From Chitinophaga terrae (ex Kim and Jung 2007) (GTDB lineage Bacteria; Bacteroidota; Bacteroidia; Chitinophagales; Chitinophagaceae): a stretch of DNA of 64,000 nucleotides. The DNA lies in assembly GCF_900107795.1 (NCBI RefSeq), contig NZ_FNRL01000014.1, positions 62,001 through 126,000 on the forward strand, read 5' to 3'. The notes beneath the pieces are model-generated. The model was not told where the DNA came from and searched no databases. It was given only the letters and a program-made list of their open reading frames with translations. The position numbers were made by a program, and so were the translations under genes. Shown piece after piece: positions 1-64,000 of the stretch. Each line of letters starts with the position of its first letter. Positions within the stretch are counted from its first letter, which is position 1.

Positions 1-644
1 TCTGTTAAAGCGCCTACAGGGCAAACATCAATTACGTTTCCTATGAAATCGTTATCTAAAGACTGTTTGATATAAGTACCTATTTCCGCCGCGTCTCCTC
101 TTCCCAATACGCCATGTTCTCTTTTCTCGGTCAGCTGATCAGCGGTAAACACGCAACGGTAGCAAAGGATGCAACGCGTCATGTGCAATTTGATCTTGTC
201 TCCCAGGTCTACTTTATCAAAAGTTCTGCGTTTAAATTCGTAACGGGTTGCATCGGCGCCGTGCTCATAGCTCAGGTCCTGCAGGTGACATTCGCCCGCC
301 TGGTCGCAGATCGGGCAATCCAGCGGGTGATTAAGCAACAGGAATTCTACTACGCCTTTGCGTGCATCCAATACTTCCGGGGAAGTGATGTTAGCTACTT
401 CCATACCATCCATTACAGTGGTACGGCAACTGGCTACCAGTTTAGGCATCGGGCGTGGATCAGCCTCAGAGCCTTTGGTTACTTTCACCAGGCAGGTACG
501 GCATTTACCGCCGCTGCCTTCCAGTTTGGAATAGTAACACATGGCCGGCGGCACTACCTCTCCCCCAATCAACCGGGCCGCATTCAATATGGTTGTACCG
601 GGTTCCACCTCTACTGAGATGTTATCGATTTTAACCTTAAACAT
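1..644 (-). CDS. nuoG: NADH-quinone oxidoreductase subunit G (partial, C-terminus outside window)
   Basis: This is the N-terminal 214 residues of the large iron-sulfur subunit of the complex I electron-input module. It passes electrons from NuoF towards the membrane arm. A plant-type 2Fe-2S domain has Cys36, Cys48, Cys51 and Cys73. It is followed by the His-liganded 4Fe-4S motif (His106, Cys110, Cys113, Cys119) and a CxxCxxC cluster with a later CPVGALT motif near the window edge. The ATG at 644 directly precedes the 2Fe-2S domain, so the start is secure. The gene is last in a nuoA-to-nuoG order but is separated from nuoF by a repeat-flanked GxxExxY cassette. The remaining domains lie to the left of position 1. 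Confidence 0.96.
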   Translation of the reverse strand, partial: MFKVKIDNISVEVEPGTTILNAARLIGGEVVPPAMCYYSKLEGSGGKCRTCLVKVTKGSEADPRPMPKLVASCRTTVMDGMEVANITSPEVLDARKGVVEFLLLNHPLDCPICDQAGECHLQDLSYEHGADATRYEFKRRTFDKVDLGDKIKLHMTRCILCYRCVFTADQLTEKREHGVLGRGDAAEIGTYIKQSLDNDFIGNVIDVCPVGALT

Positions 645-679
645 TTTTTTATCCTCCGCCATATTATATGTTTTCTTTT

Positions 680-713
680 GCCCGCAAAGCCGCAAAGAAG
701 CAAAGCAGCAAAG
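680..713 (+). repeat. Left arm of GxxExxY cassette
   Basis: Three to four degenerate copies of an 8-nt GCAAAGAA-like unit, inverted relative to 1144-1177 with 5 mismatches in 34 nt. Confidence 0.75.
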
Positions 714-722
714 TTTTATGTT

Positions 723-1100
723 TTATATTTGATTTACTATTCTTTTTATTCCGTCTTTAATAAGCGAAACGTTGAAATTGACCAGTAATCCCAACTTTAT
801 ATTTGTCAGTTTTAAGTAGGTACGTACTTGTTTAAAATGCATATCCTTTAATTCTTCCACTGACTTTATTTCAACGATCACTTTATTGTCTACCAAAAGA
901 TCTGCTCTAAATACCTTTTGAAGAACTGTGTTATCGTATACAACATTAAAAGCTTCCTGTCTTTTAACCTCACGTCCTCTTTTTATAAGCTCATAACTTA
1001 AGAGTTCTTCGTACACTGATTCAAATAACCCAGGTCCAAATTTAACATGTATAGCATAGCAAGCATCAACTATCTCCTTCGAGATAACATTTTCTATCAT
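723..1100 (-). CDS. GxxExxY protein (PD-(D/E)XK nuclease-like)
   Basis: A 125-aa protein with the family signature GPGLFESVYE near residues 22-31. A later RADLLVDNKVIVEIK stretch supplies the Asp and the Glu-x-Lys expected of a PD-(D/E)XK nuclease fold. Members of this family are short, often multicopy in a genome, and have no firmly established biochemical role. The gene is complete and in the same direction as the nuo operon. It is flanked on both sides by the cassette arms, so it is probably cargo or the mobility function of that element and not a complex I component. Its codon use looks more AT-rich than that of its nuo neighbours. Identification is good; catalytic activity is inference. 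Confidence 0.85.
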   Translation of the reverse strand: MIENVISKEIVDACYAIHVKFGPGLFESVYEELLSYELIKRGREVKRQEAFNVVYDNTVLQKVFRADLLVDNKVIVEIKSVEELKDMHFKQVRTYLKLTNIKLGLLVNFNVSLIKDGIKRIVNQI

Positions 1101-1143
1101 GGATGAAATTTTATAAGGTTAACAATATTAGAAAATAAAAAAT

Positions 1144-1177
1144 CTTTGCTTCTTTGCTTCTTTGCCCCTCTGCGTGC
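1144..1177 (-). repeat. Right arm of GxxExxY cassette
   Basis: Inverted partner of 680-713. It contains CTTTGCTTCTTTGC-type units and ends 2 nt before the nuoF stop codon (read on the minus strand, it begins right after the stop). Confidence 0.75.
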
Positions 1178-1179
1178 AA

Positions 1180-2538
1180 TTACGCGCCGGCAGGAACAGG
1201 GATCGGATCCGCGTAATGCGCGATACCGTAATTCCGTTTCTGAGACTCATCCGGGTTCAGCACATGCCACTCGAATTCGTCGCGGAAGTGACGGATAGCA
1301 GCGGCAACTGGCCATGCTGCAGCGTCTCCCAGCGGGCAAATGGTATTTCCTTCGATCTTGCGTTGGATATCCCACAGCAGGTCGATATCACTCATTTTTC
1401 CTTTTCCGTACTCGATATTGTGCAATACTTTTTTCATCCAGCCAGTTCCTTCACGGCAAGGGCTGCATTGGCCGCAGCTTTCGTGGTGATAGAAACGGGC
1501 GAAGGTGAGGGTGTTTCTAACGATACACTGGTCTTCATCCATGACAATAAAACCGCCGGAACCCAGCATTGAACCGGTTGCGAAGCCGCCGTCAGCCAAA
1601 CTTTCGTACGTCATCATACGGGTTTCGCCTTTTGCTGTTTTCAGCAGCAGGTTAGCAGGCAGTACAGGAACGGAAGATCCGCCCGGAATGCAGGCTTTCA
1701 GGCGTTTGTTATTCTTAATACCGCCGCAATATTCGTCAGAGAAAATAAATTCTTCTACAGAGATGTTCATTTCGATCTCGTAGACGCCTGGTTTGTTGAT
1801 GTTACCGCAGGCGGAGATCAGTTTGGTACCGGTAGATTTGCCTGTACCGAATTTAATATATTCATCTCCCCCGATGTTAATGATAGGTACTACGGCAGCC
1901 AGTGTTTCCACGTTGTTAACAACGGTTGGGCATTGCCATAATCCTTTTACTGCAGGGAAAGGAGGTTTAATACGGGGGTTGCCGCGTTTACCTTCCAGCG
2001 ATTCTATCAGCGCGGTTTCTTCTCCGCAGATATAGGCGCCGGCGCCGCGTTGAACGTAAATTTCTAGATCGTAACCGGTTCCGAGGATGTTCTTTCCTAA
2101 CCAGCCTTTATTTTTTGCTTCCGCAATGGCCTGTTCGAGAATTTCAGGAATCCAGGCATATTCACCGCGGATATAGATGTAGCAACTGTTAGCGCCGAGG
2201 GCGAAGCTGGAGATAAGCAGGCCTTCTATCAGCAGGTGAGGGATATGTTCCATCAGGTAGCGGTCTTTGAACGTACCTGGTTCAGATTCGTCGGCATTGC
2301 ATACAAGGTAACGAGGTACGCCTTCCGGTTTGGCAATGAAGCTCCATTTCATACCGGTGGGGAAACCTGCACCACCACGGCCTCTCAGCCCACTTTTCTT
2401 TACTTCATCCAATACGCCGTCAGGGCCGAGCGTTTTAAGCGCTTTTTCAGCGGCAGTATAACCGCCGTTGCTCCGATAGGTATCGTAATAGCGGATACCT
2501 TCGATATGAGCTTTATCTAACAATAATTTTCGTCCCAT
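1180..2538 (-). CDS. nuoF: NADH-quinone oxidoreductase subunit F
   Basis: The 452-aa NADH- and FMN-binding subunit of complex I, where NADH is oxidised. The glycine-rich motif GRGGAGFPTG is at residues 53-62. The 4Fe-4S ligands are Cys355, Cys358, Cys361 and Cys401, the last in CPLGDA. Length is normal for the family. It follows nuoE and a 68-aa membrane protein in the operon, and its stop codon abuts the right arm of the GxxExxY cassette. With nuoE and nuoG present, this organism has the full NADH-input module, which many anaerobic Bacteroidota lack. Confidence 0.97.
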   Translation of the reverse strand: MGRKLLLDKAHIEGIRYYDTYRSNGGYTAAEKALKTLGPDGVLDEVKKSGLRGRGGAGFPTGMKWSFIAKPEGVPRYLVCNADESEPGTFKDRYLMEHIPHLLIEGLLISSFALGANSCYIYIRGEYAWIPEILEQAIAEAKNKGWLGKNILGTGYDLEIYVQRGAGAYICGEETALIESLEGKRGNPRIKPPFPAVKGLWQCPTVVNNVETLAAVVPIINIGGDEYIKFGTGKSTGTKLISACGNINKPGVYEIEMNISVEEFIFSDEYCGGIKNNKRLKACIPGGSSVPVLPANLLLKTAKGETRMMTYESLADGGFATGSMLGSGGFIVMDEDQCIVRNTLTFARFYHHESCGQCSPCREGTGWMKKVLHNIEYGKGKMSDIDLLWDIQRKIEGNTICPLGDAAAWPVAAAIRHFRDEFEWHVLNPDESQKRNYGIAHYADPIPVPAGA

Positions 2539-2604
2539 TTTCTTCCTTATGGTGTATAGCAGCTTGGGAAATCCTTACTACCAACAGATTTTTGTGTATA
2601 TCTT

Positions 2605-2811
2605 TTATGCCTTACTAATGCCGTGCTTAGAGATCCTTTCTGCCAAACGATAGAATAAAACTCCGGCACTCACTCCACAGATAAAGGAAACAAAAGAATT
2701 ATCAATGCGCCACAAAGCGGAGAGTGATCCGATGAGCAGCAAAGCTTCTATTGCCTGAAGCTTATTGCGCTGATACATTCCCTTCAAGCGGGTGAGAATG
2801 TTGAATACCAT
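2605..2811 (-). CDS. Small membrane protein between nuoE and nuoF
   Basis: A 68-aa protein of unknown function. Two hydrophobic segments near residues 17-35 and 40-56 suggest a two-helix membrane hairpin with a basic N-terminus. Its start codon overlaps the nuoE stop by 1 nt (TAATG), so it is probably translationally coupled to nuoE and made as part of the operon. It is not a recognised complex I subunit. It could be an accessory or assembly factor, but only the position suggests that. Confidence 0.7.
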   Translation of the reverse strand: MVFNILTRLKGMYQRNKLQAIEALLLIGSLSALWRIDNSFVSFICGVSAGVLFYRLAERISKHGISKA

Positions 2812-3314
2812 TAGTTAGCGTTTGCTTTAGCCCTGCATTCAGCAATGATCTCATCTACTTTAGCGGGGGTAAGGTGTTCCCTGTAATGCTTGCCTAACTG
2901 CATCATAGGAGCATACCCGCAAGCGCCCAGGCATTCAACTGTTTTCAGGGTAAAGAGTCCATCAGGGGTGGTTTCACCTACTCCTATACCCAGTTTGCTT
3001 TTAATATATTCAATGATCTGATCGGAGCCACTCACCATGCATGGGCCAGTCTGGCATACTTCAAACATGTAAGTACCCACTGGTTTTAAGTTAAACATGC
3101 TATAGAAAGTAGCTACTTCATACACTTCAATAGGTTCCAGTTGCAATAATGAAGCAACATAATCCATCGTTTCAGCGCTTAACCATCCGCCAAACGCCTC
3201 CTGGGCCAGGTGTAACACCGGGATCAGGGCACTTTTCTGCTTTCCCTGGGGATAGCGTGCAACGATTTCTTTTACTTTATTCAGTTTCTCTTCAGAAAAT
3301 TGAACCACAGCCAT
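2811..3314 (-). CDS. nuoE: NADH-quinone oxidoreductase subunit E
   Basis: The 24-kDa type thioredoxin-fold subunit of the complex I NADH module, 167 aa. Its 2Fe-2S cluster ligands are Cys87 and Cys92 (CQTGPC) and Cys128 and Cys132 (CLGAC). Length and cysteine spacing match the family. The stop codon overlaps the start of the downstream 68-aa gene. Confidence 0.96.
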   Translation of the reverse strand: MAVVQFSEEKLNKVKEIVARYPQGKQKSALIPVLHLAQEAFGGWLSAETMDYVASLLQLEPIEVYEVATFYSMFNLKPVGTYMFEVCQTGPCMVSGSDQIIEYIKSKLGIGVGETTPDGLFTLKTVECLGACGYAPMMQLGKHYREHLTPAKVDEIIAECRAKANAN

Positions 3315-3344
3315 TATATTTTAATCAGCTTAAATCTCAAATAA

Positions 3345-4565
3345 TTACGCATCCAGTTCCCCTGCAATCAGGTTCAGGCTACTCATCACAATGATCGCGT
3401 CGCTCAGCATAGCGCCCTGGATCAGTTCAGGGTATGCCTGGTAATAGATAAAGCAAGGGCGACGGAAATGCAGGCGATAAGGGCTACGGCCACCATCGCT
3501 GATCAGGTAAAAGCCTAATTCCCCGTTTGCGCCTTCCACTGCGTTATACACTTCTCCAGGTAAAATATCTGCTTCTCCCATTACTATCTTGAAGTGATAG
3601 ATGAGGGCTTCCATTTTCGTGTATACATCCTTCTTGTCGGGCAGGTAGTATGCCGGAACATCAGCATGGTATACATCGTCTGGCAAGCCTTTCAGCTTTT
3701 CCATGGCCTGGCGGATAATGCTGATACTTTCCCACATTTCTGCGTTCCTTACCTGGAAACGGTCGTAACAGTCGCCGGTGGTACCTACAGGAATGGAGAA
3801 ATCAAAATCTTCGTATGAACAGTAAGGATTGGCTACTCTCAGGTCGTAATCTACTCCTGCTGCCCGCAGGTTAGGACCGGTGAAGCCGTAGCTCATGGCT
3901 CTTTCTGCGCTGATACCGCCAATACCCTGTGTACGTTCCATGAAGATGCGGTTACGGGTAAGGAGGGTTTCAAATTCTTTCAGAACTGCAGGATATTCGT
4001 CGAGGAACCGTTGAATTTTTGCGAAGGCGGCGGGAGTGAAATTCCTTTCAAAACCACCGATCCTGCCGATGTTGGTAGTCAGGCGGGAACCGCAGATCTC
4101 TTCATAGATCTCGTAGATCAGTTCGCGGTAGGTCATCACATACACGAAACCGGTTAATGCGCCGGTATCAACACCCATTACAGAGCTGCAGATCAGGTGA
4201 TCTGCGATCCTGGCCAGTTCCATGATGATCACGCGCAGGTAGTCGACTCTTTTAGGCGTTTCAATACCCAGGAGTTTTTCTACGGTCATCAGCCATCCCA
4301 TGTTGTTGATAGGAGCGGAACAATAGTTAAGACGGTCGGTAAGTGGAGTGATCTGGTAATAAGGGCGGCGTTCTGCGATCTTTTCAAAAGCCCTGTGAAT
4401 ATATCCTACGGTAGGAACTGCGCTGACAATGCGTTCACCGTCGATTTCAAGAATGTTTTGGAATACACCATGGGTGGCCGGGTGGGTAGGACCCAGGTTC
4501 AGTGTTGTTGTATCCTTCTCTAAAGAGCCTTCCGGCAGTTTTACGTGTTGTTTCTGATCTAGCAT
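3345..4565 (-). CDS. nuoD: NADH-quinone oxidoreductase subunit D
   Basis: The 49-kDa subunit, 406 aa, which forms the quinone site together with NuoB. The N-terminal GPTHPATHGV motif is visible near residues 26-35, and the sequence resembles the large subunit of NiFe hydrogenases, from which this family derives. NuoC and NuoD are separate genes here, unlike the fused NuoCD of enterobacteria and some other Bacteroidota. The gene lies 12 nt after nuoC in the operon. Confidence 0.97.
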   Translation of the reverse strand: MLDQKQHVKLPEGSLEKDTTTLNLGPTHPATHGVFQNILEIDGERIVSAVPTVGYIHRAFEKIAERRPYYQITPLTDRLNYCSAPINNMGWLMTVEKLLGIETPKRVDYLRVIIMELARIADHLICSSVMGVDTGALTGFVYVMTYRELIYEIYEEICGSRLTTNIGRIGGFERNFTPAAFAKIQRFLDEYPAVLKEFETLLTRNRIFMERTQGIGGISAERAMSYGFTGPNLRAAGVDYDLRVANPYCSYEDFDFSIPVGTTGDCYDRFQVRNAEMWESISIIRQAMEKLKGLPDDVYHADVPAYYLPDKKDVYTKMEALIYHFKIVMGEADILPGEVYNAVEGANGELGFYLISDGGRSPYRLHFRRPCFIYYQAYPELIQGAMLSDAIIVMSSLNLIAGELDA

Positions 4566-4577
4566 AACCTGGTAGTA

Positions 4578-5093
4578 TTAAAAGGTTCCTCCCCTTCCGA
4601 ACATTTCATCATCTTTATCTATACGGGAACTATCTTCCAGTGGGAATTCCTTTCTCATGGGGAAATAAGTCATTTCATCCACATTCAGCACCCGGATCAG
4701 GTTTGGATGGCCAACGAATTCAATTCCGAAGAAGTCGTATGTTTCACGTTCCATCCAGTTGGCAGATTCGAAAAGTTTTGTAGCAGTAAATACTTTTGGT
4801 GAAGCTACCGGTACAAATACTTTCATTCGCAATCTGATATTATCCTGGAAATTATGCAGGTGATAAACCACTGCTAATTCTTCATTTTTCCTGTCAGGAT
4901 AATGCACCGCAGTAATATCCGTTAAAAAACGAAAACGCAATTCCTCATCATCGAACAGGAATTGCATTACTTTCAGGTTATAATCTTTCTGCGCAGTAAA
5001 AGTTAGAAGTCCGAACGGCTCTTCAAAGCCAGTTAAAACATCTCCAAACTTTTCTGTCAGGCGTTGCTGTATGCGTTCGTTTGTTAAAGACAT
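4578..5093 (-). CDS. nuoC: NADH-quinone oxidoreductase subunit C
   Basis: The 30-kDa peripheral-arm subunit, about 171 aa, with the conserved ESANWMERETYDFFGIEF segment and a C-terminal FPLEDSSR-type motif. Two in-frame ATGs exist (5099 and 5093). I prefer 5093 (MSLTNERI), as the upstream one adds only Met-Leu. The gene sits between nuoB and nuoD with short gaps. Confidence 0.93.
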   Translation of the reverse strand: MSLTNERIQQRLTEKFGDVLTGFEEPFGLLTFTAQKDYNLKVMQFLFDDEELRFRFLTDITAVHYPDRKNEELAVVYHLHNFQDNIRLRMKVFVPVASPKVFTATKLFESANWMERETYDFFGIEFVGHPNLIRVLNVDEMTYFPMRKEFPLEDSSRIDKDDEMFGRGGTF

Positions 5094-5136
5094 TAACAAT
5101 TTGAAATTTACGGTTTACAATTCTCCAATCCCTTTC

Positions 5137-5700
5137 TTACCTGATACCGTAAGACTCCATCAGTTCTTTGTACTTATCGGAGTTGCGGCGTCTGAGACTT
5201 TCATTACCAACCAGTTCCTGGATCTTCATGAAACCGTCGATAATTCCTTCTGGTCTTGGCGGGCATCCTGGCACATAAACATCTACCGGGATCACCTGGT
5301 CTATACCCTGTAATACGGAATAAGTATCGAAAATACCGCCGCTGGAAGCGCAGGCGCCTACGGCCATTACCCAGCGAGGTTCTGCCATTTGCAGGTATAC
5401 CTGGCGGACGACAGGGCCCATTTTCTTGGAAATAGTACCCATTACCATCAGCAGATCGCACTGGCGGGGTGTAAATGCCATACGTTCAGCGCCGAAACGC
5501 GCCAGGTCGTAGGTTGCAGCCATTGTAGCCATGAATTCAATACCACAGCAGGATGTTGCAAAAGGCAAAGGCCAGATAGAATTCTTCCGCGCCAGGCCTA
5601 TCGCTTTATCAAAGTTAGTGGCATAAAATCCTTCACCGGAATATCCCTCTGGGATTTCCACCATTTTCACTTTTGTATTATATTGAACCGGACGAGCCAT
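5137..5700 (-). CDS. nuoB: NADH-quinone oxidoreductase subunit B
   Basis: The 187-aa PSST subunit carrying cluster N2, the final electron donor to quinone. The tandem Cys51-Cys52 pair (CCGIEFMAT), Cys117 and Cys146 (PGCPPRPE) are all present. The C-terminal tail is slightly longer than in enterobacteria. The gene lies directly downstream of nuoA. Confidence 0.97.
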   Translation of the reverse strand: MARPVQYNTKVKMVEIPEGYSGEGFYATNFDKAIGLARKNSIWPLPFATSCCGIEFMATMAATYDLARFGAERMAFTPRQCDLLMVMGTISKKMGPVVRQVYLQMAEPRWVMAVGACASSGGIFDTYSVLQGIDQVIPVDVYVPGCPPRPEGIIDGFMKIQELVGNESLRRRNSDKYKELMESYGIR

Positions 5701-5727
5701 TGGATTAAGTTTAAAGGTTTAAAAAGT

Positions 5728-6123
5728 TTAGTCTTCCCATTTCAATGCACCTTTCTTCAGGATATAGATAAATCCACACAAAAAGAAGCCCACAAACATT
5801 AAAACAGCAACAAATCCTTCAGGTCCCAATTCTCTGAAGTTGACTGCATAAGGGTAGAAAAAGATCACTTCCACATCGAATAACACGAAAAGAATAGCAG
5901 TCAGGAAGTACTTGATAGCGACAGGCTGACGGGCATTACCTCGTTGTTCAATTCCACTTTCGAAGTTGATAAGTTTATCGCTGGTTTTGCGTTTTGGCCC
6001 TAAAAAGTGCGTGGCTAGCATGGTTATCCCCACAAAACCCAGCGCAGCAATTAATTGCAGTACTATAGGGAAATAGCTGAAAGGAGTAGTCGTTGCTGAC
6101 AAAAATACAGTTTCTGTATACAT
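5728..6123 (-). CDS. nuoA: NADH-quinone oxidoreductase subunit A
   Basis: A 131-aa membrane subunit with three hydrophobic helices. It has the conserved FESGIEQRG motif and an acidic residue in the FDVEVIFFYP helix. The open frame extends upstream to 6222, but a good promoter (6156-6186) lies inside that extension and the family starts at the first helix. I therefore place the start at the ATG at 6123. It is the first gene of the nuo operon. Confidence 0.93.
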   Translation of the reverse strand: MYTETVFLSATTTPFSYFPIVLQLIAALGFVGITMLATHFLGPKRKTSDKLINFESGIEQRGNARQPVAIKYFLTAILFVLFDVEVIFFYPYAVNFRELGPEGFVAVLMFVGFFLCGFIYILKKGALKWED

Positions 6124-6155
6124 AAGCTTCCCGATAAAAACATTGTCCGAATGCG

Positions 6156-6186
6156 CAAAAATACTGTAAGTAAACCAAATATCAAA
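6156..6186 (-). promoter_or_regulatory. Promoter of the nuo operon
   Basis: On the minus strand a -33 TTTG (6183-6186) is followed by exactly 19 nt and a -7 TATTTTTG (6156-6163). This matches the Bacteroidota consensus TTTG-N19-TAnnTTTG. Transcription would begin near 6149, giving a leader of about 25 nt to the nuoA ATG. Confidence 0.7.
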
Positions 6187-6232
6187 TCTATTAGAAGTTA
6201 AAATATTATCTTTTTTTACCAACCGGAAACTA

Positions 6233-6262
6233 AAAAACCTCCTGTGCGTACAGGAGGTTTTT
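6233..6262 (-). terminator. Terminator after the TPR gene
   Basis: An 11-13 bp perfect stem (AACCTCCTGT / ACAGGAGGTT) with a 4-nt loop and A/T tracts on both sides. It lies 27 nt past the TPR gene stop, just upstream of the nuo promoter, so it insulates the two operons. Confidence 0.85.
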
Positions 6263-6288
6263 GATGTATTTGTAATACAGTAAATTAC

Positions 6289-8037
6289 CTATTTCTTATT
6301 CTGAGCAGGTTTTGCTGCTGGTTTAGCTGCTTTTTCACGAGCTGCCATGTTTTCGGTGATCTCTTTAACAGTGATGTTAGAAGGATCGATTGCTGCGAGT
6401 TTATCAGCATACAGCTTGATATTCTCTTTATCTTCCTTATAGTAGTAGTACAGCAATTCGTAAGTATACGCAGTTACCAGGGTGTTTTTGCTCGTTTTAG
6501 GATCGTTGCCGGAGATCTCGATGTATTTATCGAAATAAGGCTTAGCCAATCCGTTTTGAGCCTGTTGGTCTTTTGCGTAGTTAGACATACCTCTCCAATA
6601 GTAACCGCTACCCAGGTCTGGTTTAATTTCGATCACTTTAGCGAAAGCTGAATCAGCTTTGGTCAGTAAAGCTTCGTCGGCTGGTTTGGAAGAGATAGCG
6701 CCGTAATAGGTGTACAGCCCTACGTTGTAGTAATCCAGTGCGCTTGGCTGTTCTTTATTCGCGATCATCATATCAATCGCTTTCTGATACCATTCACCTG
6801 CAGCAGCGTATTTCTTGGCATTTTTCAATGCGTCAGCGATCTGGCTGTAAGTTTCAGCATCTTTAGACGTGATAGAGTTAGCGTATTTCTGCAGGTAATC
6901 CAGCGCTTTGTCTGAATATTGCGCCTGGGTGGCAGAATCGCTGGATTTCAAACGCATGTAGATATTACTCAACAGTTTGTAGTCGTTAGAGTCCAGTTTG
7001 CTTTCGCCCACTTTAGCTACATATTCATCCATAGTTTTCTGCGCGTTCAGGGAATCGCCTTTTTGCAGGTAAGCATCCCCAACCAGCAGGTTTAACTTGT
7101 TGGCATAGAACTCATTAGCAGCTGGCAATGCGGCTTTACCTTTAGCGATCGCATCGTCATAGTCTTTCTTAAAGAAAGAGATATAAGCAGCGAGGTATTC
7201 GTTTTTGGTTTTGTCGGCCGGATCAGCTACTTCCATGTATTTCTGGAGGTATTTAGCTGCTTCGTCCCAAGACAGTTGATCTTTCTTAGGAGTGATATAA
7301 AAGTTAAACAGCTCGAAATACGCAGGACCATATTTAGGGTCCATTGTGGTAGCTTTCACATAATCGGCTACTGCTTCAGCTTTCAGGCGGGCGTTATAGT
7401 TCACCAATCCTTGTTTCATTACAGCTTCGGCGTTGTTAGCGTCGAGATCCAAAGCTTTTTCATAGCTGGAAATAGCTTTACCACCGTTTTCACCACCGAG
7501 GAAGCGATAAGCATCACCTAATTCGATATAGTCGGCAGGCGTAGCTGTATACACTTCTTTTTTCTTACGTCCTTCGTTGTTCAGGAGTTTTTCCATTACA
7601 GAAAGCGCGTAAGCACGGTCACCACCTTTCACTTCGGTGTTCGCATCAGCGATTGCGCGGGCAACATCGCCATTGCGGCCTTCAGTAGCAGTGCTGGCAG
7701 CTTCAAATTTTTGTTTTGCGGCTGCAGCATTACCGTTGATCAGATCTATACGGCCCATTGCTACCTGCAGTAATGCAGAATTAGGAACTGACTGTAAGCC
7801 TTTCTGGAAAGTTGCAGTTGCACCTGCCACGTCTTCCAGGGCCAGTTGAGCTATACCGAGATAGTAGTAAGCTTTGTCATCAGTAGGTTTTGCTGCAATC
7901 ACTTTCTCTAAATTCTGTTTGGCAGACAGATATTTACCATAATACAGGTCTTTCACTCCGTCTTCCACAGATTGAGCCATCACACTGCTGGAAGCAGCGC
8001 ACAGCAATGCTACGATTAAACTTTTCCGTTTGTTCAT
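6289..8037 (-). CDS. Secreted tetratricopeptide-repeat protein
   Basis: A 582-aa protein with a signal peptide (about residues 1-21, ending VMAQ) and many TPR motifs from about residue 30 to the C-terminus, for example AYYYLGIAQLALEDV and NAEAVMKQGLVNYNARL. The tail is Lys/Ala/Pro-rich. TPR arrays are protein-interaction scaffolds, and the location should be the periplasm. It follows the PstS-like lipoprotein gene by 36 nt. From memory, a PstS-like protein followed by a TPR protein often trails exbB-exbD-tonB genes in Bacteroidota. Those genes are absent here, so any link to energy transduction is a guess. Confidence 0.88.
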   Translation of the reverse strand: MNKRKSLIVALLCAASSSVMAQSVEDGVKDLYYGKYLSAKQNLEKVIAAKPTDDKAYYYLGIAQLALEDVAGATATFQKGLQSVPNSALLQVAMGRIDLINGNAAAAKQKFEAASTATEGRNGDVARAIADANTEVKGGDRAYALSVMEKLLNNEGRKKKEVYTATPADYIELGDAYRFLGGENGGKAISSYEKALDLDANNAEAVMKQGLVNYNARLKAEAVADYVKATTMDPKYGPAYFELFNFYITPKKDQLSWDEAAKYLQKYMEVADPADKTKNEYLAAYISFFKKDYDDAIAKGKAALPAANEFYANKLNLLVGDAYLQKGDSLNAQKTMDEYVAKVGESKLDSNDYKLLSNIYMRLKSSDSATQAQYSDKALDYLQKYANSITSKDAETYSQIADALKNAKKYAAAGEWYQKAIDMMIANKEQPSALDYYNVGLYTYYGAISSKPADEALLTKADSAFAKVIEIKPDLGSGYYWRGMSNYAKDQQAQNGLAKPYFDKYIEISGNDPKTSKNTLVTAYTYELLYYYYKEDKENIKLYADKLAAIDPSNITVKEITENMAAREKAAKPAAKPAQNKK

Positions 8038-8073
8038 GCAATCTGGTTTTTTAGTTTTAGTTGTGTTTTTTTC

Positions 8074-8988
8074 TTACTTAAGGTTGGCTTCCCTGAATAC
8101 TACATTCAATCTCGCAGGGAATAGACGGAACTGTTTAACAACAAGTTGTCCTTCATAACTGCCGAGGAAAGTTGCAAATCCTGTGCCCAAGCCGTGATAA
8201 GGCTCTTTCAGGCAAAAATAGAAGCCACGTTTTAATGGATAAGAACCAATGCCAATATAGGCCTGATAAGGTTTCACAAAGTCAGAACCATAATCGGCCC
8301 TTAACCGCACTACCGATACCTTCTCAGTAAATGCGATGGATAAAGAATCGTTAGGATCTGAGATCCAGCTGACTCCTATTACCCCGATCGCATCTTTGTT
8401 CTTAGACACATAGTCCACCACCTCAGGATTTGTTTTGGCAGCCATGGTATTGGCCGGCAAAGGTTTACCCTTATTGATGGAGTCCATGATATAACGCACG
8501 GTGCTTGAGTTGGCATTATCAAACACCAGTTGCCATTTTCTCTGCGTATCTGTACCAGCCATGATCCCTCTCACCTGGTCCATTGTTAAGATAGAATCCG
8601 GATTTGCTTTGTTCACTATTAATGCTAAAGCATCCCAGGCTAACAATAAACTATTGGGTGTGACAGTAGATTTTTTAATATAATCACGTTCCTCCTGATT
8701 GAGATCACGAGTCACAATAATCATTCTGGCACTATCGTTTAAAAGATCTTTAAAACACTCTGCTTCCGGTTTGTAAGACGGAATAATGTGCGCCTTCGGA
8801 TACAATGATTCAAAAACCTTGATCTCTGAATCTATCAGCGGTTTATAGGTTTCATCAACGCTGATGCGAATTGTTCCTTCAGTTGCTGTATCTAATTTCT
8901 TAGCATTAGGATTGGTACCACAAGCGGCGAACAACAAAGTAATTGCTGCTAAATATACAGCATTCATCTTACTAAAAGTGAAAAACAT
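8074..8988 (-). CDS. PstS-like substrate-binding lipoprotein
   Basis: A 304-aa lipoprotein with lipobox LLFAACG (Cys23) and the fold signature of phosphate/PstS-type periplasmic binding proteins. Examples are a VTRDLNQEERDYIKK region and a VIGVSWISDPNDS segment typical of PBP-like domains. The start at 8988 is supported by an unusually strong ribosome binding site (GAGGAG, 4 nt upstream). No ABC permease or ATPase genes adjoin it, so it may not serve phosphate import. It probably forms an operon with the TPR gene downstream and the 80-aa membrane protein upstream. Confidence 0.83.
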   Translation of the reverse strand: MFFTFSKMNAVYLAAITLLFAACGTNPNAKKLDTATEGTIRISVDETYKPLIDSEIKVFESLYPKAHIIPSYKPEAECFKDLLNDSARMIIVTRDLNQEERDYIKKSTVTPNSLLLAWDALALIVNKANPDSILTMDQVRGIMAGTDTQRKWQLVFDNANSSTVRYIMDSINKGKPLPANTMAAKTNPEVVDYVSKNKDAIGVIGVSWISDPNDSLSIAFTEKVSVVRLRADYGSDFVKPYQAYIGIGSYPLKRGFYFCLKEPYHGLGTGFATFLGSYEGQLVVKQFRLFPARLNVVFREANLK

Positions 8989-8999
8989 ATAGCTCCTCT

Positions 9000-9242
9000 T
9001 TAGTTCCTGTGAAAAAAAATTTTTCTGACACCGTTGACTACTCTAAAGAGGCCGTAAATTAATAAAACCACTCCTACTATCAACATGGCTGTGTGAGATA
9101 TGCGGAATTGCCCCAATCCCAGTTTCTCTGCAAATAGCGCATATAAACCAAAGAGAATAAATAATACTCCCCTTACCACTTCGCTGATAGGCCGATACCT
9201 ATTCTCCCTTCTGCTATACGTGTGTTCGTCGTGTGTTTCCAT
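9000..9242 (-). CDS. Small membrane protein
   Basis: An 80-aa protein with two predicted membrane helices (about residues 24-40 and 50-68) after a charged N-terminus (METHDEHTYSRREN). The frame extends to a TTG at 9263, but the ATG at 9242 is the more natural start. The stop codon lies 11 nt before the strong ribosome binding site and start of the PstS-like gene, so the two are probably co-transcribed. No known function. Confidence 0.7.
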   Translation of the reverse strand: METHDEHTYSRRENRYRPISEVVRGVLFILFGLYALFAEKLGLGQFRISHTAMLIVGVVLLIYGLFRVVNGVRKIFFHRN

Positions 9243-9423
9243 TGTTAAATTACAATTATACAAAAAAAATATTTTTAATCTGGAAATGTGATTTTTAGAA
9301 GAATGTTAAAAAAGTACGGCAAAACCATGTCTTTTTCCGCCACCAGACGCAATTTGAGGTATTTTTTCAACATTGTCGAAAAATTTCATTCGCAACTGCA
9401 GCATTTTGACATATTTGCATTTA

Positions 9424-9450
9424 ACATGCCATTTACCGGTAAATCCATGT
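9424..9450. promoter_or_regulatory. Palindrome, possible operator
   Basis: A 14-bp perfect palindrome ATTTACCGGTAAAT (9431-9444) is extended on both sides by ACATG / CATGT after a 1-2 nt spacer. Its place in a divergent intergenic region suits a regulator binding site; the regulator is unknown. Confidence 0.35.
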
Positions 9451-9549
9451 TAATTTCCAAAAGGGGAGAAACAGGCCGGTTATGAACACTCTTCGTAGTT
9501 TATCAACACTATAAAGATGCAAAGGGGTGCAGATTTCCATAATATCTTG

Positions 9550-9557
9550 TAGGTTTG
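9550..9557 (+). promoter_or_regulatory. -7 element for phosphatase-hisS
   Basis: TAGGTTTG matches TAnnTTTG and lies 26 nt upstream of the phosphatase ATG. No good -33 TTTG is seen at 19 nt. Confidence 0.5.
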
Positions 9558-9583
9558 CGCCCGGATTCAAATATACCTGACAC

Positions 9584-10018
9584 ATGAAAATTTTGATGGT
9601 CTGCCTGGGTAACATCTGCCGCTCTCCCCTCGCGGAAGGCATTATGAGGCACCTGGCCGAAGAAAAGGGATTAGATTGGGTGATCGACTCTGCCGGCACC
9701 GGCAACTGGCACGTTGGCCAGGCCCCCGACCACAGGGCGATTAAAGAAGCCAGGAAGAACGGCGTAGACATCAGCAGCCTCAGAGGCCGGCAGTTCCAAC
9801 CTTCCGATTTTGACGCCTTTGATAAAATCCTGGTAATGGACCGTAATAATTACAGGGATGTCATCCGCCAGGCCCGGAATGAAGCCGATAAAGCTAAAGT
9901 AGCCTTCCTGCTGCCCCAGGACCAGGAAGTACCGGATCCATGGTTCGACGACGCTTTATTTGCACCTGTATACAAACTGATCTATAACGCCTGCAAAGAG
10001 ATTGCAGACAAAAAATAA
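9584..10018 (+). CDS. Low-molecular-weight protein-tyrosine phosphatase
   Basis: A 144-aa cytoplasmic phosphatase. The P-loop CLGNICRS holds the nucleophile Cys7 and Arg13, and the general acid is Asp118 in the DPW motif. Length is normal. It hydrolyses phosphotyrosine in proteins, often tyrosine kinases of polysaccharide export, but none is nearby. It is followed after 21 nt by hisS, so the two probably form an operon. Confidence 0.95.
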   Translation: MKILMVCLGNICRSPLAEGIMRHLAEEKGLDWVIDSAGTGNWHVGQAPDHRAIKEARKNGVDISSLRGRQFQPSDFDAFDKILVMDRNNYRDVIRQARNEADKAKVAFLLPQDQEVPDPWFDDALFAPVYKLIYNACKEIADKK

Positions 10019-10039
10019 AAAAAGCATAAAATTGTCGAA

Positions 10040-11389
10040 ATGATAAAGCCCAGCATTCCCAAAGGCACACGTGATTTTGGCCCTGTAGTGGTTAGAAAAC
10101 GGAATTATATCTTTCAAACCATTCGTGAAACTTTCGAAGTATTTGGTTTCCAACCACTTGAAACTCCAGCCATGGAGAACCTGAGTACCCTTACCGGTAA
10201 ATACGGGGAAGAAGGCGATAAACTCATATTCAGAATACTGGATAACGGCGAGATCTTCGACCGCGCCCGTGAAGCAAAAGATAACCGCGAACTGGTGAAC
10301 AGCATCACAGAAAAAGCCCTCAGGTACGATCTTACCATCCCCTTTGCCCGTTACGTGGTGATGAACCAACACGAACTGGCACTGCCTTTTAAACGCTACC
10401 AGATGCAACCTGTCTGGAGGGGCGACAGACCCGCAAAAGGCCGGTACCGGGAATTTTATCAATGCGACGCCGATGTGGTAGGCAGCAATTCCCTGCTTAA
10501 CGAAGTAGAACTCCTCCTCATCTACGATACTGTTTTCACCAAATTGGGCATGCAAGGCTATGAATTGCGTATCAACAACCGTAAAATATTAGCGGCACTT
10601 GCTGATTTAGTAGGAAAACCCGAATTATTGACAGATATCACCATTTCAATTGACAAACTGGACAAGATCGGTATAGACGGCGTTCGGAAAGAGTTGCAGG
10701 AAAGAGGGCTGACAGAAGGAGATATTAAAATAATTGAGAACTTCCTCAATATCAAAGGCGATAACCAATCCGTTCTTGAGCAACTCCGCGAACTCTTCGC
10801 CGACTCGGCCACCGGCCTGAGAGGGATAGAGGAACTTGATTTCGTGCTCGATTCTGAGTATACTTCGTACAATACCACCCCAATTCTCGATCTTACCCTG
10901 GCCAGGGGTCTGAACTATTACACCGGCCTGATCGTGGAAGTAAAAGCGCCGGCAACCGTGAAAATGGGCAGCATCGGCGGAGGAGGAAGATACGACGACC
11001 TCACCGGCCTGTTTGGTCTTCCGGGCATCTCAGGCGTCGGTATTTCTTTCGGGGTAGACCGTATTTACGATGTGCTGGAAGAATTAAACCTTTTCCCTGA
11101 AACCGCCCAGCAATCCACCCGCGTATTGTTCCTGAACCTGGGACTAGATAGTTCTATAAAGGCTTTTAGTTACGTAATGCAGCTGCGGCAGAAAGGTATT
11201 CCGGCAGAACTCTACCACGAAAGCAGCAAAATGGATAAACAAATGAAATATGCTGATAAACGCAGCATCCCGTTTGTGGCCATCCTGGGCGAATCCGAAC
11301 TGGCGGAGAACAGCATCAGCATTAAAGACCTTAAAAACGGCAAACAGGAGAAGATCAGCCTGGATGCGCTACTGCACTACGCTTTTTAG
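10040..11389 (+). CDS. hisS: Histidyl-tRNA synthetase
   Basis: A 449-aa class II aminoacyl-tRNA synthetase that charges tRNA-His. It has the N-terminal IPKGTRDFGP motif, class II motif 2 (KRYQMQPVWRGDRPAKGRYR), the His-specific LTLARGLNYYTG segment and a C-terminal anticodon-binding domain. It is complete. Its stop codon is 12 nt before the left arm of a large inverted-repeat element that separates it from the convergent dsbD. Confidence 0.97.
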   Translation: MIKPSIPKGTRDFGPVVVRKRNYIFQTIRETFEVFGFQPLETPAMENLSTLTGKYGEEGDKLIFRILDNGEIFDRAREAKDNRELVNSITEKALRYDLTIPFARYVVMNQHELALPFKRYQMQPVWRGDRPAKGRYREFYQCDADVVGSNSLLNEVELLLIYDTVFTKLGMQGYELRINNRKILAALADLVGKPELLTDITISIDKLDKIGIDGVRKELQERGLTEGDIKIIENFLNIKGDNQSVLEQLRELFADSATGLRGIEELDFVLDSEYTSYNTTPILDLTLARGLNYYTGLIVEVKAPATVKMGSIGGGGRYDDLTGLFGLPGISGVGISFGVDRIYDVLEELNLFPETAQQSTRVLFLNLGLDSSIKAFSYVMQLRQKGIPAELYHESSKMDKQMKYADKRSIPFVAILGESELAENSISIKDLKNGKQEKISLDALLHYAF

Positions 11390-11401
11390 ATTGCACGCAG
11401 A

Positions 11402-11595
11402 GGGTTCACGCAGAGAGGCATAAGAAGCAAAGCCCGCAAAGAAATTTTTTAAGAAGAATTAAGATTATTAAGAAAATAATAAGAAAGCAAAGGGAGCGAT
11501 AATGTTATATAACATATTCGCTCCCTTTGCTTTCTTATTTCACTTAAAAAAAATCCTTTGCGGGCTTTGCTTCTTATGCCTCTCTGCGTGAACCC
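11402..11595. repeat. Nested inverted-repeat element between hisS and dsbD
   Basis: Perfect 40-nt inverted arms (11402-11441 and 11556-11595) surround a second, inner palindrome of about 60 nt (roughly 11489-11549) centred on ATGTTATATAACAT. The arms contain AAGAAGCAAAG and CGCAAAG units shared with the arms of the GxxExxY cassette. There is no gene inside. The right arm overlaps the dsbD stop codon by 1 nt and the left arm begins 12 nt after the hisS stop. It probably also acts as a two-way terminator. Confidence 0.85.
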
Positions 11596-13601
11596 TACTT
11601 GAGTTTTTTGAAGGCTTCCAGGCCGCATTTAAGCCATTCGGCGTATTCGTGGGCGTTTGGTGTGTAGCCAACAGGATGGGTCAGTAATTTTTCGTCAGGG
11701 CTTATTAATACGTAATAAGGCTGGGAGTTGTTACTGAAATTCTCTGTTTGCATGGTAGCGTATTTATCGCCGATAGTTTTGATCTCTTTCTTGAAACCAT
11801 TGCCGGTAGTGAACAGGAATTGCTCATTTTCAGGCAGCAGTTTCCGGTCATCTACATACAAAGACACCAGGATATATTCTTTCTCGATCAAAGTTTTAAC
11901 TTCTTCAGTAGGCCAAACATTTTCTTCCATCTTACGACAGTTAACGCAGGCCCATCCTGTAAAGTCGATCAGGATCGGTTTGTTTTGTTCCTTAGCCATT
12001 TTCAGCGCTTTCTCGTAGTCGTTCACCACGTTTGCTTCCACACCTTTAGCGGCATCCGTTCCGTAGATGCTGTAGTGCAAAGGCGGAGGAAAACCGCTGA
12101 TCAGCGCCCTGTTAGCATATTTGGTGTTGGTAACGCCCGGCACCAGGTAAAGGGTGAATGCCAGGAAAAACAGCGCCAGCCCGATCCTTCCCTTACTCAG
12201 TTTCTTGATAGGGGAATCGTGCGGGAAACGCAGTATACCAAAGAGATACAGCGTGATGCAGATACCGATGATGATCCATACAGCAAAGAAAACTTCTCTC
12301 TTCAGGATACCCCAGTGCATAACCAGGTCGGCGTTTGACAAGAATTTCATTGCCATCGCCAGTTCCAGGAAGCCTAATACTACTTTCACTGAAGTGAGCC
12401 AGCCGCCTGATTTAGGCAGGGAATTCAGCCATCCTGGGAAAAGGGCAAAAATAGCGAATGGTAATGCCAGCGCGAAACCGAAACCGGCCATACCAACTGT
12501 TAACTGTATGGCGCCGCCATTGGTCGACAGCGATCCTGCCAGCAGGGATCCGAGAATAGGACCAGTACAGGAGAAGGACACTAACGCCAGCGTGAGGGCC
12601 ATAAAGAAGATACCTACCAGGCCGCTTACACTGCTCTTCGAATCCACGCTGTTGGCCAATCCTGCAGGGAGGGTTATTTCAAACAACCCGAAGAAGGATA
12701 AAGCGAATACAATGAAGATGGCAAAGAAGATAAGGTTCAGCCATACGTTGGTAGAAATATTATTAAGGATTTCCGGGTTGATCGAATCCAGGAAATGGAA
12801 AGGCAAACTTAATAATACGTAGATAAGGAAGATAAAGAAGCCGTAAAGAATAGCGTTTGCTACTCCTTTCTTACGGTCTTTGGATTGCTTCGTAAAGAAT
12901 GATACCGTTAACGGGATCATTGGGAATACGCACGGAGTGAATAAAGCGATAAAACCGCCCAGCATACCGAGGATGAACAGACCCCAGAGGCTTTGTTTTT
13001 TATCGTCCTGCGTACCGCTGCTGGTACCGCAATCATTTACCGGGTGTTTAAGATCGATAGACGATCTTTTAAGAGACTGAGCCTGGTCGGAAGATTCCTG
13101 CAATCCGGCTGCTACGCTGGCCAGGTTACCTGAATTATCCGGCTGGAATTTGAAGGCTTCTTCTTCCGGCCCAACCACTTCATCGCCTTTCAGGGCCATG
13201 TAGTTCACGCTTCCCTTTAAAGCGCCGGTCAGCGGAGCTGTCAGCTCTACTGTAACTTCCAGGTCTACCGTGTTCCGGAAAAACCTGATCTCAAGGTTAT
13301 CGAAAAGCGCTTCTTTTCTTTGCTCCAGGTTCCCGGTTTCCTTAATGCCGGTAATATGAGCCACAGCGGCTGAGGCGCTGTCTAACACTACGCGGGTGTT
13401 GGGATCGTCGTCGCTCATGGTAGTGGAAAAAAGCACCCAGTCTTTATCTACGGCTCCCTTAAGATGTAAAATGTATTCTTTATCAGTTTTCTTTTCAGCG
13501 GAGAACTGCCATTTCACAGGCTTTGGGCTGTTGTCTGTTGCCTGTGCAGATACGGTAAAGCAGGCAAAGACGGCTATTATAAAAGAAAGCAAATGCTTCA
13601 T
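11595..13601 (-). CDS. dsbD: Thiol:disulfide interchange protein DsbD-like
   Basis: A 668-aa inner-membrane electron conduit that carries reducing power from cytoplasmic thioredoxin to the periplasm. It has a signal peptide, an N-terminal DsbD-alpha-like domain (about 25-160) and a membrane domain of about eight helices. The membrane cysteines are Cys224 (FTPC) and Cys345 (SFSCTG), and the C-terminal thioredoxin domain has a CVNC motif at 552-555. The N-terminal domain lacks the usual catalytic cysteine pair: its loop reads YMALKGDEVVGPE. The next gene upstream encodes a stand-alone copy of that domain with the cysteines intact. The 3' end abuts an inverted-repeat element. Confidence 0.92.
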   Translation of the reverse strand: MKHLLSFIIAVFACFTVSAQATDNSPKPVKWQFSAEKKTDKEYILHLKGAVDKDWVLFSTTMSDDDPNTRVVLDSASAAVAHITGIKETGNLEQRKEALFDNLEIRFFRNTVDLEVTVELTAPLTGALKGSVNYMALKGDEVVGPEEEAFKFQPDNSGNLASVAAGLQESSDQAQSLKRSSIDLKHPVNDCGTSSGTQDDKKQSLWGLFILGMLGGFIALFTPCVFPMIPLTVSFFTKQSKDRKKGVANAILYGFFIFLIYVLLSLPFHFLDSINPEILNNISTNVWLNLIFFAIFIVFALSFFGLFEITLPAGLANSVDSKSSVSGLVGIFFMALTLALVSFSCTGPILGSLLAGSLSTNGGAIQLTVGMAGFGFALALPFAIFALFPGWLNSLPKSGGWLTSVKVVLGFLELAMAMKFLSNADLVMHWGILKREVFFAVWIIIGICITLYLFGILRFPHDSPIKKLSKGRIGLALFFLAFTLYLVPGVTNTKYANRALISGFPPPLHYSIYGTDAAKGVEANVVNDYEKALKMAKEQNKPILIDFTGWACVNCRKMEENVWPTEEVKTLIEKEYILVSLYVDDRKLLPENEQFLFTTGNGFKKEIKTIGDKYATMQTENFSNNSQPYYVLISPDEKLLTHPVGYTPNAHEYAEWLKCGLEAFKKLK

Positions 13602-13642
13602 AAAGTCAATAGGCTTTAAATAATATCATGAAGAGTAAAAGA

Positions 13643-13674
13643 GAAACGAGTTCCTGTCGGGAGGAACTCGTTTC
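13643..13674 (-). terminator. Hairpin between dsbD and the DsbD-alpha-like gene
   Basis: A 13-bp perfect stem (GAAACGAGTTCCT / AGGAACTCGTTTC) with a 6-nt loop, 34 nt past the stop of the upstream gene. It is probably a terminator or attenuator, so dsbD may be partly uncoupled from the gene before it. Confidence 0.7.
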
Positions 13675-13707
13675 TACCATTATCGTTATTTTGCTGCGGA
13701 TTCAAAA

Positions 13708-14163
13708 TTACTTTCCTCCTACGCTCACCGCAAACTCTACTTCTTTTGGAGGTAAGCATTGGTGATCGTCGCAAACCATGAATTCAACGGAACCTTTCAC
13801 CTTCGTAGCTGCTTTCCCTTTTACAGTCACTTTTTGTACGAAATCAACTGTTGATTCGTAGTATTTCAGTTCAGAATTGAAGTTTTTGTCGAAGTTCTTA
13901 TGCAGTTTACCTACTTCTTCCACTTTACCCTGCGTTACGACCAGGGGATTTTTAGTGAATTTAAACGAGGTAGGAACAGGTCCTTCTCCAGCCTCCTGGG
14001 CGTACAGATGCCATCCTTTATCGATGGTAGCAGTGGCATGCACTTCGTAGGTGGTGGCATTCACTTTCTTAGCAGTAAAGCTCCATTTTACCGGATTCTC
14101 TATCTGCGCACTTGCCAGGATAGGCAGAGCGAACAAAGCCAGCGCGGTTAATAATCTTTTCAT
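13708..14163 (-). CDS. Stand-alone DsbD-alpha (N-terminal) domain protein
   Basis: A 151-aa periplasmic protein with a signal peptide (about 1-20, ending LASAQ) and one immunoglobulin-like domain of the DsbD N-terminal type. It keeps the pair Cys131 and Cys136 (VCDDHQCLPP), at the position of the catalytic pair in the DsbD alpha domain. The neighbouring DsbD lacks that pair. It may therefore be the soluble partner that accepts electrons from DsbD, which is inference from sequence and position. Confidence 0.85.
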   Translation of the reverse strand: MKRLLTALALFALPILASAQIENPVKWSFTAKKVNATTYEVHATATIDKGWHLYAQEAGEGPVPTSFKFTKNPLVVTQGKVEEVGKLHKNFDKNFNSELKYYESTVDFVQKVTVKGKAATKVKGSVEFMVCDDHQCLPPKEVEFAVSVGGK

Positions 14164-14199
14164 ACTTTTCTTTTTTAATTGGTTGGTTGATTTAATCTA

Positions 14200-14892
14200 T
14201 TAATTGTTATTAATAAGACTTTGCAGTATCAGCTGTCCATCCGTATTTCCCAGGGCTGTGCTGGTAGCACGTTCAGGGTGAGGCATCATACCAAACACGT
14301 TTCTTTGTTTGTTGCAGATACCTGCGATGTTATGGATGGCGCCGTTAGGGTTAGCAGGTTCAATAATATTGCCAAACTCATCGCAATAGCGGAAGAGGAT
14401 CTGGTTGTTATTGAAAAGTTCTTCCAGGGTGGCATCGTCGGCATAATAACGGCCTTCGCCATGCGCAACCGGGATCATCAACGGACGGCCTACTACATCC
14501 TTTGTCAGGGAAGCAGAAGTGTTTTCGCTTTTCAGGTAAACATTTTTGCAGATAAATTGCTGGTGGCGGTTCTGTAATAATACGCCCGGTAACAGACCGG
14601 CTTCGCACAGCACCTGGAATCCATTACATACACCTATCACCCTGCCGCCTTTATTGGCAAATTCTATAACGCTTTGCATCATTGGGCTAAACCTGGCAAT
14701 AGCGCCGCAACGCAGGTAATCGCCATATGAAAATCCTCCCGGCAATACAATACAGTCGGTTGTGCTAAATGCGCTCAGGTCTTTGTCCTTATGCCAGAGT
14801 TCTATTACTTCCTGCCCCAGATCATTGCGCAGGGAATCAATCATATCATGATCACAATTAGAACCGGGAAAGGTGACAACGCCAAATTTCAT
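14200..14892 (-). CDS. purQ: Phosphoribosylformylglycinamidine synthase glutaminase subunit
   Basis: A 230-aa class I glutamine amidotransferase that supplies ammonia for the fourth step of purine synthesis. The nucleophile elbow GVCNGFQ and the C-terminal PHPER motif with its His-Glu pair are present. A separate purQ implies the small three-part (PurL-PurQ-PurS) enzyme, but the partner genes are not in the window. The DsbD-alpha-like gene follows after 36 nt. Confidence 0.95.
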   Translation of the reverse strand: MKFGVVTFPGSNCDHDMIDSLRNDLGQEVIELWHKDKDLSAFSTTDCIVLPGGFSYGDYLRCGAIARFSPMMQSVIEFANKGGRVIGVCNGFQVLCEAGLLPGVLLQNRHQQFICKNVYLKSENTSASLTKDVVGRPLMIPVAHGEGRYYADDATLEELFNNNQILFRYCDEFGNIIEPANPNGAIHNIAGICNKQRNVFGMMPHPERATSTALGNTDGQLILQSLINNN

Positions 14893-14964
14893 CTGAAAAT
14901 GTTTTGTTTATGTGTGTAAATAATGCTTTAAATTGATCTTTTCCCGCATATTTGACAAGCCCGA

Positions 14965-14972
14965 CAAAGCTA
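14965..14972 (-). promoter_or_regulatory. -7 element for purQ
   Basis: TAGCTTTG on the minus strand fits TAnnTTTG. A TTTG lies only 11 nt further up, so the -33 match is poor. The leader would be about 65 nt. Confidence 0.45.
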
Positions 14973-15070
14973 CGGGGAAAGGACAAAATTACTTAGCCGT
15001 TCGCAATTTTCCAGTGCCGTTTGTCCTGTTTTAACAATTTACTGGTAATCAGCAGGTTAAAAAAGGAGTA

Positions 15071-16048
15071 TCAGCTGAAATATTGCATAATAATTACATA
15101 TGCAAGTGCAATAAAATGAATTATGTTGGCAAATGTATCGCTGGTGATCGACCAGAACACGTTTCCTGCAAACATACTCAGCGGCAATACTGCCAATACC
15201 CAGTAAGCAGGTGAAAAATGAATATTGAAGAACGGGACCAATATGGCTACCAGTACGTAAATGATCAATGCCGCCCATATCTTTCTGCCCTGGATCAGCA
15301 TCTTCTTCAAAGGTCTTTGCAACAACAGCCATCCTACCACGAAAAAGAATATGCAGGCGATCATCGCCCCCCACACCTTATAATCGGTTATCAGGGGCAG
15401 GGAAAAGCCTATGTTCGGGATCTTTATCAACAACGCTGTCTGGTTGGTAAGGAACAGGTAAGTGCCCATAAGATAGAGAGGACAGATCAGTCCCAGTATG
15501 GCAATGATCCATTCGGCCAGCCTGAACGCCCTCATGATCAGCATAGAGATCAGCAGCAACAGGCAGAAGATCACGGCAGGGAAATAGATCAACCCGCAGA
15601 TGCCCAGGGCAAATCCGATATTAAATACCACATCCCTGGCTGAAGTTCGTGTATAGAGTTCAGTTATACTGGAAAATACCCATAACATGATCAGGTTTAC
15701 CAGCAAGGCCGGAGAAAATATGTTCCAGCTTCCCAACATGGAAGTAAAGAGCAGGTAACACATAGCCGGCAGGTAGGTAGGCTTTGAAAACAGGCGATGG
15801 TGATTCACGATCCGGGTGAAGAACAGCGATTGCAACAACAGTAGCGACACTGCCAGGAAGGTGAAGAAAAGAGGGCTTGGCCCTACCACTGATTGCAGCC
15901 ATTGTACCAACAGGTGATATAACAGACCTTCCGATCCATCTGCCAGGAAGGTAGATGGATGCAGGAGATAAAAAAACTTAACCAGCAGCGTGTATAATAA
16001 CAGCAGCAATACCGTTAACGGATTGCCTGAACGAAAAAAGCGTATCAC
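15071..16048 (-). CDS. Polytopic membrane protein (DUF6427-like)
   Basis: A 325-aa very hydrophobic protein with about eight to ten membrane helices and no catalytic motif that I recognise. It resembles the Bacteroidota-restricted DUF6427 family in length, start (MIRFFRSGNP) and pattern. It lies 15 nt downstream of the secreted 509-aa protein gene and is probably in one operon with it. Function unknown. Confidence 0.75.
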   Translation of the reverse strand: MIRFFRSGNPLTVLLLLLYTLLVKFFYLLHPSTFLADGSEGLLYHLLVQWLQSVVGPSPLFFTFLAVSLLLLQSLFFTRIVNHHRLFSKPTYLPAMCYLLFTSMLGSWNIFSPALLVNLIMLWVFSSITELYTRTSARDVVFNIGFALGICGLIYFPAVIFCLLLLISMLIMRAFRLAEWIIAILGLICPLYLMGTYLFLTNQTALLIKIPNIGFSLPLITDYKVWGAMIACIFFFVVGWLLLQRPLKKMLIQGRKIWAALIIYVLVAILVPFFNIHFSPAYWVLAVLPLSMFAGNVFWSITSDTFANIIHFIALAYVIIMQYFS

Positions 16049-16063
16049 AGTGCAAAGGTGTGA

Positions 16064-17593
16064 TTAAAAGTCAATTTTAGCAAAGCAAATATAATTCCTG
16101 TAAATACAAGGCACTACTACCGTGCGGCTGCTGATTTGCTTTCCATATCTTGGCATCCAGGTAAATCCTTTGTCGAGGTTTCGCAGTGTAGGCATGCGGT
16201 TAACTTTTCCGCCAGGGGCCAGGCTTACATCGGTAAGCATATAATTTCTCCTGTCCAGCTCATTGAACAGGAAACGCAATTCGCTGCCTACATTCACCAT
16301 CATATAAGAAAGGTATAGATCGGCATTATCGTCGTACTGGCTCTTGCGCACAAAATTGCTCCACTGCATATTGCCTTCATCATCGAAAGACAATACGGCT
16401 ACATTGTCGTAATGGTACCGCAAACCCTGGGAATTATTCCAGTAGTAAGGGTTGTAGTACATGGAAGAATATGGGGAATAGTAGTAGGGAGAATAGAATC
16501 CGCCGTATGGGCTTCCATACATATAATTCCAGCGGTTCCATGGCTGGTACCGGGAAGAAGTGGAGAAAGATTCGGCCGTGAGCAGGAAACCCCCGTTTGC
16601 GGTATTTATGATCTTGCGGATAAAATAGTCGTTAAATGCCGCGCTGGTGCTTGATTCTCCTTTGGCGTTCCCTTTCAGCTCATCGGAAAAGGGAATCGAT
16701 TTCTCGTATACAGGCGTATGGGTACTGTAATCGTATTTATAGAGATATAACCCATCCACGTTGCCTCTCTTCTGTTTATAATAGAAAGCGGTTACCAACG
16801 CAGTATTCCGGGCGTTATCCAGTTTCATCTTCACCTCGTCGATCAGCTGGGATTTAAAGGTCATTGGCGATATTTCAAAACTGTCGACCAACGGACGTTT
16901 TACAACCATATTGCCGCTTATAACATAATCCTTGTTTGAAGTGCGTTCCAGTTTGTTGAAGATCAGGTCGCCGGCATTTGACAGGTTAAAATTGCTCAGG
17001 AACTGTTTCCTGGACTGCATAGGCAGTGAAAGGCGGCTGTTGTTCACCAGGTTCATTGAGCTGTCGTAGAGGAAAGTATAAAACACGTTATTATCTTCCT
17101 TATCCTGGTTGATCTTGTAAACCATGATTCGGTTCTTATCTTCTGAAACTTCCAGGGAATAGACTTTATTTTCTTTTGTGTACATGCCGATGCGGGTGGA
17201 GTCTATCATAACAGGGGCGTCGTAGAACTTGGCATCCGGCGTCATGGTGGCGCAGAAGCTGAATACGGCGTCTTTACGCTGGAACTGGTAGAACATAAGC
17301 ACCTTGTTGGGATAGGCTACAAAATCCATAGAGATGACCTTGCGTGGAAGGAAGTCGAGCTTTACGCGGTCGGTCATTGTCATGCTATTATCGTATACAG
17401 ATACAACATAGTCGCCTTTATCTGACTTATAAACCAAAATATTACCTGCTACCTTGCCAATAATTTCGAATTCGGTGCTTTTATAATCGTCTTTATCGGG
17501 CTCAGAATAAGTTATTTTCTGCGCTGTGGCCGCAGTTCCTGCCATTAGCATCAAAAAGAACAGTGACAGCGATAAACGGTATAGCATATGCAT
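16064..17593 (-). CDS. Secreted protein of unknown function
   Basis: A 509-aa protein with a clear signal peptide (cleavage after TAATAQ, near residue 24). It has many beta-strand-like stretches and a Tyr/Asn/Pro/Gly-rich insert around residues 360-390 (YGGFYSPYYYSPYSS). No enzyme motif is visible. The regular strand pattern might be a beta-propeller, but this is not certain. Alternative starts are 17593 and 17587. It is followed by the DUF6427-like gene. Confidence 0.72.
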   Translation of the reverse strand: MHMLYRLSLSLFFLMLMAGTAATAQKITYSEPDKDDYKSTEFEIIGKVAGNILVYKSDKGDYVVSVYDNSMTMTDRVKLDFLPRKVISMDFVAYPNKVLMFYQFQRKDAVFSFCATMTPDAKFYDAPVMIDSTRIGMYTKENKVYSLEVSEDKNRIMVYKINQDKEDNNVFYTFLYDSSMNLVNNSRLSLPMQSRKQFLSNFNLSNAGDLIFNKLERTSNKDYVISGNMVVKRPLVDSFEISPMTFKSQLIDEVKMKLDNARNTALVTAFYYKQKRGNVDGLYLYKYDYSTHTPVYEKSIPFSDELKGNAKGESSTSAAFNDYFIRKIINTANGGFLLTAESFSTSSRYQPWNRWNYMYGSPYGGFYSPYYYSPYSSMYYNPYYWNNSQGLRYHYDNVAVLSFDDEGNMQWSNFVRKSQYDDNADLYLSYMMVNVGSELRFLFNELDRRNYMLTDVSLAPGGKVNRMPTLRNLDKGFTWMPRYGKQISSRTVVVPCIYRNYICFAKIDF

Positions 17594-17652
17594 GTATAAA
17601 TATGAATTTCAGAGCTATGAAGAATGTTGGCACATAGAATATGGACCTTTTT

Positions 17653-17660
17653 CAAACTTA
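17653..17660 (-). promoter_or_regulatory. -7 element for the secreted-protein gene
   Basis: TAAGTTTG on the minus strand fits TAnnTTTG, 60 nt upstream of the 17593 start. No matching -33 is seen. Confidence 0.4.
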
Positions 17661-17769
17661 CATCAAAATTTGTCAATTTGGATCAGTTGCCTGTTGCTTT
17701 TACTTAAATTCCAAAACGACTGTTTTATTGTGTACTTTTATTAAAATTTTTTAATCGCAGGATATCAGG

Positions 17770-18684
17770 ATGGAAACTGTCATTATAACCGGCGGAACGG
17801 GGCTTGTAGGGAGAGCGTTAACAGCATTGCTGCTTGAACGTGGTTACAGGGTGATCGTATTGACCCGCAAGCCGGAAGCCGGAAGGAACAAAGCTGTAAC
17901 ATATGCGCATTGGGACCTCAGGACCCAGGCGATAGACGAATCTGCTGTTCAGCAGGCCGATTATATCGTGCACCTGGCTGGCGCAAATGTTGGGGAAAAG
18001 CGATGGACAGAGGCAAGAAAGCGCGAGATCGTAGAGAGCCGTACCCAAAGCAGCGAACTGATTTATACCGCGTTAAAGACCATCCCCAATAAAGTAAAAA
18101 AGGTGATCAGCGCCTCGGCTACGGGCTACTATGGCGAATATACTGATCATGCATTCACAGAAAAAGACCCGCCGGCCACAGATTACCTGGGCAATACAAC
18201 GGTGTTATGGGAACAGCATATTTCCAAAGTTGCCTCACTAGATAAAAAGCTGGTGATACTGCGTACAGGCATTGTGTTAAGTACGGAAGGCGGCGCGTTG
18301 AAGGAATTTTATAAGCCTTTGAGATTTGGTTTCGCGACCATACTGGGTTCGGGAGAACAGTTTGTGCCATGGATTCACATACATGACCTGGTGCGTATTT
18401 ACTTCAGCGCCATTGTAGACGATAAGATGGAAGGGACTTTCAATGCCGTGAGCCCTAATCCTGTTACCAACAAGGAACTGATCCTCACGATGGCAAAAGT
18501 GGCGAAGGGCCGTAGTTTCATGACCACTCACGTACCGGCATTTGTGCTGAAAACGGCACTGGGAGAAATGAGCGTAGAAGTTCTGAAAAGCGTAAAAGCA
18601 TCTCCAAATAAGCTGATGCAGTCTGGTTTCCAGTTTTCGTATCCCACCATTGAAGCGGCTATACAGCAGTTATTCAGCCGATAA
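17770..18684 (+). CDS. TIGR01777-type NAD(P)-dependent epimerase/oxidoreductase
   Basis: A 304-aa short-chain dehydrogenase-like protein with an N-terminal dinucleotide-binding GGTGLVGR motif (residues 8-15). The conserved ISASATGYYG (about 115-124) contains the catalytic-type Tyr, and the C-terminal domain is typical of the YfcH/SulA family. Substrate unknown. Its last 15 nt overlap the convergent pabB. Confidence 0.88.
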   Translation: METVIITGGTGLVGRALTALLLERGYRVIVLTRKPEAGRNKAVTYAHWDLRTQAIDESAVQQADYIVHLAGANVGEKRWTEARKREIVESRTQSSELIYTALKTIPNKVKKVISASATGYYGEYTDHAFTEKDPPATDYLGNTTVLWEQHISKVASLDKKLVILRTGIVLSTEGGALKEFYKPLRFGFATILGSGEQFVPWIHIHDLVRIYFSAIVDDKMEGTFNAVSPNPVTNKELILTMAKVAKGRSFMTTHVPAFVLKTALGEMSVEVLKSVKASPNKLMQSGFQFSYPTIEAAIQQLFSR

Positions 18685-19914
18685 TACCTTGTGCAGCGCG
18701 GCGGCTTTTAACAGGCATTCTTCATATTCCTTTTCCGGATCGCTGTAGAAAGTGATCGCAGAACCTGTAGAATAGGACAGGTACTGCGCTGTGGCGTTAT
18801 AAAGAATGCTCCGGATCACCACATTGAAATCAAAATCTCCTTCTGGGGTAATGTAACCAAGCGCCCCGGAGTAAAGCCCTCTCCTTGTTTTCTCGTATCG
18901 TTCGATCAGTTGCATTACGCGCAGCTTTGGGGCCCCGGTCATAGACCCCATGGGGAAAGTGGTACGTATGATCTCAGTAAAAGGCACGTTTGCCGGCACT
19001 TTTGCAGAAATGGTCGAGATCATGTGATGCACATGGGCGAAGCCATAGATCCCGAATAATTCGCTGACTTCTACAGAGCCCTGCCTGGCGGTATGTGCCA
19101 GGTCGTTGCGTACGAGGTCCACTACCATTACATTTTCCGCCCTTTCTTTGGGATCGTTGTATAGCTGTTGTTGCAATTGCTGATCAACAACCGGATCAGG
19201 ATCTTTGCGGCTGGTGCCTTTGATGGGCTGGGAGATGACATGTTCTCCTTTTTTCTGCAGGTAACGTTCCGGGCTGGAGCAGGCCATGTATTTGTCGTTC
19301 AGCCTGTAATAGGCGGCGAAGGGAGCGGGAGAATAGCTGTTCAGCCGCTGAAATAACGCAGGCGGATATACGACTGCGCCGGGGATAAAATTCTCCCTGC
19401 AGAAATTAACTTCGTAGCAATCGCCTTGTTGTATGTGATGTTGCAGCGCGGCAACGGCATCCAGGTATTCCTGTTTGGAGAGGCGGTGCCGGACGGCGGG
19501 CAAAGGTTGGCGGCTGATGACGGGATCAGATGCCGGCGCCGACATGCAGGCATTAAAGATTTCCAGGGCGTTATTCCGGCTCAAATCAACTCCTCCTATG
19601 GCTACCCCTGTTTCAGTCAGCAACAGGACAAATTCGGGCTTAAAAAAGAAAAGATCGGGAAAACCCACGCCATCGAAATGCCGGGATTCAAGAGAGGCGG
19701 TTTCGTTCTTCAGGTCATAGGCCAGGTGTCCGAAAAGCCAATCGTTATTGTTTTGGTGGAAGTCATGCAATGCCTGGAGGGCATTTCCGGCGGGAAGGCT
19801 GATAGCTTGCAGGGCGTTGACGGCCAATACCGCTTCGTATTGGCGCCATTGAGAGGAATAGTTGTTATTGTCCAAAAAACAACAAATGTTGAACTGGTTA
19901 GCCCAATTCAACAT
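18670..19914 (-). CDS. pabB: Aminodeoxychorismate synthase component I
   Basis: A 414-aa chorismate-binding enzyme of folate synthesis. It has the conserved SSPERYL, the PIKGTSR motif and GSMTGAPK. The Lys in PIKGT, in place of the Ala of anthranilate synthase (PIAGT), marks it as PabB and not TrpE. It is slightly shorter than E. coli PabB. The 3' end overlaps the convergent oxidoreductase gene by 15 nt. Confidence 0.88.
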   Translation of the reverse strand: MLNWANQFNICCFLDNNNYSSQWRQYEAVLAVNALQAISLPAGNALQALHDFHQNNNDWLFGHLAYDLKNETASLESRHFDGVGFPDLFFFKPEFVLLLTETGVAIGGVDLSRNNALEIFNACMSAPASDPVISRQPLPAVRHRLSKQEYLDAVAALQHHIQQGDCYEVNFCRENFIPGAVVYPPALFQRLNSYSPAPFAAYYRLNDKYMACSSPERYLQKKGEHVISQPIKGTSRKDPDPVVDQQLQQQLYNDPKERAENVMVVDLVRNDLAHTARQGSVEVSELFGIYGFAHVHHMISTISAKVPANVPFTEIIRTTFPMGSMTGAPKLRVMQLIERYEKTRRGLYSGALGYITPEGDFDFNVVIRSILYNATAQYLSYSTGSAITFYSDPEKEYEECLLKAAALHKVLSAE

Positions 19915-19986
19915 TTGCTGTTTAAATATCCTCCGATCATCAACCGGGAAAGTGTGAAAAATCCTGATAATAATCGAGTTTAATGC

Positions 19987-20427
19987 TTAAAAATCGTCAT
20001 CGTCGTCATCAAAGCGATCATTGAACAGATCCATATCTTTGAATTCATCGTCCAGGCCCAGGTCATCGTCGTCATCGCTTTTCTTGCTGCTTGGGCGACC
20101 ACGTTTCCCTTTAGATTTTGGCATATCAAATTCCTCAAAATCAGGATCATAGTCATCCTCATCTTCTCCTTTTTCCCATGCGTCTTCTATATCATCATCC
20201 TCGTCATCGAAATCGTCATCGTCGTCATCATCACGACTTTTAGACTTTGATGCAGATTTATCTGATTTTTTTGAAGATTTAGAAGGTTTCAGATCTTCAC
20301 TATCTTCATCATCATCGTCATCATCCTCCTCTTTCTTACGCTTGGCCGCGGCTTTTGGAGCGTCTTTTGCGGGCTTGGGAGAAGTAGTTTTTTTGGTCTC
20401 TTTCTCTTTATCAGATTTTGATTTCAT
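19987..20427 (-). CDS. Asp-rich, low-complexity protein with an AT-hook-like motif
   Basis: A 146-aa highly charged protein. Its Lys/Ala/Pro-rich N-terminus (about 1-33) is followed by alternating blocks of poly-Asp and Lys/Ser. A KGKRGRPSSKK stretch (about 110-120) resembles an AT-hook core (RGRP). It is probably disordered, and there is no known enzyme domain. It lies 93 nt downstream of purA, with T-rich tracts between. It could bind nucleic acid or act as a charged nucleoid- or ribosome-linked protein, but this is guesswork. Confidence 0.75.
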   Translation of the reverse strand: MKSKSDKEKETKKTTSPKPAKDAPKAAAKRKKEEDDDDDDEDSEDLKPSKSSKKSDKSASKSKSRDDDDDDDFDDEDDDIEDAWEKGEDEDDYDPDFEEFDMPKSKGKRGRPSSKKSDDDDDLGLDDEFKDMDLFNDRFDDDDDDF

Positions 20428-20520
20428 AATAGGTTACCTTATTTCTTTGCCGTAAAGTTTTAATAGTTTTTTTTATTCGCCAAATTTTTTTTGCCGTTTT
20501 TTTTCCTTACTTTTTTGTTC

Positions 20521-21792
20521 CTACTTATCCAGGATCTGATCGCGTCCAGGTCCGTTGGAAACGTATTTCACGGGAATGCCCAGGTATGTTTCCACAGCAG
20601 TAACAAATGATTTCATTTCAACTGGTAACTCATTGAAATGCTTGCAAGTAGCTGTTTTCTCTGACCATCCGTTAAACGTTTCCCAAACAGGTTTTACGTC
20701 CAGTCCGTTCAGTTGGAATGGCATTTCTTTCGTTTGTTGTCCTTCAACTTCGTATGCGGTACAAGCCAGTACCTGGTCGAATTCGTCCAGTACATCGCTT
20801 TTTGTCATTACCAGTTGGGTAACGCCGCTCAACATGCAGGTATAGTTCAGTGCAACCAGGTCAATCCATCCGCAACGGCGTGGACGGCCGGTTACAGCGC
20901 CGAATTCGTGGCCGGCTGCTCTTAATTTTTCGCCTGTTTCATCGTGCAATTCGGTAGGGAATGGACCGCTACCAACACGTGTACAATAAGCTTTGGTAAC
21001 GCCAATCACTTCCTTGATCCATTTAGGAGCAATACCCAAGCCGGTGCAAACGCCGGCGGAGATAGTGTTGGAAGAAGTTACGAATGGATAGGTTCCAAAG
21101 TCGACATCCAGCATGCTTCCCTGTGCGCCTTCCGCCAGGATCTTGCTGCCGTTTTTCAGTTTATTGTTGATCCAGTATTCGCCATTTACGATATTCATGG
21201 TGCGCAGGAAAGGAATTGCATCAAAGAATTCAGCTTCCCAGGCAGCGATATCCGCTTCAAATTCGCTGATATCGTACTGGCACAGTAAATCTAAGTGTTT
21301 TTTCTTCAGTTTCTCATAGCGCTCTTTAAAATCCGGCGCCAGCACATCTCCAACCCTTAAACCGTTCCTGCCGGTTTTATCCATATATGCAGGGCCGATA
21401 CCTTTTAAGGTAGAACCGATCTTATCATTGCCTTTTGCGATTTCAGACGCTTTGTCCAGCGCCCGATGGGTAGGAACGATGATATGCGTTTTTTCTGCGA
21501 TAAACAGCTTTTTGGTCAGATCTACACCGAGAGCGGCGATATCTTCACTTTCTTTTTTGAAAGCCACAGGGTCTAATACCACGCCATTACCAATGAGGTT
21601 AATGGTTTTATCGTGGAACACTCCTGAAGGAATTGTACGTAATACTACTTTTTGGCCGTTTACGTAGAGTGTATGACCGGCATTCGGGCCACCTTGGAAA
21701 CGGGCTATAATGTCGTATTTTCCGGCAAAATAGTCCACAATTTTACCTTTGCCTTCGTCGCCCCATTGCAGGCCTAACAAAACGTCTACCAT
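20521..21792 (-). CDS. purA: Adenylosuccinate synthetase
   Basis: A 423-aa enzyme that joins IMP and aspartate using GTP, the first committed step to AMP. The N-terminal GLQWGDEGKGK motif contains the catalytic Asp and GTP loop, and the RPRRCGWIDLV region is conserved. Length is normal. It has its own well-matched promoter at 21838-21868. Confidence 0.97.
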   Translation of the reverse strand: MVDVLLGLQWGDEGKGKIVDYFAGKYDIIARFQGGPNAGHTLYVNGQKVVLRTIPSGVFHDKTINLIGNGVVLDPVAFKKESEDIAALGVDLTKKLFIAEKTHIIVPTHRALDKASEIAKGNDKIGSTLKGIGPAYMDKTGRNGLRVGDVLAPDFKERYEKLKKKHLDLLCQYDISEFEADIAAWEAEFFDAIPFLRTMNIVNGEYWINNKLKNGSKILAEGAQGSMLDVDFGTYPFVTSSNTISAGVCTGLGIAPKWIKEVIGVTKAYCTRVGSGPFPTELHDETGEKLRAAGHEFGAVTGRPRRCGWIDLVALNYTCMLSGVTQLVMTKSDVLDEFDQVLACTAYEVEGQQTKEMPFQLNGLDVKPVWETFNGWSEKTATCKHFNELPVEMKSFVTAVETYLGIPVKYVSNGPGRDQILDK

Positions 21793-21837
21793 AATGATTT
21801 AATTAATTATCGGAGGTTGTTGCATTAAAAAGAGTCG

Positions 21838-21868
21838 CAAAATTAAGGCGAATAATTACAAATACAAA
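21838..21868 (-). promoter_or_regulatory. Promoter of purA
   Basis: On the minus strand TTTG (21865-21868), 19 nt, then TAATTTTG (21838-21845). This is an exact spacing match to the Bacteroidota consensus. Transcription would start near 21831. Confidence 0.7.
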
Positions 21869-21898
21869 TTTTCGCCCTAAAGGAAGCGGTTTTAAATA

Positions 21899-21938
21899 AC
21901 TGTGGCGCAACAAGGTAATTGTCCTGCAGCGCCACATT
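21899..21938 (-). terminator. Terminator after rel/spoT
   Basis: An 8-bp GC-rich stem (TGTGGCGC / GCGCCACA) with a 20-nt loop, 23 nt past the rel stop codon. The minus-strand 3' flank is T-rich (GTTATTT). Confidence 0.6.
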
Positions 21939-21958
21939 ATTCATATATCCTGATAGTC

Positions 21959-24202
21959 TTAGCTTTCTTCCAGGCGTTGTACGGTTTGAATACCATCCAG
22001 CTTTTTAAGCCTTTCTACCAGCTCGTCCAGCTCTTCCTTGTCGTGCACGTATACCTTGATCAGGCCTTCGAACAGGCCTTCCTTGGATTCTATGCTGAGC
22101 GCGGAAATATTGATCTTCAGCTCACCGGAGATGATATTGGTGATCTTGTGGATAACCCCCACATCGTCCATACCGATGATCCGCATCCCTGTAAGGAAGG
22201 AGATCTCGCGGTTTTTCACCCATTTTGTCTTTACAACGCGGTGGCCATAGTTCGCCAGCAACTGGGCGGCATTCGGGCAGTTGGTACGATGGATCTTCAG
22301 TCCTTCGCTGGCTGTAATAAAACCGAATACGTCATCGCCCGGGATAGGCCTGCAGCAGTTAGCCAGTTTATAAGCGATCTTGTCTGAGCTCTCGCCGAAG
22401 ATGATCAGTTCCGCGTCTTTTTTAGAGGGTATCTGGTGCCTTACCTGTTCTTCCGGCACATGTTCCGGCTGTTTTACCGGTTTTGGCGGCTCCAGCTTAT
22501 CTCCCAGTACGGTGAACTGTTTCAGTTCCTTCAGGTCGATGTTCTTGATAGCGATCTGGTAGTAGAGATCCAGGGGCGACGACTGTTTATAGAACTGGGT
22601 CAGCTCATTGATGTTATGTGTGCTGGCCGAGATGTTCATATGGCCCAGTTTACGTTCCAGGGCCGCTTTTCCGTCCATCGCTATTTTGCGTTTCTCTTCC
22701 TTCAGCGCGTCTTTGATCTTCGACTTGGCTTTGGCTGTAAGTACGAAATTCAGCCAGTCTTCAGATGGTTTCTGTTTGTTAGAGGTAATGATCTCCACCT
22801 GGTCGCCGCTCCTGAGCTTATGGCTAAGTGGCACCAGTTTATAGTTCACCTTGGCGCCAATACATTTGTTACCAACCGCACTGTGGATGGCATAAGCGAA
22901 ATCCAGGGCGGTAGAGTTGACAGGCAGTATTTTAAGGTCGCCTTTTGGCGTATAAACATAGATCTCTTCAGTAAAGAGATTGCTTTTAAAGTCGGCCAGG
23001 AAGTCGAGGGTATTGGAATCCGGGTTACTGAGGATTTCCCTGATCTGGGTGAACCATTGGTCGAATTTCGACTCCTGCTGTGGAGAAGCGCTGCCTTCTT
23101 TGTATCGCCAGTGGGCGGCTACTCCTTTTTCGGCATAATCGTTCATCCTTTTGGAACGGATCTGTACTTCCACCCATTTACCCTGGGGACCCATTACTGT
23201 TACGTGCAGGGCTTCGTAACCGTTTGATTTCGGGTTACTGAGCCAGTCGCGTGTTCTTTCCGGGCTTGGATGGTAAAAGTCGGTAATGATGGAATATACC
23301 TTCCAGCAGTCGGCTTTTTCCTTTTCCAGCGGTGAATCCAGGATGATCCGGATCGCAAAGAGGTCGTATACTTCTTCGAAGGCTACGTTCTTGGTTTTGA
23401 TCTTGTTATGGATAGAATGGATAGATTTCGGGCGTCCGTAGATCTCGAAAGTGAATCCTTCTTCCTGCAGAACTTCTTTGATCGGCTTGATAAATTCGTT
23501 GATATACCGGGTACGTTCGCGCTTCGTTTCTTTGAGGCGGCGTGCGATTTCACGGTATTGCTGTTCCTCGGTGTATTTCATTGCCAGGTCTTCCATTTCG
23601 GATTTGATATTGTATAATCCGAGCCGGTGAGCCAATGGCGCGTAGATGAATACGGTTTCGGAGGCGATCTTGAGTTGTTTTTCCCTGCTCATGCTGTCGA
23701 GGGTGCGCATATTGTGCATCCTGTCGGCCAGTTTGATAAGGATCACTCTGGGATCGTCTGCCAGTGTAAGGAGTATTTTCTTAAAGTTTTCTGCCTGGGC
23801 GGTGCTGGTGCTGGAATCGATTACGGTAGATATTTTGGTAAGACCATCTACGATATGGGCGATTTCAGAACCGAACTCGCGGGTAACGTCCTCTAAGGTT
23901 ACTTCGGTATCTTCTACGGTATCATGTAAGAGTGCACAGATGGCGGAGCGAACGCCGAGGCCGATTTCTTCCACGCATATCTGGGCAACTGCCAGCGGAT
24001 GCAGGATATATGGTTCGCCTGATTTGCGTCTCATTTCCTTGTGAGCATCTGCTGCCATTTCGAATGCAGTACGTACCAACTCTCTGTCGCCTTTTTTCAA
24101 ACGGGGCTTTAATGCTCGTAGTAAAGCGCGATAGTGCCGAACGATTTCTTTCTTTTCCTGCTCTTCGTCTAAGTTATATTTTTGAACAACCACTGTTTCC
24201 AT
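21959..24202 (-). CDS. Bifunctional (p)ppGpp synthetase/hydrolase
   Basis: A 747-aa Rel/SpoT-family enzyme that makes and degrades the stringent-response alarmone. The N-terminal HD hydrolase domain keeps HDxxED (His93, Asp94, Glu97, Asp98). The synthetase domain has IYGRPKSIHSI and YEALHVTV, followed by TGS and C-terminal ACT domains. Both active sites look intact, so it is probably the main bifunctional Rel enzyme. It is transcribed alone, upstream of a terminator. Confidence 0.95.
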   Translation of the reverse strand: METVVVQKYNLDEEQEKKEIVRHYRALLRALKPRLKKGDRELVRTAFEMAADAHKEMRRKSGEPYILHPLAVAQICVEEIGLGVRSAICALLHDTVEDTEVTLEDVTREFGSEIAHIVDGLTKISTVIDSSTSTAQAENFKKILLTLADDPRVILIKLADRMHNMRTLDSMSREKQLKIASETVFIYAPLAHRLGLYNIKSEMEDLAMKYTEEQQYREIARRLKETKRERTRYINEFIKPIKEVLQEEGFTFEIYGRPKSIHSIHNKIKTKNVAFEEVYDLFAIRIILDSPLEKEKADCWKVYSIITDFYHPSPERTRDWLSNPKSNGYEALHVTVMGPQGKWVEVQIRSKRMNDYAEKGVAAHWRYKEGSASPQQESKFDQWFTQIREILSNPDSNTLDFLADFKSNLFTEEIYVYTPKGDLKILPVNSTALDFAYAIHSAVGNKCIGAKVNYKLVPLSHKLRSGDQVEIITSNKQKPSEDWLNFVLTAKAKSKIKDALKEEKRKIAMDGKAALERKLGHMNISASTHNINELTQFYKQSSPLDLYYQIAIKNIDLKELKQFTVLGDKLEPPKPVKQPEHVPEEQVRHQIPSKKDAELIIFGESSDKIAYKLANCCRPIPGDDVFGFITASEGLKIHRTNCPNAAQLLANYGHRVVKTKWVKNREISFLTGMRIIGMDDVGVIHKITNIISGELKINISALSIESKEGLFEGLIKVYVHDKEELDELVERLKKLDGIQTVQRLEES

Positions 24203-24255
24203 CGGTATAAAGTTACGATTTTATCTAATCTGAATAACAGGGAAGAAGGCAGGGA

Positions 24256-24307
24256 AGCGCAAAACCGCCTGTTTTGCGTTCAGAGCGGGAACAGGCGGTG
24301 ATGCGCT
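24256..24307 (-). terminator. Hairpin downstream of the response regulator gene
   Basis: A 10-bp stem (ACCGCCTGTT / AACAGGCGGT) extended by an outer AGCGCA / TGCGCT pairing. It lies 52 nt past the regulator stop. A poly-T tail is weak, so it may instead protect the 3' end. Confidence 0.45.
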
Positions 24308-24358
24308 ACGGTTCAGGCAGCTAAAAAGTAGTGGTTCGAAAATATAAGGTATTGTAAA

Positions 24359-25102
24359 TCAAGTCAAAGGAATAGTCAGCTTTATCGGCATCAGCTCCGG
24401 TGGCACATTCAGGCGCAGACCAACGTTATAAACGGTTTCCAGTTCTACGCTTGGCAGAATTTGCCGCAATTGCTTCCTGATCCGGCCGATAAAGACATCC
24501 ATGCTCCGGCTGGCGAAGAAATCGTCTTTGTTCCATACACGGAGCAGCACTTCTTCTTTTTGTATGATCACATTTGGCCGGCTCATGAAATGGCGGAGCA
24601 TCCTTGCTTCGATGGGCGACAGTTTGCCGCTTACGATCTTGGTTTTGGTTTCGTAAATTTTCAGTTTCCTGTAATGGAACGTGTATTCGCCTACCTGATG
24701 ACCGATCAGGAGCTCGGTTTTGTTGGGGCGGGTCCATTTCAGGATCACCTGCATTCTTTTCAGCAGTTCCTCAAAGCTGAAAGGTTTTATAAGGTACCCG
24801 TCTCCTCCGGCATGAAACCCGGTGATCCTGTCTTCATCCTGTACTTTCTCGGATGAAAGAAAGAAGATAGGAGTCACCATATTCTTGGTCCGGATCTCCC
24901 TAACCAGTTCATACCCGTTCATTTTGGGAATAACAATGTCGACCAGGCAAATGTCATAGCGATTCCTGTTATACAGTTGCCATGCTTCGCTGCCGTCCAA
25001 CGTATGTTCCACAGTAAATCCGGATTTCTCCAGGAAAGCTTTAATGGTGTCTCCAAGAAGCTTGTCGTCTTCCACTAATAGTACTTTGGGATTCCTATTC
25101 AT
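24359..25102 (-). CDS. OmpR-family response regulator (orphan)
   Basis: A 247-aa two-component regulator. The receiver domain (about 5-120) has the acidic pair EDD, the phospho-acceptor Asp in LVDIVIPKMNG (about residue 55) and Lys in IKPFS. The C-terminal winged-helix DNA-binding domain (about 135-232) is of OmpR/PhoB type. No kinase gene adjoins it. A histidine kinase at 46790-48148 also lacks a neighbouring regulator, so they could be partners, which is only a suggestion. Confidence 0.92.
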   Translation of the reverse strand: MNRNPKVLLVEDDKLLGDTIKAFLEKSGFTVEHTLDGSEAWQLYNRNRYDICLVDIVIPKMNGYELVREIRTKNMVTPIFFLSSEKVQDEDRITGFHAGGDGYLIKPFSFEELLKRMQVILKWTRPNKTELLIGHQVGEYTFHYRKLKIYETKTKIVSGKLSPIEARMLRHFMSRPNVIIQKEEVLLRVWNKDDFFASRSMDVFIGRIRKQLRQILPSVELETVYNVGLRLNVPPELMPIKLTIPLT

Positions 25103-25684
25103 ATTAGGGCCATTTGTTAGTTTCCATCATATATAAACCTGAAAAAAAGCAGCCCGGGGTAAATGAAATTCAACTTTTTTTCGTTACTAACATAAATTCA
25201 CATTATACCAGTATTATTAACATGATTTTCCACATAAAGGAACATAAACACCAATAGCTCTAAAATTCAATATCATCAAGCATTATACAAGGAAAGAAGA
25301 CAATGAACAGGAACAGTTATCCACATAGTGTTAATAACTCTATTTCAAAGACTAAACGACCCGGGAGTTATATAATAAATTAAGGACTTCTGATTTTTTT
25401 GCCGTAAATCCCAATCGGCGCCAGTTATTTAAATTTCAATACTCCTGCAATCATTTTAACATTAAGCCAATCCACCGTTTGGCCAATGTTGAGAGAAAGA
25501 AAGGCGGCCATTTTCTATCCGAAATGAAAGAAGATGAACCAGCCCCATAAGCAAGCGACTACCGGTTACGGATATACGTAGTCGAAAAATAAGGAGTGAT
25601 CATAAGCGGGGCCTTAAAAAATGCCGTCTCATCCTGTGAAAGAAATGGTTTTAAGAACTTCCTCTTTTTACCGATCTTTATCTC
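25103..25684. other. AT-rich intergenic region with two DnaA-box-like sites
   Basis: 582 bp without a gene. It contains TTTTCCACA (25226-25234) and TTATCCACA (25317-25325), the latter a perfect DnaA-box consensus, in an AT-rich setting. No other clear motif and no larger box cluster was seen. Confidence 0.4.
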
Positions 25685-25855
25685 ATGAAAAGCATCTGGA
25701 AACAAATACTACGCTACTTCTACATAGGCAAAAAAGATCCTAACGCCCCGCAAACTTCCTATGTGAAAATGATGCACGGCATGAACAGGATCTCTGTTAT
25801 CCTGTTTGTGATTGCTGTAATTATAATGATTGTCAGGCTGGTAAGGCGCCACTAA
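25685..25855 (+). CDS. Small membrane protein, 56 aa
   Basis: A short frame starting MKSIWKQILRYFYIGKKDPN. It has a conserved-looking MMHGMNRIS segment followed by one hydrophobic helix (VILFVIAVIIMIVRLV) and a basic end. This pattern resembles short Bacteroidota-only proteins (I think DUF6728), but I cannot confirm the match. It is convergent with lpxB and their stop codons overlap (25852-25855). Confidence 0.7.
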   Translation: MKSIWKQILRYFYIGKKDPNAPQTSYVKMMHGMNRISVILFVIAVIIMIVRLVRRH

Positions 25856-26955
25856 CTGATGGCAAATTCATAAATGATCTCTGCCGCCCTGCGGGAAGCA
25901 TTCCTTTCGCCCAGTTTATGCCAGAGGTCTGCATAATCCTTCTTCACCCTCGATCTCACTCCCTCGTCTTTCAGCAACAACGTAAGCTCTTTCAGCAGGT
26001 TTGCTTCGGTCAGATCGTGCTGGATCAGCTCCGTTACTACGGGCTTATCCATCACGAGGTTTACCAGGGAAATATATTTGACCTTGATCAGCCGCTTTGC
26101 GAAGAAATAAGAAATAGGATTTCCTTTATAACATACCACTTCCGGCACTCCGAATAACGCGGTTTCTAATGTAGCCGTACCAGACGTTACCAGCGCCGCG
26201 GTAGCCTGGCGCAGGAGATTATAGGTCTGCCCTTTTACCATGCTTACGTTAGGATGCTGTCCTGTCAACCCTTCCAGGAAATGATCATCCAGGCCGGGAG
26301 CCTGCGCTACAATAAACTGGTGATCAGGAAAATGTTTGGCCATCGTCAGCATAATAGGCAGCTTTACGCTTACTTCCTGCTTACGGCTGCCTGGCAGGAT
26401 GGCAATAATAGGTTTATCTGACAAGGGAGCGGTAACAGGTTGTTCTTTCACTTCCTTAATCACCTCTACCAACGGATGGCCTACATAGGCTACCTCGTAT
26501 TCCCATTTATGATAAAACTCCTGCTCGAATGGCAGGATACAAAGCAGCTTATCTACCGATTGCTTGATCTTCTTCACCCTGTTCTCTTTCCAGGCCCAAA
26601 CCTGCGGAGAAATGTAATAAACGATCTTGTATCCCTGCTGTTTTCCCCATTCGGCTATCCGCATGTTAAAACCCGGGTAATCGACCAGCACCAGTACATC
26701 CGGCTTGTATTCACTGATATCTTTCTTACAGAATTCTATATTCTTCAGAATAGTACGCAGGTTCATTACAACTTCCACGAAGCCCATGAAAGCAAGGTCT
26801 TTATAATGCTTTACGATCCCGGCCCCGGCCTGCGACATAAGATCACCGCCCCATCCACGTATCTGCGCACCGGTATCTACCTGCCTGATCTGTTTTACCA
26901 GATTGCTTCCGTGCAAATCGCCCGATGCTTCTCCCGCGATAATATAATATTTCAA
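25852..26955 (-). CDS. lpxB: Lipid-A-disaccharide synthase
   Basis: A 367-aa GT19 glycosyltransferase that condenses UDP-diacylglucosamine and lipid X to make the lipid A disaccharide, at the cytoplasmic membrane face. The N-terminal GEASGDLHG motif, SPQVWAWKENR and the LPGSRKQEV motif are present. It is normal in length. It follows a small membrane protein and surE with short gaps, a common Bacteroidota arrangement. Confidence 0.96.
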   Translation of the reverse strand: MKYYIIAGEASGDLHGSNLVKQIRQVDTGAQIRGWGGDLMSQAGAGIVKHYKDLAFMGFVEVVMNLRTILKNIEFCKKDISEYKPDVLVLVDYPGFNMRIAEWGKQQGYKIVYYISPQVWAWKENRVKKIKQSVDKLLCILPFEQEFYHKWEYEVAYVGHPLVEVIKEVKEQPVTAPLSDKPIIAILPGSRKQEVSVKLPIMLTMAKHFPDHQFIVAQAPGLDDHFLEGLTGQHPNVSMVKGQTYNLLRQATAALVTSGTATLETALFGVPEVVCYKGNPISYFFAKRLIKVKYISLVNLVMDKPVVTELIQHDLTEANLLKELTLLLKDEGVRSRVKKDYADLWHKLGERNASRRAAEIIYEFAIS

Positions 26956-26971
26956 AATCTTTACGCTTAAA

Positions 26972-27274
26972 TTAATTGATCAATTTCAGTAGCAGAATGC
27001 AGATCGCATACAACATAGTTACCAGGAAGATGCCTTTGGCAGTAACATCCAACCTTTCCCGGGTATAGAGATAGAAAACCACCCCATTTAACAACAGGCA
27101 TATACTTACCAATTTGGGGATCATCTGGCGGTTATCTTTGAGGATACCCAAAAACTGCACAAACGACACATTATTATGCGGCTTAATAACGAAATAATAA
27201 TATCCCAAAAACATCACTAAAGGTGTTAATAACCCCAGCACAATTCCCAATTGAAGATTGTCTTTTTTTAACAT
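26972..27274 (-). CDS. Small membrane protein between surE and lpxB
   Basis: A 100-aa protein with three hydrophobic helices (about 8-30, 52-70 and 79-97). There are no recognised motifs. It lies 28 nt after surE and 16 nt before lpxB, so co-transcription is likely. Function unknown. Confidence 0.72.
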   Translation of the reverse strand: MLKKDNLQLGIVLGLLTPLVMFLGYYYFVIKPHNNVSFVQFLGILKDNRQMIPKLVSICLLLNGVVFYLYTRERLDVTAKGIFLVTMLYAICILLLKLIN

Positions 27275-27302
27275 GTTGCTACGATAAGGCGAAACGGTTG
27301 AA

Positions 27303-28079
27303 TTATAGGTTACTCCACTCCTGCTCCAATCTCTTTTTCAATGTATAGTTCGTTAAATCAAATTGCACAGGTACAACAGATGCATAGTTGTTTTCCAGCG
27401 CCCAAACATCGGTATCTTCTCCCGAATCGCGGTTTTTAAATTCACCGGTGAGCCAGTAATACTTCTTCCCATGCGGATCCCGACGTTCGTCAAACTCTTC
27501 TACCCATTTGGCATCGGCCTGCCGGCATAATCTTAATCCTTTATACTCTTTTTTGCTGACCACTGGAATATTGACATTCAGCAATGATCCCTCAGGCAGC
27601 TGAGATGCCAGCATTTTCCTGGTCACCTCATGCGCAATTTCCTTTGGTAAAGAGAAATCCGCATCATAACTATATTCCAGGTACGAGAACCCAACTGATG
27701 GGATCCCTTCTATCGCCGCTTCCATAGCGGCCGACATCGTACCTGAATAGATCACATTGATCGAGTGATTGGCGCCATGGTTGATCCCACTCACACAAAT
27801 ATCAGGTTTGCCGTGCAGGATCTTGTCCCTTGCCAGTTTTACGCAATCTACCGGGGTGCCTGAACATTGCCAGGCCTCAATACCCCCGAAAATATCCACC
27901 TCGTTCAACCGCAAAGGTATGCCAATCGTAATTGCGTGTCCTTTACCGGACTGCGGACTATCAGGGGCCACCACAACCACCTTTCCCAACGGTTTCACGG
28001 CCTCTATCAACGCCCGGATCCCCGGAGCTGTTATCCCATCATCATTCGTTACCAATATTACCGGTTCCTTTTTTGCCAT
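27303..28079 (-). CDS. surE: 5'/3'-nucleotidase SurE
   Basis: A 258-aa metal-dependent nucleotidase of the survival protein E family. The N-terminal VTNDDGITAPG contains the metal-binding Asp pair, and SGINHGANH is also conserved. Length is normal. First in a likely surE, membrane protein, lpxB operon. Confidence 0.95.
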   Translation of the reverse strand: MAKKEPVILVTNDDGITAPGIRALIEAVKPLGKVVVVAPDSPQSGKGHAITIGIPLRLNEVDIFGGIEAWQCSGTPVDCVKLARDKILHGKPDICVSGINHGANHSINVIYSGTMSAAMEAAIEGIPSVGFSYLEYSYDADFSLPKEIAHEVTRKMLASQLPEGSLLNVNIPVVSKKEYKGLRLCRQADAKWVEEFDERRDPHGKKYYWLTGEFKNRDSGEDTDVWALENNYASVVPVQFDLTNYTLKKRLEQEWSNL

Positions 28080-28102
28080 CGCTCTGATATTATGATTCTA
28101 CA

Positions 28103-28110
28103 CAAATTTA
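28103..28110 (-). promoter_or_regulatory. -7 element for surE
   Basis: TAAATTTG on the minus strand fits TAnnTTTG, 24 nt upstream of the surE start. No -33 TTTG at the ideal distance. Confidence 0.45.
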
Positions 28111-28162
28111 AGGGCTAGTTCAGAGATTTCGCTTTAAAAGAATGTAAAATATATTAAAGATT

Positions 28163-28936
28163 TTATAGGTCTGACTTCAGCACCTTCCTGAACACCAACC
28201 AGATACCCAGAAAAATATATACCAGTATTGCAATGATATATACAATGCTTTCATATTTTTCTACCGTGGTCAACTTACCAACCAAAGGGAACGGCAGCAA
28301 TTCGTCGCCGCTCTGGATAGGCAGCAACCCTCCTACTTTACCCAGGTATTTTTTACCCAGGAACGATAATAACTGGTCGCCCATCATCAGGTAGGCTGCA
28401 AAAATGATGATAGACAATCCCGCCCGTTTCGCGAAAACAGCTATCACCATTGCGATCGTGAGGGTTACCAATACCTGCAACCCGTAGTAGATCATGTATT
28501 CATATCCTGCAAAGTTCAGCGGCTTATCCCCACTGGTTAGTCCCACCACCAGGGCGCTTATGGTTGCCACCAGCAGGTTCGCCAATGCCAGCAGGAACAA
28601 CCAAAAGAGCTTCGATATAACAAACTCCTTCCTCTCCCATCCGTCTATAATATTCTGCCGGTTGGTGCGATAGGTGTATTCATTTGTAATAAGGATGATT
28701 AACAGGAAACCCGGTAACGGGGAAACATAACTATCGAACGACGCCATTGTCTGCCAGAGATCCGGGAAGTTGAATGGATTGCCTAACATCGTTGATACCT
28801 GCTTCAGGTTATTAGATATGACATTTACCAGGATCATGTTCCCGGCCGGGATCACTACCAGCATCAGCAGGGCCATTAGCCAGAAAGTGCGGTAGGTCTT
28901 TACTTTCAGCCACTCTGTATAGATAATTGATTTCAT
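28163..28936 (-). CDS. ABC-2 type transporter permease
   Basis: A 257-aa membrane protein with about six helices, of the ABC-2 export permease type (starts IIYTEWLKVKTYRTFW). The start codon overlaps the stop of the ATPase gene (ATGA, 28933-28936), so the pair is translationally coupled. Substrate unknown. Confidence 0.88.
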   Translation of the reverse strand: MKSIIYTEWLKVKTYRTFWLMALLMLVVIPAGNMILVNVISNNLKQVSTMLGNPFNFPDLWQTMASFDSYVSPLPGFLLIILITNEYTYRTNRQNIIDGWERKEFVISKLFWLFLLALANLLVATISALVVGLTSGDKPLNFAGYEYMIYYGLQVLVTLTIAMVIAVFAKRAGLSIIIFAAYLMMGDQLLSFLGKKYLGKVGGLLPIQSGDELLPFPLVGKLTTVEKYESIVYIIAILVYIFLGIWLVFRKVLKSDL

Positions 28937-29829
28937 GAAGTAGCGTTGTTTGTGATTTCCAGGAAAGCTGATTCAAGGCTCTTTTTACGGACCTGCAGGA
29001 AGGTAAGCCAGCAGCCCCGCTCTGCACAATACCTGTTGATGGCGGCAGGATCAGGAGCTGTGTCGAACTGCGCTCTTACCATACCGTCTTTTATTTCCAC
29101 CAGCGTAGCACCGGGAAATTCGTTCAGCAACCTGCTTAACAGGTCGAGGTTTTCCGCCCCCGCTTCCACGAAATCGCTTCTTACGATCACTTCGTTCACT
29201 GCGCCGGATACCAGCAGTTTACCTGTTTGCAGGATAGCGACATGGGTACATACTTTTTCTACTTCATCGAGCAGGTGACTGGCCAGGATGATAGTTTTTC
29301 CGCTGGCGGATAATTGCCTGATCAGCGCCCTTACTTCCGCGATGCCTGCCGGGTCAAGCCCGTTAGTAGGCTCGTCGAGGATCAGCACGTCGGGGTCGCC
29401 CAGCAGCACTCCCGCGAGGGCCAGGCGCTGCTTCATACCCAGCGAATAGGTTTTGAAAGCATAGTCTTTCCTGTGCGAAAGTCCTGTAACTTCCAGCACC
29501 CGGTTAATATCATCTTTTCCCCGCTTCTTAATGGAAGCTGAAATTTCCAGGTTCTTATACCCGCTGAGGTAATGATAAAAATTCGGCGTTTCCAGCAGGG
29601 TGCCTATCTGCTGCCTTTCTTTGGCTGTCGGGCTTTTGTCGAACAACCGGAAGTTGCCCGAATCGGCTTTCAGTACATCCATTACTATTCCCAGCAACGT
29701 GGTTTTACCACTGCCATTCGGCCCCAGTACACCAAACACGCTGCCTTCAGGAACTGTAAAGGAAACATCCGACAATGCCTGAACGCTACCGTATCTTTTG
29801 GAAATATGTTGGAGAGTTAAAACGGGCAT
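28933..29829 (-). CDS. ABC transporter ATP-binding protein
   Basis: A 298-aa ATPase. It has Walker A GPNGSGKTT (about 35-43), the signature-type segment YSLGMKQRLALA, Walker B VLILDEPTNGLDPAG and the switch His in ILASHLLDE. The C-terminal 80 residues are typical of ABC-2 exporters of the CcmA/YxlF group. Coupled to the permease. Confidence 0.94.
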   Translation of the reverse strand: MPVLTLQHISKRYGSVQALSDVSFTVPEGSVFGVLGPNGSGKTTLLGIVMDVLKADSGNFRLFDKSPTAKERQQIGTLLETPNFYHYLSGYKNLEISASIKKRGKDDINRVLEVTGLSHRKDYAFKTYSLGMKQRLALAGVLLGDPDVLILDEPTNGLDPAGIAEVRALIRQLSASGKTIILASHLLDEVEKVCTHVAILQTGKLLVSGAVNEVIVRSDFVEAGAENLDLLSRLLNEFPGATLVEIKDGMVRAQFDTAPDPAAINRYCAERGCWLTFLQVRKKSLESAFLEITNNATS

Positions 29830-29856
29830 TGGGTTATCTGTTTTTTCTTATGCATG

Positions 29857-29903
29857 AAAAAGGGAAATGCAGCAATGATCTTCTACCATCCTACATTTCC
29901 CCT
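29857..29903 (-). terminator. Terminator after the FadN-like gene
   Basis: An 8-bp stem (CATTTCCC / GGGAAATG on the plus strand in reverse order) with a 24-nt loop, followed on the minus strand by TTTTTC. It lies about 20 nt past the FadN-like stop codon. Confidence 0.55.
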
Positions 29904-29922
29904 GTAATGATACTATTAATAT

Positions 29923-32325
29923 TTAGTTCCTGACAGGTTTTCCTGTTTTAATCACGCTTTGCAAACGCTCCAGTGTTTTACGTTCTCCACATAAACTGAG
30001 GAATGCTTCACGCTCCAGGTCCAGCAGGTATTGTTCGCTTACAAAAGATGGTTCTGTCAAATCGCCTCCGCACATTACGTAGGCCAGTTTGTTCGCTACT
30101 TTCTGATCATGATCGGAAATATAGTTACCAAACCTCATGGCATATACGCCGGCCAACAAGGCTCCCAGGGCGCTGCGACCCATTACCTTTATATCTGTTC
30201 TTTCTACCGGCCGGGTATATCCTTCGTCTGCTATCGCGATCACGCTTCTTTTCGCATCTGCGATCAGCCTGCCCGGGTTCATAGTTATTTCATCATGTCC
30301 TTTACGCAAGATACCCAGGTCGTAAGCTTCAAAACCGCTGGTGGATACTTTGGCCATAGCAACGGTCATGAAGTAGTCTTTCAATGGCTCTTCCTCGATC
30401 CTGCCAGGTTTGAACTCAAGGCTGGCGCGCAGCGTCATTTCCTTGGTACCGCCGCCGCCGGGGATCAGCCCTACTCCCAGCTCTACCAGCCCTATATAAG
30501 ATTCGGCAGAAGCCTGTACTTTATCTGCATGCAGGGCCATTTCGCAACCTCCTCCCAATGTCAGCGCGTGAGGCGCTACAACAACCGGTATGGAAGAATA
30601 GCGCAAACGCATAGTGGTACGCTGGAACATCCTTACTGCCATATCCAGTTCGTCAAACTCCTGCTCGGCCGCCAGCATGAAGATCATACCCACATTAGCG
30701 CCCGCAGAGAAGTTAGCGCCTTCATTTGCTACTACCAATCCCCTGAAATCCTTTTCCGCTCTTTCCACTGCCTTGTTCAATCCTTCCAACACCTCGCCTC
30801 CGATGGTATTCATCTTTGTTTTCCAGTCGAAGCATACTACGCCGTCGCCAATATCGATCAGGCTGCAGGCATTGTTCTTCCAGACAACATTATTGGAAAA
30901 GTTTTCAAGGATGATGAATTCACCTTCACCTGGTAACGGTTTGTAGGTTTGGGTAGCAATATCGTAGTATAGTTTTTTACCATTATCGATCTTATAGAAA
31001 GAAGTGATGCCTTTTGCCAGCATATCTTTCACCCATTGCGCAACCGTCAGTCCTTTTTCTTCTACCTGTTTTACAGCGGCTTCCACTCCCAGCAGATCCC
31101 AGGTTTCGAAGGGCCCGATCTCCCATCCGAAGCCGGCTTTCATAGCATCGTCCACTTTATAGAGATCGTCTGCTATCTCAGGGATACGGTGAGAGACGTA
31201 CGAAAACAGGTACGCATGAAAACTGCGGTAAAATTCGCCTGCTTTATCTGTAGCTGCAGCCAGCATTTTGATCCGCTTTTTCAGGTCTTCGACCGGTTTT
31301 GCGGCGTCTATACTTGCAAAACGGGCTTTTTGTTTTGGCCCGTATTCCATCGTCTGCAGGTTAAGTGTCAGGATCTCTTTACTGCCTCCTTCTCCCGTTG
31401 TTTTCTTATAAAATCCCTGGCCGGTCTTATCTCCCAACCAGTTATTCTCTACTACTTTCTGCAGGAACGGAGGTATCTTAAATATACTGATGGCTTCATC
31501 CTGCGGACAGTTTTCCATCACGCCTTTTGCCACTCTTACAAGCGTATCTATACCTACTACATCCGCCGTTCTGAAGGTAGCGGATTTAGGACGGCCAATG
31601 ACAGGTCCTGTCAACGAGTCGATCTCATCTATCCCTAATCCCATTTCCTGCATAATATGGAAGATGGCCATGATAGAAAACACTCCTACGCGGTTAGCGA
31701 TAAACGCGGGGGTATCTTTACATAATACGGTTGTTTTACCCAGGTACAGGTCGCCGTAGTGCATCAGGAAATCAATAACGCTTTTATCAGTATGCGGAGT
31801 AGGAATGATCTCTAATAACCGGAGGTAACGGGGCGGGTTGAAGAAGTGGGTGCCGCAGAAATGTTTTTGAAAATCTTCGCTTCTGCCTTCCGCCATCAGG
31901 TGAATAGGAATACCCGAGGTGTTGGAAGTGATCAGTGTTCCCGGCTTCCTGAACTTTTCCACCTGCTCAAACACTGATTTCTTTATATCGAGGTTTTCTA
32001 CTACTACCTCTATGATCCAGTCAACTTCCGCGATACGTTTCATGTCGTCGGTGAAGTTGCCTGTTTTTATACGGTTAACAACATCTTTGGTATATACTGG
32101 AGATGGATTTGATTTAATTGCTGCCTGCAACGCATCGTTCACTATCCGGTTCTTCACGACAGGGCTGTCTAAAGTCAGGTTCTTCTTCTTTTCTGCCTCG
32201 TTCAGCTCTTTAGGTGCTATGTCTAGCAATAAAACCTGAACACCAATACCTGCAAAATGACAGGCTATTCTTGATCCCATTACGCCCGAACCTAAAACGG
32301 CTACTTTGTTGATGTGTCTTTGCAT
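29923..32325 (-). CDS. 3-hydroxyacyl-CoA dehydrogenase/enoyl-CoA hydratase (FadN-like)
   Basis: An 800-aa bifunctional beta-oxidation enzyme. The NAD-binding motif VLGSGVMGSRIA is at residues 9-20. The dehydrogenase domains come first and the crotonase fold is C-terminal (SAGANVGM oxyanion-type region, GGGCEMALHAD). This order is the reverse of enterobacterial FadB and matches the FadN type. Thiolase and acyl-CoA dehydrogenase genes, often adjacent, are not seen here. Confidence 0.93.
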   Translation of the reverse strand: MQRHINKVAVLGSGVMGSRIACHFAGIGVQVLLLDIAPKELNEAEKKKNLTLDSPVVKNRIVNDALQAAIKSNPSPVYTKDVVNRIKTGNFTDDMKRIAEVDWIIEVVVENLDIKKSVFEQVEKFRKPGTLITSNTSGIPIHLMAEGRSEDFQKHFCGTHFFNPPRYLRLLEIIPTPHTDKSVIDFLMHYGDLYLGKTTVLCKDTPAFIANRVGVFSIMAIFHIMQEMGLGIDEIDSLTGPVIGRPKSATFRTADVVGIDTLVRVAKGVMENCPQDEAISIFKIPPFLQKVVENNWLGDKTGQGFYKKTTGEGGSKEILTLNLQTMEYGPKQKARFASIDAAKPVEDLKKRIKMLAAATDKAGEFYRSFHAYLFSYVSHRIPEIADDLYKVDDAMKAGFGWEIGPFETWDLLGVEAAVKQVEEKGLTVAQWVKDMLAKGITSFYKIDNGKKLYYDIATQTYKPLPGEGEFIILENFSNNVVWKNNACSLIDIGDGVVCFDWKTKMNTIGGEVLEGLNKAVERAEKDFRGLVVANEGANFSAGANVGMIFMLAAEQEFDELDMAVRMFQRTTMRLRYSSIPVVVAPHALTLGGGCEMALHADKVQASAESYIGLVELGVGLIPGGGGTKEMTLRASLEFKPGRIEEEPLKDYFMTVAMAKVSTSGFEAYDLGILRKGHDEITMNPGRLIADAKRSVIAIADEGYTRPVERTDIKVMGRSALGALLAGVYAMRFGNYISDHDQKVANKLAYVMCGGDLTEPSFVSEQYLLDLEREAFLSLCGERKTLERLQSVIKTGKPVRN

Positions 32326-32370
32326 AGCTTTTTGAATTTTTGCCTATCCTTGAATTTAGGACTTTTTTCT

Positions 32371-32480
32371 ACGCAAAGAGTAAAGAAAGGGTTAAAGTTT
32401 CTTCCAAAGGAGCAAAGTGGGCAGGAAGGGAGCGGCTATTTATATACATTTTTTATTACATAAGTAACCGCTCCATCCTG
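32371..32480. repeat. Degenerate copy of the inverted-repeat element after GH95
   Basis: A partial outer arm begins with ACGCAAAGAG (32371). It is followed by an inner inverted repeat (32422-32441 / 32461-32480) with CAGGA...GGAGCGG arms and an AT-rich centre containing TTATATA. The right outer arm is missing. It ends 8 nt from the GH95 stop codon and could terminate that transcript. Assignment to the family is tentative. Confidence 0.45.
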
Positions 32481-32487
32481 TAGAAAT

Positions 32488-34827
32488 TTATTTCAGTTCC
32501 GGGGTTATATCCTTTATTGTTCCGTTGACTTTCACTTTCACCTTCTTCCTGTCGGGGCCTTTGATCCTATAACTGGTCACTATTCCATCTTTCCATGCCA
32601 GATCCACTGTATAGTTGCCTCTTGCTTTCAGGCCTTTGATCTCACCGCCGGCCTTCCAGGCATCCGGGAGGGCGGGCAACAGGTCAATAAAGCCTGCATG
32701 GCTTTGCAACAGCATTTCTGCTATAGCTGCGGCCCCGCCAAAGTTCCCGTCGATCTGGAAAGGTGGGCCGGCAGAGAACATGTTTGGATAAATGCCGCCG
32801 CCTGGTCCGTAGTTTATTTCCGTATTGTAAGTTGGTTTGATCAGGCCGGAAAACAGTTTGAAGGCGCGGTTGCCGTCATGTAACCTTGCCCAGAAAAGTT
32901 GTTTGTAGGCGATAGACCAGCTGGGGCCATCATCGCCTCTGACTTCCAGCGTTTTCCTGCAGGCTTCGGCCAGGTCCGGCGTTGCTTCAGGCGTAATAAG
33001 GGAGGCAGGATACAAACCATACAAGTGAGAAATATGCCGGTGTGTCGGTTCTGTTTCTTTATACTCTTCCAGCCATTCCATCAGTCTTCCGTCTTTCCCT
33101 ACTACGCCGGCCGGGGGTAATTGCTTCAACCTTTCTTCCAGCGTTGCCACGAAGCCGGCGTCTTTACCCAGTGTTTTAGCTGCCGTGATCACATTCATGA
33201 ATAATTCGCGAATGATCTGGTTGTCGATGGTTGGCCCGCTGCAGATGCTGGCATGTTTGCCGTTGGGTAAATAGAATGAGTTTTCGGGAGATGAAGAAGG
33301 AGATGTTACCAGCCAGCCGGTTTTATCATCTTTTACCAGGATGCTGTTATAAAAGGCTGCGGAGCCTTTCAGCACAGGATAGATATCCGCCAGGTATTTT
33401 TTGTCGTTCGTGAACGCATAATGTTCCCAGAGGTTATTGCACAACCATCCAGAACCTGATTTGGTAACGCCCCAGGAGGCGCTTTCTCCCGGCTCTGTAA
33501 AGCCCCATACGTTGGTGATCACATGGGCTACCCAGCCCTCTGCATTGTAATATGCTTTGGCAGTTCTTTCGCCGGGTTTTACCAGTCCTTTCACCAGTTC
33601 TGCCAGCGGCAGGTTCAGTTCAGAAAGATTGCTTACTTCTACCGGCCAGTGGTTCATTTGCACATTCACATCGAGGTGGTAATCGCCGTTCCATGGCGTC
33701 TGGATCTGGTTGGCCCACAACCCTTGCAGGTTGGGCGGCAATAAGCCAAGCCGGGTGCTGCTGATGCTGAGATAACGGCCAAACTGGTAGAACAGTACCG
33801 GCAACCCGTTGTCGCTGGCCGGCGCATTGTGGAAGTTGAGCAGGCGTTGATCTGTAGGCACATCAATGGCAGGACCAACGATATCCACACTAACGCGATC
33901 GAATAAACGCTTATAGGCGGCTATGTGTTTGTTTTTCTGTTGCGCATAATCCTGTTTCAGGGCAGCAGTCATCAGGCGCTGTGTTTGTTCTTTATACCCG
34001 GGGTTCCTGAAATCTGTAGCGGTGGAAACATAAATGACAGCTTCTGATGCATCTTTGATAACCAGCGTATCTCCGTTGGTCGATAAGCTTCCGCCTTTCA
34101 GTTTTGCCTGTACGCGCGACAGGTATTTCATCCCTGGATTTTCGTTACCGCTTTTCAACTGGCCCGACATCTGCAATTCTTTGCCCACGATATTTGTGGC
34201 TGCATTCTCCGGCCGGCTGATCGCTACTTTTACATTGAGCATACCTGGTTTATCTGCTGCCAGGCGCACAACCGCTACATCGCCATTGAAATCTGTGAAA
34301 TACTCCCTGCTGTAATTCACTCCATTTAGCTGGTAGTTGGTTGCTGCAATCGCGTGGTTGAGCGATAAAGTCCGCTTATAGTTGGTTGGCGTACCAGGCG
34401 CGGGGTACGAATAATCCAGGTGCAGCTCTCCCAGCATCTGGAAGCAGCCGAACGGAACATCTGCGGAGCCTTTGCCGGTACAAACAAACGACTTATCCAT
34501 CAGCGCCTGGGCTTCATCGTTCTTTCCTTCCCTGATCAATTGCCGGATCTGCGGTAACAATTTGTAGGCCTCGTAGTTGTTCGCATCCTGCGGAGCGCCC
34601 GACCAGAGGGTAATATCGTTCAATACAATCTTCTCCCTGTTCCAACCGCCATCAGGCGTCATGCCTAAACGGCCGTTACCAAGGGGAAGTGTTTCCTCCC
34701 ATACTTTTGCAGGTTTGTCGAACCAGAGCTTCAGAGCCTTATCCTGCGCCTGGCTTGTTGCCGGCCGGAAGAAGACGGCAAATACTGCCAGGAGCCAATA
34801 CGGGAGGGAAAATTGTTTTCGGATCAT
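32488..34827 (-). CDS. Glycoside hydrolase family 95 (alpha-L-fucosidase family)
   Basis: A 779-aa secreted enzyme with a signal peptide (about 1-27, ending SQAQ). GH95 members remove alpha-1,2-linked L-fucose by inversion, though some act on L-galactose. The conserved DVNVQMNHWP (about 385-395) holds the Asn residues that activate water, EWLEEYKETEPTHRHISHL (about 585-605) holds the acidic catalytic residue, and DGNFGG is near 694. All look intact. It is divergent from the sigma/FecR/SusCD genes, so it probably works on the glycan imported by that system. Confidence 0.93.
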   Translation of the reverse strand: MIRKQFSLPYWLLAVFAVFFRPATSQAQDKALKLWFDKPAKVWEETLPLGNGRLGMTPDGGWNREKIVLNDITLWSGAPQDANNYEAYKLLPQIRQLIREGKNDEAQALMDKSFVCTGKGSADVPFGCFQMLGELHLDYSYPAPGTPTNYKRTLSLNHAIAATNYQLNGVNYSREYFTDFNGDVAVVRLAADKPGMLNVKVAISRPENAATNIVGKELQMSGQLKSGNENPGMKYLSRVQAKLKGGSLSTNGDTLVIKDASEAVIYVSTATDFRNPGYKEQTQRLMTAALKQDYAQQKNKHIAAYKRLFDRVSVDIVGPAIDVPTDQRLLNFHNAPASDNGLPVLFYQFGRYLSISSTRLGLLPPNLQGLWANQIQTPWNGDYHLDVNVQMNHWPVEVSNLSELNLPLAELVKGLVKPGERTAKAYYNAEGWVAHVITNVWGFTEPGESASWGVTKSGSGWLCNNLWEHYAFTNDKKYLADIYPVLKGSAAFYNSILVKDDKTGWLVTSPSSSPENSFYLPNGKHASICSGPTIDNQIIRELFMNVITAAKTLGKDAGFVATLEERLKQLPPAGVVGKDGRLMEWLEEYKETEPTHRHISHLYGLYPASLITPEATPDLAEACRKTLEVRGDDGPSWSIAYKQLFWARLHDGNRAFKLFSGLIKPTYNTEINYGPGGGIYPNMFSAGPPFQIDGNFGGAAAIAEMLLQSHAGFIDLLPALPDAWKAGGEIKGLKARGNYTVDLAWKDGIVTSYRIKGPDRKKVKVKVNGTIKDITPELK

Positions 34828-34886
34828 TTTTCTTTTTTTGATGAATGCCTGTTGTGGATCGGGAAGAGACCACGGATAAACGGTTT

Positions 34887-34894
34887 CAAAGTTA
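34887..34894 (-). promoter_or_regulatory. -7 element for GH95
   Basis: TAACTTTG on the minus strand fits TAnnTTTG, giving a leader of about 50 nt. No -33 TTTG at 19 nt. Confidence 0.45.
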
Positions 34895-35113
34895 GTTGCT
34901 CTACCAACCGGGGTCGCATAGGAAATTGACTTAAACGAGCAGTATTTTGACTTTATTTACTTTCCATGACTCAATACAAGGATAATATTATATGATTCCG
35001 GAGCAGAATGATGGGACTATTGGTAAAAGCGAAAAAGTTACGTTACTTTATGGGCTTAGCTATTTCCACGTTTTCATAACAATAAAATAAAAAAGGGAAA
35101 CCAGACTGTATGT

Positions 35114-35121
35114 TAGATTTG
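35114..35121 (+). promoter_or_regulatory. -7 element for the sigma factor gene
   Basis: TAGATTTG fits TAnnTTTG, giving a leader of about 55 nt. No -33 TTTG upstream; an ECF-type promoter would look different. Confidence 0.4.
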
Positions 35122-35183
35122 TGCTTCCGTTCTTTTATGTACTTCCCGTGTACGCATAATAAAAAAATTAATACAAAAAGGGT

Positions 35184-35741
35184 ATGAGGAATGATCGCGA
35201 ATGCTGGAGCTTATTTAAAGACGGCCATACGCATGCTTATCGTGAAATCTATGAACAACATTATGACAAGCTGTATAACTACAGTTTCCAGGTGTTGCAG
35301 GATTATGACGACTGTAAAGACCTGTTGCAGGATTTCTTTACAAAGCTGTGGATGAACCGTGAAACGCTGCCCATACCCGACAACCCGGAAAGTTTCCTCG
35401 TATCGCTGCTCAAATTCCGTATCATAGATGTGATCCGGAAAAAACATGTGCGGCGCAAGCATACAGATGTATATAGTTCATTATTGAATGAAGTGGATAG
35501 TGATAGTCCTTCACAGTCGGTTATTTTCAGGGAAGAACTGGCGAAACTGCATCACCTGGTAGCCCAGCTCCCCGAGCAACTGAAGCTGGTTTTCCGCCTT
35601 CATTACTTTGAAGCACTATCGATCGACGAAATATCCACGCAGTTCTCTAAATCTCCCCAAACCGTCAGGAATCAATTAAATACCGCCACTACCCGGTTGC
35701 GCGCCCAACTGCGCAACAGCTATCTTCTTACCATGTTATAA
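35184..35741 (+). CDS. ECF sigma factor (FecI-like)
   Basis: A 185-aa extracytoplasmic-function sigma factor. Region 2 (about 20-85, with LQDYDDCKDLLQDFFTKLW) and region 4 (about 125-178, with the helix-turn-helix LSIDEISTQFSKSPQTVRNQL) are clear. It is followed by a FecR gene, then SusC/SusD, so it should drive expression of this glycan island when its anti-sigma factor is relieved. The ribosome binding site GGG lies just before the ATG. Confidence 0.93.
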   Translation: MRNDRECWSLFKDGHTHAYREIYEQHYDKLYNYSFQVLQDYDDCKDLLQDFFTKLWMNRETLPIPDNPESFLVSLLKFRIIDVIRKKHVRRKHTDVYSSLLNEVDSDSPSQSVIFREELAKLHHLVAQLPEQLKLVFRLHYFEALSIDEISTQFSKSPQTVRNQLNTATTRLRAQLRNSYLLTML

Positions 35742-35828
35742 TTTCTTCTATTACCAAATTGTTAATTGCCCCCTCCGGATAGTTAAACTGGTTCTCACAA
35801 ACGACTTAATAGCAAACAAGGACCATAC

Positions 35829-36854
35829 ATGCGCCGCCGATCGCTTCATAAACTGCTTGATGCTTATAAAAAAGGAACCTGCACACCACAGGAAATGGCC
35901 CTGCTGAATAAATGGCTGGACGAGTTAGGGTATGCGCCGCTACCTGAAAATCCTGAATTTGAAGAAAAAAAACAGGCAGCAAAAGAAGAGATCTGGCAGC
36001 AACAATTATTATTAATACAACAAGGGCCAGCAGAGCCTGGCAAAGTAGTGAGATTCCCGGTAGCATGGCGGGTAGCCGCAGTTGCGGTTGGCCTGGTGGC
36101 AGGACTTTATTTCCTGCTGCATAAGCAACCATCTTCCGCACCCGCTTCCCCGATAGCGGCCAGCAGCTGGCGGCCGGCAACCGATTCGGCGATCGTTAAT
36201 AACAGCGGGAAACCTGTTCGCCATCAATTACCTGATGGTTCGGTATTCACCCTTTCTCCAGGCAGTACCGCCACTGTTGCCCTGCCATGGGCCAACGGCA
36301 GTCGTGTTATCAAATTAAGGGGAGAAGCGTTATTTGAAACATCCAAAGATCAGCACCGCCCGTTCTCCGTGCATGCAAAGGGATTCGTAATATCCACGCT
36401 GGGTACGGTTTTCCGCGTAAGCGCCTACGACAGCCTGCAGGTTGGCAATGTTAAATTAATATCAGGAAAGATCCTTGTACATAAAGAAAGCGACAGATCA
36501 AATACCATTTACCTTAAACCGGGTAATGAATACAGCTTTAACAGCAACACGGGAAAAATGCAACCTGTTGTTGAACCAAAAAAGATAACAGCACCGGAGA
36601 TCAGCAACGGGATAGAATATACGGAAGAAGGACTGGCATTTCACAACACACCATTATTAGAGGTATTTAAAACGCTGGCGGAAACGTATGGAGAAAGCAT
36701 AAAAACACCAACAGGCCGAAGCTTCAGAAGAATGAAATATACCGGCGACATTAAAAAGAGTCAATCTCTTGAAAGCATACTGAAAACATTGACGGATCTG
36801 AACGATCTAAGCGTTGTAAGGAAGGATTCCATCTATTATATACAGAGTAAATAA
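35829..36854 (+). CDS. FecR-family anti-sigma factor
   Basis: A 341-aa membrane regulator with a cytoplasmic N-terminus (about 1-75) that should bind the sigma factor. One membrane helix follows (about 80-98), then a periplasmic FecR domain (about 130-235) and a C-terminal DUF4974/STN-like domain (about 260-340, AFHNTPLLEVFKTLAETYG). It should sense the state of the SusC transducer. It lies 87 nt after the sigma gene. Confidence 0.92.
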   Translation: MRRRSLHKLLDAYKKGTCTPQEMALLNKWLDELGYAPLPENPEFEEKKQAAKEEIWQQQLLLIQQGPAEPGKVVRFPVAWRVAAVAVGLVAGLYFLLHKQPSSAPASPIAASSWRPATDSAIVNNSGKPVRHQLPDGSVFTLSPGSTATVALPWANGSRVIKLRGEALFETSKDQHRPFSVHAKGFVISTLGTVFRVSAYDSLQVGNVKLISGKILVHKESDRSNTIYLKPGNEYSFNSNTGKMQPVVEPKKITAPEISNGIEYTEEGLAFHNTPLLEVFKTLAETYGESIKTPTGRSFRRMKYTGDIKKSQSLESILKTLTDLNDLSVVRKDSIYYIQSK

Positions 36855-36901
36855 CAACCTTTTTTATCCTCTTTATTACTTCCATCATTTTGGAGGAGGA
36901 T

Positions 36902-39900
36902 ATGTATTGTCTAAAATTTATCGATATGAAACAATTCCCGCGCGGTGTACTTATCCTATTGTACCTGCTGCTGCTTGCTCCTTTCGCCTATGCACAACAA
37001 GCTGCTTCCGACAACCCTTCTATACGGGGTATCGTTTCAGATGAAAAAGGAGCGCGAATGATCGGCGTTAATGTAAAACTCCTGGACAAAGACAAAAAGC
37101 TCGTTACAGGAACAACATCGGACGACAATGGAGTTTTCACTTTCCGTAACCTGCATGAAAACGTGTATACGCTTGTATTCACTTTCCTGGGGTACGACAC
37201 CAAAACAATCAACAACTACGTGTATCACAAAGGCGACCAGCTTAGCCTGACAGTAGAGATGAAAGCATCTTCCACTTCGCTGAACGACGTAGTTGTATTG
37301 GGCTATGGCGCAGTAAAACGTAAAGACCTTACAGGTTCCGTTGCCAAAGCGGACATGAACGACCTGAACAAAGCGCCTGTAAGATCGGTAGATGAAGCGC
37401 TGCAAGGCCGCCTCGCCGGCGTAGTGGTAAGCTCCACAGACGGGCAACCGGGCTCGCCTATTAACATTGTGATCAGGGGTAATAACTCCATCTCGCAAGA
37501 CAATTCGCCCTTGTATATCATAGATGGATTACCGATTGAGAATCCTGATCTGAACATGCTCAGTCCTTCCGAAATAGAGAGTATTACCGTACTGAAAGAT
37601 GCTTCCGCTACTGCCATCTACGGCGCCAGGGGCTCGAACGGCGTAGTGATCATCAATACCATCCGCGGTAAAGATGGCCCACCCCAGGTTGCCCTGAATG
37701 TTTCTTACGGCCTGCAAAGCAACCTGAAAAAAGCAGACCTGATGGACCCTTACGAGTTTGTGAAATACCAGCTGGAACTGAATCCGAATATGACAGATTC
37801 GGCTGCGCCATACCTGGTTTACCTGGGCGATAAAAGAACGTTGGACGATTATAAGAATATGAAACCCATCGACTGGCAATCGCAAATGTTCCATACGGCG
37901 CCCATGCAGAACTATAACCTTTCCCTTACCGGCGGCAATGCAAAAACCAAATACGCAGTAAGCGGTTCGGTGCTTGACCAGGAGGGAACCATCATCAACT
38001 CGGGTTATTCCCGCTACCAGGGCCGTATTTCACTAGATCAAACAGTTAATAACCGTTTAAAGGTAGGATTGAATGTTGGGTACAGCTACCTGGAAAAAAA
38101 TGGTATCAGTCCATCCGAATCCGGCGGTAACGTAGCTACCACTTTGCTTTACAGCCTGTACGGCTCCAGGCCGGTGCAGGGAATAAATGATTCATCGATC
38201 ATCAACAGCGATCTGTTCGATCCGGCTGTAGACCTGACTTCAGATTATCGTATCAATCCTATCATCAACCAACAAAACCTGTTGCGTAAAAAGAAGTCAA
38301 AGGTATTGAACGCCAACGCCTATGCAGAATATTCCTTCCTGCCCAACCTGGTACTTCGTGTAACCGCCGGCGTTAACGACAATTCCGTCAGGAACGAAGC
38401 CTTCAACAATTCCAATACGCTTTACGGAAGCAAGCGTACGGTATGGGGTTCCAGCTACGGCGTAAACGGAACAATAGGTTTCAATGGAACTACTTATTGG
38501 GTGAATGAAAATACATTGACCTGGAATAAACATTTCGACGGCCATAGTATCAATGTAGTTGGCGGGGTAACGGAACAGGGCAACAAAACTTCCAACTACG
38601 CATATGGTTCTTTCAACCTGCCGAACGAATCGCTGGGCCTCAGCGGCCTGGAAGAAGGGAGTCCGCTGCCGATCAGGACGCAGGCTTCAACCTCCGACTG
38701 GAGAATGGCCTCTTTCCTGGGCCGCATCAACTACGACTACCGTTCGAAATATTTCGCTACCTTCTCTTACAGGGCTGATGGTTCGTCGAAATTCGGCAAA
38801 CAGAACCGCTGGGGCTACTTTCCTTCAGGCGCGCTGGCCTGGCGTTTCAGCGAAGAAGATTTCATCAAAAAATCCAACATCTTCTCCGAAGGTAAACTAC
38901 GTATAAGCTATGGCGTTACCGGTAACAACCGGGTAACAGATTTCAGCTACCTGGCAACCTATAGCCTTCCTATCCAAAGCACCTATATCTTCAACAATGG
39001 TTATATCCAAAGCGTAATCCCGCAGACCATCGGCAACCCGGAGCTGAAATGGGAAACCACTTCGCAATTGGATATGGGTCTCGACCTCGGCTTCTTTAAA
39101 AACAGGTTGCAGGTTACCGCAGATGTTTACCGCAAGAAAACATACGACCTGCTGCTGAACGCAGCTATGCCAACATCTACAGGTTATTCCTGGGCTTTCA
39201 AAAACATAGGAAGTATCCGCAACCAGGGGCTGGAACTTACCATCCAGGGCATCCCTGTTCAAACGAAAGATTTTACCTGGAGCGCCAACTTCAACATTGC
39301 ATTTAACCAAAGCAAGGTATTGTCTTTAACGGAAGGACAGGAGTCTATCACCACTTCACTGAACTGGGATAACAACTGGGCCACCTTACCGGCTTATATC
39401 TCCAAGATCGGCATGCCTATCGGCAATATGTATGGCTATGTATGGGATGGCGTATACCAGGCAGAAGATTTCAATGTAGCAACAGATGGAACATATGTAT
39501 TGAAAGATAACGTACCCGGCAACGGAAAAACGAGAGGAAACATACGGCCCGGAGATATCAAATACAAGGATCTGAATGGCGATGGCGTTGTTAACTCCGG
39601 CGACTATACGGTAATTGGCCGTGGGTTGCCAATTCATACAGGCGGCTTCAACAACACGTTCCAGTACAGGAACTTTGACCTGAACCTCTTCTTTCAGTGG
39701 TCTTACGGCAATGATATCTACAATATCAACCGCCTGGTATATGAAGGAAATGCTTTCAACAGGTCTTACCTCAACCAGTTTGCTTCCTATAAAGATCGCT
39801 GGACGCCGACACATACCAACACAGACCTGTATCGCGCCGGGGGCTTCTACGGGGGCGGTTATTCGTCCCGCAACGTAGAAGACGGTTCTTACCTGCGTTT

Positions 39901-40126
39901 AAAAACAGCGGTGATAGGTTATACATTGCCAGCCAAATCGCTGGCCCGTGCGGGTATCAATCGCTTAAGGGTATATGTATCTGCTCAGAATATTTTCACG
40001 CTTACGCATTATAAAGGATTAGATCCGGAAGTGAGCACCTATAATTCTGTATTAACACCGGGTTTCGACTTTTCATCTTATCCCCGTGGCCGCACTTATG
40101 TAATAGGCGCCAATGTTAATTTCTAA
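36902..40126 (+). CDS. SusC/RagA-family TonB-linked outer membrane protein
   Basis: A TonB-dependent glycan importer of about 1074 aa. It has a signal peptide (ending AYAQ), a CarboxypepD_reg-like domain (about 33-110), a plug domain with RLAGVVVSSTDGQPGS and YIIDGLPI, then a large barrel. The ATG at 36902 follows a GGAGGAGG ribosome binding site. A second ATG at 36926 would start directly at the signal peptide. There is no STN signalling domain between the signal peptide and the CarboxypepD_reg domain, unlike many transducers that signal to FecR. Confidence 0.93.
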   Translation: MYCLKFIDMKQFPRGVLILLYLLLLAPFAYAQQAASDNPSIRGIVSDEKGARMIGVNVKLLDKDKKLVTGTTSDDNGVFTFRNLHENVYTLVFTFLGYDTKTINNYVYHKGDQLSLTVEMKASSTSLNDVVVLGYGAVKRKDLTGSVAKADMNDLNKAPVRSVDEALQGRLAGVVVSSTDGQPGSPINIVIRGNNSISQDNSPLYIIDGLPIENPDLNMLSPSEIESITVLKDASATAIYGARGSNGVVIINTIRGKDGPPQVALNVSYGLQSNLKKADLMDPYEFVKYQLELNPNMTDSAAPYLVYLGDKRTLDDYKNMKPIDWQSQMFHTAPMQNYNLSLTGGNAKTKYAVSGSVLDQEGTIINSGYSRYQGRISLDQTVNNRLKVGLNVGYSYLEKNGISPSESGGNVATTLLYSLYGSRPVQGINDSSIINSDLFDPAVDLTSDYRINPIINQQNLLRKKKSKVLNANAYAEYSFLPNLVLRVTAGVNDNSVRNEAFNNSNTLYGSKRTVWGSSYGVNGTIGFNGTTYWVNENTLTWNKHFDGHSINVVGGVTEQGNKTSNYAYGSFNLPNESLGLSGLEEGSPLPIRTQASTSDWRMASFLGRINYDYRSKYFATFSYRADGSSKFGKQNRWGYFPSGALAWRFSEEDFIKKSNIFSEGKLRISYGVTGNNRVTDFSYLATYSLPIQSTYIFNNGYIQSVIPQTIGNPELKWETTSQLDMGLDLGFFKNRLQVTADVYRKKTYDLLLNAAMPTSTGYSWAFKNIGSIRNQGLELTIQGIPVQTKDFTWSANFNIAFNQSKVLSLTEGQESITTSLNWDNNWATLPAYISKIGMPIGNMYGYVWDGVYQAEDFNVATDGTYVLKDNVPGNGKTRGNIRPGDIKYKDLNGDGVVNSGDYTVIGRGLPIHTGGFNNTFQYRNFDLNLFFQWSYGNDIYNINRLVYEGNAFNRSYLNQFASYKDRWTPTHTNTDLYRAGGFYGGGYSSRNVEDGSYLRLKTAVIGYTLPAKSLARAGINRLRVYVSAQNIFTLTHYKGLDPEVSTYNSVLTPGFDFSSYPRGRTYVIGANVNF

Positions 40127-40143
40127 ACTGCAAAATCATCACC

Positions 40144-41745
40144 ATGAAAAGATATATCATACTGTTACTTTCGCTTGTTATAGCCGCCGGCAGCGGATGT
40201 AGCAAGTTCCTGGATACGAAGCCAACGGATTTCCTTGCACCGGAATTCTATTACAATACGGAAGAGAACATGCTGAAAGCGCTGGCCGGCGTGTACCAAC
40301 CGCTTGGCACTACCGCCATGTATGGCGATGCGCTCTTCTTCCAGTTGGGAGCTAATACCGACGAATATTTCCGTTCGGTTGCCAGCAGCACTACCGGCGT
40401 TTGGGTGTATAACTTTGATTATACCGAGCCATATGTAAATGGCTTGTGGACGCAGCTTTACCAGGGAATAGAACGCGCCAACCTGCTGATTGCCAACATC
40501 AACAAAGCGCCTATGGAAGCAAAGAATCGCAATGCCATATTGGGCGAAGCGTTATTCCTGCGTGGTTACTATTATTTCATGCTGGTTACCAACTTCGGAG
40601 GCGTGCCGCTGCGCATTGCGCCAACGCCGTCGCCAAGCGATATCTCCGTTCCCCGCGCTTCCATCAAAGAAGTGTATGACCAGATCCTGAAAGATATGAC
40701 CACCGCAGAGCCGCTGCTGTTCACTTCCACGCATTTCGGTTATGCCAGCCGTGCAAGCAAAACAGTTGCACAAGGTATACTGGCCCGCGTTTGTCTTACG
40801 ATGGCCGGCTACCCGCTGCGCGACGAGTCGAAATATAAAGATGCGCTGATGTGGGCGCAAAAAGTGCAGGCTTCCGGCGAGCATACGCTGATCACCGAAG
40901 CGGTGAACCCGGATGGCGACAATAACAGTGGATTCAGCCAGGTATTTGTGAACATGATGCAGGACAAATACGATATACGCGAGTCTATGTGGGAAGCAGA
41001 AGAAAAAGGCAACCGTGCCGACGGGTATACATCCAACGGCCGCGTTGGTAATGATATCGGTATCGGCTATACGGCTGCTAACTATGCAGATTCAGGATAT
41101 TGTTATGGTTCCGTAAGGATCATGGCGAGGCTGTATAACCTGTATAAACAGGGCGACCTGCGCCGCGACTGGGCTATTGGTCCATTTTCGTACAATGCCC
41201 AGGGCAAACGGTCTTACTTCACCGCCAGCCAGATCTACAACCGCAATCCTGCCAAATGGAGAAGAACTTATGAAACGCTGGTACCTAAGGATAAAAACTT
41301 TACCCCTGCCAACTTCCCGCTGTTGCGGTATTCTGACGTGCTGCTGATGATCGCAGAAGCAGAGAACCAGGTGAATGGGCCAACCCAGACAGCGTATGAT
41401 GCATTGAACCAGGTGCGCCGCAGGGGCTATGGTAAATCGCTTACAGCACCCGATGCGACCACGGATGCGCCGGCAGGATTGAGCAAACAGGATTTCCAGC
41501 AGTTTATCCAGGACGAAAGAAGCAGGGAACTCTGTTTCGAAACACAGCGCAGGCCAGACCTGATCCGTTGGGGAGTATTTGTGCAGACAATGAATTCTGT
41601 AGGCGCAGAAATAAAAGCCAACGGCGGCAGCTATTCGTACGGTAGCCTGGCAGGACTGAACGTAGCACAAAAACATCTCCTATTCCCTATACCTAGTAGT
41701 GAAATGTCAGTAAACAAAGCTGCTACACAGAATCCTGGTTGGTAA
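40144..41745 (+). CDS. SusD/RagB-family glycan-binding lipoprotein
   Basis: A 533-aa surface lipoprotein (lipobox AAGSGC, Cys19) of the SusD family, which forms a lid over the SusC barrel. The helical N-terminal TPR-like region and the C-terminal RSRELCFETQRRPDLIRWG motif are typical. It follows SusC by 17 nt. Confidence 0.95.
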   Translation: MKRYIILLLSLVIAAGSGCSKFLDTKPTDFLAPEFYYNTEENMLKALAGVYQPLGTTAMYGDALFFQLGANTDEYFRSVASSTTGVWVYNFDYTEPYVNGLWTQLYQGIERANLLIANINKAPMEAKNRNAILGEALFLRGYYYFMLVTNFGGVPLRIAPTPSPSDISVPRASIKEVYDQILKDMTTAEPLLFTSTHFGYASRASKTVAQGILARVCLTMAGYPLRDESKYKDALMWAQKVQASGEHTLITEAVNPDGDNNSGFSQVFVNMMQDKYDIRESMWEAEEKGNRADGYTSNGRVGNDIGIGYTAANYADSGYCYGSVRIMARLYNLYKQGDLRRDWAIGPFSYNAQGKRSYFTASQIYNRNPAKWRRTYETLVPKDKNFTPANFPLLRYSDVLLMIAEAENQVNGPTQTAYDALNQVRRRGYGKSLTAPDATTDAPAGLSKQDFQQFIQDERSRELCFETQRRPDLIRWGVFVQTMNSVGAEIKANGGSYSYGSLAGLNVAQKHLLFPIPSSEMSVNKAATQNPGW

Positions 41746-41767
41746 TCTTAATTCAAAAAAATTAGTT

Positions 41768-42724
41768 ATGAAGAAAAATATCCCGGCATTCATCGTTTCA
41801 CTGGCCTTGTTGTCTGCCTGTTCCAAAGATCTGCCAGTGAAGTCGCTGTCGTTCACCGCTGCGGCAACAAACACTACACTTCAACTGGGCGATACTGCTA
41901 TTTTTAATTTTACCGGCGAACCGGATTTTATATCGTTCTATTCAGGAGAAACAGGGCATCGTTATGCTTACCGCAACAGGACAACTGCGGAAGGCAAACC
42001 AGTACTGAGTTTTACATCCGCCAGGGCTAACGGCAACCAGAGTAATTCCCTGCAATTGATGATCTCATCCGGCTTTACCGGCGTTAAAACAGAGGATACT
42101 GCAGCCACTGTTGCTGCCATCCAGGCCGGCAACTGGACCGACATCACTTCCCGGGCAATACTTTCTACCGGGAGCGCAAAGCCCTCCGGCGAAATAGATC
42201 TTTCTGATTTTGCCGGCTCAGGCAAACCGGTATATATCGCGTTCAGGCATAACGGTTATAAAGGTTCTGCTTACAGCAAATGGACGATCACTGAATTCGA
42301 GGTTACCAATAACCTGCCGGATAATACCTCTTATCTTATAGCCAATATGGCTGCTCCTACAACTGAAATACTGAATTACGGCGTATCTACTTACAGCCCC
42401 GGGTTTGTAGCTGCTACCGTAACAGGACCGTACAAGTGGGTTATATCTGCCGGTAAATCGCTGGTGATCACCGGGGCAACCAGCCCGGCAACGGCAACAG
42501 ACGATTCAGAGAATTGGGCTATCATAGGGCCTATAGATCTAAGAAAGGTAACGCCTGACCTGGGCCTTCCTATCAAGATGATCTCAGAGAATATGGAGAA
42601 ATTTCCATTTAAATATCAATACCCCGCAGCAGGCAGCTACGAAGCAACTTTCGAGGCTTCCAACGCCAATGCGGGTGGAGTTAAGTCGGCAGTGCAATCT
42701 GTGAAGATAACGGTGAATGAGTAG
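41768..42724 (+). CDS. DUF5017-like lipoprotein in SusE/F position
   Basis: A 318-aa lipoprotein (Cys18, LLSACSK) with a beta-rich N-terminal region including GDTAIFNFTGEPDFISFYSG and GHRYAYRNR, which I recognise as the DUF5017 type. It probably sits at the cell surface and helps bind glycan, as other proteins after SusD do. That role is inference. Confidence 0.82.
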   Translation: MKKNIPAFIVSLALLSACSKDLPVKSLSFTAAATNTTLQLGDTAIFNFTGEPDFISFYSGETGHRYAYRNRTTAEGKPVLSFTSARANGNQSNSLQLMISSGFTGVKTEDTAATVAAIQAGNWTDITSRAILSTGSAKPSGEIDLSDFAGSGKPVYIAFRHNGYKGSAYSKWTITEFEVTNNLPDNTSYLIANMAAPTTEILNYGVSTYSPGFVAATVTGPYKWVISAGKSLVITGATSPATATDDSENWAIIGPIDLRKVTPDLGLPIKMISENMEKFPFKYQYPAAGSYEATFEASNANAGGVKSAVQSVKITVNE

Positions 42725-42736
42725 GCAGGATGTGAT

Positions 42737-42783
42737 AAAAAAGCGGAAGCCTTCCCTGTTACCAGAGAAGGCTTCCTGCTTTT
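42737..42783. terminator. Two-way terminator between DUF5017 gene and metG
   Basis: A long stem (AAAAGC..GAAGCCTTC / GAAGGCTTC..GCTTTT) with a short loop and A/T tracts on both sides, between convergent genes. Confidence 0.85.
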
Positions 42784-42801
42784 ATACTGGTCAAATAAAT
42801 A

Positions 42802-44925
42802 TCAACTTACCCCACTACCAGGCGTTACAGCCTCGTTAGGATTCACAAATACAAGCTTGCCTTTATCTTCCGCCATCAGGATCATACCCTGGCTTTCAAT
42901 ACCCCTCATCTTACGGGGAGCAAGGTTAGCTACCAGCGTTACCTGTTTGCCTATGATATCTTCAGGTGCAAAGTGCATTGCAATGCCTGAAACAACGGTA
43001 CGTTGTTCTGTTCCGATATCTACCAGGAGCTTCAACAGTTTATCTGCCTTTTCTACTTTTTCAGCTTTAATGATAGTACCAACGCGGAGGTCCAGTTTCG
43101 CGAAATCTTCGTACTGGATTTCCGGTTTTGGCGGAGCTGCCGGTTGAGCCGCCAGTTCCGCTGCTTTTGCCGCTTCTTCCATCTTCTTACGACTATTGTT
43201 TAATTTATCCAGTTGTGCTTTTATCTGGTCATCTTCGATCTTCTTGAACAGCAGTTCAGGAGCCCGCAGGCTGTAACCTACTTTCAGCAGGTCTGTTTTT
43301 CCTGCATTCTCCCATTCCAGCATCCTGTCTACCACTTTCAGCAAATGGCAGATCTTTTTAGCTGTGAACGGCAGGAAAGGATTGCAGAAGATGGCGAGGT
43401 TAGCCGACATCTGCAGGCAGATGTGCAGGCAGATATCTATACGGGCCTGCAACAGCTCAAGATCTGCAGCGGTAAACTTCTCGTGGGTTTCGCCTTTATT
43501 GATCTTTTCAATAGCGCTGGCAAGCTTCCACGGTTCATTCTTCTGAAGATAGATATTTCCTTTCCGGGCAAAATCTATTACTTCCGCCAACGCTTCCCTG
43601 AAGCGGTAGCTTTCTATGCTCTTCTCTATTCTTTCTTTCGTAGTGGCAAACTCGCTGATAATTTCCCTGTCTCCTTCCTCGATATGTGCAGGATGCAGTT
43701 TAGGCACTTTTCCGCCGCATAGTTTATGCATCAGCACTAAAGCGCGGTTTACGAAGTTGCCGAAAACAGCTACCAGCTCATTGTTATTACGATCCTGGAA
43801 ATCTTTCCAGGTAAAATCGTTGTCTTTTGTTTCAGGCGCTGTGCTGCATAATACATAGCGCAGTACATCCTGCTGATCAGGGAAGTCGGCTACAAATTCA
43901 TCTACCCATACTGCCCAGTTGCGGGAAGTAGAGATCTTTTCGCCTTCCAGGTTCAGGAATTCGTTTGCCGGCACATTGTCTGGCAATACGAAGTTGCCGT
44001 GCGCCTTCAACATTGCAGGGAAAATAATGCAGTGGAAAACGATATTGTCTTTTCCTATGAAGTGTACCAGTTTGGTATCTTCCTTACACCAGTAATCCGC
44101 CCAGTTGTCTGTCAGTTCTTTGGTTGCAGAAATATACCCAATGGGGGCGTCAAACCATACGTACAATACTTTTCCTTCCGCATCCGGCAACGGCACCTGT
44201 ATGCCCCAGTTGCTGTCGCGGGTCATTGCACGGCTTTGCAGGCCGCTGTCTAACCAGCTTTTGCACTGGCCGTACACGTTATTCTTCCAGTCCTTGTGTT
44301 CTTCCAGCACCCATTGTTTCAGCCATGGCTCATAGTTCTGCAAAGGCATGTACCAGTGTTTGGTCTTTTTCTTGACAGGAACGGCATTGCTGAGGGCAGA
44401 ATGCGGGTTGATCAGCTCATCGGGGCTGAGGGAAGTACCGCAACGTTCGCACTGGTCGCCATAGGCTTTATCGTTACCGCATTTAGGGCAGGTACCGATG
44501 ATATACCTGTCGGCCAGGAAAACATTTTTCTCAGGATCGAAGTACTGTTCGCTTTCTTTTTCTTCGAACAGGCCATCGTTATACATTTTCAGGAAGAATT
44601 CCTGGGAAGTTTTATGATGGATCTGGTTACTGGTCCGGGAAAAGATATCGAAAGAGATACCCATAGCGGCGAAGCTGTCGCCGATGATCTTGTGGTATTT
44701 ATCTACCACATCCTGGGGAGTAACCCCTTCTTTCATTGCTTTGATGGTGATTGGAACACCATGTTCGTCCGTACCGCAAACAAACTTTACGTCGGCCTTT
44801 TTAGCGCGCAGGTAGCGCACGTAAATATCTGCGGGAATATAGCATCCGGCCAGGTGACCGATGTGCACCGGGCCATTGGCATACGGTAATGCCGCAGTTA
44901 TTAAATATCTATTAAATTTTCCCAT
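42802..44925 (-). CDS. metG: Methionyl-tRNA synthetase
   Basis: A 707-aa class I enzyme. It has the HIGH-type motif [12 protein letters not shown], a zinc knuckle [18 protein letters not shown] (about 145-162) and a KMSKS-position variant, [10 protein letters not shown]-terminal tRNA-binding (EMAP/Trbp111) domain spans about 605-705. The KISTS variant seems usual for this branch of the family and does not suggest loss of function. It has a -7 element at 45037-45044. Confidence 0.96.
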
Positions 44926-45036
44926 ATTCTCTTGAAGAATGCTTAAATAAACTTTAAATCAGACGATTGTTTTTGGTATCACCAGCACAATTTATCATCT
45001 TAGTTCAGTAAAATCGAAAATTTACTCACTAATCTG

Positions 45037-45044
45037 CAAAGGTA
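45037..45044 (-). promoter_or_regulatory. -7 element for metG
   Basis: TACCTTTG on the minus strand fits TAnnTTTG. It gives a leader of about 105 nt. No -33 TTTG at 19 nt. Confidence 0.45.
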
Positions 45045-45057
45045 AACAAAAGGTATT

Positions 45058-45966
45058 ATGGTAAAAATTCCGCCATATTTGAAAAAGGGTGATTTGATCG
45101 GAATTACCTGTTCCAGCAGTAAAATGGACTTGCAGGCGGCTGAATATGCAGCCGGGGTACTGGCTTCCTGGGGCTACCGGGTGCATTTGGGGATCACGGT
45201 TGGCACCAGTTTCCATAATTTTTCGGCGCCCGATGAACTTCGGCTCGAAGAATTGCAGGATATGCTGGACGACCCGGAGATCAAGGCGATCATTTTTGGC
45301 CGCGGGGGCTACGGGATGGTTTGCATCATCGATAAGCTGGACTTTTCCGTATTCCGCAAGCATCCTAAATGGTTGTGCGGCTATAGCGACGTAACTACGC
45401 TGCATTCGCATATACATCAGCGTTATGGCATTCCTACTATCCATTCGGTGATGTGCAGCGGCATTACCCCGGAAACGGTAGACAACGAGTATGTCCAAAG
45501 CCTGGCTAACGTACTGAAAGGCAAATCCACTTACCGGTATACCACTGAACCGCATCCGCTGAACAGGGAAGGCAAAGCTACCGGCGTGCTGGTAGGCGGC
45601 AATTTGTCGATCCTTGCTAATTTGTCGGGTACGCCGTCGCAGATCCAGACCAAAGACAAAATATTATTGCTGGAAGACATAGGCGAATACAGGTATAATG
45701 TAGACAGGATGATGTATAACCTGAAAAGGGCCGGCTGGTTGGATAAACTGGCGGGATTAGTAGTAGGGGCGTTCACAGATGGTAAAGAAACCGCTACTCC
45801 TTTTGGCCAGACGGAATACGAGATCATCGCCAACATGGTAAAAGAATACGATTACCCTGTTTGTTTCGGGTTTCCATCCGGCCACCAGGATGCGAACTAT
45901 TCGCTGAAGCTGGGTATGAAGCACGAATTGAAGATCGGCGCCAAAACCCTGTTAAAAGAGCTGTAA
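45058..45966 (+). CDS. LD-carboxypeptidase (peptidase S66)
   Basis: A 302-aa murein tetrapeptide carboxypeptidase-like enzyme of the S66 family, which trims the terminal D-Ala of recycled peptidoglycan peptides. The nucleophile Ser is in GYSD, and the Glu and His of the triad are in LEDIGEYRY and GFPSGHQ. Its stop abuts the convergent ThiF-like gene. Confidence 0.93.
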   Translation: MVKIPPYLKKGDLIGITCSSSKMDLQAAEYAAGVLASWGYRVHLGITVGTSFHNFSAPDELRLEELQDMLDDPEIKAIIFGRGGYGMVCIIDKLDFSVFRKHPKWLCGYSDVTTLHSHIHQRYGIPTIHSVMCSGITPETVDNEYVQSLANVLKGKSTYRYTTEPHPLNREGKATGVLVGGNLSILANLSGTPSQIQTKDKILLLEDIGEYRYNVDRMMYNLKRAGWLDKLAGLVVGAFTDGKETATPFGQTEYEIIANMVKEYDYPVCFGFPSGHQDANYSLKLGMKHELKIGAKTLLKEL

Positions 45967-46779
45967 TCAGTCTTCCACGTCAGGCACTATTTCCAGGCCA
46001 TATTCTTCGGCTGTTAATACTCCTGCTGTACGGATGTTTTCTATGGCAGCATTATCAGCTTCCAGGTTAAAGACTTTGGATTCGTTATGCAGGTAATCAT
46101 TGCCATAGAATTTCCCCGCAATTCCCTCTTTAATTCCTACCAGGTACTTGATGGCTTCGCAGGCCATATGCATGCCTGTAAGCCCGTGGGTGATACCCAA
46201 GGCGCCTGCGTCGAAATTGCGGTAGCTTTCTGCCAGCTCAAGGGCGCAACGGTAAGATGCGCTGTTGGTGTTCTCTGATACCGGCATATTAAAGCCGGCA
46301 TACCAGGAAACCCAGTTATGTACTTCCCCGCTTATAAAAGGTTTGTTATGCACAATGCAGGCGTCGTTCAGCAACAGGTGAGTCGGCAGGTGCTGAGTGC
46401 AATCGATCACCAGGTCGAATCCTATCAGCATCATCGCAATGGTTTCAGGCTTTGCCTGCAACAGGATGGGATAATGCTTGGTGTATGGGTTCAGCGCCCA
46501 TAAGCGGCTGGCTGCCATTTTAGCTTTATGCTTGCGGATGTCCTGCATCTGGAACACAGGCTGGCGGTGCATATCTTCATCGTTGATCACGCCGTAATCT
46601 GCGATTCCTATCACTCCTACGCCACTGGCGCTGAGATATTGAACAACAGGGCTTCCCAAGCCACCTGCGCCTACTACCAAAACTCTTGATTCTTTTAATT
46701 TCTCCTGCATTGCCACTCCCATCCCCGGAACAGCAATAGGATATTTGAAATGCTGTAATTCTTTTTCGCTCAGTATCAT
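45967..46779 (-). CDS. ThiF/MoeB-like E1 enzyme lacking zinc cysteines
   Basis: A 270-aa adenylating enzyme-like protein with an ATP-binding VVGAGGLGSP motif (about 34-43) and an MHRQPVF stretch in the place of the NLxRQ motif. The two CxxC zinc-binding motifs usual in MoeB and ThiF are missing. It lies 10 nt downstream of the histidine kinase gene. It has no adjacent ubiquitin-like or rhodanese gene, so its protein substrate is unknown. Confidence 0.83.
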   Translation of the reverse strand: MILSEKELQHFKYPIAVPGMGVAMQEKLKESRVLVVGAGGLGSPVVQYLSASGVGVIGIADYGVINDEDMHRQPVFQMQDIRKHKAKMAASRLWALNPYTKHYPILLQAKPETIAMMLIGFDLVIDCTQHLPTHLLLNDACIVHNKPFISGEVHNWVSWYAGFNMPVSENTNSASYRCALELAESYRNFDAGALGITHGLTGMHMACEAIKYLVGIKEGIAGKFYGNDYLHNESKVFNLEADNAAIENIRTAGVLTAEEYGLEIVPDVED

Positions 46780-46789
46780 GCTTGCTTAT

Positions 46790-48148
46790 TTATTCTTGAG
46801 GAAACTCTAATGTGAACTTAGAACCCTTGCCCAGGGTACTTTCTACCTTGATCTTTCCTTTATGCGCATCTACGATGGCTTTCACATAGGTAAGTCCCAG
46901 TCCGAAACCTTTTACGTTGTGAACATTCCCTGTATGTGCACGATAAAATTTCTCAAAGATACGGGAAATGGTGTCCCTGCTCATTCCTATACCGTTATCT
47001 GTGATCACGATAAAGAGGCTTTTACGGGTGTTATAGGTCTGGATAACGATTTCCAGGTTATCGTTGGAGTACTTGATGGCGTTATCCATGAGGTTGAAGA
47101 TGAGATTGGAGAAATGCACATCATCGGCCATGATAACGGGATTGATGGCATCCAGCTGCAGATCTACTACTCCATTCTTTCCGGCCAGTTGTAAACTCAG
47201 GTTATCGGTCGTGTTGCGGATGACAGCATGTACGTCGGTTGCCTGCAATTTGAGGCCTATTTCATCTTTCTCCAGGAGGGCAGATTGCAGGATGCTTTCT
47301 ACCTGTTTATTCATCCTTTTATTTTCTTCCTTGATGATGCCTGAGAAGTATTCGATCTTTTTAGGCTCGGCCAGGACCTTTTCGTTGCGGATAGCGTCGA
47401 TAGCCAGGGAAATAGTGGCCAGCGGCGTTTTCAGCTCGTGGGTCATATTATTGATGAAGTCTGACTTGATTTCAGAGAGTTTTTTCTGGTTGAGCATAGT
47501 TCTTACCGTCAGTGCGAAGGCGGTAATGATGATCATTGTGAACAATACGCCGCCGGAGATCATGATACCCAGTTGTTTGGTAACGGAATCGTCTGTAGGC
47601 ATGATGATCACCAGTTTTTCGGCCCTTGCGCTGAAATCGTTTTGCTCGGCCAGGGGAATAACCTGGATGAGATAATCCTTATTTCCTTTGGCGCTGTCTT
47701 CCTCGTTCTTTTCGTACATCTTTACGAAGCCTGCAGACTGCATTTTGATGTTGGCGAGGTTGGAGCCGGGGAGTACGCCCAGGATAGCGAATTCGAATTT
47801 TGTTGAATCGAGGTGATTTTTCCTCAAATTGGTCTGGATGCAACGCTTCACTTCCTGTACGGTGAAAAAGTCGCTTACGGGAGGATTGACATTCAGCCTG
47901 TTAATATCGAAATTGAAACCTTTGTTCATAGGGTCCTTCCCATCAAGCTTGTACAAAATGGCAGCCTGGCGACGGTACATCATGTCATTGTAGACATCAT
48001 TTGACATACTGATGGATCGTTGGAGCAGCTGGTCTTTTTTGATCAGCACTGCGTTTTTGATCCAGTTGTACTGAATGTAGATGATCCCGAGCAGGGACAG
48101 GGAAATGAGGACTACAATTACAGGAAAAATTCGCTTTAAAGGTATCAT
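46790..48148 (-). CDS. Sensor histidine kinase
   Basis: A 452-aa membrane kinase with two helices (about 8-26 and 196-217) enclosing a periplasmic sensor region. The phospho-acceptor His is in NNMTHELKTPLA (about residue 237), followed by the ATPase motifs DNAIKYSND, DNGIGMSRD and GFGLGLTYV. The open frame begins at 48244, but a -7 element at 48176-48183 and the helix position favour the ATG at 48148 (MIPLKRIFP). No regulator gene is next to it. Confidence 0.92.
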   Translation of the reverse strand: MIPLKRIFPVIVVLISLSLLGIIYIQYNWIKNAVLIKKDQLLQRSISMSNDVYNDMMYRRQAAILYKLDGKDPMNKGFNFDINRLNVNPPVSDFFTVQEVKRCIQTNLRKNHLDSTKFEFAILGVLPGSNLANIKMQSAGFVKMYEKNEEDSAKGNKDYLIQVIPLAEQNDFSARAEKLVIIMPTDDSVTKQLGIMISGGVLFTMIIITAFALTVRTMLNQKKLSEIKSDFINNMTHELKTPLATISLAIDAIRNEKVLAEPKKIEYFSGIIKEENKRMNKQVESILQSALLEKDEIGLKLQATDVHAVIRNTTDNLSLQLAGKNGVVDLQLDAINPVIMADDVHFSNLIFNLMDNAIKYSNDNLEIVIQTYNTRKSLFIVITDNGIGMSRDTISRIFEKFYRAHTGNVHNVKGFGLGLTYVKAIVDAHKGKIKVESTLGKGSKFTLEFPQE

Positions 48149-48175
48149 GTATAATCGATCAGGCTTAGTATCTAC

Positions 48176-48183
48176 CAAAGATA
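48176..48183 (-). promoter_or_regulatory. -7 element for the histidine kinase gene
   Basis: TATCTTTG on the minus strand fits TAnnTTTG and gives a leader of about 20 nt to the 48148 start, supporting that start. Confidence 0.5.
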
Positions 48184-48346
48184 AGCTGGTGGTAGTATTA
48201 AATAATGTTAAAATAAGTGTTAATTCACTGCAGCAATGATACAAAATTATGGCTGAAAGTCGCAGCCATTGGTAATTTCAGCAATAGACCATCGCTTTAA
48301 CGTAATTTTAACTGGCGACTGCTGTTTTTATTATTTCATCTTTCCT

Positions 48347-48354
48347 TACCTTTG
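48347..48354 (+). promoter_or_regulatory. -7 element of candidate small RNA
   Basis: TACCTTTG fits TAnnTTTG. A T-rich TTTT lies at the -33 position. Confidence 0.45.
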
Positions 48355-48360
48355 CTTCAG

Positions 48361-48503
48361 CATCCTGGTACTAAATTTGATTAGTTAAAGGATCATGACA
48401 AAGTAATTAAACTTTCTACATACATCGATGTGGATTCGTTCCATAAGCGATTTAGATTTTGGTTGATAAAATGGTAAGGAGGTTTTCTAGCCTCCTTTTT
48501 TTA
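48361..48503 (+). ncRNA. Candidate small RNA or leader upstream of yqgE
   Basis: About 140 nt lie between a -7 element (48347-48354) and a strong terminator (48476-48503). They contain no convincing gene; the longest frame starting with ATG is 12 codons (48428). It could be a free small RNA or a terminated leader of yqgE. I do not recognise it as 6S, SRP or tmRNA. Confidence 0.4.
48476..48503 (+). terminator. Terminator of the candidate small RNA
   Basis: A 7-bp stem AAGGAGG / CCTCCTT with an 8-nt loop and a following T-rich run. Confidence 0.85.
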
Positions 48504-48575
48504 TTTTCTATCTCTTCTCTTCTTTTTTCCTTTATATTCAATCAATTAGTTAAATTTGAGTAGCTATAAAACTGT

Positions 48576-49133
48576 ATGCTTATGGTTACGTTGTCGCCCG
48601 GCCTCTTGCTAATAGCTGATCCTTTCTTAAAAGATCCAAACTTTTCCCGAACGGTAGTATTGTTATGTGACCACCAGGAGAAAGGTAGTTTAGGTTTTGT
48701 TATCAACCGGTTATTTGACCAGCCGCTTAACGAGTTGATCCCTGAAGTTCTGTTGAATAACATTCCCGTGTATTATGGAGGGCCTGTTCAGATGGATACC
48801 ATACATTTTATCCACCGGACCCCTGAGTTGATCAGCGGGGGACAGGAGATCCTGCCCGGCGTGTTCTGGGGAGGGCAGTTCGAAGATGTGATCAGTGCGC
48901 TGAACCGTGGATTGCTGGACTCCAGTCAAGTCAAATTCTTCCTGGGATATGCCGGGTGGACAGAAGGGCAGTTGGATGAAGAAGTCAAGGAAAAGTCCTG
49001 GATCGTGTCTCAAACGGGAGCCGGGTTGATCTTTGACGCGGAGGAGCAGCAGATCTGGCAGCAATCGTTAAGGAATTTAGGCAGTTCGTTTGCCATGATG
49101 GCTAATTACCCGATAGACCCTTCTTTGAATTAG
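48576..49133 (+). CDS. YqgE/AlgH family protein
   Basis: A 185-aa protein with the conserved N-terminal SPGLLLIADPFLKDPNFSRT and GSLGFVINR, and the typical YYGGPVQ segment. The family is widespread but its biochemical role is not settled. It is likely transcribed with or after the candidate RNA upstream. An alternative start is 2 codons in (48582). Confidence 0.92.
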   Translation: MLMVTLSPGLLLIADPFLKDPNFSRTVVLLCDHQEKGSLGFVINRLFDQPLNELIPEVLLNNIPVYYGGPVQMDTIHFIHRTPELISGGQEILPGVFWGGQFEDVISALNRGLLDSSQVKFFLGYAGWTEGQLDEEVKEKSWIVSQTGAGLIFDAEEQQIWQQSLRNLGSSFAMMANYPIDPSLN

Positions 49134-49557
49134 CGTGTGTGACCGGAGTTGGCGAGAATTTAATCTCAAAAAGACCCGGCCGGATGCTATTTATTAAAAC
49201 AAATTAAATATCTTGCTAAAGTAATTGGTAAAAACAACCAGTTACATAACCCGTTTTCAGGTAAGAAAGAAAAAAACCGAGCGAATATACCTATGAAGGC
49301 CAAACCTATGAAATACACGTTGATCCTTCTATAGACAGAATATTATTTACCTGGATACCAATAAATTATTATCGTTAAAGGCATTATTCATTAGGTAATA
49401 TAGCAGCCTTGACATGGCTGTTTATTGGGGTATGCAAATGTGCTGCGGCTGCTGCGTGTAGTCGTGCCAGTAACGTTTTGTATATCAAGGGCGACCCGTG
49501 CGGATAGTCATGTCTATTCGGGTTCATCTAAGATTGGAATAGTTAGGACAAAAACGA
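49134..49557. other. Intergenic region between yqgE and atpC
   Basis: About 420 bp without a supported gene. A frame with no start codon (49279-49376) reads like a natural protein end (TYEGQTYEIHVDPS) and may be a gene remnant. Otherwise nothing stands out. Confidence 0.4.
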
Positions 49558-49582
49558 AGGCCGGGTAATCTTACCCGGCCTC
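49558..49582 (-). terminator. Terminator after atpC
   Basis: An 11-bp stem (AGGCCGGGTAA / TTACCCGGCCT), followed on the minus strand by a T-rich CGTTTTTG tract, 29 nt past the atpC stop codon. Confidence 0.85.
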
Positions 49583-49610
49583 TGGTTATTATCTTTATAG
49601 CTGGTAATGC

Positions 49611-49868
49611 TTATTTTTCCACTGCTACGGCGCCTTCAACAAGCACGGTAACCTTATTGCGCAGGACTTCCACGAAACCGCCGCTGATAGTAAAGAACTC
49701 GTTATGTGCTTTATCTTTCAGGACTTTCATTTTACCATTTCCGAGTGCTGCAATTAATGGCGCATGTTTATCCAGTATTTCAAAAGAACCGTCAACGCCT
49801 GGCAGTTGTACTCCGTACACTTCGCCGGCGTATAGTTTTCTTTCTGGTGTTAATACTTCTAATAGCAT
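49611..49868 (-). CDS. atpC: F-type ATP synthase subunit epsilon (short form)
   Basis: An 85-aa protein covering only the N-terminal beta-sandwich of epsilon (LLEVLTPERKLYAGEVYGVQLPGVDG). The C-terminal helical hairpin, which inhibits ATP hydrolysis in other bacteria, is absent; the usual length is about 130-140 aa. The frame ends cleanly before a terminator, so this is not a broken gene. The short form seems common in this phylum. It follows atpD by 60 nt. Confidence 0.93.
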   Translation of the reverse strand: MLLEVLTPERKLYAGEVYGVQLPGVDGSFEILDKHAPLIAALGNGKMKVLKDKAHNEFFTISGGFVEVLRNKVTVLVEGAVAVEK

Positions 49869-49928
49869 GTTATGATCGTAAATGGTGAAGAATGATCCCG
49901 GCCTGGGCCGGGATCATGATATAAAGAA

Positions 49929-51754
<1,826 letters not shown>

Positions 51755-52966
51755 ATGAACAGCACTAACAGTGAACAGTCCAGGCGCCGGTTCCTGGGCC
51801 AGATCTCCAAAGCCGGCATCCTGGGAATGGCAGGACTCAAAGCCCCGGCTATCCTGCCGCCGCCAGAACAGGTTCAACCAGCCGCCTCTCATACATTCAG
51901 CTGCAAGCCCTACCTGCAATACCCCGCACCCGGCAGCATCAGCATCAACTGGCTGACAGCCCGTCCATGCTACAGCTGGGTCGAATACGGTACAAACGGG
52001 CAACTGAACCTGAAAGCGCATCACGTCACCAACGGACTGGTAGACGCCAACAGTCGCTTCCACCGGGTCAGGCTCGATAACCTGGAACCAGGTCTGACTT
52101 ACCAATATAAGGTGTTATCCAAAGATATTCTCTCGTTTGAGCCATATAAACTCACCTATGGCGAAACCATCGAAAGCCCGGTTTACAGCTTTACTGCTAT
52201 CAATCCGCAGGCTAAAGAAGTGTCGTGGCTCATCCTGAATGATATCCACGACCGGCCTGCGTCTATCCCCCATCTTATAAACCTGAACGGCAAAGATCCC
52301 TATGATTTCGTTTTCCTGAACGGGGATATGTTCGATTACCAGTCGGGTGAGCAGCAGATCATCGATCACCTGCTCAACCCCTGCGGCGATACCTTTTCTA
52401 CCCGCCAACCTTTCATGTATGTAAGAGGCAACCACGAAACCAGGGGAAAATACGCCAGGCAATGGCACGACTATTTCGATAACCCTTACTATTTCTCTTT
52501 CCAGGTAGGGCCGGTAGCAGCTATCGTGCTCGACACGGGTGAGGATAAGGAAGATAACACGCCTGTTTACGCCGGGATCGTGGATTTCGATAACTACCGC
52601 CAGCAACAGGCGGTATGGCTGGAACAACAGCTTCAAAGCAAGGCGTTCAGGAAAGCCCGGTATAAGGTTGTGATGATGCATATCCCTCACTACCACTCCG
52701 GCGACTGGCACGGGGTGATGCATTGCCGCCAGTTGTTTGGTCCTTTATTCAACAAACATAAGATCGATATACTGATCTGCGGCCATACCCATAAATACGG
52801 CATACATGAGCCGGTAAAAGGAGAACATGATTACCCGCTCATCATCGGCGGCGGCCCACAGGAGGGCAAAAGAACGCTGATAAAGATAAAGGCGGATCAG
52901 CAGCAGTTTAAACTGGAAATGCTAAGAGATGACGGAGTGAAAGTTGGAGAATACACATTGAGATAG
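51755..52966 (+). CDS. Tat-exported metallophosphoesterase (purple acid phosphatase-like)
   Basis: A 403-aa protein with a twin-arginine signal (SRRRFLGQ, residues 9-16). An N-terminal fibronectin-like domain of the purple acid phosphatase type spans about 45-150. The metallophosphoesterase domain carries the metal motifs NDIHD, NGDMFD, RGNHE, MMHIPHYH and CGHTHKYG in order. It probably removes phosphate from an organic substrate in the periplasm. Tat export suggests it folds with its metals before secretion. Confidence 0.9.
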   Translation: MNSTNSEQSRRRFLGQISKAGILGMAGLKAPAILPPPEQVQPAASHTFSCKPYLQYPAPGSISINWLTARPCYSWVEYGTNGQLNLKAHHVTNGLVDANSRFHRVRLDNLEPGLTYQYKVLSKDILSFEPYKLTYGETIESPVYSFTAINPQAKEVSWLILNDIHDRPASIPHLINLNGKDPYDFVFLNGDMFDYQSGEQQIIDHLLNPCGDTFSTRQPFMYVRGNHETRGKYARQWHDYFDNPYYFSFQVGPVAAIVLDTGEDKEDNTPVYAGIVDFDNYRQQQAVWLEQQLQSKAFRKARYKVVMMHIPHYHSGDWHGVMHCRQLFGPLFNKHKIDILICGHTHKYGIHEPVKGEHDYPLIIGGGPQEGKRTLIKIKADQQQFKLEMLRDDGVKVGEYTLR

Positions 52967-52998
52967 AAAACGTCCCGGTTGGCGCCGGGACGTTTTTT
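52967..52998 (+). terminator. Terminator after the phosphoesterase gene
   Basis: A 10-bp stem (AACGTCCCGG / CCGGGACGTT) with a 6-nt loop and a T7 tail. Confidence 0.92.
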
Positions 52999-53413
52999 TA
53001 TTGATCCGTACTCAATTTTAACATTCATTAGCATTCCTAACTAAATATAAGACGTATTTTTACACGCGAAAATAAGTATAACACCAAAGCGTACACTAAG
53101 CAGATCATACCAGCAATTTTTACGTCTTTTCCCCCGGGTTTCAAATAGAATGTACAGAAAAAAAGAAGTGCGGCTCAGTCGCGCCTCAAACGCCAAAACC
53201 CTTACTGGATAAGCAGATAAAGTTTTTGGAATCATTTTTGCCTATATTAATACAACGCTAGAATTTAAAGCACGTTATAAAAATTTTAACATAATCCTTT
53301 AACATTTTCAATTATGCCACCAGCTATACTTTCTTCAATTGTTTGCTAACAGCAACAACAAACATCTCCGGATGTACTTTGACCTATATCATTCAATATA
53401 AATAACAGGAGTC
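52999..53413. other. AT-rich intergenic region
   Basis: About 415 bp upstream of the DUF6600-like gene. A 64-codon minus-strand frame here has no family features and is rejected. No convincing promoter match was seen. Confidence 0.5.
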
Positions 53414-54934
53414 ATGAACAGATTCATAAAATATGCAGGTTTATCCCTGTTCATCATATCAGGCTTTTTGAGCAGTTGCGCTACTCAGGCTTATGCTCCG
53501 GCCTACGACGACCAGTATGGCAATTACCCTTCCGGCCCACAGGTGCAGGTTGGGGTATCCGTATCGTTCTATGATGCATTAAGTCCATACGGCCGTTGGG
53601 TAAGTTACCCGGGATATGACAGGGTTTGGATACCAAATGTGGGAAGAGATTTCAGACCGTATGCAAGTAACGGTCACTGGGTGTATACAGATTATGGTTG
53701 GACCTGGATGTCTGATTACTCATGGGGTTGGGCGCCATTCCACTATGGAAGATGGTTATATGACGATTTCCAGGGATGGATGTGGATACCAGGTTATGAC
53801 TGGGGTCCGGCATGGGTAAGCTGGAGATCAGGAGGCGACTATTACGGTTGGGCGCCAATGGGTCCTTCTTACGGCTACAATGCGCCGGCCGATTACTGGA
53901 CATTTGTACCAAGACAATATATCAACAGCCCGAGGATCAATAATTATTACGTTAACTACGGCCGTAACACCACAATAATCAACAATACCACTATTATCAA
54001 CAACACCAACGTTTACCGGGGTAACAGGATCTATGTTGGTCCATCCGGCAACGAGGTAGGAAGATATACCGGCCAGCAGATCAGGCCAGTAAGAATGGAA
54101 ACGACAAACCAGCCTGGTCGTCCGTCCAGGGGCGATAACAACAGGATACAGATCTACAGGCCAGACAGAACGGCTTTACAGAGAGGATCGGAAGTAGACC
54201 GTACCAGGCCGGTACAATCGGTTAATAACAACGGCAGACCGGTGAGGGGCGATAATAACAATAACGGGGGAAGGATAACACCTAATAACCCGGGCAACTC
54301 AGGAAATAATAATTTCCCTGGCAACAGACCTTCGAGAGTGTCTCCTGATAACAACAACAACGTTCCGGGACGGATCACACCGAACAATCCAAATCCGGGC
54401 AGCTCTGTAAACCCTGGCAACAGGCCAACAAGAGTATTTCCTGACAATAATAATAACAACAACCCTGGCGGCAGGATAACACCAAACAATCCAAACCCGG
54501 GCAACTCTGTAAACCCTGGCAACAGGCCTTCAAGGGTTTCACCGGTGCAGGATCAGCAAAGGATGCAACAGGAACAGCAGAGGATACAGCAGCAACAACA
54601 GGAACAACAAAGGATACAACAGCAAAGGATGCAGGATCAGCAACGTCAGCAACAGCAACAACAGCAACGGATCATGCAACAACAGCAGCAGGAACAACAG
54701 AGGATACAACAGCAACAACAGCAGGAACAAAGAAGGATCCAGGCGGAACAGCAAAGAATGCAGCAACAGGAACAGCAAAGGATGCAACAGCAACAAAGGC
54801 AGCAGCAGGAACAACAGCGGAGGATACAGATAGAACAACAGCAAAGGCAACAACAACAACAAAGACAAGAGCCGCCCAGGCCGCAGCCACAGGAAAGACA
54901 ACAGCCGCAACAACGCCCTTCCAGGGTAGGTTAA
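53414..54934 (+). CDS. DUF6600/YXWGXW-type lipoprotein with tandem repeats and Gln-rich tail
   Basis: A 506-aa lipoprotein (lipobox FLSSC, Cys22). Residues about 45-165 contain Trp/Tyr/Gly repeats such as YGWTWMSDYSWGWAPFHYGRW, typical of DUF6600 proteins. Residues about 287-378 hold three tandem copies of a 30-33 residue Asn/Pro/Gly-rich repeat (RITPNNPNPG...NRPSRVSP). Residues about 379-500 are Gln/Arg-rich (QQQQRIQQ type). The tail is probably disordered. A role in the envelope is likely, but the function is unknown. A good GGAG ribosome binding site precedes the ATG. Confidence 0.88.
   Translation: MNRFIKYAGLSLFIISGFLSSCATQAYAPAYDDQYGNYPSGPQVQVGVSVSFYDALSPYGRWVSYPGYDRVWIPNVGRDFRPYASNGHWVYTDYGWTWMSDYSWGWAPFHYGRWLYDDFQGWMWIPGYDWGPAWVSWRSGGDYYGWAPMGPSYGYNAPADYWTFVPRQYINSPRINNYYVNYGRNTTIINNTTIINNTNVYRGNRIYVGPSGNEVGRYTGQQIRPVRMETTNQPGRPSRGDNNRIQIYRPDRTALQRGSEVDRTRPVQSVNNNGRPVRGDNNNNGGRITPNNPGNSGNNNFPGNRPSRVSPDNNNNVPGRITPNNPNPGSSVNPGNRPTRVFPDNNNNNNPGGRITPNNPNPGNSVNPGNRPSRVSPVQDQQRMQQEQQRIQQQQQEQQRIQQQRMQDQQRQQQQQQQRIMQQQQQEQQRIQQQQQQEQRRIQAEQQRMQQQEQQRMQQQQRQQQEQQRRIQIEQQQRQQQQQRQEPPRPQPQERQQPQQRPSRVG
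54272..54546 (+). repeat. Three tandem repeats in the DUF6600-like gene
   Basis: Three in-frame copies of about 90-100 nt encoding RITPNNP...PGNRPSRVSPDNNNN. Copies two and three are the most alike. Confidence 0.85.
54547..54900 (+). repeat. CAG/CAA-rich low-complexity tract
   Basis: About 350 nt of mixed CAG/CAA codons with interspersed AGG ATA and ATG codons, encoding Gln-Arg-Ile/Met repeats. The mixture of CAA and CAG keeps it from being a simple trinucleotide repeat. Confidence 0.8.
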
Positions 54935-54958
54935 ATATAAACGTAGGTTAAATAAAAG

Positions 54959-54992
54959 AAAAGCCGTTTCCGCGAAAGCAGGAACGGCTTTT
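54959..54992. terminator. Two-way terminator
   Basis: AAAAGCCGTTTCC pairs with GGAACGGCTTTT (one bulge), with A and T tracts on the two sides, between convergent genes. Confidence 0.8.
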
Positions 54993-55502
54993 CTATTGCT
55001 GGTATACAAAGCTGTATAATTCTTCTTTTACTTTTTCAAAGCTTATTTCCTCCGGCAGCCCTTTATACATCAACCTGAGCTCCAGCGGCGGATCGCCCAG
55101 CTTATACGGCGGCTGATAATAAGTATCCGGAAATGTCCGGTAACCTAATCGCTCGTAAAAGCCAATGCGGCGTATAGCCATTTCTGTTAGGGGCGGTTCC
55201 ACTTCCAGGACTATTTGTTTCAGGGCCAGGTCCAACTGCGTCATAACCGCGGAACCGATACCTCCTCCCCTGGTACCCGGATCGATGGCAAAATGTTCGA
55301 TAAAAGAAAAAGCAGAGAGTTGCCAGTAGAATACAAATCCTACTGCCTCTTCACCTTTTCGGACTTCCAGCAATTTCAGCTTTCCTGTAGAAAGCAATTC
55401 CATTTGTGCAGGCCATCCTCTTCTTTCATTTTCAGGAAAGGCCTGGATGTATAATTGCCGGATGTATGGACGGGCAGTAGTTGCCGGGTATAAATGGATC
55501 AT
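54993..55502 (-). CDS. GNAT-family N-acetyltransferase
   Basis: A 169-aa GNAT-fold enzyme. The acetyl-CoA-binding motif A appears as FAIDPGTRGGGIGSAVM (about 71-87). The C-terminal YERLGYRTFPDTYYQPPY pattern is typical. The substrate cannot be told from sequence. Confidence 0.88.
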   Translation of the reverse strand: MIHLYPATTARPYIRQLYIQAFPENERRGWPAQMELLSTGKLKLLEVRKGEEAVGFVFYWQLSAFSFIEHFAIDPGTRGGGIGSAVMTQLDLALKQIVLEVEPPLTEMAIRRIGFYERLGYRTFPDTYYQPPYKLGDPPLELRLMYKGLPEEISFEKVKEELYSFVYQQ

Positions 55503-55517
55503 TCGCTAAAATACCGA

Positions 55518-56135
55518 TTAATTTGCAGATCCCGTTGAAGGTACGCATTCATAAGGATCCGGATTCCCTGCAGGCGCGGGTTTGGAAACAGAGTAACAGA
55601 AATTCATAGCCTGGCTGGTAATACTCTGGATCTTTACGCTTACCTTGCTGCCTTTTCGGCTGTTGGAGGCAGCGATACTTCTTTGGGATTTTTCAGCGAT
55701 ATTGCTGATCGTATATTGCTCGGTTTTAAATACTTCGTTATTATTGCGCAGATAAGTTACGGTAACTACCACATTGTCGATCGGGTATTCTGTTTGGTTT
55801 TTTACCTGGATATGAAGGTTTTTAATACCGCCCAGGAACCCCGTTTTATAGTCGTCGGCCGATACAGCAATGAATTGTTGCCAGTTTCTCCTGTAATATG
55901 CACGACGTTCTATGAACTGACCCGCAGTCCGTTGCTGAACCGCCTGATGGCTGGCAATTTGTTGATCAACCGCCCCTGATTGCTGAAGACTTTTGCGTAA
56001 GTCACGGTTTTCGTTCCAGAGTCGCTGATTTTCTGATAATATTTTGCGTGTATATCGTTGCTGCTGGCAATAGCCAAGGCTGAAGATGACGGTGAGGAGC
56101 AGGATAATAACAGGATATATTAAATTTCTCTTCAT
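55518..56135 (-). CDS. Membrane-anchored protein of unknown function
   Basis: A 205-aa protein with an N-terminal hydrophobic helix (about 5-22), then a Gln/Arg-rich helical stretch (about 25-70) and a C-terminal beta-rich domain (about 95-190, LHIQVKNQTEYPIDNVVVTVTYL). That domain resembles FxLYD-like modules. The frame is open to 56339, but the ATG at 56135 (MKRNLIYP) starts directly at the helix and is preferred. The upstream region overlaps the divergent gene's long frame. Confidence 0.75.
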   Translation of the reverse strand: MKRNLIYPVIILLLTVIFSLGYCQQQRYTRKILSENQRLWNENRDLRKSLQQSGAVDQQIASHQAVQQRTAGQFIERRAYYRRNWQQFIAVSADDYKTGFLGGIKNLHIQVKNQTEYPIDNVVVTVTYLRNNNEVFKTEQYTISNIAEKSQRSIAASNSRKGSKVSVKIQSITSQAMNFCYSVSKPAPAGNPDPYECVPSTGSAN

Positions 56136-56177
56136 AAACACTTGCAGAGAAAAAATAATGCCAATACAGTTTTTATT

Positions 56178-56185
56178 TATTTTTG
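56178..56185 (+). promoter_or_regulatory. -7 element for the acetyltransferase-like gene
   Basis: TATTTTTG fits TAnnTTTG only 14 nt before the likely ATG at 56200, so the leader would be very short or absent. No -33 match. Confidence 0.4.
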
Positions 56186-56199
56186 CACAAATGGTCGCA

Positions 56200-57363
56200 A
56201 TGCAACTGATAATTGTAAACAATGAACAAACAGCCAGGCAGTTTCTCGAAGTACATATTGCATTGAATAAAGATGTACCAGGGTGGATAAGGCCGCTGGA
56301 TAAGGATATCAACCAGGTATTTGACCCCGAACAGAACAAGGCATTCCGGCATGGGGAGTGTATCCGGTGGGTGCTTCAGGACGATAAAGGCGCCCTGATA
56401 GGAAGGATCGCTGCATTTGTCAATAAAAAATATAAGTCGAAGGGCGACCCTGGACCGATAGGCGGCGTAGGATTTTTCGACTGCATCAATGACCAGTCGG
56501 CGGCCAACTACCTTTTTGATAACGCTAAAGAATGGTTGCAGGCAAGAGGAGTGATAGGAATGGACGGTCCTATCAATTTCGGAGAAAGGAATAACTGGTG
56601 GGGATTACTGACAGAGGGTTTCAAGGAGCCTATGTACTGCATGAACTTCAACCCTCCTTATTATATACAACTCTTTGAAAATTACGGGTTCAAACTATTC
56701 TTCAACCAGATATGCTATGGCATGCCGGTTAAAGATCAGCTAATGCCGAAGTTTTATGACCGTCATAAGGCCATTGCCGCAGATCCTAATTACCGCGCGG
56801 AACATATTACCAAGAAAAACCTCGACAAATATGCAGAAGCATTCAGCGTGGTGTATAATAAGGCCTGGGCTAAGCACGGAGGAGGAAAGGAAATGGGGAA
56901 AACACAGGCGCTGGCGCTGTTTAAGCAAATGAAACCTTTGCTGGATGAGCGTATTGCATGGTTTGCCTATTATAAAGACGAGCCGATTGCGATCTGGTTA
57001 AACCTGCCTGACCTGAATCAATATATTAAATTGATGGATGGAAAATTCGGGCTGTTGCAAAAACTAAAATTCCTCTGGCTGAAAAATACAGGCTATTGCA
57101 AAAAAATGGTCGGTATTATTTTCGGCGTAGTTCCTGAGTTCCAGGGCAAAGGAGTGGATTCTTATCTTATTGTGGAAGGCTCTTTCATCATTCAGCCTAA
57201 AACCAATTATATAGATTATGAAATGCAGTGGATCGGCGATTTTAATCCAAAGATGATGAATGTTTGCGAGAGCCTGGGAGCAGTACCATCCAGGGTATTG
57301 ACCACTTACAGGTATTTATTCGATCGTTCTGCTCCATACGAAAGACATCCGATCATCGGGTAA
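56200..57363 (+). CDS. GNAT-fold, YghO-like protein
   Basis: A 387-aa soluble protein. The frame is open from 56086, but the ATG at 56200 (MQLIIVNNEQ) fits a soluble start and a -7 element just upstream. Conserved-looking segments are GDPGPIGGVGFFDCIND, GVIGMDGPINFGERNNWWG and a C-terminal VVPEFQGKGVDSYLI that looks like an acetyl-CoA-binding loop. It resembles uncharacterised YghO-like acetyltransferases. Function unknown. Confidence 0.78.
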   Translation: MQLIIVNNEQTARQFLEVHIALNKDVPGWIRPLDKDINQVFDPEQNKAFRHGECIRWVLQDDKGALIGRIAAFVNKKYKSKGDPGPIGGVGFFDCINDQSAANYLFDNAKEWLQARGVIGMDGPINFGERNNWWGLLTEGFKEPMYCMNFNPPYYIQLFENYGFKLFFNQICYGMPVKDQLMPKFYDRHKAIAADPNYRAEHITKKNLDKYAEAFSVVYNKAWAKHGGGKEMGKTQALALFKQMKPLLDERIAWFAYYKDEPIAIWLNLPDLNQYIKLMDGKFGLLQKLKFLWLKNTGYCKKMVGIIFGVVPEFQGKGVDSYLIVEGSFIIQPKTNYIDYEMQWIGDFNPKMMNVCESLGAVPSRVLTTYRYLFDRSAPYERHPIIG

Positions 57364-57387
57364 TATTATATTGATACTTTTTGGTTG

Positions 57388-57432
57388 AAAAAGATGCATA
57401 GTTTGAAAAATAAAACTGTGCATCTTTTTTTT
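57388..57432 (+). terminator. Terminator after the YghO-like gene
   Basis: A long stem (AAAAAGATGCA..GTTT / AAAC..TGCATCTTTTTT) with an AT-rich loop and a T8 tail. Confidence 0.85.
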
Positions 57433-57623
57433 ACGGACCATCAAAACATATTTCTATTCATATATAAATATTAAAAAAATATAATTTCTAAAACATCTCA
57501 AATCCTTATCAATGGCGTGTTTGCCAGGATAATATCGATATACGAGTGAGCCCGGTAGAAAAAGAAATAGTGAATATTGCCTACATTTAATTCCTTTTTG
57601 CTGTTACGATCTTATCTAACCTG

Positions 57624-59732
57624 ATGTTTACCATGACCAACTTCTATCCCGGGTGCCAGAATGAAATTAACCTGGCACTTATTGAACCTACGTTATTGTT
57701 TAAACAACAAATAGTAAAAGCGATCAGTTGTGTTGTGTTGTTCTTTATTCTTTACGTGGTTCTTTTGCTTGCAGCCTTGGCCCTGGCTGTAACCTGCATT
57801 TCGGGAGGTGCGCTGTTGTTTCGCACTTATCCTGGCTGGATCACCGGCGCAATAGGTTTAAGCCTCATTGTGCTGGGAGGCATGGTATTGTTTTTCCTCT
57901 TAAAATTCATGTTCAGCAAAAAGGCGGCAATAAATCCTTATCGCGAAGAATTGCTGGCAGATCATCATCCTCACCTCTTCGATTTTATCAGGCAATTGGT
58001 AAGAGATACCCGTATCCGTTTTCCCAAAAAAATTTTCCTGGTGCCCGATACCAATACCGGCATGTACGATGATTCCAACTTCCTGAGCCTTTTCTGGCCT
58101 GCAAGGAAAAACCTGGAGATAGGCATAGGCCTGGTGAACAGCGTCAATCTCAGCGAATTTAAGATGCTGCTGGCCCACGAATTTGCGCACTTCTCCAAAA
58201 GAAGCATGAAACTGGGCAGCTATATCTATACTTTAAACAAACGATTATATAGCCTGTTGTATGAAAATGAACAATGGGATGAGATAGAAGCCAGGTGGCA
58301 GCAACGCAATCATTTACTCAGCTTCTATGCCCATATTACTACAAGGATATTGCATGCCATACAGTTTATCTTAAAGAAAGTATATACTGTTACCAACCGC
58401 CAGTACCAGCAACTCAGCAGGGAAATGGAATGGTATGCAGATACCATAGCCGTTAACCTGACAAGTACTGATTCGGCAATAGGAGCCGTCAGGCGGCAGG
58501 AAATGGGCGCGTATTGCCTGGACCACTGTTTTCATAAAATGCCCAATCTGACTGACAGGTCGCTGCGTTTCGATAATATTTTCCGGGTACAACGGGCGCT
58601 GATCCACTACTACGCCACGCAGCACAACCTGCAGCTGGACGAAGCAGCGCTGCCCGTAATCACAGACCATTATTTCCAGGCATTCCTGAAAAGCAGGGTG
58701 CAACTCCGCGATCAGTGGACCTCTCACCTGGTCAGGGAAGCAAGAGAAAGCCATTTCAGGAACACGGCCATCTCCTGCAATGCGTCACCGCTCAGCGCCT
58801 GGGCTTTGTTCTCTGAACCCGAAGAGATCCAGCGGAAAATGACCGACCAGATCTATGCACTGACCACTCCCAGCGCCAGTAATTTTGAGCGGATCACCGC
58901 CGACGAATACATCAGCGAGTTGGCGGGGAAGCACCAGTTATATGAATTCCCACCTGTTTTTAACGAGTATTACGACAACCGCAACTTCAGCGAATTCAAT
59001 GAAGGGTTTATTCAGCCCCTGAGCGCTGAAGAGCTGGCGGGATTAAGTACAGGCGTTATTTACAGCCCGGAATGCGTATTGAGGATGCGGACATTGTACC
59101 GTGACCGCCAGGATGCCGAAATGCTGGGAGCTATCAGCAAAGGAGAGATTAAGACCAGGTATTTTGAGTTTGACGGGCAGAAATACAGCGCTCCCCGGGC
59201 CAGGCAGTTATCCCGGATGCTTTGGGAACATGTGGATAAAGAGCAGGAATGGCTGAAACAACACGACCAGCTGGCATTCCGTTACCATTATACTATTGCC
59301 AGGCAGGAAAGCCAGGAAATTGCGGACCTGCTGGCAGAGCAGTATACCGAGATCCTGAAATACCAGCAAAGCGGGCAACAACTGAATAACCAGGTTATTA
59401 AACTGATTCACTGCATCAGCCTGATCTTCAACAGCGTAGAACAACATCCGGCCGATCTCTATGAAACTTTATCAACAGAATGCTGGAATTTCAAAATGTT
59501 GCTGAACCAGATCACGAATTCCCCTATATACCATTCCTTCCCGGAAGAAATGGATAACAGGATCCGTACGTTCAGGGAACAGGGCTGCCGCTTTGCAGAC
59601 GATATAATACCTGACTACGTGGCGATCCAATCCCTGCATGAAATTTCTTCTTCCTTAATGGAACATTATAACAGCGGTATTATATTACTGAAAAAAACAT
59701 ATCTGGACTTCCTGCTGACGCTTGAACCGTAA
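57624..59732 (+). CDS. M48-family metallopeptidase
   Basis: A 702-aa membrane protease with two hydrophobic segments (about 33-60 and 71-97). The zinc motif HEFAH is at residues 185-189, and a downstream EMEWYADTIAV should supply the third ligand. A long C-terminal region (about 290-702) of no known domain is mostly helical. The HtpX/Ste24-like family degrades membrane or misfolded proteins. The target is not known. An alternative start is Met4. Confidence 0.88.
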   Translation: MFTMTNFYPGCQNEINLALIEPTLLFKQQIVKAISCVVLFFILYVVLLLAALALAVTCISGGALLFRTYPGWITGAIGLSLIVLGGMVLFFLLKFMFSKKAAINPYREELLADHHPHLFDFIRQLVRDTRIRFPKKIFLVPDTNTGMYDDSNFLSLFWPARKNLEIGIGLVNSVNLSEFKMLLAHEFAHFSKRSMKLGSYIYTLNKRLYSLLYENEQWDEIEARWQQRNHLLSFYAHITTRILHAIQFILKKVYTVTNRQYQQLSREMEWYADTIAVNLTSTDSAIGAVRRQEMGAYCLDHCFHKMPNLTDRSLRFDNIFRVQRALIHYYATQHNLQLDEAALPVITDHYFQAFLKSRVQLRDQWTSHLVREARESHFRNTAISCNASPLSAWALFSEPEEIQRKMTDQIYALTTPSASNFERITADEYISELAGKHQLYEFPPVFNEYYDNRNFSEFNEGFIQPLSAEELAGLSTGVIYSPECVLRMRTLYRDRQDAEMLGAISKGEIKTRYFEFDGQKYSAPRARQLSRMLWEHVDKEQEWLKQHDQLAFRYHYTIARQESQEIADLLAEQYTEILKYQQSGQQLNNQVIKLIHCISLIFNSVEQHPADLYETLSTECWNFKMLLNQITNSPIYHSFPEEMDNRIRTFREQGCRFADDIIPDYVAIQSLHEISSSLMEHYNSGIILLKKTYLDFLLTLEP

Positions 59733-59760
59733 GATCGCGGCCTTAATCTTACCCGTTATT
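59729..59760 (+). terminator. Possible terminator after M48 gene
   Basis: A 7-bp stem (GTAAGAT / ATCTTAC) that includes the stop codon, followed by a T-rich run. Confidence 0.4.
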
Positions 59761-59816
59761 TTTCTCTTAGTGAATTTGTGCGTATTTTCGACGCTCGCGA
59801 AAGCGTAAGCAGTTAT

Positions 59817-61721
59817 ATGGAGAATTTTATCGTTTCAGCCCGAAAATATCGTCCACAAAATTTTTCAACAGTTGTAGGACAAGCACATATTACCACTACA
59901 TTAAAGAATGCCATACGCAATCACCAGTTAGCGCATGCCTTTCTGTTCTGTGGACCAAGGGGGGTAGGTAAAACTACCTGTGCGCGTATTTTAGCTAAAA
60001 CAATTAACTGTGAGAACCTGCAGCCAGACGGGGAAGCATGTAACCAGTGCCATTCCTGTACTTCGTTTAACGAGGGCAGTTCCTTCAATATACATGAACT
60101 GGATGCGGCGTCTAACAACTCGGTAGACGATATCCGGACGCTGGTAGAGCAGGTACGTTTCGCTCCCCAGGCCGGAAAGTATAAGATATATATAATAGAC
60201 GAGGTGCACATGCTTAGCTCCTCGGCTTTCAACGCTTTCCTGAAAACGCTGGAAGAACCGCCTTCCTACGCCATATTTATATTGGCTACAACGGAAAAGC
60301 ATAAGATCCTGCCAACTATCCTGAGCCGATGCCAGATCTTTGATTTCAAACGGATCACCATCCAGGATACGGTAGATCACCTGCAGGAGATCTGCAACAA
60401 AGAACATATACAGGCCGAACCCGATGCCCTGCACCTGTTAGCGCAGAAAACAGATGGTTGTATGCGCGACTCGCTCAGCACACTGGATAAGATCGTGAGT
60501 TTTACCAGCGGGCACCTGACCTACCAGAATACCCTTGAGCATTTGAATATCCTGGACTACGACTACTTTTTCAGGGTAATGGAAGCTGTTTTGCAACAGG
60601 ATGTTGCCAACGCTTTATTAATTTTTGATGAAGTATTGAGGAAAGGGTTCGAAGGAGATAACTTCCTGAACGGATGGGCGGAGTTCCTGCGTAACCTGTT
60701 GTTATGCAAGGAAGAAAAAGCCCTGCACCTGGTGGAAGTTTCGGGCAACCTGAAAGACCGGTATAAACAGCTTTCGGGAAGAGTAAGTCCTGCTTACCTG
60801 ATCACCGCCCTTAATTTGCTGAATGAAACGGAGATCAACTACCGTATGGCCCGCAACAAGCGTTTGCATGTGGAAATGGCGTTGATCAAGCTCTGTTACC
60901 TGCAGCAGGCGGTATTGTTAGTGGGAGATGATAGTAATGGAGAAGTAGCAAAAAAAAAACTAGTTCCTGATGGCAGTGCGCCGCAAAAACTGCGAGCGCC
61001 TGGCGCTCAACCAGTTACGGCTAAAACGATAGTTAAACCGGCTACCACGGAAACCATTGCACAACAGGCGGCAACGGCAGCCCCTGTGGCTCCGGCTCCG
61101 ATGCCGCCTTCACCGGTAACCGCTCCACCGGTTCAACCGGCAGCTGCCAGTCAACCTGCCACCGTACCGGCGCCGCCTCCTGTAAGTCAACCGGTTGCTG
61201 CCCCGGCGGCTCAACCAGCTCCCGCTCCCGCAGCTACAACAACTGCCAGTGCGGCTACGCCTAAGCTCACAGGATTGGCAGCCATGAAAGAAGCTATGGC
61301 CGCCAGGCAACAGACCAATACACAAACCCAATCGCTGCCGCTTACATTAGGCGCGCTGCATGTGTACTGGGAAGAATTTATTGATCTGTACCGGCAGGCC
61401 AATAAAATGACGGTAGTAAGCAACCTGCAACTGGCGCAACTGAAGCTGATGGAGGGAAAGAAGGATGAAATAGGTATTGTCAGCCGCAACATTGTACAAT
61501 TCCGGTTCATGGAAGAGGAAAAGCTGGTAATAGCCGACTTCCTGAAAAAGCGGTTCAATAACCCGGGTATCGTACTGACCTTGCTGTTAGATGAAAGTCA
61601 GCAGCAGCAGGATATAGGCCCGGCGCCATTATCAGCCAAGGAACAGTTCCTGCAGATAGCTGAAAAATACCCGCTGGTGAAGGAGCTGAAAGACCGCCTG
61701 AATATGGAGCTGGATTTCTAA
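59817..61721 (+). CDS. dnaX: DNA polymerase III subunit tau (and probably gamma)
   Basis: The 634-aa clamp-loader ATPase of the replisome. The P-loop GPRGVGKTT is at about 45-53, followed by the zinc knuckle CNQCHSC, the DEVHMLS Walker B region and the clamp-loader domain III to about residue 375. An Ala/Pro/Gln-rich linker (about 385-500) leads to a C-terminal tau domain. A run of ten A (60950-60959) sits at the end of domain III, and a shift either way stops at once. A GTG at 59778 opens the frame, but the ATG at 59817 (MENFIVSARKYRP) is the family start. Confidence 0.95.
   Translation: MENFIVSARKYRPQNFSTVVGQAHITTTLKNAIRNHQLAHAFLFCGPRGVGKTTCARILAKTINCENLQPDGEACNQCHSCTSFNEGSSFNIHELDAASNNSVDDIRTLVEQVRFAPQAGKYKIYIIDEVHMLSSSAFNAFLKTLEEPPSYAIFILATTEKHKILPTILSRCQIFDFKRITIQDTVDHLQEICNKEHIQAEPDALHLLAQKTDGCMRDSLSTLDKIVSFTSGHLTYQNTLEHLNILDYDYFFRVMEAVLQQDVANALLIFDEVLRKGFEGDNFLNGWAEFLRNLLLCKEEKALHLVEVSGNLKDRYKQLSGRVSPAYLITALNLLNETEINYRMARNKRLHVEMALIKLCYLQQAVLLVGDDSNGEVAKKKLVPDGSAPQKLRAPGAQPVTAKTIVKPATTETIAQQAATAAPVAPAPMPPSPVTAPPVQPAAASQPATVPAPPPVSQPVAAPAAQPAPAPAATTTASAATPKLTGLAAMKEAMAARQQTNTQTQSLPLTLGALHVYWEEFIDLYRQANKMTVVSNLQLAQLKLMEGKKDEIGIVSRNIVQFRFMEEEKLVIADFLKKRFNNPGIVLTLLLDESQQQQDIGPAPLSAKEQFLQIAEKYPLVKELKDRLNMELDF
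60950..60959 (+). promoter_or_regulatory. A10 slippage site in dnaX
   Basis: Ten A residues read as (GC)A AAA AAA AAA. A -1 shift or one extra A leads to a TGA at 60968-60970 after Thr-Ser-Ser. Loss of one A leads to a TAG at 60961-60963. Either would give a product of 381-384 aa, the size of a gamma subunit. A GGAG lies 8 nt upstream and hairpins lie at 60973-60993 and 60994-61008. Confidence 0.65.
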
Positions 61722-61781
61722 AACCTGTCTGATAGATTATTAACGTACAACATACATTTTTAAACAGTTTGCAATTCCTTC

Positions 61782-61813
61782 TTTGCGTTTTTGCGCAAAA
61801 ACTTGTAGGTTTG
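61782..61813 (+). promoter_or_regulatory. Promoter of the E2 gene with internal palindrome
   Basis: TTTG (61782-61785), 20 nt, then TAGGTTTG (61806-61813). The spacer contains a 16-bp perfect palindrome GTTTTTGCGCAAAAAC (61787-61802), suitable as an operator. Confidence 0.6.
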
Positions 61814-61835
61814 AGCAAAATTTTGAATAAGCATT

Positions 61836-63485
61836 ATGGCAGAAGTTATCAGAATGCCCCTTTTAAGTGATACAATGACGGAAGGGGTGATTGCGGAATG
61901 GCATAAAAAGGTGGGCGATACAGTAAAGGCAGACGATGTTATAGCTGAAGTAGAAACGGATAAAGCAACCATGGAAGTAATGGGGTACGTAGAAGGTACT
62001 TTATTATACCTGGGTGTTGAGAAAGGGAAAGCGGCTAAAGTGAATGATATCATTGCCATTGTAGGAAAGCCGGGAGAAGACTATACTTCTCTGCTTGAAG
62101 GTAAAAAAGATGCACCTGCCGCTGCTCCTGCGCAGGCAGACGCTGCTCCGGCACCAAAAGCCGCTCCTGCTCCTGCAGCTGCACCGGCTGATGATGCTGC
62201 CTTAAAAGAAGCACTGAAAAATGCTACTGTTATCAGAATGCCGCTGTTGAGCGACACCATGACAGAAGGTAAAATAGTAGCCTGGAATAAAAAAGTAGGC
62301 GATACCGTAAAAAGCGACGACGTATTGGCTGAAGTGGAAACCGACAAGGCTACCATGGAGGTGATCGGGTATGCTGACGGTACATTATTATATGTTGGCG
62401 TTAAAGAAGGTAGTGCTGCTAAAGTAAATGATATCATTGCGATAGTAGGCAAGCCAGGCACCAATGTAGATGCAATACTGGCTGGCGAAGGCGCTGCTCC
62501 TGCAAAGGCTGCCGCTCCTGAAGCTCCCGCCGCTGCTGCTCCTGCAAGTGCGCCTGCAACTACTGCTACCCCTACCGCTGCTCCCGCTGCCAGCGCATCC
62601 GGCGATGGCAGGGTGAAAGCCTCTCCATTAGCTAAGAAACTGGCTGCTGAAAAAGGTATAGATATCAGCCAGATCCCTGGTTCAGGCGATGGCGGCCGCG
62701 TGGTGAAAGCAGATGTGGATAACTTTGTTCCTGCTGCCAAAACCAGCGCTCCTGCTGCTACTGCCGCTACGCCATCTGCTCCTGCATTTGTACCGGCCGG
62801 ACAGGAAGGATACACCGATGCACCGCTGTCCCAGATGCGTAAAGTGATCGCGAAGCGCCTCAGCGAAAGCAAATTCACTGCACCTCACTTCTACCTGAAG
62901 ATAGATGTGAACATGGATAAGGCAATCGAAGCCAGAAAATCTATCAACGAGATCTCTCCTGTTAAGATTTCCTTCAATGATATGGTGATCAAAGCCTGCG
63001 CTTTGGCATTGCGTCAGCATCCGGATGTTAACAGCAGCTGGATGGGCGACTTTATCCGTCAAAACCATCACGTACATATCGGTTCTGCAGTAGCTATCGA
63101 AGATGGCCTGATCGTTCCGGTAATTCGTTTTGCAGATCAGAAAACACTGAGCCAGATCGCAAGTGAGGCAAAAGTGCTGTACGATAAAGCCAAGAACAAG
63201 AAATTGCAACCACAGGACTTCACCGGTAACACCTTCACCGTATCTAACTTAGGTATGCTGGGTATCGATGAATTCACCGCTATCATTAATCCTCCTGATT
63301 CAGCTATCCTCGCTGTAGGCGGTATTAAAGAAACAGCTGTTGTGGAAAAAGGCCAGATCAAAGTGGCTAACATCATGAAATTGACTATGAGCTGCGACCA
63401 CAGGACCGTTGACGGCGCTGTAGGCGCCCGTTTCCTGGCTACCCTGAAAGGCTACCTGGAAAACCCGGTTACCATGCTGGTGTAG
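61836..63485 (+). CDS. Pyruvate dehydrogenase complex E2 (dihydrolipoamide acetyltransferase)
   Basis: A 549-aa core enzyme of the pyruvate dehydrogenase complex, which transfers acetyl from lipoamide to CoA. Two lipoyl domains (about 2-78 and 130-206) each have the lipoylated Lys in EVETDKATMEV. They are joined by Ala/Pro linkers to an E3-binding domain (about 262-298, VKASPLAKKLAAEKG) and a catalytic domain (about 320-549) with the DHRTVDG active-site motif. The two lipoyl regions are similar in DNA. E1 and E3 genes are not adjacent. Confidence 0.95.
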   Translation: MAEVIRMPLLSDTMTEGVIAEWHKKVGDTVKADDVIAEVETDKATMEVMGYVEGTLLYLGVEKGKAAKVNDIIAIVGKPGEDYTSLLEGKKDAPAAAPAQADAAPAPKAAPAPAAAPADDAALKEALKNATVIRMPLLSDTMTEGKIVAWNKKVGDTVKSDDVLAEVETDKATMEVIGYADGTLLYVGVKEGSAAKVNDIIAIVGKPGTNVDAILAGEGAAPAKAAAPEAPAAAAPASAPATTATPTAAPAASASGDGRVKASPLAKKLAAEKGIDISQIPGSGDGGRVVKADVDNFVPAAKTSAPAATAATPSAPAFVPAGQEGYTDAPLSQMRKVIAKRLSESKFTAPHFYLKIDVNMDKAIEARKSINEISPVKISFNDMVIKACALALRQHPDVNSSWMGDFIRQNHHVHIGSAVAIEDGLIVPVIRFADQKTLSQIASEAKVLYDKAKNKKLQPQDFTGNTFTVSNLGMLGIDEFTAIINPPDSAILAVGGIKETAVVEKGQIKVANIMKLTMSCDHRTVDGAVGARFLATLKGYLENPVTMLV

Positions 63486-63488
63486 TTT

Positions 63489-63648
63489 TTTCACGCAAAG
63501 AAGCAAAGTTCGCAAAGGAATTTTTTTAAGGAAGCTAAGGAGCAGAGACTGTGTTTTGTTATATAACATAATCTCCGCTCCTTAGCTTCCTTATTTTCCT
63601 TAAAAAAATTCCTTTGCGAACTTTGCTTCTTTGCTTCTTTGCGTGAAA
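63489..63648. repeat. Nested inverted-repeat element after the E2 gene
   Basis: Inverted arms 63489-63533 (45 nt) and 63596-63648 (53 nt). They match throughout, except that the right arm has one extra 8-nt GCAAAGAA unit. An inner palindrome (GAAGCTAAGGAGC / GCTCCTTAGCTTC) surrounds GTTATATAACAT. It begins 3 nt after the E2 stop codon and is closely related to the element at 11402-11595. Confidence 0.85.
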
Positions 63649-63675
63649 CTCCCTGTGAAAATTTCTTTCATAAAC

Positions 63676-63707
63676 TTTTGAAAGTTCAAAAACTTGGCAT
63701 ACATTTG
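63676..63707 (+). promoter_or_regulatory. Promoter and likely operator of the GbsR/MarR gene
   Basis: TTTG (63677-63680), exactly 19 nt, then TACATTTG (63700-63707). The -33 lies inside a palindrome TTTTGAAAGTTCAAAA (63676-63691) with 7-bp arms. Such overlap suits repression by the regulator itself. Confidence 0.6.
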
Positions 63708-63747
63708 ACATTATAAACATTGTTTTAGCTATAAATTACAACCTACA

Positions 63748-64000
63748 ATGAACTTAGCAGAAGCAAAGGCACAATTCATTCAAACCTGGGGATCACTGGG
63801 CGCTCAATGGGGTATTAACCGCACTATGGCCCAGATCCATGCGCTCCTGCTCATAATGCCCGATCCGCTGAGTGCAGACGATATCATGGAGGAATTGAAT
63901 ATTTCCAGGGGAAATACCAATATGAACGTACGGGAGCTGATCAACTGGGGACTTGTAGAGCGTATCCTGATCCCGGGCGAAAGGAAGGAATTCTTCGTAG
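63748..64000 (+). CDS. GbsR/MarR-family transcriptional regulator (partial)
   Basis: The first 84 residues of a winged-helix regulator; the rest is beyond the window. The order WGINRTMAQIHALLLI, then DPLSADDIMEELNISRGNTNMNVREL (recognition helix) and a wing with GLVERILIPGERKEFF, is typical of GbsR-type proteins. It has a consensus promoter whose -33 lies within a palindrome, which may be its own binding site. Confidence 0.9.
   Translation, partial: MNLAEAKAQFIQTWGSLGAQWGINRTMAQIHALLLIMPDPLSADDIMEELNISRGNTNMNVRELINWGLVERILIPGERKEFFV

Follow-up and report, generated by a model that had tools for sequence, protein, structure and literature searches.

A putative transcriptional slippage site in dnaX of Chitinophaga terrae and its conservation among Bacteroidia

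The dnaX gene in the window (the whole 64-kb stretch of DNA analyzed here) contains a run of ten A residues that we propose is a programmed slippage site. We estimate a probability of about three in four that slippage at this run is mainly transcriptional and yields a short gamma protein (381 to 384 amino acids, 43 kDa) beside full-length tau (634 amino acids, 70 kDa). Considered separately, slippage at the run is well supported, and a transcriptional rather than ribosomal level of slippage is probable. In the proposed mechanism, RNA polymerase would slip on the A10 run and generate dnaX mRNAs with varying numbers of A residues. Messages with A10 or A13 would be read through to the end as tau. 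Ribosomes would meet a TGA in the -1 frame on A11 messages and a TAG in the +1 frame on messages with A9 or A12. Either stop would terminate gamma just past the clamp-loader domains, such that a single gene would encode both gamma and tau.

The A10 run and its predicted products

The tau frame of dnaX occupies positions 59817 to 61721 of the plus strand, which also carries all of the dnaX features described below, and comprises 634 codons plus a stop, beginning with the ATG at 59817. Its best NCBIfam match is the DnaX model NF011531 (PRK14971; 751.8 bits over residues 1 to 633). The N-terminal clamp-loader part (residues 1 to 372; 59817 to 60932), in which Pfam matches extend to residue 364, is common to tau and the predicted gamma. 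The putative slippage site lies at 60950 to 60959 and reads GCA AAA AAA AAA CTA in the 634-codon frame. It encodes residues 378 to 381, 14 residues beyond the Pfam match to domain III (residues 246 to 364); because domain III ends at residue 364, a product that stopped at the run would retain the clamp-loader part but lack the linker and C terminus of tau. This tau-only portion, which has homologues in the shifted frame of relatives, spans 60960 to 61721, including the stop. The zero frame is open through the run to 61721, and tau is thus encoded in a single frame. The first stop in the +1 frame, which would be reached from an A9 or A12 mRNA, is the TAG at 60961 to 60963, and the first in the -1 frame, which would be reached from an A11 mRNA or by a -1 ribosomal shift, is the TGA at 60968 to 60970.

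An initial annotation of this DNA had described the A10 run with stops in both other frames, and both are confirmed in the sequence. It had also predicted a gamma of 381 to 384 amino acids and roughly 42 kDa. The predicted length agrees with our in silico products, which are 381 amino acids ending in AKKN for an A9 mRNA, 384 ending in AKKKTSS for A11, and 382 ending in AKKKN for A12, but the predicted mass was too low: the computed values for gamma are 43.2 to 43.4 kDa. The A10 product, tau, has 634 amino acids and a computed mass of 70.1 kDa.

By itself, the run is not unusual. It is the sole run of at least nine A residues on either strand of the window, and dinucleotide shuffles of the window matched or exceeded the observed number of A9 matches in 77 of 100 cases, making the dnaX run alone unsurprising for 64 kb. 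The 6.63-Mb genome has 14 distinct A10 sites (17 overlapping matches), four of which we read as sense-strand sites within genes: dnaX and genes encoding LigD, an amidase, and a SusC/TonB-like protein, the last three names being read from the protein. As judged by codon resampling, it is the conservation of the run together with its stops, not the run itself, that goes beyond chance.

Conservation of the run and of stops in the spare frames

We examined this conservation at two depths. Among the best 80 of 155 relatives, the nearest named ones are Chitinophaga species, and from these we compiled a Chitinophaga set of 34 loci (L018 to L051, a few of them under other names). The second set, a Bacteroidia sample in which 131 loci represent 48 family codes, was assembled from homologue searches with dnaX residues 1 to 372 as the query. 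It comprises all 49 class members of a first draw (L098 to L146) and a further 82 loci (L198 to L279), of which 22 were returned by the search and 60 were hand-picked among the matches listed so as to cover many families, with attention also to short frames. Two loci were excluded before counting, one too short (L082) and one cut off (L068). Null expectations were obtained by resampling codons while leaving the protein sequence and the codon usage of each gene unchanged. The resampling maxima given below overstate independence because the species are related; we reduced this effect of kinship with a 75 percent dereplicated set and with counts of one locus per family.

In the initial annotation, breakage of the run by synonymous changes in close relatives was to count against the proposal. 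This is not what we found: runs of A9 to A10 are kept in 33 of 34 Chitinophaga loci (A10 in 23, A9 in 10, A7 in 1), and resampled Chitinophaga genes retained at least nine A residues in a mean of 8.8 and a maximum of 16 of 33. Across Bacteroidia, 116 of 131 loci have a run of at least nine, exactly A10 in 91, and 42 of the 48 family codes include at least one such locus; in the first draw the proportion is 47/49. After dereplication, the run is present in 37 of 38 genes with tau in frame, compared with a resampled mean of 13.5 and a maximum of 22 (1,000 draws). Fourteen of the 131 loci, including some relatives with intact tau, have no run of 8 or more, and the run is therefore dispensable in some lineages. 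Among the best 80 of 155 relatives, Bacteroides and Phocaeicola loci lack the A-run, and outside the class, 7 of 21 loci from the phylum (L147 to L167) have a run of at least nine while 14 have no run of 8 or more.

In several Bacteroides and Phocaeicola loci (within L076 to L096), a sequence close to GGTGGGCGTAGCCCTAAA replaces the A-run at the homologous junction, and this GGTGGGCGTAGCCCTAAA-like junction has a possible short GGGC/GCCC hairpin and adjoining -1 stops. In Chitinophaga sedimenti (L051), the junction has only A7 and the zero frame closes six bases past the run, possibly through an assembly error.

The stops flanking the run are kept well beyond expectation. Within three codons of the run in 33 Chitinophaga genes, a -1 stop is present in 33 (null mean 7.0, maximum 13), a +1 stop in 32 (null mean 11.8, maximum 19), and both stops in 32 (null mean 2.5, maximum 7; 300 resamplings each). 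Among the Bacteroidia genes with tau in frame, both stops lie within five codons in 57 of 77 (null 15.1, maximum 22), and the -1 stop, the best-kept feature, does so in 77 of 77. The dereplicated genes give 28 of 38 for both stops within five codons (null 6.5, maximum 13). Counting one locus per family, we found a -1 stop no more than 15 nt away in all 34 families, a +1 stop in 27, and both in 27. Of 22 other Chitinophagaceae-like genes, 21 have the -1 stop within three codons (null 6.7); the +1 stop alone, present in 10 of 22 (null 8.3), is not enriched at that distance.

Codon choice next to the run is consistent with this pattern. The Chitinophaga -1 TGA arises from [GC]CT-GA[TCA] in 34 of 35 rows, the window included, with L051 as the exception. 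The +1 TAG arises either from CTG-GTA or from CTA or TTA followed by any valine codon, and the Leu/Val pairing that keeps it is visible in the valine codons: GTA is used in 17 of 19 cases after CTG and in 5 of 15 after CTA or TTA (p 0.001, a nominal value given that the species are related).

The initial annotation had suggested selection on stops in both frames, and codon resampling bears this out. A chance origin of the run and stops is ruled out by the same resampling. A general excess of hidden stops is ruled out by 6,111 other positions in the same dnaX genes, where off-frame stops occur at 0.85 to 0.99 of the null. That any conserved A-run would behave in this way is ruled out by the amidase run (A9 to A10 in 13 Chitinophaga genes), which has both stops within five codons in 0 of 13 (null 2.6); fused ligD genes with at least A9 likewise have both stops within five codons in only 1 of 14 (null 0.6). 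For closely related species, a conserved run carries little weight by itself, as the amidase gene also shows: 13 of its 28 Chitinophaga copies have A9 to A10, with no stop enrichment.

These two genes were also surveyed in their own right. The ligD gene has an A-run at the linker between its phosphoesterase and ligase parts, in this genome (L280; G000:C44:46524-47432 and on) and in other Chitinophaga loci (L281 to L309). The reading frame of the ligase part varies across these 30 loci: 19 carry it in frame (14 with at least A9), 6 in the -1 frame (5 with A9 or A10, 1 with A8), and 1 in the +1 frame (A7), and in 4 it was not found downstream. The ligase part is also in the -1 frame in 3 of 17 class loci (L341 to L343). 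In one locus (L306), an overlapping ATGA makes translational coupling a rival explanation. We considered ligD as an equal second case and rejected it on the count of both stops; it remains a lead. The amidase-like gene, of the N-acetylmuramoyl-L-alanine type (L310 to L322; this genome's own copy at G000:C20:126304-127542), has its run, AAT AAA AAA AAA, near the C terminus.

Split relatives and the shifting tau frame

In 40 of the 131 Bacteroidia loci, dnaX is split: no more than 8 codons separate the run from the end of the zero frame, and a tau frame of 190 to 235 codons is open in the -1 frame (37 loci) or the +1 frame (3 loci). With the tau C terminus in another frame, these loci could yield tau only through a shift at the homologous run. 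The split arrangement is found in both parts of the sample; in the first draw, tau is in frame 0 in 26 loci, -1 in 20, and +1 in 1, with no run in 2, and in the remaining 82 loci the corresponding numbers are 51, 17, 2, and 12. A search with a profile of tau C termini placed them in exactly the expected shifted frame in each of 41 split genes, among them L097 from the best 80 of 155 relatives. Both spare frames, here the zero and the third frame, are closed within five codons in 33 of 40 split genes (null 6.6, maximum 13).

The position of the tau frame appears to have changed repeatedly. Each of eight families contains more than one arrangement, and a quick one-gene tree, in which 47 of 113 inner branches have support below 80, implies at least 15 tau-frame changes; for this tree, L244 was labeled -1 by hand, and loci without a run were left out of the frame count. 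Gain or loss of a single base in the run is enough to turn one arrangement into another, so individual split cases could be assembly errors. However, A10 is present in 31 of the 37 genes with tau in the -1 frame, and the recurrence of an A10 split state in related genomes is not easily explained in this way. Many relatives thus require a shift for tau, and the arrangement in the window is one of three interchangeable states. It has been noted for slippage with an efficiency near 50 percent that a single nucleotide can be enough for the products to exchange roles (PMC5009743).

One locus stands apart. L244 (G366) has no A-run, and its zero frame ends at the junction, followed by a 206-codon -1 frame; an assembly error is possible. 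Its relatives L118, L267, and L276 have A10 to A11 at the dnaX junction.

Transcriptional or ribosomal slippage

The nearest described case is dnaX of Thermus thermophilus, in which transcriptional slippage is reported on an A9 run (PMC5009743, PMC1088944). As described there, tau occupies one frame, the A-run has at least nine residues, stops lie nearby in both other frames, and gamma is the short product, all of which recur in the window, gamma there as a predicted product. The Thermus type is further characterized by mRNAs with variable numbers of A residues and by gamma and tau near 1:1. The window gene differs in having A10 and in belonging to another phylum; its run also follows the clamp-loader domains directly, 60 percent of the way along the gene, rather than at seven-eighths, the position given for Thermus (PMC1088944). 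A second precedent comes from Antonov et al. in 2013, who reported split dnaX genes from 12 genera, 17 in all and nine of them with A10, and proposed transcriptional realignment for those (PMC3711429). These genes, with A-runs, gamma in the zero frame, and tau made by a shift, resemble 40 of our 131 loci, whereas in the window tau is read in the zero frame; the A10 species of that report may include Bacteroidetes.

Several features point to the polymerase, namely runs of at least nine, the use of all three frames, and the keeping of stops in both spare frames. Shifts in both directions among orthologues have been given as a criterion for transcriptional realignment (PMC3711429). A situation with two lysine tRNAs has been connected with slippage in Thermus (PMC5009743), and among 30 of the 63 tRNA loci examined here we found four tRNA-Lys(UUU) and one tRNA-Lys(CUU). 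In the same genome, ARAGORN also reports a tRNA with anticodon TTA, which reads UAA (L175:1314-1388, minus strand; G000:C56:169649-169722), adjoining a Thr/Gly/Tyr/Thr tRNA cluster; with a T-run in its anticodon arm, it resembles a degenerate copy more than a clear suppressor.

The most serious alternative, though in our judgment an improbable one, is that the mRNA is uniform and ribosomes shift to -1 on A_AAA_AAA and stop at the TGA at 60968, in the style of E. coli dnaX. In E. coli, a -1 ribosomal frameshift on A_AAA_AAG is reported to give gamma and tau from one gene, with a stop soon after the shift (PMC5009743, PMC3711429), aided by a Shine-Dalgarno (SD)-like stimulator and a stem-loop. 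The window has the A_AAA_AAA heptamer in frame, with the TGA nearby, and AAG is the last codon in some relatives. It differs in that both spare frames are closed and in that neither stimulator is clearly present. A GGAG tetramer of doubtful role lies 5' of the run (60939 to 60942). SD-like tetramers at this place are slightly more frequent than expected in the 33 Chitinophaga genes, 25 of which have one (null mean 20.7; a count of 25 is reached in 71 of 1,000 resamplings), and in other Chitinophagaceae loci (10 of 21, null 6.7), but there is no excess across the class (15 of 96 loci, null 18.2), and Bacteroidia ribosomes are reported not to recognize SD elements (PMC9976891). Downstream of the run, the region tested for a stimulatory hairpin (60960 to 61045) is not clearly structured (z of -1.02; 32 of 200 shuffles as stable). 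Mean z values in 73 representatives are -0.35 and -0.51, and a weak folding signal at +3 to +83 appears in the 33 Chitinophaga genes (mean z of -0.99, control -0.36). An Rfam search over 59700 to 61800 gave no dnaX match and returned only SNORA55, below its cutoff.

The direction of the shift is less discriminating. The split genes are biased toward -1 (37 versus 3), and the -1 stop is nearer to the run and better kept than the +1 stop, as a ribosomal -1 shift would also produce. The bias fits polymerase slippage as well, because one added A is the commonest product reported in Thermus (PMC5009743). Against the ribosomal explanation, a shift in one direction leaves the kept +1 stop and the three genes with tau in the +1 frame unexplained, the runs of nine or more are longer than the 6 or 7 A residues needed, and the genome has two kinds of lysine tRNA.

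It is very unlikely that the run simply encodes a lysine-rich linker with no second product. The zero frame does encode KKK, and such A-runs arise by chance in 64 kb, but the synonymous choice of AAA, the stops in both frames, and the split relatives all argue against it. Least likely of all is DNA-level phase variation, in which run length would vary between cells so that some make tau and others gamma: relatives do differ in run length and tau frame, even inside families, but length 10 dominates, and cells lacking tau would not be expected to persist, given that dnaX belongs to the core replication genes.

With polymerase slippage as the favored mechanism, the window dnaX joins a known kind, represented by Thermus and by the split genes reported in 2013 (PMC3711429). 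Judging by titles and the opening lines of abstracts in the open-licence literature, we found no paper, PMC3711429 apart, on dnaX slippage in Bacteroidia or on ligD slippage, and in the same material the class-wide extent, measured selection on stops, and drift of the tau frame within families were not found in print. More tentatively, and with odds we place somewhat below even, RNA polymerase slippage on A9 to A11 may be the general route to gamma and tau in Bacteroidia, whose ribosomes are reported not to read SD elements. Slippage would supply each of the three frames, and the tau part could for that reason have drifted among frames 0, -1, and +1 while the spare-frame stops were kept, and ligD in Chitinophaga may use the same trick to give a phosphoesterase-only form and a fused form.

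These observations bear on how dnaX is read and on why two forms are made. Split dnaX genes in Bacteroidia may be annotated as gamma only. With ribosomes reported to ignore Shine-Dalgarno elements, Bacteroidia dnaX provides a natural test of transcriptional versus ribosomal recoding. Whether gamma is a real part of the replisome has long been disputed in E. coli (PMC5009743); that a whole class keeps a slippery run together with stops in the spare frames argues for selection on making both forms there.
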